DNA from: Desulfomonilaceae bacterium
Lineage (GTDB): Bacteria > Desulfobacterota > Desulfomonilia > Desulfomonilales > Desulfomonilaceae
NCBI GenBank assembly: GCA_031082285.1
Contig: JAVHLK010000024.1
Coordinates: 17,332 to 59,566, forward strand
Direction: 5' to 3'
Length of the DNA: 42,235 nt
Shown here: one piece after another, positions 1 to 42,235 of the stretch
Layout: each line of letters begins with the position of its first letter
Position numbering within the stretch: the first letter of the stretch is position 1
Notes under the pieces: model-generated
The model's database searches: none
What the model saw: only the letters and a program-made list of their open reading frames with translations
Told to the model about the DNA's origin: nothing
Position numbers and translations under genes: made by a program

Positions 1-1
1 A

Positions 2-580
2 AAACGGCAGTTCGACATACTCACCGCTCAGATGAGTTTGCTCAAACGCTCTGCCGGGGATGACCCCTCCAAGCTCGCCGAGAGCGACCTGGTGGCTCTC
101 AAACGCAAGGCCGCGTGGGCGGAGTACGAGTATTACCAATGGCAGCAACAGTTCCTGGAGATCAAGTCACCGGTACCGGGAATCGTTCTCACCAAAGATA
201 TCGAGAGTCTCTCGGGAAAGAAATTCCTGGCAGGTGAGGCCTTCTGTGAAATCGTTGCTCCCGGCAACCTCTCTGCGGACATCTTCGTCCCGGAGGACAA
301 GATCGCCTACATTAAGATTAAAGATCCGGTCACCTTGTACCTTAGCGGCACCCCCCGAACCGGCCACCGGCTCATCGTCTCAGAAGTGGCCCCCACCGCG
401 GAAGCCCATCCAAGATTAGGAAACGTGTATCGAGTCAGGGCGCCTTTTCCGGATGCGCCGCCGTCCACCATGGTGGGCATGCGCGGGATCGGTAAGATTC
501 GTACAATGGATTCGACCTTGTGGTTTGTTGTGAGCTCCCGCCTGTTGTCTCAGTGGCGGAAGTGGACCCTTTACTTCTGA
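2..580 (+). CDS. HlyD-family periplasmic adaptor (C-terminal part, 5' truncated by window)
   Basis: The reading frame is open from the first bases of the window, so this is the C-terminal ~192 residues of a larger protein. An Ala/Lys/Glu-rich helix (around KLAESDLVALKRKAAWAEYEYY) is the descending arm of a coiled-coil hairpin. It is followed by the half-lipoyl segment (IKSPVPGIVLTKDIESLSGKK, then GEAFCEIVAP) and a beta-barrel region ending in VGMRGIGKIRT. That order is typical of HlyD/EmrA/MacA membrane-fusion proteins that link an inner-membrane transporter to an outer-membrane channel. The tail after the barrel (SSRLLSQWRKW) resembles HlyD-like proteins paired with M50-type membrane peptidases or peptide exporters; this subfamily placement is inference. 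The partner genes would lie left of the window. No partner follows on the right. Confidence 0.8.
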   Translation, partial: KRQFDILTAQMSLLKRSAGDDPSKLAESDLVALKRKAAWAEYEYYQWQQQFLEIKSPVPGIVLTKDIESLSGKKFLAGEAFCEIVAPGNLSADIFVPEDKIAYIKIKDPVTLYLSGTPRTGHRLIVSEVAPTAEAHPRLGNVYRVRAPFPDAPPSTMVGMRGIGKIRTMDSTLWFVVSSRLLSQWRKWTLYF

Positions 581-1022
581 TATTCATCCATGTTCACGAG
601 CTTTGGAGACCGTGTGGTGTGGCTACAACTCGCATTACGCGCCCAAATTTTGCTCGAATGACCCTGTGTAAGCTGTACGCCGGCCACATCATGCTGGTTC
701 AGGAGGATACCGGATGAGGCGCCGGATATCTCCGCGGCATTACTCCGGCACACCACGCCGACAGTTCCTGCATCCCAGGCTCAAGGAGGGGATCTGTCCA
801 CACAAAGGTCCTCTGACAACCTCGACTTGATTACAATCCAGCCGGCAGAAGTCACCAGGGTCGCGCGCCAAGGTCGTCCCCAGCCGGAACGGACATCAGC
901 CGAAATTACTTCAGTCCGTGCCCGAAACCCCGCGGAATGTGAGTTCAGGAACGGAATGCTTTCCTGTTACCTCTCGAGTGAGTCGTTGCGTACTGCAGTG
1001 GACTCCCTGGACCCGTCATAAT
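581..1022. other. Gene-free stretch
   Basis: About 440 bases between the adaptor stop and the transposase remnant. Short open frames exist on both strands, but none has a convincing ribosome-binding site, a recognisable domain or homology that I can see. No tRNA, strong hairpin or repeat is evident. Confidence 0.5.
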
Positions 1023-1190
1023 TCAGGCTTCGTGGTGAACGATTACGAATTGCTTGTCTCCTTCTTCCAACAGATCGTAGAGACGAATCCGGTTCGACTC
1101 GTCAAAGAAAATATCCCGGCCGGCGTTCCCGCGTCGCATCACACGATAGCCGGTGCCCGGATAGTGAATGCGTCCTCTCCGTGCCGGCAG
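1023..1190 (-). pseudogene. Remnant of a REP-associated tyrosine transposase (RAYT, Y1_Tnp)
   Basis: On the minus strand, 55 codons read ARRGRIHYPGTGYRVMRRGN, then AGRDIFFDESNRIRLYDLLE. This matches the N-terminal signature of RAYT/IS200-like proteins (family form: MARPLRIEYPGA.YHV..RGN....IF.DD.DR..FL.LL). The usual ATG is replaced by CTG. The frame stops at a TGA just after the first helix, before the HuH motif and catalytic tyrosine, so about three quarters of the protein is missing. No transposase fragment is seen to its left. RAYTs are associated with REP palindromes; several palindromic elements occur elsewhere in this window (for example 14691-14887 and 16104-16120). Confidence 0.75.
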
Positions 1191-1218
1191 ACTACTACAC
1201 AATCAAATACCAATTGTG

Positions 1219-2163
1219 TCACGCCGGACCCTGACCCACGCTCTCACGTCCCGCGCTACGGATGAGTTCCGGAGTCAGCTCCGAGTGTTCCCGCTCGACT
1301 TGGAGCAAGACAATTGCCCCAATAACCAGGACGGCTCCGAAGATCTGAAGAGGGGCGAGGGCTTCTCCGAGGAAGACGAACGCGATGAAGCCGGCGGAAA
1401 TCGGCTCCATTGTCGAGGTGACCGCGGCGCGAGTCGAACGGATGTGGTTCACGCCGGCGAAGAACAGCCCGAATGCGGCCACGGTGCCGAAAAGCACGAT
1501 GAAAAGAATAAGCCCCCACTCGTGCATGGTGTACGACGACTGCAGAAATGCCAGGGGCGGCCGGACCACGTTCCACGTCACCGCGGCGAACACCATTGAG
1601 TAGAAGACGACGGTCCACGGCCGGTAGCGATGCATCATACGTTCGCCCACAAGGGTGTACGCGGTGAAGAAGACTGCAGAGCAAATTGCCGCAATGATAC
1701 CGACCCGATTCATGTGGAGCAGTTCCACGTTATAGGCTCCGACGACCAGGTAGCACCCGAGCAGCGCCAGTACAAGGGCGAAAACCTTGGAAACGGTGAG
1801 ACGTTCGCCCCAGAAGAGCACGGAATACACCGCCACCATTATGGGTGCCGTGTACTGGATCAATATGGCGGCCACCACCTGAATCTTGCTGATGGCAAAC
1901 AGGTAGGTGAACTGTACCGTCGCCATGATAAGGCCGCCGAGCAGCAGCATGGAGCTCACGTCGCGCAACCGGATACGGAGTTGAGCGGGAGCCGACATCC
2001 CCAGAACGAGAACCATGGCGAGTGCGGCAAGGGTAACCCTCACTTGAACCAGCTCGAAAGGAGTCATGCCTGCAAGAAAGAGGGCCTTCCCCGCGGTACC
2101 CGATGAAGCCCACAGTACTGCGGCGGCCATCACATAAAGATACCCCCGTGTCGTCGCCTTCAT
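1219..2163 (-). CDS. EamA/DMT-family transporter (10 TM)
   Basis: A 314-residue polytopic inner-membrane protein with the internal duplication of two five-helix EamA domains. Repeat 1 begins GYLYVMAAAVLWASSGTAGK, the characteristic Trp/Ser-rich helix. Repeat 2 begins GIIAAICSAVFFTAYTLVGE and ends with the AFVFLGEALAPLQIFGAVLVI motif. Family members export or import small metabolites such as amino acids and nucleosides; the substrate cannot be read from sequence. I chose the ATG at 2163 behind an AAAGGCGG-type ribosome-binding site; a TTG two codons upstream is possible. It is a single gene, with no operon partner close by. Confidence 0.9.
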   Translation of the reverse strand: MKATTRGYLYVMAAAVLWASSGTAGKALFLAGMTPFELVQVRVTLAALAMVLVLGMSAPAQLRIRLRDVSSMLLLGGLIMATVQFTYLFAISKIQVVAAILIQYTAPIMVAVYSVLFWGERLTVSKVFALVLALLGCYLVVGAYNVELLHMNRVGIIAAICSAVFFTAYTLVGERMMHRYRPWTVVFYSMVFAAVTWNVVRPPLAFLQSSYTMHEWGLILFIVLFGTVAAFGLFFAGVNHIRSTRAAVTSTMEPISAGFIAFVFLGEALAPLQIFGAVLVIGAIVLLQVEREHSELTPELIRSAGRESVGQGPA

Positions 2164-2777
2164 TATCAACCGCCTTTCCCGAGACGGATATTACCACTTC
2201 ATCGTCAAAGGGAAAACAGCCAAGAGTGCAACCACGAACCCCGCCGTGTCGCCGGTCGCCGGGAAACGAGTTGAAGGGGACCGCAGTCGGATCTGCGGCC
2301 GCAATGAGGACGTGACGACCTCTCGATGCGGCTCACGGAGCCCTTGCTTTACACACAAACGACTTGATATACTCGCCGCCTAATTTCCGGATCGTGCGCG
2401 TTCGCCCCGGTACGAGCCACACTACCTCACGGCAGGAGATGACGATATCGAGAATGGGCCTTGGGATGTGCGAGTCAGGGAAAGCAGCACGAGAAAACCA
2501 CGAATACAAGTCAATCTATGAGTTGTCAGCGATCCCTCTTTTCGTTCGTACTATCAATCTTCGTCGCTGGTCATGGTCAAACGTGCTTGACGCGGCTCAA
2601 TGCCTTTGATACTCCTCCGTAAAATCCAGACACGGCTTTATGTTTTTGACTTCCCGAATGTGTGCGGCTCCCCGGCGGGCAGTTGCAGAAAAGGTCGACA
2701 TCAGATGATCATTGTCCACTTAGCCATGCATTCCCGACGCTTATTTCTTTGGGGTAGACTTCCGATCTTCCTTATGT
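2164..2777. other. Gene-free stretch
   Basis: About 610 bases between the divergently placed EamA start and the 3' end of the HerA-like gene. The open frames here (longest about 80 codons) lack ribosome-binding sites and recognisable domains. The promoter of the EamA gene should lie in the first part, but I see no convincing -35/-10 pair. Confidence 0.45.
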
Positions 2778-4275
2778 TCACTTCTTCCTGAGAATGGACC
2801 CCAGAACTCCCCGTGCTATTTGTCGGCCGATACTGCTTCCCACGCTTCGGACCACACTCTTGGCCAGAGCCTCCAGAACTCCCTGACGTTTGCCCGTCCC
2901 GGTCAATATTTCCGGTAAGCCCCATCCGCTCGACGCCGGGGGCGCCTCGGCCGGTGTTTCTCTCTTGGGCGGTCCAACCGCCGCGGTGTGCTCCGCGCGG
3001 GCCATGAGCAGTTCGTGTGCGGATTCTCGGTCTATAACCGTATCGTACTTGCCTCCGACCGGGCTCCGCCGCATAATTGCTTGCCGTTCGGACGGACTGA
3101 CGGGACCGATCCTGGATGAGGGAGGGCGCACAAGGGTTCGCTGGACCATGCCGGGAATGCCCTTATCCTGGAGCGTGGAAACCAGGGCTTCGCCGACGCC
3201 CAGTTCCGTAATGGCTTGAACCGCGTCGAACGCGGGGTTGGCTCGGAACGTCTCGGCAGCGGTCCTCACCGCCTTCCGGTCTCTCGGGGTGAACGCCCGC
3301 AGTGCATGCTGAACTCGATTTCCCAATTGAGAAAGAACCCTGTCGGGAACGTCTATGGGGCTCTGGGTTATGAAGTATATCCCCACCCCCTTGGAGCGAA
3401 CGAGCCTCACCACCTGCTCGATCTTTTCCGACAGAGCTTTGGGAGCGTTTTGAAAGAGAAGGTGGGCTTCATCGAAGAAGAACACCAGCTTCGGCTTTTC
3501 CACGTCGCCCACTTCCGGCAGTTCCTCGAAGAGTTCGGACAATATCCACAACATGAATGTCGAGTACAGACGGGGGCTTTGCATAATCTTGTCCGCGGCA
3601 AGGATGTTGATGTACCCGTGTCCATCGGAGTCGACGCGCATGAGGTCGTTCAATTCCAAAGCCGGTTCGCCCAGGAAACGCTCCCCTCCCTGTTCCTCCA
3701 GAACGAGAAGGCGACGCTGAATCGCCCCCACGGAGGGCTTGGTGACATGCATGGCCGTACGTACCGGTGAGATCCTTGGTGTGTTCGGCAACGAACGACA
3801 TGAGGGATCGCAGGTCCTTCAGGTCCAACAGGGCCAAGCCCTGGTCGTCCGCAAACTTGAACGCGATGTTGAGCACTCCTTCCTGAGTGTCGTTGAGTTC
3901 CAACAATCTGGAGAGCAGCACAGGGCCCATGTCCAAGACCGTTGTACGTATCGGGTGTCCCTGTTCGCCGAGGACATCCCAGAACATCGTGGGGAACCCT
4001 TGGAACCGATACGGTTCCAGGCCGATCGTCCGTGCTCGCTCCATCACGCGCGGGTTCGCGTCGCCGGGGTAACCTATGCCGGAGAGGTCGCCTTTTATGT
4101 CCGCCATAAAGACCGGCACCCCATGGCTCGAAAAGCCCTCGGCCAGCACCTGCAAGGAGATGGTCTTGCCGGTACCGGTTGCGCCTGCAATCAGGCCGTG
4201 GCGAGTGGCAAATTGCAGCAAGAGATCTTGCGGGCTCTCACCTTTCCCAATGAAAATGCCGGGGTGGTCCTCCAT
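2778..4275 (-). pseudogene. HerA-like ATPase, DUF853 family, frameshifted
   Basis: Two overlapping minus-strand frames together encode one DUF853 protein of about 497 residues, normal for the family. The N-terminal frame starts at ATG 4275 behind a GGAGA site and carries Walker A GATGTGKT (residues 31-38) and MADIKGDLSG. It runs well to DLTGTYG, then loses homology. The second frame resumes with HVTKPSVGAIQRRLLVLEEQ and contains Walker B (LVFFFDEAH), a sensor-like FITQSP and a Pro/Ala linker to a C-terminal GRQIARGVLGSILRKK. The join falls exactly on a direct duplication of CATG (3746-3753). Removing one copy restores a single frame. The family forms hexameric DNA-translocase-like ATPases. 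The gene is either broken or affected by an assembly error. Confidence 0.85.
3746..3753. repeat. CATGCATG tandem 4-mer causing the frameshift
   Basis: CATG occurs twice in tandem inside the HerA-like gene. With one copy the minus strand reads Gly-His-Val-Thr-Lys-Pro-Ser-Val-Gly and the two half-frames fuse. With two copies the downstream half is out of frame. This is a slippage-type event. Confidence 0.8.
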
Positions 4276-4801
4276 AGCAGCATCGTCTCCTTTCCTCCAC
4301 GGGTGCGATCCACTTCGACGTCCCGCGGGTACGACCGAAACCCTTTCGTCCGGATGAGGCTTCCATCCATCGCCGATCGACGGACACGGACGGATCGAGG
4401 GTGCCGTTATCCACGGCAGACGGGTAAGCCGTCATCAAGTCGAGGATGTCGGACGGTCTTGTCACGCGTGAGAAAGACTCGTCTCGTATACGTCATAACA
4501 TGAGGGACTTTGTTTCTCAAAGCCCGTACACCGGGCAGGGGTACCACACGCACGAAAAACTATTTGTATGACATGGGTGCGGTGATTTGGGCCGGACGGT
4601 GAGCTTACGGGCCGGGTCCCCACATTTGCAAGGGCGGTATATTCTCATGCTGAGCTTGCAAGGCTCTTTCACTTGGTCAGGTCAGTCATTCCGTATATCG
4701 GATCACTCGTGTCCAGCCAAATATGGACTTGTGCGGAATAGGGGTTGCAATGGCACTCAGAGCTGCGGAACCCATTGGTCAGACAGGCAGTGCTCGATGA
4801 T
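4276..4801. other. Gene-free stretch upstream of HerA-like gene
   Basis: About 525 bases. The left part must hold the minus-strand promoter of the HerA-like gene. The rest contains only short frames without domains or ribosome-binding sites. No tRNA or strong terminator hairpin is visible. Confidence 0.45.
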
Positions 4802-5590
4802 TCATCGCATCTCAGGCATCTCCAACGCGGGGCATTGAGCCTGGCATTCAAAGCAATAGTAGTAATTTCCCGTCACGAAAGTCTGCCATAGTTCCCTTAA
4901 TTCATAACCTTTCACAATCCGGCCCGGCTCTTCCGTCGCTCCGTCCAAAATGCCCTGCATGAACCGTTGAAAGAATCGGAACCCGAACTTGAAGATTGTC
5001 TCACCGCACGACTTCTTATTGATCTTCCTCCCGCCGGATAGCGCGTGGACAGGGCACGCCTCAACACACCGCATACAATGGTCGCAGACATCATCTCGGA
5101 GGGGAAGGTCTGAATCCAGTTCGGCTGATGTCACGAGTCCGGAAAGCCTGATTGCCGATCCGAATTGGCGGGTAATCAGCAAACCATTCTCTCCATACGA
5201 TCCCAGGCCCGCCCGTACTCCAGCTCGCCTCCAGCAGATCTCGCCGCGCATGCCCCTGCCGGGTTCATCCATGTCAATGGGAATGAAGGCAGGAACGGCT
5301 GCCGATGGAAAGCCGTTCGACTCCAGCAGGCGGCTGACTTTGTGGGCTGCCCGACCGCATTCATCGTACGCGTGGATGGTATCGAATTGTGCGAGCTGAT
5401 TCACCTTTGACCGAATGGCCGCAAGGCTGTGCTTCGCTGCCGTTACCACGACGCTCCGAGCGGACGGCAACATTGTGGCAATGCTGTCGAGGTGCTCGGG
5501 GAGATCGCTCACTTTTACCGCCCCCACCAGATCGGCTCCGTTTTTCAGGGCGATCTCTCTTACCGCTTCATTCAGACTTTGGTTCGTCAT
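4802..5590 (-). CDS. QueG/reductive-dehalogenase-like 4Fe-4S protein
   Basis: A 262-residue soluble iron-sulfur protein. The N-terminal half (GADLVGAVKVSDLPEHL, then LPSARSVVVTAAKHS) matches the corrinoid-binding-fold region shared by epoxyqueuosine reductase and reductive dehalogenases. Near residues 169-179 lies CDHCMRCVEACP, a ferredoxin-type [4Fe-4S] ligand set. A second set is C-terminal (CFECQAQCP, residues 246-254), probably completed by an upstream cysteine (KKSCGE). It is shorter than QueG (about 380 residues), lacks the C-terminal HEAT-like part and has no Tat signal, so it is probably not QueG itself. Such short homologues are common in anaerobic Desulfobacterota and have no assigned reaction. 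The ATG has a good GGAGAAGG site 8 nt upstream. Confidence 0.8.
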   Translation of the reverse strand: MTNQSLNEAVREIALKNGADLVGAVKVSDLPEHLDSIATMLPSARSVVVTAAKHSLAAIRSKVNQLAQFDTIHAYDECGRAAHKVSRLLESNGFPSAAVPAFIPIDMDEPGRGMRGEICWRRAGVRAGLGSYGENGLLITRQFGSAIRLSGLVTSAELDSDLPLRDDVCDHCMRCVEACPVHALSGGRKINKKSCGETIFKFGFRFFQRFMQGILDGATEEPGRIVKGYELRELWQTFVTGNYYYCFECQAQCPALEMPEMR

Positions 5591-5759
5591 TGCTCAACCT
5601 TCTCCGCAGTTTCCATGCCTAGTATAACAGGATTTCCGCTCAGATGGGCCAATATCCTCACTAATCGGCTTTGATCGGATTTGTTTGTCGGATTGTCGCT
5701 CTCCCCCTCGCGGTCGTTAATCTATTGATATGTATATATGTGTACCGGCGCCACACTGT

Positions 5760-6518
5760 TCACGTGCCCCGTGCGGGTCTGTCGGTGCGGTGGAGCCTTG
5801 AAAACACTGCGGCGGCGACCTGTCTGCCCAACTCCTTGTAACTTGAAGGAGACGGGTGAAACCCGTCAGGCGAGAATTGCTCCGGAGCCGGATCGATGTC
5901 GATTGGAACGTGCACCGCACTGCGTCTCCGGCAAACTTCAGACTTGGCCGCTTCATCAAACATCCGAGCCCGTATTCCCATAACGGACCGTAACGGCTGG
6001 GGCAACAAAGGGAATGACGAAAGAGGGGGCAATCCGACAAGGGCGATCATCGCTTCAGGGGAATGGACCTGCAGCTCGTCGAGAAGGTGGTCAAGATCGG
6101 TTGACCACTGACGCATCGTTCTCAACGAGGTCACGTCGTTCACGCCGACCGACACTACCACCACGTCAAACTGCTCGTTCGGCAGCATGGGTACCAGGCG
6201 GCGGCTTACTATGGAGGCGGTGGCCCCTATGAGACCGTGGGCGCTCCAGGAAATCTCACTCTCAAGGACTTGAGCAAGCTCTGCAGCGACCTGCCCTGGT
6301 AAGGCATCGGCTACGGTCTCGGCTCCCACTCCCGCGATGATCGAATCCCCGATTACCGCAAGCCTGATGTTTCTTCCCGACCCTACGCTGCCGTAAGTTG
6401 GTCCGGACGCACCCGACAACCGAGGAGCGTTGCGTCTCACTCTGATTGCTTGGGGGATCACAAAAGGGAAAAGGATCCAGAAGAAAATACCTCTGGCCGT
6501 CAGTCCCGGAACTCTCAA
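5760..6518 (-). CDS. SGNH/GDSL-family hydrolase
   Basis: A 252-residue esterase-fold protein. The SGNH blocks are visible: block I VIGDSIIAGVGA (Ser59 nucleophile), block III VSVGVNDVTS (Asn), and block V SPDGFHPSPSSY (catalytic Asp and His). Block II has a glycine in HGLIGATASI. The N terminus carries a hydrophobic helix (GIFFWILFPFVIPQAI, residues 10-25) followed by arginines, suggesting a membrane-anchored or signal-anchor form. The likely start is a TTG whose codon overlaps the stop of the upstream glyoxalase-fold gene (TTGA), implying translational coupling. The substrate is unknown; family members cleave esters of lipids, carbohydrates or acyl-thioesters. Confidence 0.87.
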   Translation of the reverse strand: MRVPGLTARGIFFWILFPFVIPQAIRVRRNAPRLSGASGPTYGSVGSGRNIRLAVIGDSIIAGVGAETVADALPGQVAAELAQVLESEISWSAHGLIGATASIVSRRLVPMLPNEQFDVVVVSVGVNDVTSLRTMRQWSTDLDHLLDELQVHSPEAMIALVGLPPLSSFPLLPQPLRSVMGIRARMFDEAAKSEVCRRRSAVHVPIDIDPAPEQFSPDGFHPSPSSYKELGRQVAAAVFSRLHRTDRPARGT

Positions 6519-6949
6519 GAGACTCGCCCCTGTTCATCGTCCTCGGCTTCATAATGCCGGGCTTCGATGAGATTCTTCTCCGGATCACGGAAATAGATCG
6601 ACGTTCCCGTTCCTTGGGCCCCCCACAAACGGACCGGCCCGCTCTCTATCTGTATACCCTGGGCCTCAAGCCTATTGACGAGGGCGTCCCAGTCGGCTTT
6701 GGCGACGGTAATGCAGAAGTGGTTGAGGTTTTCACGACCTTCTCCCTGGCGGGAGTTCTTTTGCCACAGCTTTCTTGGGAAAAGGTCGATGATGGTATCG
6801 GCATTCAGCCTCAGGGATGCGAACGGTACATCTCCCGCTCGATATTCCTCAAGGCGTTCCGTCGGCAACCGGAGCACTTCACTGTAGAAGGAGATCATGG
6901 TCTCGTCGTCCTCAACGTTCAAGACGATGTGATCCATCAGGCACTTCAT
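6515..6949 (-). CDS. VOC/glyoxalase-fold dioxygenase-like protein
   Basis: A 144-residue vicinal-oxygen-chelate protein with the paired beta-alpha-beta-beta-beta modules. Module 1 is MDHIVLNVEDDETMISFYSE with a metal-ligand candidate His. Module 2 is LNHFCITVAKADWDALVNRL, ending in SIYFRDPEKNLIEARHY with the conserved D-P-(E/D)-x-N-x-I-E block and candidate Glu ligand. Family members include glyoxalase I, fosfomycin-resistance proteins and extradiol dioxygenases; the reaction cannot be assigned. Start ATG 6949 has a GAGGAG site about 8 nt upstream. It is the first gene of a two-gene unit with the SGNH hydrolase. Confidence 0.85.
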   Translation of the reverse strand: MKCLMDHIVLNVEDDETMISFYSEVLRLPTERLEEYRAGDVPFASLRLNADTIIDLFPRKLWQKNSRQGEGRENLNHFCITVAKADWDALVNRLEAQGIQIESGPVRLWGAQGTGTSIYFRDPEKNLIEARHYEAEDDEQGRVS

Positions 6950-7221
6950 TTTGGACTCTCCTCATCCGTGAGAAAGGTTTTATCCACTGCGGAAGGCCTA
7001 TAGACACCCTCACCAATCCGCGCCAGGCCGAGAACTCTTCTTCCAAAGAGCTTGCACAATCAACGGCGCAGACCCCTTCCGCGGAGTTTCTCACGTTCAC
7101 GACAACAGGACAACAGCGAAGTTGGGCTTCTATTTTCGGTCTCTTGCCTTCTCCAGTCGCTGGGGGTATGAATGGAGAAATATGTCGGTATCCGGCTACA
7201 GGAAGGAGAGGCGACAAGAGA

Positions 7222-7992
7222 ATGCGCCGAAACAAACTCAAACTCCGCGGATTCAATAACCTGACCAAGAGCTTGAGTTTCAATATATACGACCTCTGCT
7301 ATGCCAAAGGCCAAGAGGACCGAAAAGAGTATCTCGGCTACATCGACGAAGCGTACAATTCGGCACGACTGGAGCGTATCCTCAACGGCGTGGCGGATAT
7401 CATCGGCGCCCGTATCATAAACCTCTCCACGCAGGACTACGATCCAATGGGTGCGAGCGTAGTAATCCTCATCGCCGAGGATTCGACCTCAGACGAGGTA
7501 AGGAGCAGTACCTGTCTCGCCCATTTGGACAAGAGCCACATCTGTGCCCACACGTATCCGGAGACCGACCAGCGGAGCGGCATTTCCACCTTCCGAGTCG
7601 ACATCGACGTATCCACCTGTGGGGAGATCTCGCCACTTAGGTCCCTGAACTACTTGATCAACTCCTTCGATTCGGAAGTGGTCCTGCTGGACTACCGAGT
7701 GCGTGGCTTCACTCGGGACGTCCGCGGGAAGAAGCTCTTCATTGACCACGATATGCACTCTATCCAGCAATTCATCGCGGAAGATATCAAGAAACGGTAC
7801 GATAAGGTAGACATCAATATCTCTCAAGAGAACCTTTTCCACACCAAGATGATTCTCAAGACCTTCCGGCTGGATAACTACCTTTTCGGGACCACGTCCG
7901 AGAAGCTGAACCGACAAGAACGACAGAAAGTGAAGGACAGTTTGAGGCGAGAGATGACCGAGATTTACTATGCGAAAAACCTTTTCAGATGA
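7222..7992 (+). CDS. speD: S-adenosylmethionine decarboxylase proenzyme, E. coli type
   Basis: A 256-residue cytosolic enzyme making decarboxylated SAM, the aminopropyl donor for spermidine. It aligns along its whole length with remembered E. coli SpeD: KLKLRGFNNLTKSLSFNIYD at the start, QDYDPMGASV, CGEISPLRSLNYLI, DYRVRGFTRDVRGKK, FHTKMILKTF and EIYYAKN at the end. The self-processing site is HLDKSHICAHTYPE; Ser105 would become the pyruvoyl group. The ATG at 7222 is chosen because it matches the E. coli N terminus and follows GGAAGGAG; the frame is open further upstream but that extension has no homology. No spermidine synthase gene (speE) or other polyamine gene is adjacent. Confidence 0.97.
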   Translation: MRRNKLKLRGFNNLTKSLSFNIYDLCYAKGQEDRKEYLGYIDEAYNSARLERILNGVADIIGARIINLSTQDYDPMGASVVILIAEDSTSDEVRSSTCLAHLDKSHICAHTYPETDQRSGISTFRVDIDVSTCGEISPLRSLNYLINSFDSEVVLLDYRVRGFTRDVRGKKLFIDHDMHSIQQFIAEDIKKRYDKVDINISQENLFHTKMILKTFRLDNYLFGTTSEKLNRQERQKVKDSLRREMTEIYYAKNLFR

Positions 7993-8316
7993 TCTCAGGA
8001 AACTTCAAGGACTTAATATCATGACACAACGACACGGTACCGACAGGCCTCGACGGGCTCGAAAACATCCCTGTCGGTCCCTTTAGAGAGTAATGTCGAA
8101 AATATCCAGATCCTGCGACTGACCCGAGAAGCTTATCGAGAGATGGGGAGAGTGCCGATCTTTGTCAAAGAACTTGGGGGGTCACATCAATTAAGAAGCA
8201 ACGATGAAAGGCCTATTTCGCGACAGACACTTACCATTTCCCGTTTCGTCATGGTATTCTGCCCGGTATGCTCCGGGAACGGAGCCCGCGAGTATTCGTA
8301 GTCCGCGAGGAGAACC
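7993..8316. other. speD-apgM intergenic stretch
   Basis: 324 bases. It holds the inverted repeat at 8039-8078 and otherwise no gene, tRNA or clear promoter that I can support. Confidence 0.5.
8039..8078 (+). terminator. Possible terminator-like inverted repeat after speD
   Basis: ACCGACAGG (8039-8047) pairs perfectly with CCTGTCGGT (8070-8078) across a 22-nt loop. It begins 46 nt past the speD stop. There is no proper T-run after it (only CCCTTTAG), so intrinsic termination is uncertain. Confidence 0.35.
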
Positions 8317-9630
8317 ATGCCCGGTCGTTGCGTTCTCATTGTTCTGGATGGTCTGGGAGACCGTTCGTACGCGTCTCTGGATCACATGACCCCTCTTCAG
8401 TCGGCTTCAACGACCAACCTCGATGCATTGGCCGAGATGGGCGCCAACGGGCTGTACCATGCAGACAGGTTGGGCGTTGCCTTGTCGAGCCAGGATGCCC
8501 ACTTCGCGCTGTACGGGTACGATCGTGCGGAAACGCTTCGGAGAGGAATCCTGGAAGCCGTCGGGTCGGGACTGGAAGTCGGAACGAACGATGTGGCCGT
8601 TCTCGGGAGGCTGATAACCGCGGAACGGGACAACGGCATACTCAGGATCGTCGATCGAAGGCCCCCGGCCGATCCGGACCGGATCTCCGGGCTCATGAGT
8701 TGCATAGACAGGTACGAGACCAACGGCATTGGGTTCCGCTTCACCCAAATCAATCAGCTGGAAGGAATCCTGATTCTCACCGGAAACGTGTCACCCCATA
8801 TCACCGACACCGATCCGCTGTGCAACGGCCTGCCGGCTCCCTCCGTCAAGCCGTTTTCGCCGCATGAGAGCGACCCGGCCGCGCAAGCCACGGCAAGAGC
8901 CCTTACCGAATACCTGATATGGGTCCACCGAACGCTCTCGGAACACCCCCTGAATAGGGCCGGAACGGCTCGGGGAGAGATGCCGCTCAATGCGATGATC
9001 ACTCACCTTGCGGATGGACTTCGGCCGATCGAACCATTCCGGGAGCGATGGGGACTTGCGGCTTTGTCAATCAGTCCGAAACTGGTGCAGTGGGGGGTAA
9101 GCAGGAGTCTGGGGATGGATACGGCACGGGTCAAAGATTCGCGGGATCCGGGGAAAGACATTGCCGATCGCATCACCCTTGCGGTACACAAACTGCCTCA
9201 GTACGAATTCATTCATGTTCACAGCATGGCGCCGGACCAGGCTGCGCACACGAAGAATCCCCTGACGAAGCGATCGGTCATCGAGGCTCTGGACGCGGGA
9301 ATCGGCCGTGCGATCGGGCCGCTCTTGAGCAATCCCGACGTGCTGCTTGCGGTCACCGCGGACCACTCCACACCCAGCGGCGGACCGTTGATCCATTCGG
9401 GGGAGCCCGTCCCCATGGTGTTCGTGGGTCAAGGAGTCAGGCGCGACGCAGTGAGGGCACTTGACGAGATTCAGTGCGCCTCCGGGGCACTGGGAACCGT
9501 GCGGGGCAGGGAGTTCATGTTGATGGTTCTCAATTACCTCGACCGCTGCAAATTGAGGGGTATCATGCAATCCCCACGGGATCGGGACTTTTGGCCGGGA
9601 GACTACGAACCATTTCGAATAGAAGATTAG
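8317..9630 (+). CDS. apgM: Cofactor-independent phosphoglycerate mutase, archaeal type (alkaline-phosphatase superfamily)
   Basis: A 437-residue enzyme interconverting 3- and 2-phosphoglycerate. The N terminus CVLIVLDGLGDRSYASLDHM, then TPLQSASTTNLDALAEMGANG, is the ApgM signature with Asp11 as metal ligand. The C-terminal metal motifs are clear: HSMAPDQAAHTKNP (Asp/His) and AVTADHSTPSGGPLIHSGEP (Asp-His and His). The usual nucleophile loop PGSDTAH is here LSSQDAH: Ser58 and His62 align, but the Asp-Thr pair is changed. It may therefore be a divergent paralogue with altered substrate, or a phosphatase/phosphomutase relative. The ATG has a GAGGAG site 6 nt upstream. It stands alone between long intergenic stretches. 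Confidence 0.85.
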   Translation: MPGRCVLIVLDGLGDRSYASLDHMTPLQSASTTNLDALAEMGANGLYHADRLGVALSSQDAHFALYGYDRAETLRRGILEAVGSGLEVGTNDVAVLGRLITAERDNGILRIVDRRPPADPDRISGLMSCIDRYETNGIGFRFTQINQLEGILILTGNVSPHITDTDPLCNGLPAPSVKPFSPHESDPAAQATARALTEYLIWVHRTLSEHPLNRAGTARGEMPLNAMITHLADGLRPIEPFRERWGLAALSISPKLVQWGVSRSLGMDTARVKDSRDPGKDIADRITLAVHKLPQYEFIHVHSMAPDQAAHTKNPLTKRSVIEALDAGIGRAIGPLLSNPDVLLAVTADHSTPSGGPLIHSGEPVPMVFVGQGVRRDAVRALDEIQCASGALGTVRGREFMLMVLNYLDRCKLRGIMQSPRDRDFWPGDYEPFRIED

Positions 9631-10133
9631 TTATAGTGAAGCGCTTTGAATTTCGCGGTGATGGTAACCCAGTTCCTGAACGCTCTGACCGACCGCTTCT
9701 GTCATTGCGAGGAGCGCAGTCCCGCGCCCAACGCGGGAAAGCAATCTCAATGCTTCATGAAAGGCTGAGATTGCCGTGCCCTCCCAAAGCCTCGGGCTCG
9801 CAATTACAAACGTGAAGGGGTCCGCAGTATTCAAGGGGCGACACTATAGTTACGTTACTCCGGAGTCCTCTCGCACTTGACTTCCTCGGGAAACTCTGTA
9901 AGGCTTATAGTATTGTGGCTGAACGGTTTGGGTAAAATGCAAATTTAGTCTTTTACGTATGTACACATGGTTTGACCGTTCTAATTGGAGGGACTTGAGC
10001 GACGCGATTACCGGATGCCCCTGCTCGATGAAGCGCAGCCAAGACACAGGGAGCGGGCGGGTCCGCGATTCGCCTTCACAGGTCCAGAACCGATTCTCAA
10101 ATTATTCACTTCTTTATGCGGAGGAACAAAGCA
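9631..10133. other. apgM-cytochrome intergenic stretch
   Basis: About 500 bases without a gene. The first half is occupied by the nested inverted repeat at 9700-9808. The second half is AT-richer and should contain the cytochrome promoter; no good consensus pair was found. Confidence 0.5.
9700..9808. repeat. Nested inverted-repeat element of the TCATTGCGAG type
   Basis: The outer arms TGTCATTGCGAG (9700-9711) and CTCGCAATTACA (9797-9808) are complementary at 11 of 12 positions. The inner arms GCAATCTCA (9741-9749) and TGAGATTGC (9766-9774) are perfect. Inside the left arm sits a further palindrome, TCCCGCG-CCCAA-CGCGGGA (9720-9738). The ATTGCGAGGAGCG...GCAATCTC pattern is a dispersed non-coding repeat in many bacterial genomes. 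Confidence 0.7.
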
Positions 10134-11540
10134 ATGAAAAGATGGTCCGGGGTGTACGTGTGGGTGCCGGCGGTCGTGGTTTGTCTCGTGTTGATGATGC
10201 CGTCGGGGGCCGTATATGCGGAAGAGAAGGCGCCGCCTTCGAGTTATTCGCCGGTCGTAATGAAAGAATCCTTTGACTCCACCATGGCCCGTATGAAGGC
10301 GGAAAAGCCCGAGGTAATGAAGCGGCATATGGACTTACTGGAAAAACGGTATGACTTGAGCGATCGTCCTGCCAAGGGAGTCGCCATGACCAAGGGGAAA
10401 CCCGTTCAGGAAGGGGTCCGTGCCAAACTCCCGGAGGGACTGACGTGGGAAAAGCTCGCGGAGATGACTCCGGAGCAGATCAAGGAAAAGAATTTGTGGC
10501 CGGCGGGGTTTTTTCCGTTGCCGCACCCGAATCACCCGGAAGGCGGCATGGTCTTCCCCAAGTTCCACATCGAAGAAATAAAGAAGCAGGAAGGTCGCGA
10601 CCTGACGCGGTTCGACCTTGATTTTGACCTTCCCGATCACCTTCTGCCGGAGTTCCCGCCGCCCATCTTCCTCACCACTCGTCTCGATCTGGGTGACGTG
10701 TCAAAGGGCAAGGTGGTGACCATCGACAATTTCTTCGAACTCTTCAACGGCATTTTGAACCCGAAGCAGCTCGAAGGCCTGAGGCTCCTGGTAACTCCTT
10801 TCCCCCAGCAGCAGTTCAACCAGACCGACGACCGTCGTTCGGAAAAGCCTTCTCGGGGCGTCACCTGTTTCGACTGTCACGTGAACGGCCATACAAACGC
10901 GGCGACTCACCTGGTCGGCGACATCCGTCCCCAGGAGTTTCGCCACCGCCTGGATACCCCTCCCTTGAGAGGCGTGAATATTCAGAGGCTCTTCGGATCC
11001 CAACGCGCGTTGAAATCCGTGGAAGATTTCACGGAGTTTGAGCAGCGCGCGGCCTACTTCGACGGTGACCCGGTGATCGCGACAAAGAAAGGGGTCAATG
11101 TTCTGGAGAGAGGGAGTCAGGTTCACTTCATGGCGGAATTCCAGGCACTCCTGGACTTTCCTCCGGCCCCCAAACTGGATATCTACGGCAAGCTCGACCC
11201 GCAAAAGGCCACTGAGTCCGAGATTCGAGGCCAGGAGGTCTTCTTTGGGAAAGCCAAATGTGCGGTCTGCCACCCCGCGCCCTATTATACGGACAATCTT
11301 ATGCACAACCTGAGAACCGAACGATTCTACAAAGAGCAGATGATCAACGGAAGGATGGCTTCCGCCGACGGTCCGATCAAGACGTTTCCGCTGAGGGGCA
11401 TAAAGGATTCACCACCCTATCTCCATGACGGACGGTTGTTGACGCTCGAAGACGTCGTCGAGTTCTTTAATCTGGTGCAGGGGCTGAAGCTTTCCGACCA
11501 GGAGAAGAAGGATCTGGTAGCCTTCATGCAGGCATTGTAA
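10134..11540 (+). CDS. MauG/cytochrome-c-peroxidase-like dihaem cytochrome c with long N-terminal extension
   Basis: A 468-residue exported haem protein. A Sec signal peptide (MKRWSGVYVWVPAVVVCLVL, cleavage near VYAEE) targets the periplasm. Two c-type haem sites are present: CFDCH at residues 245-249 and CAVCH at 376-380. The C-terminal part (FPLRGIKDSPPYLHDGRLLT, then LEDVVEFFNLV) is the conserved MauG/CcpA end block. The 131-residue haem spacing fits dihaem peroxidases, but these usually have haem 1 near the N terminus. Here about 210 residues precede it, with repeated Pro/Phe-rich stretches (FPLPHPNHPEGG, LPDHLLPEFPPPIF). I chose the ATG at 10134, with GGAGG 10 nt upstream, over one 18 nt earlier. 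It may serve peroxide detoxification or periplasmic oxidation; the substrate is unknown. Confidence 0.87.
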   Translation: MKRWSGVYVWVPAVVVCLVLMMPSGAVYAEEKAPPSSYSPVVMKESFDSTMARMKAEKPEVMKRHMDLLEKRYDLSDRPAKGVAMTKGKPVQEGVRAKLPEGLTWEKLAEMTPEQIKEKNLWPAGFFPLPHPNHPEGGMVFPKFHIEEIKKQEGRDLTRFDLDFDLPDHLLPEFPPPIFLTTRLDLGDVSKGKVVTIDNFFELFNGILNPKQLEGLRLLVTPFPQQQFNQTDDRRSEKPSRGVTCFDCHVNGHTNAATHLVGDIRPQEFRHRLDTPPLRGVNIQRLFGSQRALKSVEDFTEFEQRAAYFDGDPVIATKKGVNVLERGSQVHFMAEFQALLDFPPAPKLDIYGKLDPQKATESEIRGQEVFFGKAKCAVCHPAPYYTDNLMHNLRTERFYKEQMINGRMASADGPIKTFPLRGIKDSPPYLHDGRLLTLEDVVEFFNLVQGLKLSDQEKKDLVAFMQAL

Positions 11541-11576
11541 TTTCCAGAGACATGGGTCAATCTGAAAACAGCCTCC

Positions 11577-11613
11577 GGGGGAAGACGTCTTCTTGAAGGA
11601 AACGTCTTCCCCC
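11577..11613 (+). terminator. Strong hairpin after cytochrome gene
   Basis: GGGGGAAGACGT (11577-11588) and ACGTCTTCCCCC (11602-11613) form a perfect 12-bp stem with a 13-nt loop, 36 nt past the stop codon. A T-run is lacking, so it may act as a Rho-assisted terminator or mRNA 3'-end stabiliser. Confidence 0.5.
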
Positions 11614-11783
11614 GCACTCACTTACCGAAGAACTTCCACCCGTGTAACGCCCCCGGTCAATCCTCCCATCCTCTTACCACAGTGAAGGCCGTGCCCACAC
11701 ACGGACCCCTGTGAGGTTCACCCGTACATTTTTCCGAAGAGGCGCGAATCCGGCAATGGTCTTGATTGTCAGGCGTCGGAGCA

Positions 11784-11812
11784 CTTGACAGCTGCTCACG
11801 CGGTGTCCAAAT
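11784..11812 (+). promoter_or_regulatory. Candidate sigma-32-type heat-shock promoter for grpE-dnaK
   Basis: CTTGACA (11784-11790), 14 nt, then GTCCAAAT (11805-11812). This resembles the sigma-32 consensus CTTGAAA / CCCCATnT at the expected spacing, with partial -10 agreement. It lies about 130 nt upstream of the GrpE start. Confidence 0.4.
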
Positions 11813-11942
11813 AAATAACCGTGAACGGCATCGCGGGCTAACCCACACATATAACTATCGTAATCAAACAAGCCCGCACGTCGGGGTTACCGGGCCGATC
11901 ACACCTAAACCTGGTCAACACGTGGTGTCGCGGGAGGTCAAA

Positions 11943-12569
11943 GTGAACGACAAAGAGGGCACAACCATAGAAATCAACACGTCACCGAAACCGGAAAAGG
12001 AAGAAGGGGGCACCATTACTGCAGTTGAGGAACATGCTCCTTCCCAACCCATGACGGTATCAGGTGACGAATCCTCCGCGGTCGACGGTGGTGAGGATAA
12101 GGCGGACACCGACCCGCTGGAAGCCGCGCAGAAGGAAACTCGGGAAAATCGCGAACGCTGGATGCGAGCCGTTGCCGAGCTGGAGAACTACAAGAAACGG
12201 ATCGCGCAGGAACGAACCAGGATGCAGAAATATCGCTACGAGGCCTTGCTCCGCGATCTCCTCCCGATCGTGGACAATATGGACCGGGCGGTACACCACT
12301 GTTCCGAGACCGGAGAGTCCGACGGGGTTGCGGAAGGCCTTTGCATGATTGCCGGTATGTTCCGAGATCTTCTTCAAAAATACGGCGTGAAGGAAATAGA
12401 GTCTCTCGGAGAACCTTTCGATCCGCAATACCATGAGGCCATCGCGCGGCTGCCTTCAACCGACAAGCCGGCCAACGTCGTGGTCGAGGAGATGGAAAAG
12501 GGTTACCTGTACCAGGATCGGCTGTTGAGGCCGGCGAAGGTTGTCGTCGCGTCCGGACAGGACCAATGA
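11943..12569 (+). CDS. grpE: Nucleotide exchange factor GrpE
   Basis: A 208-residue co-chaperone that releases ADP from DnaK. An acidic, low-complexity N terminus precedes the long dimer coiled coil (RENRERWMRAVAELENYKKR, then IAQERTRMQKYRYEALLRDL). The C-terminal beta domain follows, with the family signature LQKYGVKEIESLGEPFDPQY, HEAIARLPS and EMEKGYLYQDRLLRPAKVVV. The frame is open further upstream, but I chose the GTG at 11943 because CGGGAGG lies 6 nt before it and the length then fits the family. dnaK follows after 58 nt, giving the common grpE-dnaK order; no dnaJ or hrcA is seen here. Confidence 0.95.
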   Translation: MNDKEGTTIEINTSPKPEKEEGGTITAVEEHAPSQPMTVSGDESSAVDGGEDKADTDPLEAAQKETRENRERWMRAVAELENYKKRIAQERTRMQKYRYEALLRDLLPIVDNMDRAVHHCSETGESDGVAEGLCMIAGMFRDLLQKYGVKEIESLGEPFDPQYHEAIARLPSTDKPANVVVEEMEKGYLYQDRLLRPAKVVVASGQDQ

Positions 12570-12627
12570 AACGAATCGAAACAAAGACAAGAGCAAAGAA
12601 AATAGATCATAATTTCAGGAGGCAAAC

Positions 12628-14559
12628 ATGGCCGGTAAAGTCATAGGTATTGATCTGGGAACCACCAACTCTTGTGTGGCCGTGATGGAAGGTGGAGACC
12701 CGGTGGTGATCCCCAATTCGGAAGGCGGACGAACCACGCCCTCCATGGTGGCCTTCACCGATTCGGGTGAACGGGTGGTCGGTCAGGTGGCCAAGAGACA
12801 GGCAATCACCAATCCGGAGAACACTTTGTTCGCAATCAAGCGGCTCATCGGGAGGAAGTTCAGTACAAAAGAGGTACAGTACGACATCACCATCAGCCCG
12901 TTCAAAATCGTGCAGGGCTCAAACGGCGACGCGGCCGTGGAGGCGCGGGGAAAGACCTACTCCACTCCCGAAATATCCGCGATGATCCTTCAGAAGATGA
13001 AGCAGACCGCGGAAGATTATCTCGGGCACCAGGTCACGGACGCGGTCGTCACCGTACCGGCCTACTTCAACGACTCCCAAAGACAGGCGACCAAGGATGC
13101 CGGCAAGATCGCCGGATTGAACGTGCTCAGAATCATCAACGAACCGACTGCCGCATCGTTGGCATACGGACTGGACAAGAAGAAGGAAGAAAAGGTTGCG
13201 GTGTTCGATCTGGGCGGCGGAACTTTTGACATCTCGATCCTCGAGATCGGGGACGGCGTGTTCGAGGTGAAATCGACGAACGGGGACACCCACCTCGGCG
13301 GAGAGGATTTTGACCAGCGCGTCATGGACTATCTTGCCGACGAATTCAAGAGAGACCAGGGAATCGACCTGCGCAAGGACAAGATGGCCTTGCAAAGACT
13401 CAAGGAAGCCGCGGAGAAAGCCAAGATAGAATTGAGTTCTTCCATGGAGACGGATATCAACCTCCCGTTCATTACTGCGGATGCTTCGGGACCGAAACAT
13501 CTAACCATGAAATTGAGCCGGTCGAAACTGGAGAATCTCGTCGGGGATCTTATCGAACGAACCGCGGATCCGTGTAGAACCGCCATGAAGGACGCGGGGA
13601 TACCCGCCGCCGAGATAAACGAGGTCATCCTCGTCGGCGGCATGACCCGCATGCCGGCAGTCCAGCGGAGAGTGAAGGAACTGTTCGGGAAAGAGCCTCA
13701 CAAGGGAGTCAATCCGGATGAGGTGGTGGCCATCGGAGCGGCCATACAGGGCGCGGTGCTCACCGGCGACGTCAAGGACGTTCTCTTGCTCGACGTGACG
13801 CCGCTTTCCCTGGGAATAGAAACGCTGGGCGGCGTCTTCACCCGGTTGATTGAGAAGAACACGACGATCCCCACTCGAAAGAGCCAGATTTTTTCCACTG
13901 CGTCGGACAATCAGCCTTCCGTGTCGATCCACGTGCTTCAGGGCGAGCGAGAAATGGCCCAGAACAATAAGACGCTTGGTCGATTCGAGCTTGTCGGTAT
14001 TCCGCCGGCACCCCGCGGCTTACCGCAGATCGAGGTGACGTTCGACATCGATGCCAACGGCATCGTCGGTGTATCCGCAAAGGACCTCGGTACCGGCAAG
14101 GAACAATCCATCAAGATCACCGCGTCGAGCGGCCTGTCCGAAGAAGAAATTCAGCAAATGGTCAACGACGCGGAAGCCCACGCGGAAGAAGACAGGAAGA
14201 AACGTGAACTGATCGATGCCCGAAATCAGGCGGACTCCATGGTGTACGCGACGGAAAAATCTCTGAAAGAGTATGGAGACAAGGTGGATGCGGGCACCAG
14301 GAGCGCGATCGAAGCGGCCGTTGCGAAAACCAAGACCGCGATTGAAGGAAATGAGATCAATGAGATAAAGTCTGCGATGGAGGAGCTGCAGCAGGCGTCT
14401 CACAAGCTTGCGGAAGCCATGTACCAACAGGCCTCGGCGGGTGCGGGAGCTTCCGGTGCCGGCCCCGGCCCAGACGAAGGAGCGGGTCCGTCGGCAAAAC
14501 AGGATGAAGACGTGGTTGACGCGGACTTTGAGGAAGTGAAGGAGGGGGAAAAGAAGTAA
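12628..14559 (+). CDS. dnaK: Chaperone DnaK (Hsp70)
   Basis: A 643-residue cytosolic Hsp70, standard length. The ATPase domain begins [20 protein letters not shown]. Its phosphate-binding loops include [20 protein letters not shown] and the adenosine motif [13 protein letters not shown]. The interdomain linker is [18 protein letters not shown], followed by the peptide-binding beta domain and a helical lid. The tail is Gly/Ala/Pro-rich and ends in [18 protein letters not shown], close to the EEV-type end typical of bacterial DnaK. The ribosome-binding site is AGGAGG, 6 nt from the ATG. It is probably co-transcribed with grpE. Confidence 0.98.
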
Positions 14560-15169
14560 GCGTCCACATCGAATCGACACGCGTCGCCTAGTGCTCTGTG
14601 GCATAAACCTCCATGATCGGGGCGATCACAACTGACCAAGGGCGTTAAGTTAAGCCCGTTGGTCAGGTTCCTCTTGGTTCGATTCATGCCGTCCCGAAGG
14701 GACACGTCCCGCGTCTCGCGGGATTAGCCGGGCCTTTCAAGGCCCGGAAATCGACGGCCGAACATGGTGGACGCGTCCTGAAGGGACGCCGGAATGCCCT
14801 CCATCGTGAATACATTCACGTGCGCCGTCCCTTCGGGACGGATCTTGTTACAATTCTCCCGTACTTTCCGGGGGATGAATCCCCCGGCTAACTTCGCATG
14901 TGCCTTCAGCACATTAAGATCGCGGAATCTCAACACCCGAACACTGTGGACGATCCACGGTTTGTGTGCCGCAGAAAAGCGGATTGGCAGCCAAAATCCT
15001 TACAACCGAATGACCGAGAAGCGCGATCACGTCGGAAGGGAACAAAAATACTTTGCAAGTGGACGTCCGTGCGCGTAGAGTGAAAGAGTACTCAACGATG
15101 CGGCGGTTCGTCCGCGGTGTACCTGCAGAGGTCAACTCGCCGACAAATGCGACTTCACGAGGTTTCTCC
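14560..15169. other. dnaK downstream stretch containing the palindrome cluster
   Basis: About 610 bases without a gene. The middle third is the palindrome array described separately. The last third, before the secreted protein at 15170, shows no feature that I can support. Confidence 0.5.
14691..14887. repeat. REP-like palindrome cluster
   Basis: Seven short perfect palindromes lie in about 200 bases: GTCCC-GAA-GGGAC (14691-14703), TCCCGCG-TCT-CGCGGGA (14707-14723), CCGGGCCTT-TC-AAGGCCCGG (14728-14747), GCGTCC...GGACGC (14773-14789), GTGAAT-AC-ATTCAC (14806-14819), CCGTCCC-TTC-GGGACGG (14825-14841) and CCGGGGGAT-GA-ATCCCCCGG (14868-14887). This is the organisation of BIME/REP arrays that RAYT transposases recognise. 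It lies between genes, 3' of dnaK. Confidence 0.75.
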
Positions 15170-15769
15170 ATGTACTGGTCCATAAGACTGCCGACGCTGC
15201 TTCTCGCGATGGTACTTGTGTCAATCTGGTCGATCGGTTGGGCGGCCGAGCCCGTGAAGAGACCCCAGAGGGATTTGCCGCCGGGACAAGAGACTGAAGC
15301 GGCAGGGGAGATCGCGGGTGCATCGGGTCGGTCGGATGCGAATCAGCCCGGTGCCGAATCCCCGTCGCAGGAGACGAAATCCGCAGTCTCCGCGTCGCCG
15401 CAGACAATCGAACTCGCTTCGGACCAGACTCAGATGTTCGCAACGAAGATGCTGAACGAGATCATCGAGGGAATCCTGGAAGGAGATTACCACAAGTACA
15501 CGCGCAATCTGTCGCCCGAAATGCGCAAATTTCAGACGAGACAAGTATTTCTGGAGCTTCAACAAAAGCTTCAGAAGAATCTCGGCAAGCTGCACACATT
15601 GACGTATCTGGGATTCTACGACCAACTCGGCAAGAGGCTGGGGCTGTTCAAGGCAAGGTTTGAAAAGGACAAGGACGATGCGCTGATCACGATCGTTCTT
15701 GACATCAAGGATAAGGAACCAAAGGCGAGCGGTCTCTGGTTCGATGCTCCCGCGCTCGAAAAACGGTAG
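15170..15769 (+). CDS. Secreted protein of unknown function
   Basis: A 199-residue protein with a clear Sec signal peptide (YWSIRLPTLLLAMVLVSIWS, cleavage after GWAA). A disordered Pro/Glu/Ser-rich linker follows (residues 25-85). The folded C-terminal domain is about 110 residues (MFATKMLNEIIEGILEGDYH, KYTRNLSPEMRKFQTRQVFL, KLHTLTYLGFYDQLGKRLGL, FKARFEKDKDDALITIVLDI). The helix-plus-sheet pattern, with a 'growing load of phosphate-free polar helix then beta strands ending in DIKD', resembles DUF3887/NTF2-like periplasmic domains, but I do not recognise it securely. I chose ATG 15170 because the signal peptide begins there; the frame is open further upstream. It is a single gene. Confidence 0.7.
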   Translation: MYWSIRLPTLLLAMVLVSIWSIGWAAEPVKRPQRDLPPGQETEAAGEIAGASGRSDANQPGAESPSQETKSAVSASPQTIELASDQTQMFATKMLNEIIEGILEGDYHKYTRNLSPEMRKFQTRQVFLELQQKLQKNLGKLHTLTYLGFYDQLGKRLGLFKARFEKDKDDALITIVLDIKDKEPKASGLWFDAPALEKR

Positions 15770-15825
15770 TGAAGAGTCCTTCGGTGACGCTCCCCTTTTG
15801 ACCCGCGATATGATATGGTTGAAGG

Positions 15826-16029
15826 ATGTTCGAGGTAACCAAACAGGCTACAGGTTATAGGGGTGCTCTTGTGAGACTGGTCAGGCTCGATACCGATGAC
15901 TATACGGTGATTGTACGCCTCCCAAAGGATGCCAGATTTCACCATCGATATATGGGGCCGGACTTGGTAAAGGCTGAAGAGGTGTTCCAGCAAGAGGTGC
16001 AAAAGCTCCGCCAGGCTGAGGGACGGTGA
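15826..16029 (+). CDS. Small hypothetical protein
   Basis: A 67-residue basic protein (VTKQATGYRGALVRLVRLDT, then VRLPKDARFHHRYMGP, ending in a Gln/Glu-rich helix). It starts 56 nt after the preceding gene. A GAAGG directly abuts the ATG, which is a poor ribosome-binding site arrangement. The composition looks coding, but I recognise no family. It may be translated from the same transcript as the secreted protein upstream. Confidence 0.4.
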   Translation: MFEVTKQATGYRGALVRLVRLDTDDYTVIVRLPKDARFHHRYMGPDLVKAEEVFQQEVQKLRQAEGR

Positions 16030-16103
16030 CTACTTTGCCGCTTGATGCGTTGTGATTCGGAACAGGACCGAAAGTCTTCGCCATTGGTGCGCTCACGCGT
16101 GCG

Positions 16104-16120
16104 CCGCCCCTGACGGGCGG
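16104..16120. repeat. REP-like palindrome related to the 14.8-kb cluster
   Basis: CCGCCC-CTGAC-GGGCGG. Its left flank GTGCG directly precedes the palindrome, as it does the one at 14825-14841, and both are followed by AT. This suggests two copies of one element family. Confidence 0.55.
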
Positions 16121-16202
16121 ATGGGCTCCGCGGCCTTTCTCGAAGTCATCCCTTTACAGTCATGGCGCCGGAACGTGATACTCGGAGTGAGGAGAGTATT
16201 GG

Positions 16203-16694
16203 ATGGCCAAATTTCGATTGAAAGACGAATGGAAAATGTGGGGCTCTCTGGCCGTAGTGGTCTTGATCGTGGTGATCTACCTCTATTTTGCAAGCCGCCC
16301 GCCGATGGAAGGCGGAGAGTACCTATGGAACGTCACCAAGGTCGAGGGTCCCAACGAATTGGCATTGAGAGGTTCCGGCGAGGAAATCAGGGTGCGACTC
16401 ATAGGACTGAAGACCCCCGCGTCGTTGGACGAAGCGGCCCGTGACTATCTGGGCAAGACGCTTCTCAACCAATGGGTTCGTGTGAAGACGCTGCGCACGG
16501 AAGCCGATGACCTGAGACTGGGATTCATTTACCTGTCGGGCGATGACATCAATGCACGGATGATCCGTCAGGGCCTGGCGGAAATCGACCGGGACGAAAA
16601 GGGTTTCGACGTACGACCCTACATTGAACTGGAACAGGAAGCCAGGAGAGAGAAACGAGGCCTGTGGGCGACATCGGGACAGGGAGCGCAGTGA
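16203..16694 (+). CDS. Membrane-anchored SNase-like domain protein, probably catalytically dead
   Basis: A 163-residue protein with an N-terminal membrane helix (residues 13-30, WGSLAVVVLIVVIYLYF) and a thermonuclease-type OB-fold domain (residues 42-160). Family landmarks are VRLIGLKTP, then DDLRLGFIYLSGDDINARMI, RQGLAEI and ARREKRGLW. Aligned to staphylococcal nuclease, Arg35 is kept (Arg65), but the Ca ligand Asp40 is Lys70 and the general base Glu43 is Ala73. Hydrolysis is therefore unlikely and a binding role is inferred. Its stop lies 1 nt before the purD start, so the two are co-translated. Confidence 0.8.
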   Translation: MAKFRLKDEWKMWGSLAVVVLIVVIYLYFASRPPMEGGEYLWNVTKVEGPNELALRGSGEEIRVRLIGLKTPASLDEAARDYLGKTLLNQWVRVKTLRTEADDLRLGFIYLSGDDINARMIRQGLAEIDRDEKGFDVRPYIELEQEARREKRGLWATSGQGAQ

Positions 16695-16695
16695 C

Positions 16696-17976
16696 ATGAA
16701 AATCCTTATTGTCGGTTCTGGGGGCCGTGAACATACCCTCGCGTGGAAAGCCGCACAATCGGAACGCGTCACCGAAGTGATCCTCGCGCCCGGAAACATA
16801 GGCATTGCAGCAGAACCCAAGTGCAGACTCGTGGACATTTCGTCTGATGACATCGCGCGTTTGCGACGATTCGCTTTGGATGAAAAAGTTGATCTGACGA
16901 TCGTAGGTCCCGAGGCCCCGCTCGTAGGCGGCTTGACCGATGCGTTCGCCCAGGCGGGTCTCAGGGTGTTCGGTCCTTCACAAAAGGCCTCGCAGCTCGA
17001 GGGGAGCAAAGCATTCACGAAACGCCTCCTGAAAAAATACGATATTCCCAGCGGAGACTTCCAGGTCTTTGACGATTATGACGAGGCATCCGCGTACCTG
17101 AAGAGTATTACCGGCCCCATCGTCGTGAAGGCCGACGGCCTGGCCGCGGGCAAGGGCGTCTATGTGTGCAAGGATCGGAATGAGTCGCTCGCCGCGCTGG
17201 ACGCCATTATGAAACAGAGAGCCTTCGGAGACGCCGGCGACGTGGTGGTGGTGGAGGAATGCCTCGTGGGGGAGGAAGCCTCATTCATTGCCTTTACGGA
17301 CGGCAAGACCGTGGTTCCCCTTGCCGGCTCTCAAGACCACAAACCCGCGTACGACAATGACGAAGGACCAAACACCGGCGGTATGGGCGCATATTCCCCC
17401 GCGCCGGTCATTACTCCTGAAATGCACGAGCGGATCATGAACCGGATCATGATTCCCGTAGTCCAAGCCATGGAAGAAGAAGGCGCTCCCTATCTCGGGT
17501 TTCTCTACGCCGGACTGATGATTGCCGACGGCGTTCCCAAGGTCCTCGAGTTCAACGTTCGCATGGGAGATCCGGAAGCACAGCCCCTCCTCTTCCGAAT
17601 GAACAGCGACATGATCCCGTTCATGACCGCGGCCGTCGACGGAACGCTCGCCGGAATGGAGATCGAATGGGCTCCGGAACATTCCGTCTGTGTCGTCATG
17701 GCCTCCGGAGGTTACCCTGGGTCGTATGAGAAAGGAAAAGTGATCACCGGTCTTGGCGAAGCGTCGGCCATGGAGGGAGTGAAGGTTTTTCATGCCGGGA
17801 CGGGACACGGACCCGACGGCATCGTGACAAACGGGGGGCGCGTCCTCGGGGTTACCGCAAAGGCCCCCGGAATCGCGCAGGCCATCGACCAAGTCTATAA
17901 GGCCGTCGAGAAGATCTCGTGGGAAAAATGCCATTATCGGAAGGACATCGGCAAAAAGGCCTTGAATCGCGACTGA
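16696..17976 (+). CDS. purD: Phosphoribosylamine-glycine ligase (GAR synthetase)
   Basis: A 426-residue ATP-grasp enzyme for step two of de novo purine synthesis: phosphoribosylamine + glycine + ATP give GAR. The N-terminal signature is MKILIVGSGGREHTLAWKAA, followed by APGNIGI. The ATP-grasp body contains PIVVKADGLAAGKGVYVCKD, VVEECLVGEEASFIAFTDGK and GPNTGGMGAYSPAPV. The catalytic block KVLEFNVRMGDPEAQPLL is intact. The length is normal. The start is set at 16696 by the N-terminal homology and by tight coupling to the upstream SNase-like gene (stop 16692-16694). No other pur genes are adjacent. Confidence 0.97.
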   Translation: MKILIVGSGGREHTLAWKAAQSERVTEVILAPGNIGIAAEPKCRLVDISSDDIARLRRFALDEKVDLTIVGPEAPLVGGLTDAFAQAGLRVFGPSQKASQLEGSKAFTKRLLKKYDIPSGDFQVFDDYDEASAYLKSITGPIVVKADGLAAGKGVYVCKDRNESLAALDAIMKQRAFGDAGDVVVVEECLVGEEASFIAFTDGKTVVPLAGSQDHKPAYDNDEGPNTGGMGAYSPAPVITPEMHERIMNRIMIPVVQAMEEEGAPYLGFLYAGLMIADGVPKVLEFNVRMGDPEAQPLLFRMNSDMIPFMTAAVDGTLAGMEIEWAPEHSVCVVMASGGYPGSYEKGKVITGLGEASAMEGVKVFHAGTGHGPDGIVTNGGRVLGVTAKAPGIAQAIDQVYKAVEKISWEKCHYRKDIGKKALNRD

Positions 17977-18292
17977 GGCGTAGGATGGAACCGTGCCGCA
18001 GTGAATCAAAGGCTTCAGAACGAACAAGTCCGGCCGGCTGACGCCGAAACCCGGACTTACTCAAGAAAATGCTCGCCTGTTGGATTTATTATAGCGGTCC
18101 GAACGTGCCGGTCAAGAGAACAATCGTGAGGTCGTACGCATTCGCATGCCACTGTCGGCCTATAGTGATCGACCGAGGGAGGGCCTTCCGGGGCGCGACG
18201 GAACAAGAGTCGCTCCTCGAGACTCGGGTGTAGTGTTCGCGGCAACAACACGGCAACCCCGCGCCCACAGCTCCGTTGTCCGGGCGGCCGTA
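17977..18292. other. purD-moaE convergent intergenic stretch
   Basis: 316 bases between the two converging genes. It holds the hairpin at 18026-18058; the rest shows no gene or RNA that I can support. Confidence 0.45.
18026..18058 (+). terminator. Hairpin after purD
   Basis: AAGTCCGG (18026-18033) pairs with CCGGACTT (18051-18058), and an inner CGGC/GCCG stem closes the loop. It lies 50 nt past the purD stop. There is no T-run, so it is a terminator-like hairpin only. Confidence 0.4.
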
Positions 18293-18670
18293 TCATCCGC
18301 AATAGGTCTCGGTCTTGCTCACACCTTCGGCCTTGATCCTCTCAATAACTTCCCGAGTCACCTCAAAGACGTTCTCTCTGACGTCGCCTGCCACCACAAC
18401 GTAGAGAAGATCTTCTCCAACTTGGAATTCCCCTTCCAATGCTTCGATTGCCACCGCTACAATTCCGGGCCGGGATTCACCCCACGAACGAATCTCCTCG
18501 ATCCTTTCCGAGTTGACGCGTACGTGAAGCGATTGAACACGATTCCTGCCGGACCTGTCGGAATTCCTCACGATACCGTTGTGACACAAAATCATACCGG
18601 CCTCATGGATCCTCGGGGATCCCTTCACTCTCGCGATGAGTTCGTCCATGGAAACGGGCTTGTCGGCCAT
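18293..18670 (-). CDS. moaE: MoaE-like molybdopterin synthase catalytic subunit, divergent
   Basis: A 125-residue protein. MoaE inserts sulfur from MoaD thiocarboxylate into precursor Z during molybdenum-cofactor synthesis. The family order is visible: AGMILCHNGIVRNSDRSG (Arg of G-x-VRN), a central GIVAVAIEALEGEFQVGED and YVVVAGDVRENVFEVTREVI, and the C-terminal catalytic-lysine region RIKAEGVSKTE. Both lysines (E. coli Lys119 and Lys126) appear retained. The conserved His-Arg pair before the last helix is Val-Arg here. It is shorter than E. coli MoaE (150) at the C terminus. The ATG has a GGGAG site. The nearby selC is notable because Sec-containing formate dehydrogenases need this cofactor, but no such gene is in the window. 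Confidence 0.82.
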   Translation of the reverse strand: MADKPVSMDELIARVKGSPRIHEAGMILCHNGIVRNSDRSGRNRVQSLHVRVNSERIEEIRSWGESRPGIVAVAIEALEGEFQVGEDLLYVVVAGDVRENVFEVTREVIERIKAEGVSKTETYCG

Positions 18671-18908
18671 GTTTTCTCTCCCAAAACAACGATCGTGCGT
18701 ACCTGGGCTAAACGCCTCATAAACGTCCCCTTACCCCGCGGACCCCTCCGGGTACTCGACCCGCCCGATGGGCGCGTGCAGCCTCCGAGAGGTGCGGGAT
18801 TGATGCGATGCGCCCCGCATGCACGGCCCCGGAGGTTGGGGCTCCTTTCGAGAGCCTCTCATCCGTGTCGGCCTCCGATCATACCACCCGTGCCGTGGAA
18901 AAAAAGTA

Positions 18909-18926
18909 GCCCGTTCGAAAACGGGC
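18909..18926 (-). terminator. Intrinsic terminator reading leftward
   Basis: GCCCGTT-CGAA-AACGGGC forms a 7-bp stem with a tetraloop. On the minus strand it is followed by CTACTTTTTTT, a proper T-run. No minus-strand gene lies to its right, so it either ends a short unannotated transcript or insulates moaE. Confidence 0.6.
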
Positions 18927-18984
18927 CAAAGGAAGGATTAGGTTTGGTTTGTCGCTGGAGACAAAAAAGCATGATATAAATATG

Positions 18985-19014
18985 TTGTCAAGCTTTTTTA
19001 AATCAAAAAATAAT
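18985..19014 (+). promoter_or_regulatory. Promoter-like sequence in AT-rich island
   Basis: TTGTCA (18985-18990), 18 nt, AATAAT (19009-19014): five of six matches to each sigma-70 hexamer. It reads toward selC about 310 nt away; no nearer product is evident. Confidence 0.4.
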
Positions 19015-19296
19015 CTTTTTTGGAGACACAATCTCATCTATGAGGATAACTATCTAAAATGAAGTTATTAACAGGAGTCTCTCTAACCCGTGTGGGGGAT
19101 CGAGGGAAATCGCCATTGGCCGCACCTCCATCTATTCGGGGTACGCGCCTCCCCCGAACGCCGCGGATGCCGGTCGAGCGGGGGCGATGAGATCCTCCGT
19201 GCCAAGGGGCTTCTTGCCGGAGCGATCCACGGCCGTCACGGGGGCGCTCACATGACCGACGACGCAAAAGGCCTACCAAATATTCGGCCATGGGTG

Positions 19297-19302
19297 TATA
19301 AT
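19297..19302 (+). promoter_or_regulatory. Probable -10 box of selC
   Basis: A perfect TATAAT 25 nt before the first base of the tRNA. No matching -35 hexamer is obvious. Confidence 0.45.
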
Positions 19303-19327
19303 TATTGATTCGATTGGTCCGAGTCAT

Positions 19328-19425
19328 GGAGGTGGTAGAGTCCTGGTGGGCTCCGCGGTCTTCAAAACCGTCAGCAGGGCGCTAGTACCGTCCTGGGTGG
19401 GTTCGATTCCCATGCACCTCCGCCA
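19328..19425 (+). tRNA. selC: tRNA-Sec (anticodon TCA)
   Basis: The 98 nt fold as bacterial selenocysteine tRNA. A long acceptor stem, GGAGGTG with CACCTCC, is followed by discriminator G and an encoded CCA. The D-arm is 6 bp (GAGTCC-TGGT-GGGCTC), diagnostic for tRNA-Sec. The anticodon arm is GCGGT-CTTCAAA-ACCGT with TCA. The long variable arm has a CAGGGCG/CGTCCTG stem, and the T-arm is GTGGG-TTCGATT-CCCAT. The eighth acceptor pair would be G-G rather than Watson-Crick. It decodes UGA at SECIS-bearing mRNAs with SelA/SelB, so the organism makes selenoproteins; selA, selB and selD are not in the window. Confidence 0.95.
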
Positions 19426-19517
19426 CCTTCGGGCCGCGCGTCCGGCATCCGGACGCACCTCACTCCCATTGCAAGACACAGCCAAGGGAAGAATTATGCC
19501 GCGAGGAGGAAGTCCTT

Positions 19518-20639
19518 ATGCCTGAATTGTTCGAGAAAACAGCCCTCAAGTCGCTCGAACTTGAGAATCGATCCGTCCGCAGCGCAACATGGTCCGGGGT
19601 GGGCGATGCCAAGGGGCACGTTACCGACAGGGGTCCGGAGATATACGGAGATTTGGCCCGTGGCGGAGTGGGGCTCATCATCACGGGCTTTCAGTATGTC
19701 ATGCCCAATGGGGTGGGGATTGTCCACCAGGTGGGCAATTACGATGATTCTCAGATCGACGGGCTGACTCGACTGACGTCGGCAGTTCATGTAGAGAATG
19801 GAAAAGTAGCGGCTCAGCTGGTGCACACGGGTACAAAGGCCAATGCGAAGTTGTTTCCGGAACCGGGGCGGATTTGGGGACCATCACCGGTAACCGACCC
19901 GTTGTCCGGAAACCTTGCCGACGAGATGTCGAGTGGAGAAATTACGCAGCTGATCGAGGCATATGCCGCGGCGGCATCCCGTTCGAAGAAGGCCGGCTTT
20001 GACGCAATTCAGCTCCACGGGGCTCACGGTTACGGGATTAATCAATTCCTTTCCGGATTCTTCAATCGCAGAGGCGACGGGTATGGAGGCGACATAAAGA
20101 GACGCTATCGGTTCTTGGGCGAGGTCATGGAAGCGGTACGCGGCGAGGTTGGGAACGATTTTCCGGTTCTCATCAAGTTGAGCGGCCACGACTATCATGA
20201 AGGGGGACTGGTTCCCGATGAATCCCTCTATGTGGCCCGCCGATTGGCCGACGACGGGATTGATGCAATTGAAGTGAGCGCGGGGAGTCGTGCATCGAAT
20301 GAGAACCTGATGCCGTCGCGTCTGCATATCCGTAACGAGGAAGATGAGGCCTATCTCGCAGACTTGGCGGCGATGTGTAAACAAGCGGCACGAGTACCGG
20401 TCATGGCCGTTGGAGGAATCCGGTCTCCGGGCGTCATCTCGAGCATTCTTTCCGAGGGAAAAGCCGACTATGTTGCCATGTGTCGTCCGTTCATCCGTGA
20501 ACCACATCTGATCAATCGTTGGAAGAGCGGCGACCTCGCGGGGGCCACGTGCATTTCATGCAACGGATGCTTTGAAGCGGCGGCAGAAGGCAACGGGGTG
20601 TACTGCATGGTGGACAAGAAGCTCAAAAACCGCCAGTGA
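19518..20639 (+). CDS. Old Yellow Enzyme-family NADH:flavin oxidoreductase
   Basis: A 373-residue FMN-binding TIM-barrel protein. Landmarks are LFEKTALKSLELENRSVRSA at the start, QLVHTGTKAN (flavin contacts), FDAIQLHGAHGYGINQFLSG with GFFNRRGDGYGG (the OYE signature and substrate His region), and VMAVGGIRSP with a Cys-containing VAMCRPFIREP near the FMN phosphate. The C terminus adds CISCNGCFEA, part of the cysteine cluster that in 2,4-dienoyl-CoA reductase-type members binds 4Fe-4S; the NAD/FAD domains of FadH-type enzymes are absent. It likely reduces an enoyl compound. GAGGAGG precedes the ATG. It begins 92 nt after selC and leads the lipid gene block. Confidence 0.92.
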   Translation: MPELFEKTALKSLELENRSVRSATWSGVGDAKGHVTDRGPEIYGDLARGGVGLIITGFQYVMPNGVGIVHQVGNYDDSQIDGLTRLTSAVHVENGKVAAQLVHTGTKANAKLFPEPGRIWGPSPVTDPLSGNLADEMSSGEITQLIEAYAAAASRSKKAGFDAIQLHGAHGYGINQFLSGFFNRRGDGYGGDIKRRYRFLGEVMEAVRGEVGNDFPVLIKLSGHDYHEGGLVPDESLYVARRLADDGIDAIEVSAGSRASNENLMPSRLHIRNEEDEAYLADLAAMCKQAARVPVMAVGGIRSPGVISSILSEGKADYVAMCRPFIREPHLINRWKSGDLAGATCISCNGCFEAAAEGNGVYCMVDKKLKNRQ

Positions 20640-20831
20640 TGGTCGGCTGCGCGGCTCCCTGAATTTGATTGACACATCAATCAACCACGTGGTACCTGTC
20701 ATAGAGGCAACCGCGCCGCCATGGCGCCGGAAGTCGCCGCCGGCAATCCAGTACCCCGCAGGGGCGGGCGGACTCACTCCCTCGCGTCCCGAACGGGTCC
20801 TCTTCTTTCATCATCTCAGGTGAGGCGGGAT

Positions 20832-21974
20832 ATGGATATCATCAAGTATACGGAAGAGCACAACATTTTCCGGCAGACGGTAAGAAAGTTCTTTGAAAAG
20901 GAAGTCATACCGTACGTGGACGAATGGGAGGAAGCCGGTATTGTTCCCAGAAGCGTCTGGAAGAGGATGGGAGACGAGGGCTTCCTTTGCATGGACGTAC
21001 CGGAAGAGTACGGGGGCTTGGGTGCGGATTTCCTCTACTCGGTCATACTCGTCGAGGAACTGGTGCGGACAAATCATGCCGGTCTCGCCGCACCTTTGCA
21101 TTCGGACGTCGTGGTGCCGTACATCACGTCCTTCGCGTCCGAGGACCTCAAGCGGAAGTACTTGCCGGGCTGCATATCCGGAGACATCATCACCGCGGTC
21201 GGCATGACCGAACCCAACACGGGGAGCGATCTGGCTTCGATACGCACCACTGCGGTTGAAGACGGCGACCACGTGATCATCAACGGTCAGAAGACGTTCA
21301 TCAGTAATGGTATTATTTGCGACCTGCTGGTGCTGGCGGCTCGAGACCCGAAAGTGGAGAACCCTCATCAGGCCGTGGATCTCTACCTTGTGGAGGCAGG
21401 CACTCCCGGCTTTGAGAAAGGTCGCAAACTCAAGAAGATAGGATGGCACAGCCAGGATACGGCAGAGTTGTTCTTCACGGACTGCAGAATACCCAAGAGC
21501 AATCGTCTCGGCCAAAAGGGTGGCGGCTTCTTGATGCTCATGGACAAACTTCAGCAGGAACGCCTCTTGGTCTGCGTCATGGCCGTTCCGGCCGCAGAGT
21601 ACATTCTCGAGATGACCATCAAGTATTGCAAGGAACGTACGGCCTTTGGACGGCCGCTCAGCAAGTTTCAGAACACGCAGTTCAAGATTGTCGAGATGGC
21701 CGCGGAAGCGAAACTGGGGCGAACGTTTCTCGACAAGTTGGTGATGGACCACATGGAAGGCAAGAACATCGTGGTAGAGGTTTCGATGGCCAAGTATTGG
21801 ATGAGCGAGATGGCCATGAGGGTCGCGGACGGTTGTTTGCAGCTTCACGGCGGGTACGGTTACTGCGAAGAGTATCCCATAGCTCGGGCGTGGAGAGATA
21901 TGCGCGTGATGCAAATATTTGCGGGGACCAACGAAATCATGAAAAGCATTGCGGCAAAGTTCATGGGGCTGTAA
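20832..21974 (+). CDS. Acyl-CoA dehydrogenase
   Basis: A 380-residue FAD enzyme catalysing alpha,beta-dehydrogenation of acyl-CoA with electron transfer to ETF. The N-terminal helical domain begins KYTEEHNIFRQTVRKFFEKE. The flavin loop is AVGMTEPNTGSDLASIRTTA. The mid segment GQKTFISNGIICDLLVLAAR and the C-terminal helices with CKERTAFGRPLSKFQNTQFK are standard. The catalytic base is in GGYGYCEEYPIARAWRDMRV (Glu347), and the end motif MQIFAGTNEIMKSIAAK is intact. Start 20832 is favoured by the family N terminus and by GGCGGGA just upstream. It is part of the co-directional block; chain-length specificity is not readable. Confidence 0.95.
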   Translation: MDIIKYTEEHNIFRQTVRKFFEKEVIPYVDEWEEAGIVPRSVWKRMGDEGFLCMDVPEEYGGLGADFLYSVILVEELVRTNHAGLAAPLHSDVVVPYITSFASEDLKRKYLPGCISGDIITAVGMTEPNTGSDLASIRTTAVEDGDHVIINGQKTFISNGIICDLLVLAARDPKVENPHQAVDLYLVEAGTPGFEKGRKLKKIGWHSQDTAELFFTDCRIPKSNRLGQKGGGFLMLMDKLQQERLLVCVMAVPAAEYILEMTIKYCKERTAFGRPLSKFQNTQFKIVEMAAEAKLGRTFLDKLVMDHMEGKNIVVEVSMAKYWMSEMAMRVADGCLQLHGGYGYCEEYPIARAWRDMRVMQIFAGTNEIMKSIAAKFMGL

Positions 21975-22103
21975 GCGTTCGCCCGGTCGATCGAAAAGTG
22001 CAGGCGTTCCTTCTGAGAATGAGAGCGGTCCGTCTTTGGAAGCCTAGGTCTGATAGGCAAGATCCGTGTTCGGCGTCACGAATGACGGGAAGGAGGCAGA
22101 CCT

Positions 22104-23813
22104 GTGAAGTATCCACACGAACCTTGGTTAACGCATTACGACCCGGCTGTCGAACGTGATTTGGACCTTCCTGAAGTCTCGCTGAAAGATCACCTCAACA
22201 AGGTTTTCGCGGAGATTCCTCACCACCATGCATTACACTTTCTGGGTATTACCCTGACCTACGGGGATCTCACATCGTACTCGAATCGCTTCGCACAGGC
22301 GCTTCTGAGCAACGGTTGCAAGCCTGGAGACGTGGTAGGGATCAATCTTCCCAACATTCCCCAATATCTTATTGCCCAATTGGGCATCCTCAAGGCGGGC
22401 TGTTCCGCCTCGGGGGTTTCCCCGCTTCTCACGGCCCGCGAGATGGCCTACCAGTTGAGCGACGCCAAGATGAAGGCGTTGGTGACTCTGGACGCCATAT
22501 TTGAGAAACGCTTGAACGCGGTAACGGATCAGCTCCCTGACCTGAAGACGATCATTGGCACGCCGATACTGGATTTCCTGCCGAAGTACAAACAGTTGCT
22601 TGCCAAATGGTTGAAGAAGGTCCCGAGCGGCACCATGTCCCCGGTGCCCGGTAAGAAGGTTCTCACCTTTCGGCAGGCACTCTCCGACTACCCGGATCAA
22701 GACCCTGCTCATTCGGTCACTCCGGATGACCATTGCCTCATACAGTACACGGGAGGCACCACGGGAACCCCCAAAGGCGCCGTACTCACTCACCGGAACG
22801 TGATGTCCCAGTTGGCGATCGTGGTCAATTGGCTTCAGATGAATCCAGGAAAAGAAGTCATCCTTTCGGGCTTTCCGTTTTTCCACATTGCCGGGCTTGC
22901 ACTAGGATTGGGAAGCATGTATCAGGGGAACGCGCAGATCCTCGTTCCCGATCCGAGAAACACCCGATTCATCGTTCAGCAGATGGCCAAATTCAAGCCC
23001 ACCATATTGGTCAATGTGCCTTCGTTGTACATGATGCTTCTGGAGGAACCGGCTTTTCGAAAGCTGGACTTGTCACGACTGGTCTTTTGCCTTTCCGCCG
23101 CGTCCCCTTTCCCTGCGAACACCCTGAAAGAACTTGAGTCGGTCATCGGGGAGGGCAAGCTCGTTGAGGCCTACGGCATGACCGAGTGCAGCGCGCTGGT
23201 CACGTGCAACCCAAGACTGGGGGTCAAGAAGACGGGGTCCGTGGGACTTCCGCTGTCGAACACCATCTTGCGACTGATGGATCTCGACACCGGCGATCAC
23301 GACGTTCCCGTGGGAGAAGAGGGAGAGATCGTCGTCTCCGGCCCACAGGTCATGAAGGGCTACCTGAACAGACCGGATGAAACGTCCAGAACGCTTCGCG
23401 AACACGAGGGAACCATATGGCTTCACACCGGAGATATCGGTCGAATGGATGAAGACGGGTACTTCAGCATCGTCGATCGTTCCAAGGACATGCTCAATGT
23501 GGGAGGATTCAAGGTCTTTTCCCGCGAGGTCGAAGACAAGCTTTACGAACATCCCGCGATTGAGTTTTGTGCGGTCGTCGGGGTTCCCAACCCGAAGCGT
23601 GTGGGAACCGAAGTGGTCAAGCTGGTCTATCAGCCCTGCCGAGCTTACAAGAACCGTGACGCGGAAACCGTGAACTCATCCATTATTGCATTTGCACGAG
23701 AGAACTGCGCGCCGTACAAGGTTCCCAAAATCATAGAACAGATTGAAGCCATGCCCCTGACATCGGTGGGCAAGGTCGACAAGAAAGCGCTACGACGGAG
23801 CATGCGGCCGTAA
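22104..23813 (+). CDS. Long-chain fatty-acid-CoA ligase (AMP-binding), copy 1
   Basis: A 569-residue ANL-superfamily enzyme activating a fatty acid with ATP and CoA. The P-loop motif YTGGTTGTPKG is at residues 215-225. Also seen are a VEAYGMTECSALVTCNPRLG block (A5), IWLHTGDIGRMDEDG (A7, about residue 438), VDRSKDMLNVGGFKVFSREV (A8, hinge) and the C-terminal MPLTSVGKVDKKALR with catalytic Lys. The GTG start has AAGGAGG 7 nt upstream. It is a close paralogue of the gene at 25455; both share phrases such as GDVVGINLPNIPQYLIAQ. They may feed different acyl chains into the pathway of this block. Confidence 0.95.
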   Translation: MKYPHEPWLTHYDPAVERDLDLPEVSLKDHLNKVFAEIPHHHALHFLGITLTYGDLTSYSNRFAQALLSNGCKPGDVVGINLPNIPQYLIAQLGILKAGCSASGVSPLLTAREMAYQLSDAKMKALVTLDAIFEKRLNAVTDQLPDLKTIIGTPILDFLPKYKQLLAKWLKKVPSGTMSPVPGKKVLTFRQALSDYPDQDPAHSVTPDDHCLIQYTGGTTGTPKGAVLTHRNVMSQLAIVVNWLQMNPGKEVILSGFPFFHIAGLALGLGSMYQGNAQILVPDPRNTRFIVQQMAKFKPTILVNVPSLYMMLLEEPAFRKLDLSRLVFCLSAASPFPANTLKELESVIGEGKLVEAYGMTECSALVTCNPRLGVKKTGSVGLPLSNTILRLMDLDTGDHDVPVGEEGEIVVSGPQVMKGYLNRPDETSRTLREHEGTIWLHTGDIGRMDEDGYFSIVDRSKDMLNVGGFKVFSREVEDKLYEHPAIEFCAVVGVPNPKRVGTEVVKLVYQPCRAYKNRDAETVNSSIIAFARENCAPYKVPKIIEQIEAMPLTSVGKVDKKALRRSMRP

Positions 23814-23868
23814 GGCGTCGATTCGTCTTGTCTGTGAGCGGCTCGGTCTCGTCCGAGGAGATACCCCG

Positions 23869-24318
23869 ATGAACATGCCGTTTGATTATATGAAACATCT
23901 GCTGGAGACGACCGTCGCGTTCGTTGAGAGGACGGGCGTGAAAGCACTCGAATTGGAGCCGCGCCGCGTGAGACTTATGGCGCCGCTCCGCGGAAACGAG
24001 AATCACATCGGCACCATGTACGCCGGCGCGCTGTTCACTCTGGCCGAGGTCCCGGTCGGCGCGCTTTATCTGACTACTTTTGACGTGTCCAAGTACTACC
24101 CGATCATTAAGGAGATGACCATTCAATTTGTCCGTCCCGCGAAGACCGACGCAACCATCGAATTGGTCATATCGGAGGAAGAGGTGCGGCGAATCCAGGC
24201 GGAAGTCGATGCACAGGGCAAGGCCGACTTCATCCTTGAGGGACAAGTCAAGGACACTGCCGGCGAAGTGGTTGTCACGAGCAGAGGAACATACCAACTG
24301 CGTGCGATCGGAAAATGA
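23869..24318 (+). CDS. Hotdog-fold thioesterase (PaaI/YiiD/DUF4442-like)
   Basis: A 149-residue single hotdog domain. The central helix region NHIGTMYAGALFTLAEVPVG is the hotdog motif with acidic Glu in the helix, and the beta strands continue with MTIQFVRPAKTDATIELVIS and ADFILEGQVKDTAGEVVVTS. This matches the DUF4442/YiiD C-terminal thioesterase group that hydrolyses acyl-CoA or related thioesters. A GAGGAG site precedes the ATG by 8 nt. The gene lies 55 nt behind the first acyl-CoA ligase, so it is probably in the same operon, where it could release or edit misloaded acyl-CoA. Confidence 0.85.
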   Translation: MNMPFDYMKHLLETTVAFVERTGVKALELEPRRVRLMAPLRGNENHIGTMYAGALFTLAEVPVGALYLTTFDVSKYYPIIKEMTIQFVRPAKTDATIELVISEEEVRRIQAEVDAQGKADFILEGQVKDTAGEVVVTSRGTYQLRAIGK

Positions 24319-24360
24319 CCCGATGGAAAGTTCCCGGGCACCTGAAGGTACGAGTCATCA

Positions 24361-25245
24361 TTGAACGCGATCAGGAAAGTCATCATCCCCGTGCGGATGG
24401 AAGACGGCACCGACTCCGGAATGACCCTGTTTGCTCGAGATCCGGACTCGCACCCCGACTCGCCCGTGATCCTCTGCATGCCTGCGATGGGTGTTCCCGC
24501 GGATTACTATGAGCCTTTGGCTCTGGTAGGAGCGGAAAAAGGACTGCACATGATTACCGCGGATCTCCGCGGAATCGGTCTCAGCTCTGTCCGAGCGTCA
24601 AGACGCACGCAGTTCGGGTACCGTGAGCTGATCAGGTATGATTTGCCCGCGTTTGTCTCATCGGCACGAGCTCGGTTCCCTCGAAACCCGATTCTCCTTC
24701 TGGGCCATAGTCTGGGTGGGCAGCTGGGAGCGCTGTACGCGAGTGCTAACCCGGGCAAGATTGCCGGTCTGATCCTCGTCGCCTCCGGTTCCGTCTACTT
24801 CAGAGGATGGACTTTCCCCAGTAATGTCGGGCTCATCATCTCGTCGCAATTCATAAGGGTCGTCGCGGAGATATTCGGTTACTTGCCCGGGAAGCGCCTC
24901 GGCTTTGGAGGAACCGAATCCAGGCAGCTGATCAGGGACTGGTCCAGGCAGGCCCTTTCGGGTCGATACGACTCACTGGGAGATTCGGTCGATTACGAAG
25001 CGCTCTTGAGTGAAGTCCGAACCCCCATCCTTGCCATATCCTTCGCAAGAGATTTCTTCGCTCCGTACAAGGCTGTCCGCAACCTTTACGCCAAAATGAG
25101 CATGGCCCCAACGACACACCACCACTGCTCGGCAGCGGACCTTGGACTCCGCGACAATCAGTTGGACCACTTTCAATGGGCGAAGAATCCGGAGCCGATC
25201 GTCTCGATAATTTCCCGATGGATTTCCCGCACGCCGTTTCCCTGA
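24361..25245 (+). CDS. Alpha/beta hydrolase
   Basis: A 294-residue esterase/lipase-type protein. An oxyanion-side segment CMPAMGVPADYYEPLA precedes the nucleophile elbow GHSLGG (Ser within ILLLGHSLGGQLGALYAS). A late acid region (TPILAISFARDFFAPYKAVR) and a C-terminal His in NQLDHFQW complete a plausible triad. No signal peptide is seen, so it is cytoplasmic. The start is uncertain: TTG 24361 gives the best family N terminus, with a weak GAAGG 12 nt upstream; an ATG 36 nt later is the alternative. It lies between the thioesterase and the second ligase, suggesting action on an ester lipid. Confidence 0.82.
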   Translation: MNAIRKVIIPVRMEDGTDSGMTLFARDPDSHPDSPVILCMPAMGVPADYYEPLALVGAEKGLHMITADLRGIGLSSVRASRRTQFGYRELIRYDLPAFVSSARARFPRNPILLLGHSLGGQLGALYASANPGKIAGLILVASGSVYFRGWTFPSNVGLIISSQFIRVVAEIFGYLPGKRLGFGGTESRQLIRDWSRQALSGRYDSLGDSVDYEALLSEVRTPILAISFARDFFAPYKAVRNLYAKMSMAPTTHHHCSAADLGLRDNQLDHFQWAKNPEPIVSIISRWISRTPFP

Positions 25246-25454
25246 ATCTTGCGACAATATTTGGATGGACTCCCGATCCTTATTGGTGTTAACTGGGAGG
25301 GAGTGCGCATTCCGGCCCCGGGTACCCGCCGTCGAGGTCGGTCACGGTCTCTTTACGCCGCGAGGGGTCACATGGCCTATTTCTCGTCCACTTGCTCCTT
25401 TCTTATATGTTCGGCAAACCGCCGGCTGCAGGCGGCCGCAAAGGAGGAGATCCC

Positions 25455-27173
25455 ATGCCGTACGACGCAAAGCCCTGGTTGAAATCGTATGATGTCGGCG
25501 TACCCGCGACCGTGGAAGCCCCTGAAATCTCCTTCCCAACACACTTCGACGAAATAGTTGCCGCGTATCCGGATAGGCCGGCACTGCACTTCTACGGTAC
25601 AACCCTGACCTTCAAGCAGTTGCAGGCTCAGTCCAACCGTGTCGCTCAGGCCCTTGTCGCCCATGGATGCGGACCCGGCGACGTGGTCGGCATCAACCTT
25701 CCCAACATCCCGCAGTACCTCATTGCTCAAGTGGGAGCCGCCAAGGCCGGTTGTGCCTCGTCGGGCATGTCGCCTCTCCTCACGGCACGAGAATTGCGCT
25801 ACCAGTTGAACGACAGCAAGGCAAAAGCTCTGTTCACTCTGGACGCAATCTTCGAACATCGGCTTGCCGGCACGGCGAACGAGATTCCGGCGCTCAAACT
25901 CGTGGCGGTCGCGGGAATACTCGATTACTTGCCCTGGATCAAACGCATACTGGGGAGGCTTTTGAAGAAGGCGCCCCATGGAAAAATCGGTCCCTTGGCC
26001 GATAAGACGGTCGTACGGTTCAGTCGTATTCTCGCGGATTATCCGGACACTTCACCTGAGGCGGCCCCGGGCCTGGACGACCCTTTCCTTGTCCAATACA
26101 CGGGAGGCACTACAGGGGTGCCCAAAGGCACGATCCTCACGCATCGAAACCTGGCCGTAAACCAAGCCCAAATCGAGACATGGACCAAACCGGAATACGG
26201 ATCCGAAGTCTTTCTGTCGGGTTTTCCCCTGTTTCACCTGGCAGGGCTGGCAATGGGCCTTGCCGCGTTGGCCACGGCATCCGCGCAGGTGTTGATACCC
26301 AACCCGCGGGACACCGGGTTTATCGTAAAGCAGATTGCGGTATACGGACCGACGGTGCTCGTCAACGTACCATCGTTGTACATGATGCTCATGGAAGACC
26401 CCGGCTTTCAGAAGCTGGATTTTTCATCCTTGAAATTCTGTCTGTCCGGCGCTTCCCCTTTTCCAAGCGACTCTATTCTGGAATTGGAACGCATCATCGG
26501 AAAGGGGAAGGTGATGGAAGTGTACGGTCTCACCGAGTCGAGTCCCATCATCACCATGAATCCCCGATTCGGCCCAAAGAAGATAGGTTCGGTGGGGTTG
26601 CCCGTTTCAGGCACGGACGTACGCCTGGTAGATCTGGAGAACGGCACGACTCCGGTCCCGTTGAGAGAAGAGGGAGAACTGATCGCCTCGGGCGGGCAGG
26701 TTATGAAAGGCTATCTGAACAAGCCCGAAGAGACGAGCATAGCCCTGCGGGAGCATGACGGAAAGGTGTGGCTTCACACCGGGGACGTGGCACGAATGGA
26801 CGAAGACGGGTTCTTCTACATCGTCGACCGGACCAAAGACATGCTGAACGTGGGCGGCTTCAAGGTGTTTTCCCGAGAGGTGGAAGAAAAACTCTACGAA
26901 CACCCGGCAATCGAGTTCTGCGCCATCATCGGTCTTCCCAATACTCGCCGTCCCGGGACGGACATCGTCAAATTGGTTGTCCAAGTGAGCCGGTCCCATC
27001 GGGCGAGAAACGATGAAGAAGTCAAAGCCGACATCCTGAGTTTCGCGAGAGAGAACTTTTCACCTTTCAAAGTCCCGAAGATCATAGAATTCGTCGAGGA
27101 GATGCCTTTGACCGTCGTCGGCAAGGTGGATAAGAAAGCCCTCAGGTCCCACATCGGCAATGAGGGATCATGA
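25455..27173 (+). CDS. Long-chain fatty-acid-CoA ligase (AMP-binding), copy 2
   Basis: A 572-residue paralogue of the ligase at 22104, with the same architecture. The P-loop YTGGTTGVPKG is at residues 215-225, then VMEVYGLTESSPIITMNPRF, VWLHTGDVARMDEDGFFYIV, DRTKDMLNVGGFKVFSREVE and the terminal Lys in EEMPLTVVGKVDKKALRSH. Start ATG 25455 is set by AAGGAGG 7 nt upstream and by alignment with copy 1; the frame is open a further 21 codons. The two differ most in the N-terminal 60 residues and in the acyl pocket region, which suggests different substrates. Confidence 0.95.
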   Translation: MPYDAKPWLKSYDVGVPATVEAPEISFPTHFDEIVAAYPDRPALHFYGTTLTFKQLQAQSNRVAQALVAHGCGPGDVVGINLPNIPQYLIAQVGAAKAGCASSGMSPLLTARELRYQLNDSKAKALFTLDAIFEHRLAGTANEIPALKLVAVAGILDYLPWIKRILGRLLKKAPHGKIGPLADKTVVRFSRILADYPDTSPEAAPGLDDPFLVQYTGGTTGVPKGTILTHRNLAVNQAQIETWTKPEYGSEVFLSGFPLFHLAGLAMGLAALATASAQVLIPNPRDTGFIVKQIAVYGPTVLVNVPSLYMMLMEDPGFQKLDFSSLKFCLSGASPFPSDSILELERIIGKGKVMEVYGLTESSPIITMNPRFGPKKIGSVGLPVSGTDVRLVDLENGTTPVPLREEGELIASGGQVMKGYLNKPEETSIALREHDGKVWLHTGDVARMDEDGFFYIVDRTKDMLNVGGFKVFSREVEEKLYEHPAIEFCAIIGLPNTRRPGTDIVKLVVQVSRSHRARNDEEVKADILSFARENFSPFKVPKIIEFVEEMPLTVVGKVDKKALRSHIGNEGS

Positions 27174-27275
27174 ACGTCGGGCTCGAGAGATCCTGATGCC
27201 CCGCGCATTAATCGCATTGCTTCCGTGAAGCACCGTGGCCGCGAACCGCAACGCACACACGAATGGGGTCGGTAA

Positions 27276-28850
27276 GTGGAACGAACCATACTGTCGATCG
27301 ATTGTGGAACCCAAAGCCTGAGAGCACTCCTTTTTACCTTGGATGGTGAACTTCTCGACAAGAAGCGGGTGGAGTACGAGCCGTACTTCAGCCCCAGGCC
27401 GGGATGGGCGGAACAGGACCCCGAGCTGTTCTGGAAAAGCCTTTGCAGCGCGTGCCGCGCTTTGAGCGAAAAGCGTCCCGATCTGTTCAAGACGATTCTG
27501 GGAGTGGGGGTGACCTCTCAGCGCGACAGCATGGTGAATGTGGATGAAAACGGCAATCCTCTTCGTCCGGTGATCACGTGGCTTGACCAGCGAAAAGCGA
27601 AACAGGTCTACACTCCGCCGGGCATATTGCGGCTTATGTACCGTGCAGTGGGAATGGAAGAGGCGATCGTGAAAGCTCAGACGGACGGAAAATGCAACTG
27701 GATCATGCAGTACCAGCCGGAAGTCTGGGAACGGACGTACAAGTACCTTCAGGTATCGGGATTTCTCAATTTCAGATTGACGGGGCAATTTCGCGATTCC
27801 GTAGCTTCTCAGATCGGCCATATCCCGTTCAATTACAAGAAGATGAGGTGGGCCACGCGACGCGAGCTGTCGGCGAAGCTGTTCCCGATCGACGCGGGCA
27901 AGTTGCCGGAGGTCGTCAGCCCCGGCGAGCTTATCGGAACCGTAACCAGGGCCGCGTCCGAGAAAACCGGCATTCCCCAAGGGGTTCCGGTGGTGGCCTG
28001 CGGTTCCGACAAGGGGTGCGAGACCATTGGAATGGGGGTGGTGGACGAAACCTCGGCCAGTCTGAGCTTTGGAACCACCGCCACGGTTCAGACGACTTCC
28101 AAGAGATACTTTGAACCGCTGAGGTTCATGCCCCCGTACCCGGCTCCCATCCCCGGCCGTTACAATCCCGAAGTCGAGATCTTCAGAGGCTATTGGATGA
28201 TCACCTGGTTCAAGAACGAGTTCGGCTACCGCGAAGTGCTCGAAGCTCGGGACAAGGGGGTCGAGCCCGAGGAGTTGCTCAACGACGTACTGACCGAGGT
28301 CCCGGCCGGTTCCATGGGCTTGCTCGTTCAACCGTACTGGGGACCGGGATTAAAACAACCTGCGGCCAAGGGAGCCATGATCGGTTTCGGAGATGTTCAC
28401 AGAAAGGCTCATGTGTATCGCGCGGTCATCGAGGGGTTGAGCTACGCACTGCTGGACGGGCTGGAAAAAATAAGGAAGGCGGGAAAATGCAGGATGGAGA
28501 GAGTCGCCGTATCGGGGGGAGCGTCTCAGAGCGATGAGATATGTCGCATCTCGGCCGATATATTCGATCTTCCGTTGGCCAGGGGCAAGACATACGAAAC
28601 GTCCGGACTGGGAGCGGCCATCGTGACCGCGGTCGGTCTGGGGAAGTATTCTTCATTCGGATCCGCGATAGAACGGATGGTTCGTTACGATGTATTCTTT
28701 GAGCCCGATCCGCGGAATGCAGCCATGTACAGGCAAATCTACGAGAGGGTGTATAAGAAAATGTACAGGGCCCTCAGTCCGCTCTACCGGGAGATCCGAG
28801 CCATTACGGGCTATCCGGAAGGCCCATCGGCTGGAGAGCGTCACCCATGA
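27276..28850 (+). CDS. FGGY-family carbohydrate kinase
   Basis: A 524-residue kinase of the glycerol/xylulokinase superfamily. The N-terminal ATPase lobe starts TILSIDCGTQSLRALLFTLD, followed by GVGVTSQRDSMVNVDENGNP and WLDQRKAK. The catalytic Asp is in VACGSDKGCETIGMG (Asp245), and the C-lobe adenosine motif is RVAVSGGASQSDEICRISAD. The second half matches FGGY_C, with a long insert around PYPAPIPGRYNPEVEIF. The GTG start has only a weak ribosome-binding site. Its stop overlaps the start of the alkyl-DHAP-synthase homologue (ATGA), so their functions are probably linked; phosphorylation of a glycerol, dihydroxyacetone or alkylglycerol substrate is an inference. Family substrates are polyols and ketoses. 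Confidence 0.93.
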   Translation: MERTILSIDCGTQSLRALLFTLDGELLDKKRVEYEPYFSPRPGWAEQDPELFWKSLCSACRALSEKRPDLFKTILGVGVTSQRDSMVNVDENGNPLRPVITWLDQRKAKQVYTPPGILRLMYRAVGMEEAIVKAQTDGKCNWIMQYQPEVWERTYKYLQVSGFLNFRLTGQFRDSVASQIGHIPFNYKKMRWATRRELSAKLFPIDAGKLPEVVSPGELIGTVTRAASEKTGIPQGVPVVACGSDKGCETIGMGVVDETSASLSFGTTATVQTTSKRYFEPLRFMPPYPAPIPGRYNPEVEIFRGYWMITWFKNEFGYREVLEARDKGVEPEELLNDVLTEVPAGSMGLLVQPYWGPGLKQPAAKGAMIGFGDVHRKAHVYRAVIEGLSYALLDGLEKIRKAGKCRMERVAVSGGASQSDEICRISADIFDLPLARGKTYETSGLGAAIVTAVGLGKYSSFGSAIERMVRYDVFFEPDPRNAAMYRQIYERVYKKMYRALSPLYREIRAITGYPEGPSAGERHP

Positions 28851-30565
28851 AAGGCAACCGCGAATTCTCTCCCGACTGGTCCGAGAAACCTCCGGACCCG
28901 GGAACCTACAGGTCCATTTTCAAATGGGGCGGGCCGGATACGTTCAAGCATCCGAATCGGAAACTGTACGCCGTGCTCAAGGACAGGCTTCAGTTAACGG
29001 ACGATTGTTTCAAGTCCCGACGAAAAGAGGGACGGGAACGGGTGGTACTCAACAGGCCGATTCGCCTCGGGGATGAACACATTGACGGTTTGAGACGCAT
29101 CGTGGGTGAGGTCAACGTTGCGGTGGACGATTATTCCCGCGCCAAGTTCTCCGGCGGCAAGACCACGGAAGAGGCTCTCATGTTGAGGCGAGGGATGCCG
29201 AGGACTGTCGGGGACGTGGTAGTGCACCCCCGGGACAAGAACGATGTGCGTAACATCGTTGACTATTGCGGAGAGCACGGCATCCCCGTCTATGTGTACG
29301 GAGGGGGCTCCTCGGTCACATTCGGGTTGGAAGCGGTGAAGGGCGGAATCGTCATGGTGATGAGCACGCACTTGAATCGCGTGCTGAACTTCAATGAAGC
29401 GGATCAGACGATTACCGTGGAAGCGGGTATCATGGGGCCGCAGTACGAGGCGATGCTCAATGACGCTCCCCGGGTATTCAACGCGAAGAGGAGATACACC
29501 TGCGGCCACTTTCCTCAGTCTTTTGAATACTCATCAGTCGGTGGGTGGATCGTGACGCTCGGATCGGGTCAGCAATCGACATACTATGGAGACATCTATG
29601 ATATCGTCGTGAGCCAGGAGTACATAACGCCGGCCGGTGTCTTCAAGACCCTCGAATACCCGGCTACCGCGACAGGCCCGAAGATCAACGACATAATGAA
29701 AGGAAGCGAAGGGGCCTTCGGCATCCTTGTGGCCGCGACCCTCAAGATATTCCGGTACATGCCTGAAAACCGCCGGAGATTCGCCTTCATGTTTCCTACC
29801 TGGCACGCGGCGGTGGACGCAGCCCGGGAGACGAGTCAGGGCGAATTCGGAATGCCGTCCGTGTTCAGGATCTCCGACCCCGAGGAGACCGATGTCGCAC
29901 TCAAGCTCTATGGGATAGACGGGTCGATTCTCGATTCCCTCATGAAGCTGAGAGGGTACGCTCCCATGCAGCGTTGTCTGCTTATCGGGACGGCCGACGG
30001 GGAACGGCGATTCGCCGCGAACGTCAAGAATCGGGTGAAGAAGGTCTGCCGGGCTCACGGAGCAATGTATCTCAGCGGGTATCCCGTGAAAAAATGGGAG
30101 CACGGACGATACACCGATCCGTACATGAGAGAGGACCTCAACGATTTTGGAATCATTATCGACACTCTTGAGACAGGCGTGACGTGGGACGGCTTTCACC
30201 GCCTTCATGAAGGCGTGACGCGATTCATTAAGACCCGTCCCAATACGATCTGTATGGCGCACGGTTCACATTTCTACCCGCAGGGCACAAACCTCTATTT
30301 CATTTTCATACTGCAAGAGGACGAAATTGATGACTATAGAGACTTTCACGGGAAAATCGTCGACCGAATCGTAGAATACGGGGGATCGTTGAGCCACCAT
30401 CACGGTGTGGGGAAATTGCTGGCACCCTGGATGGAGCCGCATCTGGGAACCGTACAAATGAATACGTTGCGGGCTCTGAAACGCCATTTCGATCCCAAGA
30501 ACATCATGAATCCCGGGGGCACGTTGGGCCTCGATCTTCCTGATACGGGCCTGCGGAAACGGTGA
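28847..30565 (+). CDS. Alkyl-DHAP synthase-like FAD enzyme
   Basis: A 572-residue flavoprotein of the vanillyl-alcohol-oxidase/AGPS group. The PP loop is VYVYGGGSSVTFGLEAVKGG (about residues 149-168). The FAD-binding region continues TVEAGIMGPQYEAML, SSVGGWIVTLGSGQQSTYYG and ATGPKINDIMKGSEGAFGIL. The last reads like human AGPS STGPDIHHFIMGSEGTLG. The catalytic His tract is GGSLSHHHGVGKLLAPWM (His517-519), identical in core to AGPS. AGPS swaps the acyl chain of acyl-DHAP for a fatty alcohol, making an ether bond. No signal peptide or PTS is seen. Ether-lipid synthesis is inferred; a D-lactate-dehydrogenase-like oxidation is the alternative. It is translationally coupled to the FGGY kinase. Confidence 0.88.
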   Translation: MKGNREFSPDWSEKPPDPGTYRSIFKWGGPDTFKHPNRKLYAVLKDRLQLTDDCFKSRRKEGRERVVLNRPIRLGDEHIDGLRRIVGEVNVAVDDYSRAKFSGGKTTEEALMLRRGMPRTVGDVVVHPRDKNDVRNIVDYCGEHGIPVYVYGGGSSVTFGLEAVKGGIVMVMSTHLNRVLNFNEADQTITVEAGIMGPQYEAMLNDAPRVFNAKRRYTCGHFPQSFEYSSVGGWIVTLGSGQQSTYYGDIYDIVVSQEYITPAGVFKTLEYPATATGPKINDIMKGSEGAFGILVAATLKIFRYMPENRRRFAFMFPTWHAAVDAARETSQGEFGMPSVFRISDPEETDVALKLYGIDGSILDSLMKLRGYAPMQRCLLIGTADGERRFAANVKNRVKKVCRAHGAMYLSGYPVKKWEHGRYTDPYMREDLNDFGIIIDTLETGVTWDGFHRLHEGVTRFIKTRPNTICMAHGSHFYPQGTNLYFIFILQEDEIDDYRDFHGKIVDRIVEYGGSLSHHHGVGKLLAPWMEPHLGTVQMNTLRALKRHFDPKNIMNPGGTLGLDLPDTGLRKR

Positions 30566-30824
30566 TGCCGCGTGCCCGCCGACCCTCCTCATGCAAACTC
30601 GAGCCTTCACGGCGAAGGAACCGAATCATTCCAACAGTGTCACATATGCGTAAGTTCGGTCGCGTATCGTCACTTTGGTTAGTTGCCGGAGCTTGACGTG
30701 GAGGTCCGAATCCGATATTCACCCGTGGGGCCCGGCTCGAAAGCATCGGAAACGTCAATACTCGATGAATGGCGGCCCCCTTCGGATCTTTGTTGCTGCC
30801 GAGCATTATTTCGCGGAGGCTTCT

Positions 30825-33479
30825 ATGAGAGTACCTTTTCCGATAAAGTACATTCACGCGGCAGTTGTCCTGCTCGCCATACTGGTCACCATTCCTCTAT
30901 ACACGGAGGCTCGCGACACTACCTTGACCCGATACACCTTACCCAATGGACTCGATGTGCTCGTCAAACAGGACCCGGCCCGAAAGGTGGTCACCATACA
31001 GATGTGGGTCCTTGTGGGGAGCGCGGATGAAGAGGCGGAACAGCGGGGCATCAGTCACCTGATCGAACACATGGCCTTCAAGGGAACCGAGAGGCGCGGC
31101 GTCGGCCGGATCGCTTCGGAGATTGAAGCTCTCGGCGGCCATACCAATGCGTACACGGGTTGGGATCGTACGGTTTTCTTTGTGACGGTCCCTTCGGACA
31201 AGGTGTTGCAAGGCCTTGATATTATTACCGACGCAGTCCTCAATCCGGTCATCGATCCGGTAGAACTGGAGAAAGAGAAACAGGTGGTGCTTGAAGAGAT
31301 CCTGGAGTCTGAGGAACGGCCCGCCAGGAAGGCAAGCAAGCTCCTGTTCGACACGGCATACGAGAAAAGTCCGTACAAGTATCCCGTTATCGGGTACAAC
31401 GAGACTGTGGAAAAATTCACCCGCGACGACATCATGGCGTTTCGAAAGAGATGGTACGCGCCGCAGAACATGTTCATGATTGTCGTGGGAGATGTGGATC
31501 CCGACAAGATCCGTCCGGAAATTGAGAAGATGACCCGGGATTTCCAGGCCGCCCGATTCGTGCCCGCCAGGCGGGAGATCGAGCCGCCTCAGACGGAAAC
31601 ACGCAGTGCACTGATCAGAGAAGACAATGCAAGGGAGACACGGCTCCTCATGGGCTTTCACGTGCCCTCCGCACGGGGTGCCGACGTCAACGCACTTGAC
31701 CTGGCTGCGGACATTCTCGGGTCTCGGGAAAGCTCCAGATTAATCGAAGTATTGAAAAAGGAAAAACAGCTGGTCAACTCGATCCATGCCTCTTCGATAA
31801 CACCCCGGGAGCCCGGCTTGTTTGCAATTTCCGCCACTCTCGATGCACAGAACCTGGAACCTGCCGTGAACGCGATAATGGAAGAGCTGCAGAAGCTCGC
31901 GGCCAAGCCTCCCTCGGCACGGGAACTCGAAAGAGCCAAGATCAATATTGAATCGTCCTATCTCTATGACAAACAAACCGTCGGAGGCATGGCACGAAAT
32001 ATCGGCGCCTTTGAGGCGGACATGGGCGATGCGGAGTTCGAGGGTAGATACCTCAAGATCAACTCGGCCGTGACCGCGCCGGAAATTTCTCAGGCGGTGA
32101 AGAAATACCTTACGGCCGAAAATGCCACAGTGGCCGTGTTGATGCCCAAGGAGGATGCCCCGAACTTTCAAATCAGCCAACTGACCGATATCGTTCAATC
32201 GCACGCATCATCTCAGAGTAAGGCCGCGGAACGGGATTCCGAGTCGGAGGTCCTCACCCGGAGGCTTGCCAATGGATTGCGAGTCGTGTTGATCCCTGAC
32301 CGTTCAACCCCGGTCGTATCCTTCAGATTGGCGAGTTTGGGCGGAAAGCGCTTTGAAACGAAAGATACTCAGGGGATCATGAACTTCACTGCGAAGATGC
32401 TCAACAAGGGCACGGACACCATGACCGAAGACGAGATCGCACGAAAGGTCGAAGACATGGGCGGTCGGATCAACACTTTTTCCGGCTATGACTCCTTCGG
32501 CGTGGATGCGACCTTTTTCTCCAGAAACCTCGAGGACGGTTTGAAACTGTTGCTCGAACTCTACTCCGCGCCTTCTTTTCCGCAGGACAAGATGGAAAGG
32601 GAGAGGAGGCTGATCGTCAACAGCATAAAGACCGAACCGGACCGACCGATTCAGTTCGCCCTGAGACACCTGAATGAGACGCTGTTCACGAGTCACCCCT
32701 ATGGATATGCCTTACAGGGCACGCTTGATACGGTGGAGAAATTCACCGGAGACGATCTCATGGAAAATCACCGGCGTTTCGCGGTGCCGTCTAATACGGT
32801 CATCACGGGCGTGGGCGACATGGATGCGGACAAGGCTCTCGATGCGATCGCCAAGCTGTTCGGCACCATCCCGGAGAAGCCGGTGGAAGCTCCCGACGTA
32901 CCCGCCGAGGCCGCGCTGATGGAAATGAGAGAGAACATAGTGCGCCTGCCAAGGGCCAAGGCGCACCTGGCGGTCGGATTTCAAAGTACTACTCTGGATG
33001 ATGAAGATCGGTATGCCCTGGAAGTGCTCAGTACCGTCCTGTCGGGAATGGGAGGCCGTCTCTTTGTGGAACTGCGAGACAAGGAATCCCTTGCGTACAC
33101 GCTCACCTCGTTCGTCAGGCCCGGTAAGGACCCCGGGATGTTCGCGTTCTACATTGCCACGGACCCTGCCAAGGAGGACCAGGCTTTGAAAGGGCTGTTC
33201 AGGGAGATAGAACGCGTCCGGGAAGAGCCTGTCGGCAATGAGGAACTCGAACGGGCGATCAACAACGTGATAGGACGACGGCAGATTGCCCTTCAGAGCC
33301 CATGGGCCAGGGCGGAGAATATTGCGCTGAACGATCTGTACGGGCTGGGGCACGATTACGATCCGGAATTCAACAAGAGGATATCCCAGGTCACCGCGGA
33401 TCAGGTACTGAACGCGGCACGAAAATATCTCGACCCGGATCGTGCAGCCGTCGTGAAGATCGTACCGGAAGAGAAGTAG
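30825..33479 (+). CDS. Secreted M16-family zinc metallopeptidase (two-domain)
   Basis: An 884-residue protein with an N-terminal signal sequence (FPIKYIHAAVVLLAILVTIP, cleavage near TEA). The first M16 domain carries the inverted zinc motif HLIEH (residues 78-82), with Glu158 exactly 76 residues after the last His. The second M16 domain (from about residue 480, TRRLANGLRVVLIPDRSTPV) lacks the motif (NFTAK at the equivalent place) and is the structural partner. This is the pitrilysin/processing-protease arrangement of PqqL-like and YmxG-like two-domain proteins. It probably acts in the periplasm on peptides. GCGGAGG lies 6 nt before the ATG; the frame is open upstream, but that part has no homology. 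Confidence 0.95.
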   Translation: MRVPFPIKYIHAAVVLLAILVTIPLYTEARDTTLTRYTLPNGLDVLVKQDPARKVVTIQMWVLVGSADEEAEQRGISHLIEHMAFKGTERRGVGRIASEIEALGGHTNAYTGWDRTVFFVTVPSDKVLQGLDIITDAVLNPVIDPVELEKEKQVVLEEILESEERPARKASKLLFDTAYEKSPYKYPVIGYNETVEKFTRDDIMAFRKRWYAPQNMFMIVVGDVDPDKIRPEIEKMTRDFQAARFVPARREIEPPQTETRSALIREDNARETRLLMGFHVPSARGADVNALDLAADILGSRESSRLIEVLKKEKQLVNSIHASSITPREPGLFAISATLDAQNLEPAVNAIMEELQKLAAKPPSARELERAKINIESSYLYDKQTVGGMARNIGAFEADMGDAEFEGRYLKINSAVTAPEISQAVKKYLTAENATVAVLMPKEDAPNFQISQLTDIVQSHASSQSKAAERDSESEVLTRRLANGLRVVLIPDRSTPVVSFRLASLGGKRFETKDTQGIMNFTAKMLNKGTDTMTEDEIARKVEDMGGRINTFSGYDSFGVDATFFSRNLEDGLKLLLELYSAPSFPQDKMERERRLIVNSIKTEPDRPIQFALRHLNETLFTSHPYGYALQGTLDTVEKFTGDDLMENHRRFAVPSNTVITGVGDMDADKALDAIAKLFGTIPEKPVEAPDVPAEAALMEMRENIVRLPRAKAHLAVGFQSTTLDDEDRYALEVLSTVLSGMGGRLFVELRDKESLAYTLTSFVRPGKDPGMFAFYIATDPAKEDQALKGLFREIERVREEPVGNEELERAINNVIGRRQIALQSPWARAENIALNDLYGLGHDYDPEFNKRISQVTADQVLNAARKYLDPDRAAVVKIVPEEK

Positions 33480-33581
33480 GGACGCACCTATATGTGCTCC
33501 CTCTCGCTCCTGAGCTTTACACAAATATCTCGGACCGCCGGCACCGTGAGAATTAGCCGACTATAGGCAGACCGGTTCGGG

Positions 33582-33624
33582 AGGGCTTGTAGGGGTCCCG
33601 CGCAGAACGCGGGATGTCCGCCCT
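33582..33624. repeat. Palindrome between M16 and M20 genes
   Basis: TCCCGCG-CAGAA-CGCGGGA (33596-33614) is flanked by AGGGC and GCCCT arms, giving a two-step hairpin. It could serve as a bidirectional terminator between the convergent M16 and M20 genes, and is the third copy of the TCCCGCG...CGCGGGA module in the window. Confidence 0.65.
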
Positions 33625-33657
33625 AATCACCTCTCGACAGGGTCTCCAGCACCCGCC

Positions 33658-34881
33658 TTACGATCGGTCGGGCAACGTTATCTCGCCGTCGGCAAGCTTC
33701 ATCAGAAGAAGAGCGGCGAGCTTGGCTCGTTCCAAGAGACTGTCCAGAAAGACGTGCTCGCGAGGACTGTGAATATCCGCACCGCGCACGCCGAGGCTGT
33801 CTAGGACCGGTAGCCCGGCCGCGGCAAAATTGTTGCCGTCGCACGCGCCGCCGCCGGGATGCTGTTCGAGGGACAGCCCCAGGTCCCGACCGCATTGAAT
33901 CACGTGTTCCAACATCGCCCGTGAAGCCGAGTCCAGTACTTTCGGCGGTCTCAGGAATCCTCCACGGAGTTCCATGGAGATGCCGTCGATCAACTTGATG
34001 CCGTCGGTGACCCGTGCAAGGAACTCTTCAACGCGCCGTTGGTCCCTCTGTGTCTCCGCGCGCACGTTGAAACGGCATTCGGCACGGTCGGGAACCACGT
34101 TGACCGGGCCGCCGCCTTCCAAACACCCGACATTTACGGTCAAGCCGGATTCCGTGGACGCGAATGCATTCAACACGACGATAAACCATGCCAAGGCGTT
34201 GATTGCGTTGCGGCCGAGGTGTGGATCTCTTCCCGCGTGCGCGGCTTTCCCTCTGACGATGAGCTTGAAATTGCCCGAACCTTTGCGCTCCCCGACAAGA
34301 TGCCCGTTAGGGAAACAGGGCTCGAAGACGAGTCCGAGGTGGCTGATCGCGGCCGATTCGGCCAGCAGACGCGCAGAGCCCGGTGACCCGATCTCCTCAT
34401 CTGGGTTTATGAAGGCTTCCCAGCCCAGGTTACTGCTCCACGGACTTCTCTCGAACGCTTCCAGTGCCATGAGCATTACCACGATACCGCCCTTGGCGTC
34501 CGTCACACCCGGGCCCCTCAATATGTTGTCGTCGATCTTTTTCCAATGCTGAAACGGATGATCCGGCGGATAGACCGTGTCCATGTGACAACAGAGAAGC
34601 ACCCTCAAGGGAGCCGAGGGACGCTTCCGCACCCGGAGGGCCCTGGCCGGCAGAGATGGCGAAGCGTCCTCGAACAACGTAAGGGGCTCGTACCGGCGCA
34701 ACTCAAGCTCTTCCGAATCTCCGGCGAGGCCCTGAAACTCCTTTTTCACCGAGGCCAACATCGTCTCAAGGCCGGCCCTGTTCCCGCTCCCCGAATTGAT
34801 TTCGCACCAGGACATTAACAGACCGCACATCCGTTCGTACTGTGAATCGAGCCAATCGAGGTAGGGGGCGTAATCCGTCAT
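33658..34881 (-). CDS. M20-family metallopeptidase (carboxypeptidase G2-like)
   Basis: A 407-residue dizinc amidohydrolase. Zinc ligands and catalytic residues keep the spacing of Pseudomonas carboxypeptidase G2: His99-x-Asp101 (CCHMDTVYP), bridging Asp128 (GPGVTDAKGG), general base Glu162 and ligand Glu163 (DEEIGS), Glu187 (FEP), and a C-terminal His in DIHSPREH. The dimerisation lid is present (FKLIVRGKAAHAGRDPHLGR). Such enzymes remove C-terminal amino acids, for example glutamate from folates, or cleave aminoacyl-amides. No signal peptide is visible, so it is cytoplasmic. It converges on the M16 gene and starts at ATG 34881 with a weak ribosome-binding site. Confidence 0.93.
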   Translation of the reverse strand: MTDYAPYLDWLDSQYERMCGLLMSWCEINSGSGNRAGLETMLASVKKEFQGLAGDSEELELRRYEPLTLFEDASPSLPARALRVRKRPSAPLRVLLCCHMDTVYPPDHPFQHWKKIDDNILRGPGVTDAKGGIVVMLMALEAFERSPWSSNLGWEAFINPDEEIGSPGSARLLAESAAISHLGLVFEPCFPNGHLVGERKGSGNFKLIVRGKAAHAGRDPHLGRNAINALAWFIVVLNAFASTESGLTVNVGCLEGGGPVNVVPDRAECRFNVRAETQRDQRRVEEFLARVTDGIKLIDGISMELRGGFLRPPKVLDSASRAMLEHVIQCGRDLGLSLEQHPGGGACDGNNFAAAGLPVLDSLGVRGADIHSPREHVFLDSLLERAKLAALLLMKLADGEITLPDRS

Positions 34882-35300
34882 AGAGTACTGCTCTCAGGAC
34901 GGTCGTCACGATTTTTCGTGCAATCACGTGTCACTCCCCTTTGACGGGGGTTATCTGCAATGACCCCATAGCACAAATTGTGCCCCTCCGTCACTGCCTT
35001 TTTGCGTTTGTGCCCGTCAAGGCATCGCCTTGAGCTCAGACGCGACTTTGACATCCTCACTGAAGGTTAAGTATAATGACTGCAGGAAGCTTTTTCCCAT
35101 GGACCTACGAATGTCACCGTCGATTCAGGGGCAAGTGTACAGGTTTAAATGCATTCCGGCAAGTTGGTATCCTACGCCGTTGCCGCGGCCCTCCATCAAT
35201 AGGAGGTATGACCCCAGAACATTTGTGGCGACACGTGGTACGTTTCATTGCTCTGCCGTCGATCTCACGATCTAATTCGAGGACGAAGGAAACGCGAACC
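34882..35300. other. M20-kinase divergent intergenic region
   Basis: About 420 bases. It contains the divergent promoters; the plus-strand one at 35048-35077 is near-consensus. The inferred kinase leader is long (about 217 nt) and includes an AGGAGGT that directly abuts an in-frame ATG at 35208. Small inverted repeats occur near 34936-34950 (CCCC...GGGG). Confidence 0.5.
35048..35077 (+). promoter_or_regulatory. Consensus sigma-70 promoter of the hybrid kinase
   Basis: TTGACA (35048-35053), 18 nt, TATAAT (35072-35077): both hexamers are perfect. The transcription start would be near 35084, which excludes the kinase start at 35076 and leaves a leader of about 217 nt. Confidence 0.8.
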
Positions 35301-38300
35301 ATGAACGATCGTACTTCCGGGAATACCATCGCGCATCTCTCTCAGCCCTCATATCGATACGTTCCTCTCCTGGTCGTACTCTGCATAGGTATTGCCGCTG
35401 CTATTGCGGCGTTTCAACTGCTCTCGTCGCGTGAGCGCAATGAGATGCTCAAGGAATTCGACCTGGCTTCGCAGCGCACGATCTCACTCCTTGCCGGGAG
35501 CTGGGAGGATTCAAAGGGGGAGCTGGAATCCATTGCAGCCCTATTCCATTCGTCGGAAGACGTGACCCGCGCCGAGTTTCGAGGGTTCGTCGGCCGGCTG
35601 CTCACCAGGCCAAAGGGAATACAAGCCTTGGTGTGGGCTCCGCGTTTGGACCGCTTGTCTCGCAATTCATTTGTAGATAATGCTCGTCAAGAGGGCCTCC
35701 CCACCTTTGAGATCACCGTGAAAGATCCATCCGGAAAGTTGGTCGCGTCCCCGCGGAAAAACGAATACTTCCCCATGTATTATGTGGAGCCCCGGGAAGG
35801 AAATGAGGCCCTGCTCGGTTTCGATCCGAGTTCCGATCCCGCGAGAGCGCAATGTTTGACGCTCTCTCGCGATACGGGGGAGATCGTGGCCACGGCTCGA
35901 CTGAAACCGGTTGGGGAAACGACGGATCAATACGGTTTCCTCGCGTGCGTTCCGACCTATCGGAAAGACGCGTTGACCGACACCGTGCAATCACGATGGG
36001 AACACCTGACGGGATTCTGTTTGGCCGTATTTCGTATCGATGATTTCGTCGAACACGCGCTTGCCCACGCTGATTCCGCCGGGGTCGACCTGTACCTGTT
36101 CGACGAATCGTCTCCCCCCGGTGAACGATTCCTTTACTTTCACTCCTCGACGCCGGGGCGAGTACCTGAAGAACCGGTGCGTGATCGAGCGGGCTTGATG
36201 GAAAGTACACACTACGCGGGAACGATCCATGTGGGAAGGCGAGAATGGTTCGTCGTATGTAAGCCGTCCCCCGAATTCAGCGTCAAGAGAGACACGATTT
36301 TGCCGTGGCTTGGTCTGATTTCGGGACTGATGTTCACCGGGCTCGTCGTGGGGTACATCCGGACTCTCCAAGCGGCAAGGCTCAAGTCGGAATCGTTTGC
36401 CGCGGAGCAGCTTGAGGCAAGGCAAGGTTTGGAGCGGGAAATCAATCGGCGCCAACGGACGGAGCAGGAGTTGGCCAAGGAACGGAACAGGGCTCAGAAT
36501 TATCTCGATGTGGTGGAAGTAATCATCGTGGCGCTCAACCAGGCTGGTGAAGTGACCATGATGAACAGGAAAGGAAGGGACCTTCTCGGATACGACCAAG
36601 AAGAGGTTGTGGGTCGGAATTGGTTCGAACTGGTCGTTCCCGAGCGCGAGCGTGATCGAGTCAAGGAAGTGTTCTCGCGTATGATGGCGGGTGAGAGGGA
36701 ATTGGTGCGCTACTTTGAGAATGCTGTTCTTACGAATTCCGGAGATGAACGGTTCATTGCGTGGCACAATACCGTCCTCACCGATGAACAGGGGGGAATC
36801 ATGGGCACGCTGAGTTCCGGGTCCGACATATCCGAACGAAAGCGGACCGAGAACGCGCTTCGGGAGAGTGAAGAATTCAACCGAACCATCGTTGAACTGG
36901 CACCGCTCGGCATACTGTACCTGGATTCCGCCGGCACTATATTGTATGCAAACAAGGCTTCCGACAGGATCCTGGGTGTTCCTGACGACGAGCCATCGCC
37001 GGCCGTAGGAAAAAACCTGTGTGAGTTACTGGAATCGCGTAACCTGACGCACGTTGTCGATCATGTTCGCGCGTTGCTCGCGGGCCGGCCCATCGAGGAT
37101 CTTGAATTCACCTGTCGTTTCCTGACAGACAAGGAAATATCGTTGGCGGTCTCGGGAGCGCCTCGATACGGTTCGGACGGAACCGTTGTCGGCGCGGTCC
37201 TCATGTACACGGATATCTCGGGCCGCAAGCGAGAGGAGGAGGCACGTCTGCGTCTCGTCACGGCAATCGAGCAGGCGGCCGAAACGGTAGTGATCACTGA
37301 TGACGAAGCACGGATCCTCTACGTCAACCCGGCTTTTGAACTCATTACGGGCTACGGCAAGGAAGAAGTGCTCGGCCGGAATCCGAGATTGCTCAAGAGC
37401 GGCAAACAGGATGAAACCTTCTACAAGCACATGTGGGACGTCCTGCATCGTGGTCACGTATGGTCGGGTCGTCTGATCAACAAGAAAAAGGACGGCACGG
37501 TATACGAAGAAGACGCGACCATATCACCGGTCACGGATAAGTCCGGCAAGGTCATCAATTATGTTGCGGTAAAACGTGACGTTACCGCGGAGGTCATGCT
37601 GCGGAAGCAGGTTCAACAGGGCCAGAAAATGGAATCCATCGGCACTCTGGCCGGAGGAATCGCCCATGACTTCAACAACCTGCTCACCATTGTCCAGGGA
37701 TATTCCGAGCTCCTCCTCTTATCCATGCCCAAGGACTCCCCCGGTCACTATGAAGCTGAGGCCATACATCAGGCCGCGGTCCGCGGAACCGAACTGGTGA
37801 GGCGCATACTTACCTTCAGCAGGCGAACCGAGATCCACCCCCGCCCCGTCAACCTGAACAACGAAGTGAAACAGACCGAAAGGCTCCTCTACAGTACCAT
37901 ACCCAAGATGATCAAGATGGAAGTCAACCTGGCCGATGACCTGAAGAGCATCAATGCAGACCCGGGCCAGATCGAGCAGATACTCCTGAACCTCGCGGTG
38001 AATGCCCGGGACGCCATGCCCAACGGCGGCAGACTCATCATAGAGACGCGGAACGAGCACCTGGACGAAGAATACTGCAGAACGCATTTCGATGGGAGAC
38101 CCGGCGAATACGCCATGCTCCTGGTTTCCGATACCGGTCATGGCATGACCGGGGATGTCATGGAACACATCTTCGAGCCGTTCTTTACGACCAAGAAAGT
38201 CGGGGAGGGAACCGGCCTGGGGCTCGCGATGGTCTACGGCATTGTGAAGGGACACGGCGGACATGTCGTCTGCTACAGCGAACCGAATGTCGGCACCACG

Positions 38301-38753
38301 TTTCGAATTTTTTTCCCCGTCCTGAAGACCGTTGAAACGGCCGATACCGCAACGACTCAGCAGATGCCTGCGTTTGGTACTGAAACCATTCTGTTGGTGG
38401 ACGATGAGGAATTGATCAGAAGCCTGGGCAAGAGGATCCTGTCGAGATCGGGATACGATGTGCTGGAGGCGGCCGGTGGGGAAGAGGCCCTTGAGATTTA
38501 TGCCGCGAGAAAGGATGACATCTCTCTGGTGATCCTCGACCTGATTATGCCCGGAATGGGCGGTGAAAAATGCCTTGAAGAACTCCTGGAAATGGACCCG
38601 GCGGTGAAGGTCCTGATCGCCAGCGGCCACTCGGCAAGCTTGCACGCCACGCAAGCCTTGAAAACCGGAGCGCGGGCCTTTGTGGGCAAACCGTTCGACA
38701 CGAAGCATCTGTTGCGAACGGTTCGTAAGATTCTGGATGAAAAGGAGAACTAG
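35301..38753 (+). CDS. CHASE-PAS hybrid sensor histidine kinase
   Basis: A 1150-residue inner-membrane sensor. TM1 is at about residues 18-38 (YVPLLVVLCIGIAAAIAAFQ). A periplasmic CHASE domain follows (about 60-320; FRGFVGRLLTRPKGIQALVW is typical), then TM2 (about 335-355) and a short coiled coil. Three PAS domains begin near 397, 527 and 650, each followed by a DISERKR-type linker. The HisKA H-box is GGIAHDFNNLLT with His789, followed by the ATPase N-box NLAVNARDAMPNGG and GTGLGLAMVYGIVKGHGG. A C-terminal receiver has phosphoacceptor Asp1080 (LVILDLIMPGM) and Lys in VGKPFD. Small-ligand sensing is inferred from CHASE. I chose start 35301; ATG 35208 in frame is an alternative, but its AGGAGG is too close. 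No response-regulator gene is adjacent, so phosphotransfer may be internal or to an unlinked partner. Confidence 0.95.
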   Translation: MNDRTSGNTIAHLSQPSYRYVPLLVVLCIGIAAAIAAFQLLSSRERNEMLKEFDLASQRTISLLAGSWEDSKGELESIAALFHSSEDVTRAEFRGFVGRLLTRPKGIQALVWAPRLDRLSRNSFVDNARQEGLPTFEITVKDPSGKLVASPRKNEYFPMYYVEPREGNEALLGFDPSSDPARAQCLTLSRDTGEIVATARLKPVGETTDQYGFLACVPTYRKDALTDTVQSRWEHLTGFCLAVFRIDDFVEHALAHADSAGVDLYLFDESSPPGERFLYFHSSTPGRVPEEPVRDRAGLMESTHYAGTIHVGRREWFVVCKPSPEFSVKRDTILPWLGLISGLMFTGLVVGYIRTLQAARLKSESFAAEQLEARQGLEREINRRQRTEQELAKERNRAQNYLDVVEVIIVALNQAGEVTMMNRKGRDLLGYDQEEVVGRNWFELVVPERERDRVKEVFSRMMAGERELVRYFENAVLTNSGDERFIAWHNTVLTDEQGGIMGTLSSGSDISERKRTENALRESEEFNRTIVELAPLGILYLDSAGTILYANKASDRILGVPDDEPSPAVGKNLCELLESRNLTHVVDHVRALLAGRPIEDLEFTCRFLTDKEISLAVSGAPRYGSDGTVVGAVLMYTDISGRKREEEARLRLVTAIEQAAETVVITDDEARILYVNPAFELITGYGKEEVLGRNPRLLKSGKQDETFYKHMWDVLHRGHVWSGRLINKKKDGTVYEEDATISPVTDKSGKVINYVAVKRDVTAEVMLRKQVQQGQKMESIGTLAGGIAHDFNNLLTIVQGYSELLLLSMPKDSPGHYEAEAIHQAAVRGTELVRRILTFSRRTEIHPRPVNLNNEVKQTERLLYSTIPKMIKMEVNLADDLKSINADPGQIEQILLNLAVNARDAMPNGGRLIIETRNEHLDEEYCRTHFDGRPGEYAMLLVSDTGHGMTGDVMEHIFEPFFTTKKVGEGTGLGLAMVYGIVKGHGGHVVCYSEPNVGTTFRIFFPVLKTVETADTATTQQMPAFGTETILLVDDEELIRSLGKRILSRSGYDVLEAAGGEEALEIYAARKDDISLVILDLIMPGMGGEKCLEELLEMDPAVKVLIASGHSASLHATQALKTGARAFVGKPFDTKHLLRTVRKILDEKEN

Positions 38754-38754
38754 T

Positions 38755-39648
38755 CTATTGGGGCATGCAATGCTCACAGCAAAGTCGGCAGGAGCAACCT
38801 TTACCGAGGACGAAGTGTCTTGCCCCGACAACTATAGTTCCTTTTCTGTCAATTCTCCCGTAGATCCGGTCAAACAGATCCGTTTCGGCGTGATCGAAAA
38901 AGCGTCTAAAGGCGTACGCGCAAACGTCCGCTATCTGGACCATGCTGGTGAACTTACTGTCCACAAACACGGGGGGTTCCACTATATGTTCAATGCTCCG
39001 ATATCGCGTTCCGAAATCATGGTACTGGGTCATTGCCTTCGTCAACCTACTTGCTACCGTGCTGTTGTTATCCTGAATCAAGATCCCGTGAGCTTTCGAT
39101 CCATGCAATTTTGCCATGGCTTCAAGAGATGCATCGAATCTTGTTACGACTTGCAGAAAGGCTTGCTCAAAAATCTGCATGGGTTGCATCGAACGACATG
39201 ATGTCTTGTCAATGGATTCCGCAAAGATACGCACAAATTGCATATTATTCAAAGTATCAAGCAAATCCCTCAGCAACTGTATTCTCTCGGAATAGTCCAA
39301 GTGAAAGTATGGCTTGGATTTATCATATCTTTTCTTTTCCTCCCCATATTTCTTCTTCGTTGCACCAGTGTGGGTGCCGACAAGAATCTTCTTCCATTCC
39401 TCATCGGTTTGGCGCCGGAGATCCGATCTATTGGAAGCGGTCAAACCTTGTTGTGCCTGATATCTGCGGGCAAGCCATCCCGTGTGAATCTCGGTATCGT
39501 CAAGCCCATAGCGCGACTTGATTAGGCTGAGACTGGAATTCACGGCCTTCCACTGGAAATCGGGAAAGGCCACTCCCAGCAACACAAAGTGGTCGGTATT
39601 GCCGGTGTGGTCAGTTGTTCCAGATTCATCGAGGTAGCAAAGATACAC
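38755..39648 (-). CDS. DUF3800 family protein
   Basis: A 297-residue protein with the DUF3800 start MYLCYLDESGTTDHTGNTDH, where the paired Asp/Glu (YLDESG) is the family hallmark. The middle acidic IFAESIDK and the C-terminal FVDSKFTSMVQIADVCAYAF (Asp in QIADV) complete the set. The arrangement resembles an RNase H-like fold, and the proteins occur near defence and mobile genes; activity has not been assigned. GTG start at 39648; the ribosome-binding site is poor. The base composition is AT-richer than its neighbours, suggesting acquisition. Its stop is separated by a single base from the kinase stop on the opposite strand. A terminator-type hairpin lies 22 nt upstream of its start. Confidence 0.9.
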   Translation of the reverse strand: MYLCYLDESGTTDHTGNTDHFVLLGVAFPDFQWKAVNSSLSLIKSRYGLDDTEIHTGWLARRYQAQQGLTASNRSDLRRQTDEEWKKILVGTHTGATKKKYGEEKKRYDKSKPYFHLDYSERIQLLRDLLDTLNNMQFVRIFAESIDKTSCRSMQPMQIFEQAFLQVVTRFDASLEAMAKLHGSKAHGILIQDNNSTVASRLTKAMTQYHDFGTRYRSIEHIVEPPVFVDSKFTSMVQIADVCAYAFRRFFDHAETDLFDRIYGRIDRKGTIVVGARHFVLGKGCSCRLCCEHCMPQ

Positions 39649-39659
39649 GAGACGTCCGT

Positions 39660-39762
39660 GTCAAAAAGAAAGCGCGACGGTTTCCGTCGCGCTTATCCTT
39701 CGATCTGTTAAGCGTCTAGGGCGGGGCAATCGTCCCGCGTGAGTCAAACGTCTCTCCTAGAC
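39660..39762 (-). ncRNA. Candidate small RNA or attenuator leader of the DUF3800 gene
   Basis: On the minus strand, promoter boxes 39797-39769 predict a start at 39762, the first base of a stem GTCTAGG (39762-39756) paired with CCTAGAC (39720-39714). Inside it GCGGG pairs with CCCGC. Next, GCTTA (39713-39709) can pair with TAAGC (39695-39691). Four bases of that last arm are also the start of an 11-bp terminator hairpin (39694-39670) followed by TCTTTTT. The folded unit is about 103 nt. It ends 11 nt before the DUF3800 start codon, so it is either a self-contained sRNA or a conditional terminator. It matches no riboswitch I know. Confidence 0.55.
39670..39694 (-). terminator. Intrinsic terminator in DUF3800 leader
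   Basis: AAGCGCGACGG-AAA-CCGTCGCGCTT (minus strand): a perfect 11-bp stem with a 3-nt loop, followed by TCTTTTTG. Confidence 0.8.
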
Positions 39763-39768
39763 AACCTA

Positions 39769-39797
39769 AGTTTAAGCCGCGGTGGGAAACTTGTCAA
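39769..39797 (-). promoter_or_regulatory. Sigma-70 promoter reading toward DUF3800
   Basis: On the minus strand: TTGACA (39797-39792), 17 nt, TAAACT (39774-39769). The -35 is perfect and the -10 matches four of six. The predicted start coincides with the 5' arm of the structured leader. Confidence 0.65.
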
Positions 39798-39908
39798 CAA
39801 AAAAACAATCGTTCTTTATGAACGCTCTCAGGCTTAAGATACCACAGTGTAGTCCCATCGCTCCACGAAAGAGCGTCGGATCCGGACGTGGTTGTGGCGA
39901 CGGGAGAG

Positions 39909-40142
39909 TCATCGTGCTACCCGTGTCGTAGGCGGTTCATTCTCCCGAGAGAACCTCTCCTCTTTCGTCGTAATCCCGATTGGCCCAATATGCCACGAAC
40001 CAGGACCATTCACCTCGTCCGGTCTCCAGACTACGGGAAAGCCGGCGGATTGCAACTGCTCAAAAACGCGGCAAATCGTCCGTTTGTGAGCGTGAAGCGA
40101 TTTACAAATCTCCTCGCAAGTGAGTCCGTTCGGTGCTCTCAC
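39909..40142 (-). pseudogene. Remnant of a helix-turn-helix (WYL-regulator-type) protein
   Basis: The 77-codon frame from GTG 40142 reads GLTCEEICKSLHAHKRTICR, then VFEQLQSAGFPVVWRP. This matches the HTH_11/DeoR-like N-terminal domain of WYL regulators (family form: LT.EELA..L.VSRRTVYRDLE.L..AGFPI). The frame stays open upstream to about 40232 without another start codon. After SWHIGPIG homology ends, and the WYL ligand domain (about 200 residues) is absent. It is most likely a truncated regulator. Confidence 0.55.
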
Positions 40143-40722
40143 GATGTCTACGCACGTGCGGGAATTGCCACGATCATCGCGGCCTTCACGCAGGTCGCTG
40201 TGTTCGCATGTCCTGACCAGGGCATGCCTTATCTACCAAGTCCAAATCACTTCGATACGCCGTGGAAAGCTTCGCCGGCCGTCTCAGGCAGTACGACGAC
40301 CTGCAGGCCCACCTCGAAGACGATCGCACGGCCGTGCCGTTTCAACACGGAATCGGCACCCTGTCCTCCGGCTTCTCGCCCCGACGGAACCATTCTTGCC
40401 CTGGAGTTCCGAGTACATCATGCGTAATTGTTGATAATTGCGTCTGACTGTCCGAGATACGCTTTGGGTCCACCGCGCCGACGGTGATGAGTGGAATGCC
40501 TCATCGCTGTTGAACGTACAACCTCTTGCTTGACTATAGGCTGTCTGCTGCCAAAGCAGACGGCGTTTCGGCATGCCTGTCGAGCGTGATACGGTCGGTG
40601 CGGGGATAGCCGGCAAGATGCGGCGGCTTGCCGGAACATGCGTTCGAACGGTGAGAATGTAAAGACGCCAAGATCCGGGCCGCTGTCTCGAACATCGTGG
40701 GAAACATTGTGGGGTTCACCAA
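40143..40722. other. Gene-free stretch between two remnants
   Basis: About 580 bases. Several short frames exist on both strands, but none has a recognisable domain, a start with a good ribosome-binding site, or coherent continuation. It looks like decayed sequence. Confidence 0.45.
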
Positions 40723-40929
40723 TTGCAGAAGGCGCTGGGACGGGTCAAGAGACTCGGGTGCTTTCTGCCGATTTGCGCTTTCTGCAAGAAAATACGTGAC
40801 GACAGGGGTTGCCGGCGGCGGATCGAAGCCTGTATCTTGGACCTTTCCGAGGCCGAGTTATCCCGCGGCATGTGCCCCGAGTGCGCGCGGAAGGTGTATC
40901 CGGGATTCCACCAAACAGACTCGGAATAG
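40723..40929 (+). pseudogene. Remnant: C-terminal zinc-motif tail of a PAS/receiver regulator
   Basis: The 68 codons read LQKALGRVKRLGCFLPICAF, CKKIRDDRG, then AELSRGMCPECARKVYPG. This is the tail found at the C terminus of many Desulfobacterota response regulators and PAS kinases (LQ.AL..IK.L.G.LPICA.CKKIRDD.GYW..IE.YI...S...FSHGICPEC...LYP). Four cysteines in C-x2-C...C-x2-C order remain. The parent domains are absent: homology starts at the coiled-coil linker and a stop codon lies about 16 codons upstream. Only a TTG is available as start. Either a fragment or, less likely, a stand-alone small zinc protein. Confidence 0.6.
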
Positions 40930-41015
40930 ATCTTTTCCGGTCAATGGAGTCCTTCTCGGGAACGGGGATGCAGGGTGAATCTCGGGCATCGTGCCGAAAT
41001 ATTTGGAGGAAGGAA

Positions 41016-42086
41016 ATGACCAAGGAGAGAAGTCACGAACGCGATCCCTCAGGCAATACAAGGTCCACGGCTTCTTATCAGAACCGCGTGCGAACGCTGA
41101 ACGACGTCGCGAAGGATGAAAAGACCGTCAATGAATTCCACGTCTTCGAGAGGTTCTTCTCGGACAGTGATGAGTATCTTTCCATCGGAATTGCCAACAT
41201 TCATGCAATCGTTCCGGGTATAGAGGAGAACAAAGAGAAGATTCTCCGCGTTTTGGACATATTCAAACAAAGAAAAGTGAACGTGGCCGTCTTCCCGGAA
41301 TTCTGCCTTACGGGCTACTTCTGGGAAGACAAGACGCAGTGCCGCAGGTACATGGACACGGGAGTCATCGAGAATCACCTCGATTGGATAGAGGATTGCG
41401 TGAAGCCGATGCTGGACGACCAATTGGCCACCATAATTCTCAACAATATCAGAACGGGCCGGAATGACAAGTATTTCAATTCCACGTTTGTGATAAGCCG
41501 GACCCACGATCATATGATTGAGCCGGAAATCTACAACAAGATCTTCCTCCCCGGTATTGAAAAGACGTACACGGAAACGGGGCGTGACGATAGGCTCGTT
41601 ATAGAAACCAGATGGGGCCGATTCGGCTTCACGACGTGCTACGACTACCTGTTTTCAGAGCTGATTCAAGAGTACGCAAAGATCGACAAGGTCGATGCCG
41701 TAATCCAGATCGCTTCGTGGAGAAGTTCGGCCCGGCGCGATTATGCGGGGATGAACGTGGGAACGGACACCTATTACGGAGACCTCTGGGACATGGTGAT
41801 GCAGTCGAGGTCGGCCGTCAACCAGATATGGACCATAGCATGCAATGCGGTAGGCACTCACGGCGTGACCGGGGCCAGGTTCTGGGGAGGTTCGGGTCTG
41901 TGGGCCCCGTCCGGCATGAAGCTGCTTCAGGCATCGAATCTCGAAGAAGAGCTGCTCATCATCCATAATATTGATATCAAGGGACAACGACGGACGGAAA
42001 TGGACGATTTCAACTATGCGGTTGATTTTGAAGAGATTTACCGACATGTCGAGGGGAAATGTATGTTCACGCGAATACGAGACTGA
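41016..42086 (+). CDS. Nitrilase-superfamily carbon-nitrogen hydrolase
   Basis: A 356-residue protein with the complete Glu-Lys-Cys triad: Glu in NVAVFPEFCLTGYFW, Lys in EIYNKIFLPG, and nucleophile Cys in GRFGFTTCYDYLFSEL. A later WRSSARRDYAGMNVG and the end VNQIWTIACNAVGTHG complete the fold. Typical members hydrolyse amides (aliphatic amidase, N-carbamoyl amidase, ureidopropionase). About 55 residues precede the fold (MTKERSHERDPSGNTRSTAS and on), an N-terminal extension of unknown role. ATG 41016 follows GGAGGAAGG at ideal distance; the frame is open upstream without homology. Two bases after its stop another frame begins. Confidence 0.93.
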   Translation: MTKERSHERDPSGNTRSTASYQNRVRTLNDVAKDEKTVNEFHVFERFFSDSDEYLSIGIANIHAIVPGIEENKEKILRVLDIFKQRKVNVAVFPEFCLTGYFWEDKTQCRRYMDTGVIENHLDWIEDCVKPMLDDQLATIILNNIRTGRNDKYFNSTFVISRTHDHMIEPEIYNKIFLPGIEKTYTETGRDDRLVIETRWGRFGFTTCYDYLFSELIQEYAKIDKVDAVIQIASWRSSARRDYAGMNVGTDTYYGDLWDMVMQSRSAVNQIWTIACNAVGTHGVTGARFWGGSGLWAPSGMKLLQASNLEEELLIIHNIDIKGQRRTEMDDFNYAVDFEEIYRHVEGKCMFTRIRD

Positions 42087-42087
42087 C

Positions 42088-42235
42088 ATGGCTTTGGAAA
42101 ACAATCGCCCGTTGAAGGGATTCCGGGATTGGACTCGATGCGGCGAACCGCCAAGACCGATGGTGACAACCCAAGATGAAAGTCCGCGCGAGCTTCGGGC
42201 CGAAGACCGGGCAGAGCCCGGTGGACAGGCGTTCC
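42088..42235 (+). CDS. Possible start of a downstream gene (3' truncated by window)
   Basis: ATG 42088 lies 1 nt past the amidohydrolase stop and opens a frame of 49 codons to the window end (MALENNRPLKGFRDWTRCGE). The spacing suggests coupling, but there is no clear ribosome-binding site, no recognisable family and Pro/Arg/Glu-rich composition. It could equally be non-coding. Confidence 0.3.
   Translation, partial: MALENNRPLKGFRDWTRCGEPPRPMVTTQDESPRELRAEDRAEPGGQAF

Follow-up and report, generated by a model that had tools for sequence, protein, structure and literature searches.

A conserved RNA of about 60 nucleotides, folded as a three-way junction, stands directly before the DUF3800 gene in the relatives of the gene studied here, and because this placement is kept among them the RNA is almost certainly a real partner of the protein. 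The gene itself lies in a 42,235-nucleotide stretch of a Desulfomonilaceae genome (the window), behind an RNA that is very probably homologous to the new class as a divergent member. Our preferred reading, to which we give a probability of about 0.5, is that the two form a self-contained two-part module, made of a small structured RNA and a predicted RNase HII-like nuclease, DUF3800.

On the minus strand of the window a promoter, a folded RNA and a terminator precede the DUF3800 gene within 39797-39660, as follows (R2 is a model of the RNA class, described below):

39769-39797, minus strand: predicted sigma-70-like promoter, -35 TTGACA (39797-39792), spacer of 17, -10 TAAACT (39774-39769)
39714-39762, minus strand: three-way-junction RNA, from folding; aligned by model R2 over 39764-39712
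39756-39762, minus strand: closing stem, 5' arm GUCUAGG, pairing with 39720-39714, from folding
39714-39720, minus strand: closing stem, 3' arm CCUAGAC, from folding
39741-39754, minus strand: hairpin 1, GAG..CUC, from folding
39721-39738, minus strand: hairpin 2, GCGGG-ACGAUUGC-CCCGC, from folding
39663-39694, minus strand: intrinsic terminator, 11-bp stem (39694-39670) with a 3-nt loop, tail UCUUUUU (39669-39663)
38755-39648, minus strand: DUF3800 gene (PF12686), 297 aa, GTG start, free of stops and frameshifts

Transcription is predicted to start at 39762, 6 nt past the -10 element, which is exactly where the 7-bp closing stem begins; in the folded structure this stem encloses the two hairpins. 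Hairpin 1 may be read as GAGAC-GUUU-GACUC, with an A.A mismatch where most relatives have U.U, and the 3' end of the RNA, CCUAGACGC (reaching 39712), is identical in the relative L147. The 103-nt RNA stretch ends at 39660, and the GTG start (39648) follows 11 nt beyond it. The folding energy of these 103 nt is -45.6 kcal/mol, against -26.5 ± 3.1 for shuffled sequences (z -6.1; 0 of 200 shuffles). A 2.3-kb scan showed no enrichment of promoter-like sites (2, against 1.5 ± 1.3 in shuffles) and no clear enrichment of terminator-like sites (6, against 2.5 ± 1.7); since promoter-like sites are equally common in shuffles, the promoter is meaningful by its position and not by its consensus. The sequence features named by the original prediction, that is the -35 and -10 elements, a 7-bp closing stem at the predicted start, a further stem and a terminator 11 nt before DUF3800, are all present, so that promoter, structured RNA and terminator before the gene are confirmed. 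Its proposal of a discrete RNA belonging with DUF3800 is supported, since the promoter is placed to begin this RNA with the closing stem and the terminator to end it.

The window protein matches 19 of the 395 genomes of its phylum, its own genome counted. The first relatives found with a common RNA before the gene were two full-length loci (L004, L005), an N-terminal remnant (L014) and a Leptospira weilii plasmid (L022), in which the RNA reads GCGUCUGG..GAGUCGC..GCG(U/A)CUC..CCAGUCGC. We then took four aligned proteins as the query for a scan of 84,980 species genomes and kept the best 80 of 113 loci; with six loci from viral contigs these make 86, to which L022 is added. A viral scan with the window protein as sole query gave no match. 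Two loci (L097, L103) were dropped for want of a start region, leaving 85 with the region upstream of the start codon. Drawn as they are from the best 80 of 113 loci, the six viral ones and L022, 84 of these 85 relatives carry the ~60-nt three-way-junction RNA before the gene, and the check named in the original prediction, whether homologous loci keep the stems, turns out in its favour. The RNA was detected by a regular expression in 78 loci, by the covariance model R1 in five more (L049, L058, L062, L086, L095) and by folding in one (L093); in the sole exception, L101, the 3' half of the RNA is all that is present and the gene is interrupted. Near-duplicates are counted among the 85, namely six near-identical Leptospira-type loci and the pair L033 and L053, which have the same RNA. 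In the protein tree, named rows bear 16 NCBI phylum labels, some of which may err, as most rows are metagenome-assembled genomes.

The layout around the RNA is regular. In 78 loci, from which the duplicates L053, L106, L108, L109 and L022 were left out for the promoter and U-run statistics, the RNA is 57-65 nt long and the DUF3800 start codon lies a median of 28 nt downstream. In 56 of the 78 the gap between the end of the best promoter and the start of the RNA is 6-8 nt, and the commonest distance between -10 and RNA is 6 nt (33/78), as in the window. A best -35/-10 pair 4-9 nt before the RNA was found in 72% of loci, compared with 13% in shuffled upstream DNA, the control being single-base and not dinucleotide shuffles. 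A U-run (at least six T in 9 nt) directly behind the closing stem is present in 73 of 78 relatives; Leptospira-type members are without it. For the 13 members of the new class that were scanned against Rfam 15, at E limits of 1, 10 and 3, the RNA had no match.

Covariation strongly supports the new RNA class. The alignment of 80 rows was fitted to the structure beforehand; it leaves out L053, L064, L093, L097, L101, L103, L106, L108 and L109, keeps an extra copy from L082 (2582-2642) and contains one identical pair (L022 and L105), so that 79 rows are distinct. In it, 17 of 23 pairs show changes on both sides, and such double-sided changes amount to 130 cells, where shuffles give 35.6 and none of 500 reaches the observed count. 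Shifting one partner by 1-3 columns lowers the paired cells from 87.5% to 46.5% or less. A control with plain MAFFT, restricted to the two sequence-conserved stems in 72 rows (without L049, L058, L062, L064, L086, L093, L095 and duplicates), agrees with this count: both sides change in 7 of 16 pairs, double changes are found in 23 cells where shuffles give 5.7 and none of 500 gets that far, and shifting the partner reduces the paired cells from 86.5% to 46.7% or less. The number of pair types in the same 72 rows and two stems is not above that of shuffles (12 versus 12.1).

The two conserved stems resemble each other. A U.U mismatch is found at one fixed place of the closing stem in 73 of 80 rows and of hairpin 1 in 68, with both present in 67; in L058 and L080 the two stems are free of mismatches. 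The six-pair duplex around the mismatch is identical in closing stem and hairpin 1 in 63 of the 80 rows, and in L078 and L104 both copies have changed alike, a concerted change that at least as many rows showed in 34 of 10,000 permutations, a figure that ignores kinship. At L064 (2873-2930), folding gives a junction RNA with U.U in the closing stem and in both hairpins, where hairpin 2 resembles a second hairpin 1; a swap of the two hairpins was considered for this locus and rejected in favour of that fold.

Where the window RNA stands with respect to this class was assessed with two models, R1, made from 22 typical members, and R2, made from the 80 rows with the window left out. The narrower R1 gave no match at the site of the window RNA. 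R2 aligns it at full length (1-60) at 39764-39712, a weak match of 13.4 bits, with an E value of 0.0013 over 201 bases and 0.27 over the 42-kb window, where it ranks third behind one perfect hairpin counted on both strands; a search of the window's own genome with R2 at E <= 1 reported no RNA, the window site itself being too weak for that threshold. In the window we find a three-way junction 6 nt after the -10 and before a DUF3800 gene of the same subfamily. The U.U mismatches of both conserved stems and the U-run abutting the closing stem are absent there: the closing stem is fully paired, hairpin 1 has A.A, and the terminator is separate. Hairpin 1 opens with GAGAC in the window and in L058, L078 and L147, as well as in L093, which lies outside their clade. 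The window protein groups with L058, L064, L078 and L147 (SH-aLRT 97; 92 without L147), all four of which have aberrant RNAs; this clade joins long branches and may in part be an artefact. Aberrant RNAs also occur outside it (L049, L080, L086, L093, L100), and the alignment of RNAs for a third, clade-specific model was poor. We favour kinship because the window RNA has the same place and 6-nt spacing, shares the letters GAGAC and CCUAGACGC, and belongs to a protein of this clade.

The linkage between RNA and gene was followed in both directions. Starting from the protein, 74 of 81 genes are open frames (L106, L108, L109 and L022 left out), none of them without the RNA, and six of the seven interrupted genes keep it; the interruptions stem from draft assemblies and are possibly sequencing errors. 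Starting from the RNA, we searched five phylum samples with R2 (297, 301, 236, 237 and 237 genomes; 1304 without the four seed genomes), using for searches of more than 40 genomes stricter filters that lose weak matches. This gave 20 matches, from which we subtracted those of the four seed genomes and one false match (G1163, L146, a perfect hairpin). Of the 15 believable matches that remain, 14 precede a DUF3800 gene or its remnant: 11 have an open DUF3800 frame, one is frameshifted (L142), two are N-terminal remnants and one is gene-free (L128). Several of the genomes concerned had already been reached through the protein. A pattern scan of viral sequences gave seven matches, two of them new, one with an intact gene (L133) and one with codons 1-28 only (L135). 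Genome-wide, a single place for the RNA was found in 15 of the 16 genomes reached through the loci, one of which also gives a signal on the opposite strand; in the remaining one, that of the divergent L093, the genome search found no place for the RNA.

Three loci keep promoter and RNA with a DUF3800 gene that is cut to 27 codons (L111, G156), 34 codons (L131, G480) and, in the viral contig L135, 28 codons. All three break at nearly one codon, and no C-terminal piece of DUF3800 was found downstream within ~8 kb (L148), 19 kb (L149) and 9.7 kb (L135). The window's own genome has a second DUF3800 gene (L002, open frame 1366-1986, minus strand), which is partial, being cut by the contig edge; past its stop and on the opposite strand, at L002:1304-1350, lies a stretch that resembles a promoter and contains a stem-loop element. 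A BLAST search of plasmids and phages with the consensus RNA found nothing, and its insensitivity is shown by its missing the known Leptospira plasmid member as well.

Structured RNAs before DUF3800 genes have been described before. Rfam DUF3800 RNAs named in the available text of PMC11701678 are DUF3800-I and -IX. The window stretch matched no Rfam DUF3800 family at E <= 10, staying below the gathering score of DUF3800-VI (35 bits), and it gave no riboswitch match in the Rfam search, in line with the original statement that it resembles no known riboswitch family. Two other Rfam matches in the stretch, ncS54 (22.7 bits, gathering 43) and MicC, were rejected as terminator look-alikes. A survey from 2017 reportedly named a wider set of DUF3800 RNAs, I to XI. 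The Rfam DUF3800 RNAs other than DUF3800-VI are like the window RNA in being structured RNAs named for DUF3800 genes, and differ from it in that they match neither the window (E <= 10) nor the 13 loci of the new class.

DUF3800-VI (RF02915, typed Cis-reg) was found in more distant relatives (L006-L010, L012 and the phage locus L023). Like the RNA of the window it lies upstream of DUF3800 and forms a three-way junction. Its closing stem has 8 bp, its hairpin 1 has 7 and its hairpin 2 has 5, and its linkers, of 1 nt and 2 nt, equal those of the window RNA. It differs in its conserved sequence, and no match to it was obtained in the window or in the 13 new-class loci scanned. It also occurs as tandem pairs (L007, L008, L009), whereas the new class is single in the loci seen, barring the degenerate extras in L082, where two such copies (1581-1641 and 2582-2642) lie upstream of the normal RNA and next to ORFs that, we presume, resemble REP-associated transposases. 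The phage locus is from Pseudomonas phage vB_PeaS_FBPa47, where the DUF3800-VI RNA (L023:2895-2950) lies before DUF3800, ~2 kb from a Cro-like gene.

Small plasmids from E. coli and Klebsiella carry a third RNA sequence. The three examined have, as the window does, a junction, a separate terminator and the start of DUF3800, at these places:

L151:1492-1600, L152:1292-1400 and L153:392-500: enterobacterial plasmid RNAs, before DUF3800, from folding

This RNA likewise has no DUF3800 match in Rfam. The known association of DUF3800 with RNAs gains an RNA class without a match in Rfam 15 (13 members scanned), one that is compact (a single ~60-nt RNA and a single gene), widespread and supported by covariation, and one plan of three-way junction, terminator and DUF3800 lies behind three RNA sequences: those of the new class, of DUF3800-VI and of the enterobacterial plasmids. 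In the available text of the literature that mentions DUF3800 we found no tested function for the protein or its RNAs; with the shared plan, the role of these RNAs is directly testable in E. coli.

The protein belongs to DUF3800, matching PF12686 with an E value of 1.9e-16 (61.5 bits, gathering 21), and is 31-44% identical to 72 other relatives. In the 73 proteins D7, E8, E53, H55, D193 and D241 are invariant, and C285, C287 and C290 of a C-terminal CxCxxC motif nearly so. An AlphaFold2 model built from the 73 relatives has a pLDDT of 95.5. Among solved structures the best matches to it are 1eke, an RNase HII (Z 10.8, with an rmsd of 4.0 across 167 residues), and 3puf, an RNase H2A (Z 10.5). 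Foldseek gave a best E value of 1.4e-3, none under 0.001, and the top 20 among the matches listed are RNases H. The fold is thus predicted to be RNase HII-like. It has in common with RNase HII and H2A a DE motif at residues 7-8, which we take to be equivalent to the active site of RNase HII, and the invariant D7, E8, D193 and D241 suggest nuclease activity. It differs from these enzymes in an identity of 11-13%, extra helices, the C-terminal CxCxxC and its linkage to an RNA. Searches of PADLOC, NCBIfam and PDB sequences yielded nothing useful, and phrog_38260 is a family of unknown function. An RNase H fold for DUF3800 has been published before, according to the available text of PMC10910872 and PMC12669027; its nearness to RNase HII specifically, as predicted, comes from the structure searches made here.

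Computation shows the individual parts and how they are ordered and spaced, an RNA that is conserved and covaries in relatives, its tight linkage to the gene, and the predicted fold of the protein; together these could work as follows. Transcription would begin, from a single promoter, with the RNA's first base. Most transcripts would end at the terminator, releasing a free three-way-junction RNA of ~60-100 nt, and occasional readthrough would give the DUF3800 message, so that RNA output would exceed protein output. DUF3800 would bind the RNA, and may do so as a dimer, since the six-pair duplex with its mid-stem mismatch occurs twice in most members (the window RNA is not one of these), and the bound RNA would restrain the nuclease, like the RNA of type III toxin-antitoxin loci. 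That the RNA acts on the protein, rather than solely as a leader, we consider probable; that its action is inhibitory and antitoxin-like is argued by analogy, and we would put this a little short of even odds. The pattern of presence in this sample, with no open gene lacking the RNA and RNAs beside broken genes, fits an antitoxin and also an RNA needed for activity.

The analogy is one of order. Type III toxin-antitoxin loci consist, according to the available text of PMC8860590, of a promoter, a structured RNA, a short terminator and a nuclease gene, and the window shows features i, iii and iv of that text, including -35/-10 before the RNA and a short terminator before the gene. The tandem antitoxin repeats of type III loci are absent from the window, where no tandem repeat is found at 39500-40000. 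The ToxN fold is unlike an RNase HII-like fold, and DUF3800 is predicted to have the latter, which sets it apart from ToxIN-type loci. With no tandem repeats and a different fold, membership of the window module in type III was rejected.

A more elaborate version of the preferred reading would have a distinct kind of RNA-controlled module that has reached many phyla by horizontal transfer, in which an RNase H2-like dimer is gripped by a pseudo-two-fold junction RNA through the two copies of the mismatched duplex and is released on phage attack or loss of the RNA. We regard it as a speculation with the odds clearly against it; were this grip real, solitary RNAs such as that of the viral contig with the first 28 codons (L135) would be phage-borne decoys.

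The alternative that best withstands the data, which we nevertheless hold to be rather unlikely, is an autoregulated leader: DUF3800 would bind or cut its own 5' RNA and so set termination and its own level, the RNA having no other role. The RNA does sit between promoter and gene, and in the same direction, in the loci of the relatives; the closing stem is the likely terminator stem in most of them (the U-run behind it in 73/78), so that binding could alter termination; and the predicted nuclease fold would suit a protein that cuts RNA. The window and the enterobacterial plasmids depart from this in having a separate terminator after the junction, and RNAs outlast the gene in two cellular remnants, a viral one and one gene-free place, where the decay is possibly recent.

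The strict co-occurrence of RNA and DUF3800 would also suit an RNA that activates, with DUF3800 as an RNP effector whose action on damaged or invading nucleic acid depends on it. DUF3800 proteins, called RNase H-fold nucleases, occur in some type V-A2 and VI-F CRISPR loci according to the available text of PMC10910872 and PMC12669027. The RNAs of the class, though, have no variable guide segment, two stems being conserved in sequence and the variable hairpin 2 keeping its pairing, and no defence family is common among the neighbours. In 121 flanking ORFs (called mechanically, 17 of 138 being left out of the scan) no Pfam family was matched by more than two and no PADLOC model by more than four; the defence models matched by some single ORFs are raw matches with no background rate for comparison. 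The defence setting of DUF3800 invoked by the original prediction is thus not borne out, and an activating RNA seems to us unlikely.

The roles could also be reversed, with a harmful RNA and DUF3800 as the antidote that degrades it. In a Tn-seq study a strain-specific DUF3800 gene, of unspecified subfamily, was essential and listed beside antitoxins, according to the available text of PMC7811196; since the loss of a toxin should be harmless, this essentiality counts against a toxin role of DUF3800. Intact RNAs are found, on the other hand, beside broken DUF3800 genes, in six of the seven interrupted genes, in two cellular remnants and in a viral one, and we judge a reversal of roles quite improbable.

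The weakest alternative is the attenuator or metabolite riboswitch of the original prediction, which took the last stem and the terminator to compete because they share four bases. The sharing exists: GCUUA (39713-39709) can pair with UAAGC (39695-39691) in a 5-bp stem, and AAGC is common to it and the terminator. The competition does not hold, as the competing stem, if forced, stands at +8.9 kcal/mol and has a pair probability of 0.000, compared with 0.86 for the terminator, of which a 7-bp hairpin still remains with that stem forced. Neither energies nor pair probabilities gave two mutually exclusive folds of comparable stability for the window RNA. In the relatives the U-run abuts the closing stem in 73 of 78, leaving no room for a competing stem, and an alternative re-pairing of the four conserved segments (1:2, 3:4) was rejected, with 82.8% of cells pairing and a covariation of 0.027, against 0.028 in shuffles. 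With these results, and with DUF3800 subgroups that carry different RNA sequences in one shape, a better fit to recognition by a protein than to a shared ligand, we consider an attenuator or riboswitch most improbable.

Two further RNAs were noted elsewhere in the window. A selenocysteine tRNA (71 bits) is found at 19328-19421, and just after it, at 19438-19456, is a perfect GC-rich hairpin that may be its terminator. An Acido-Lenti-1 RNA lies at 14868-14913, with a score (38.5 bits) slightly over the family cut-off of 37.
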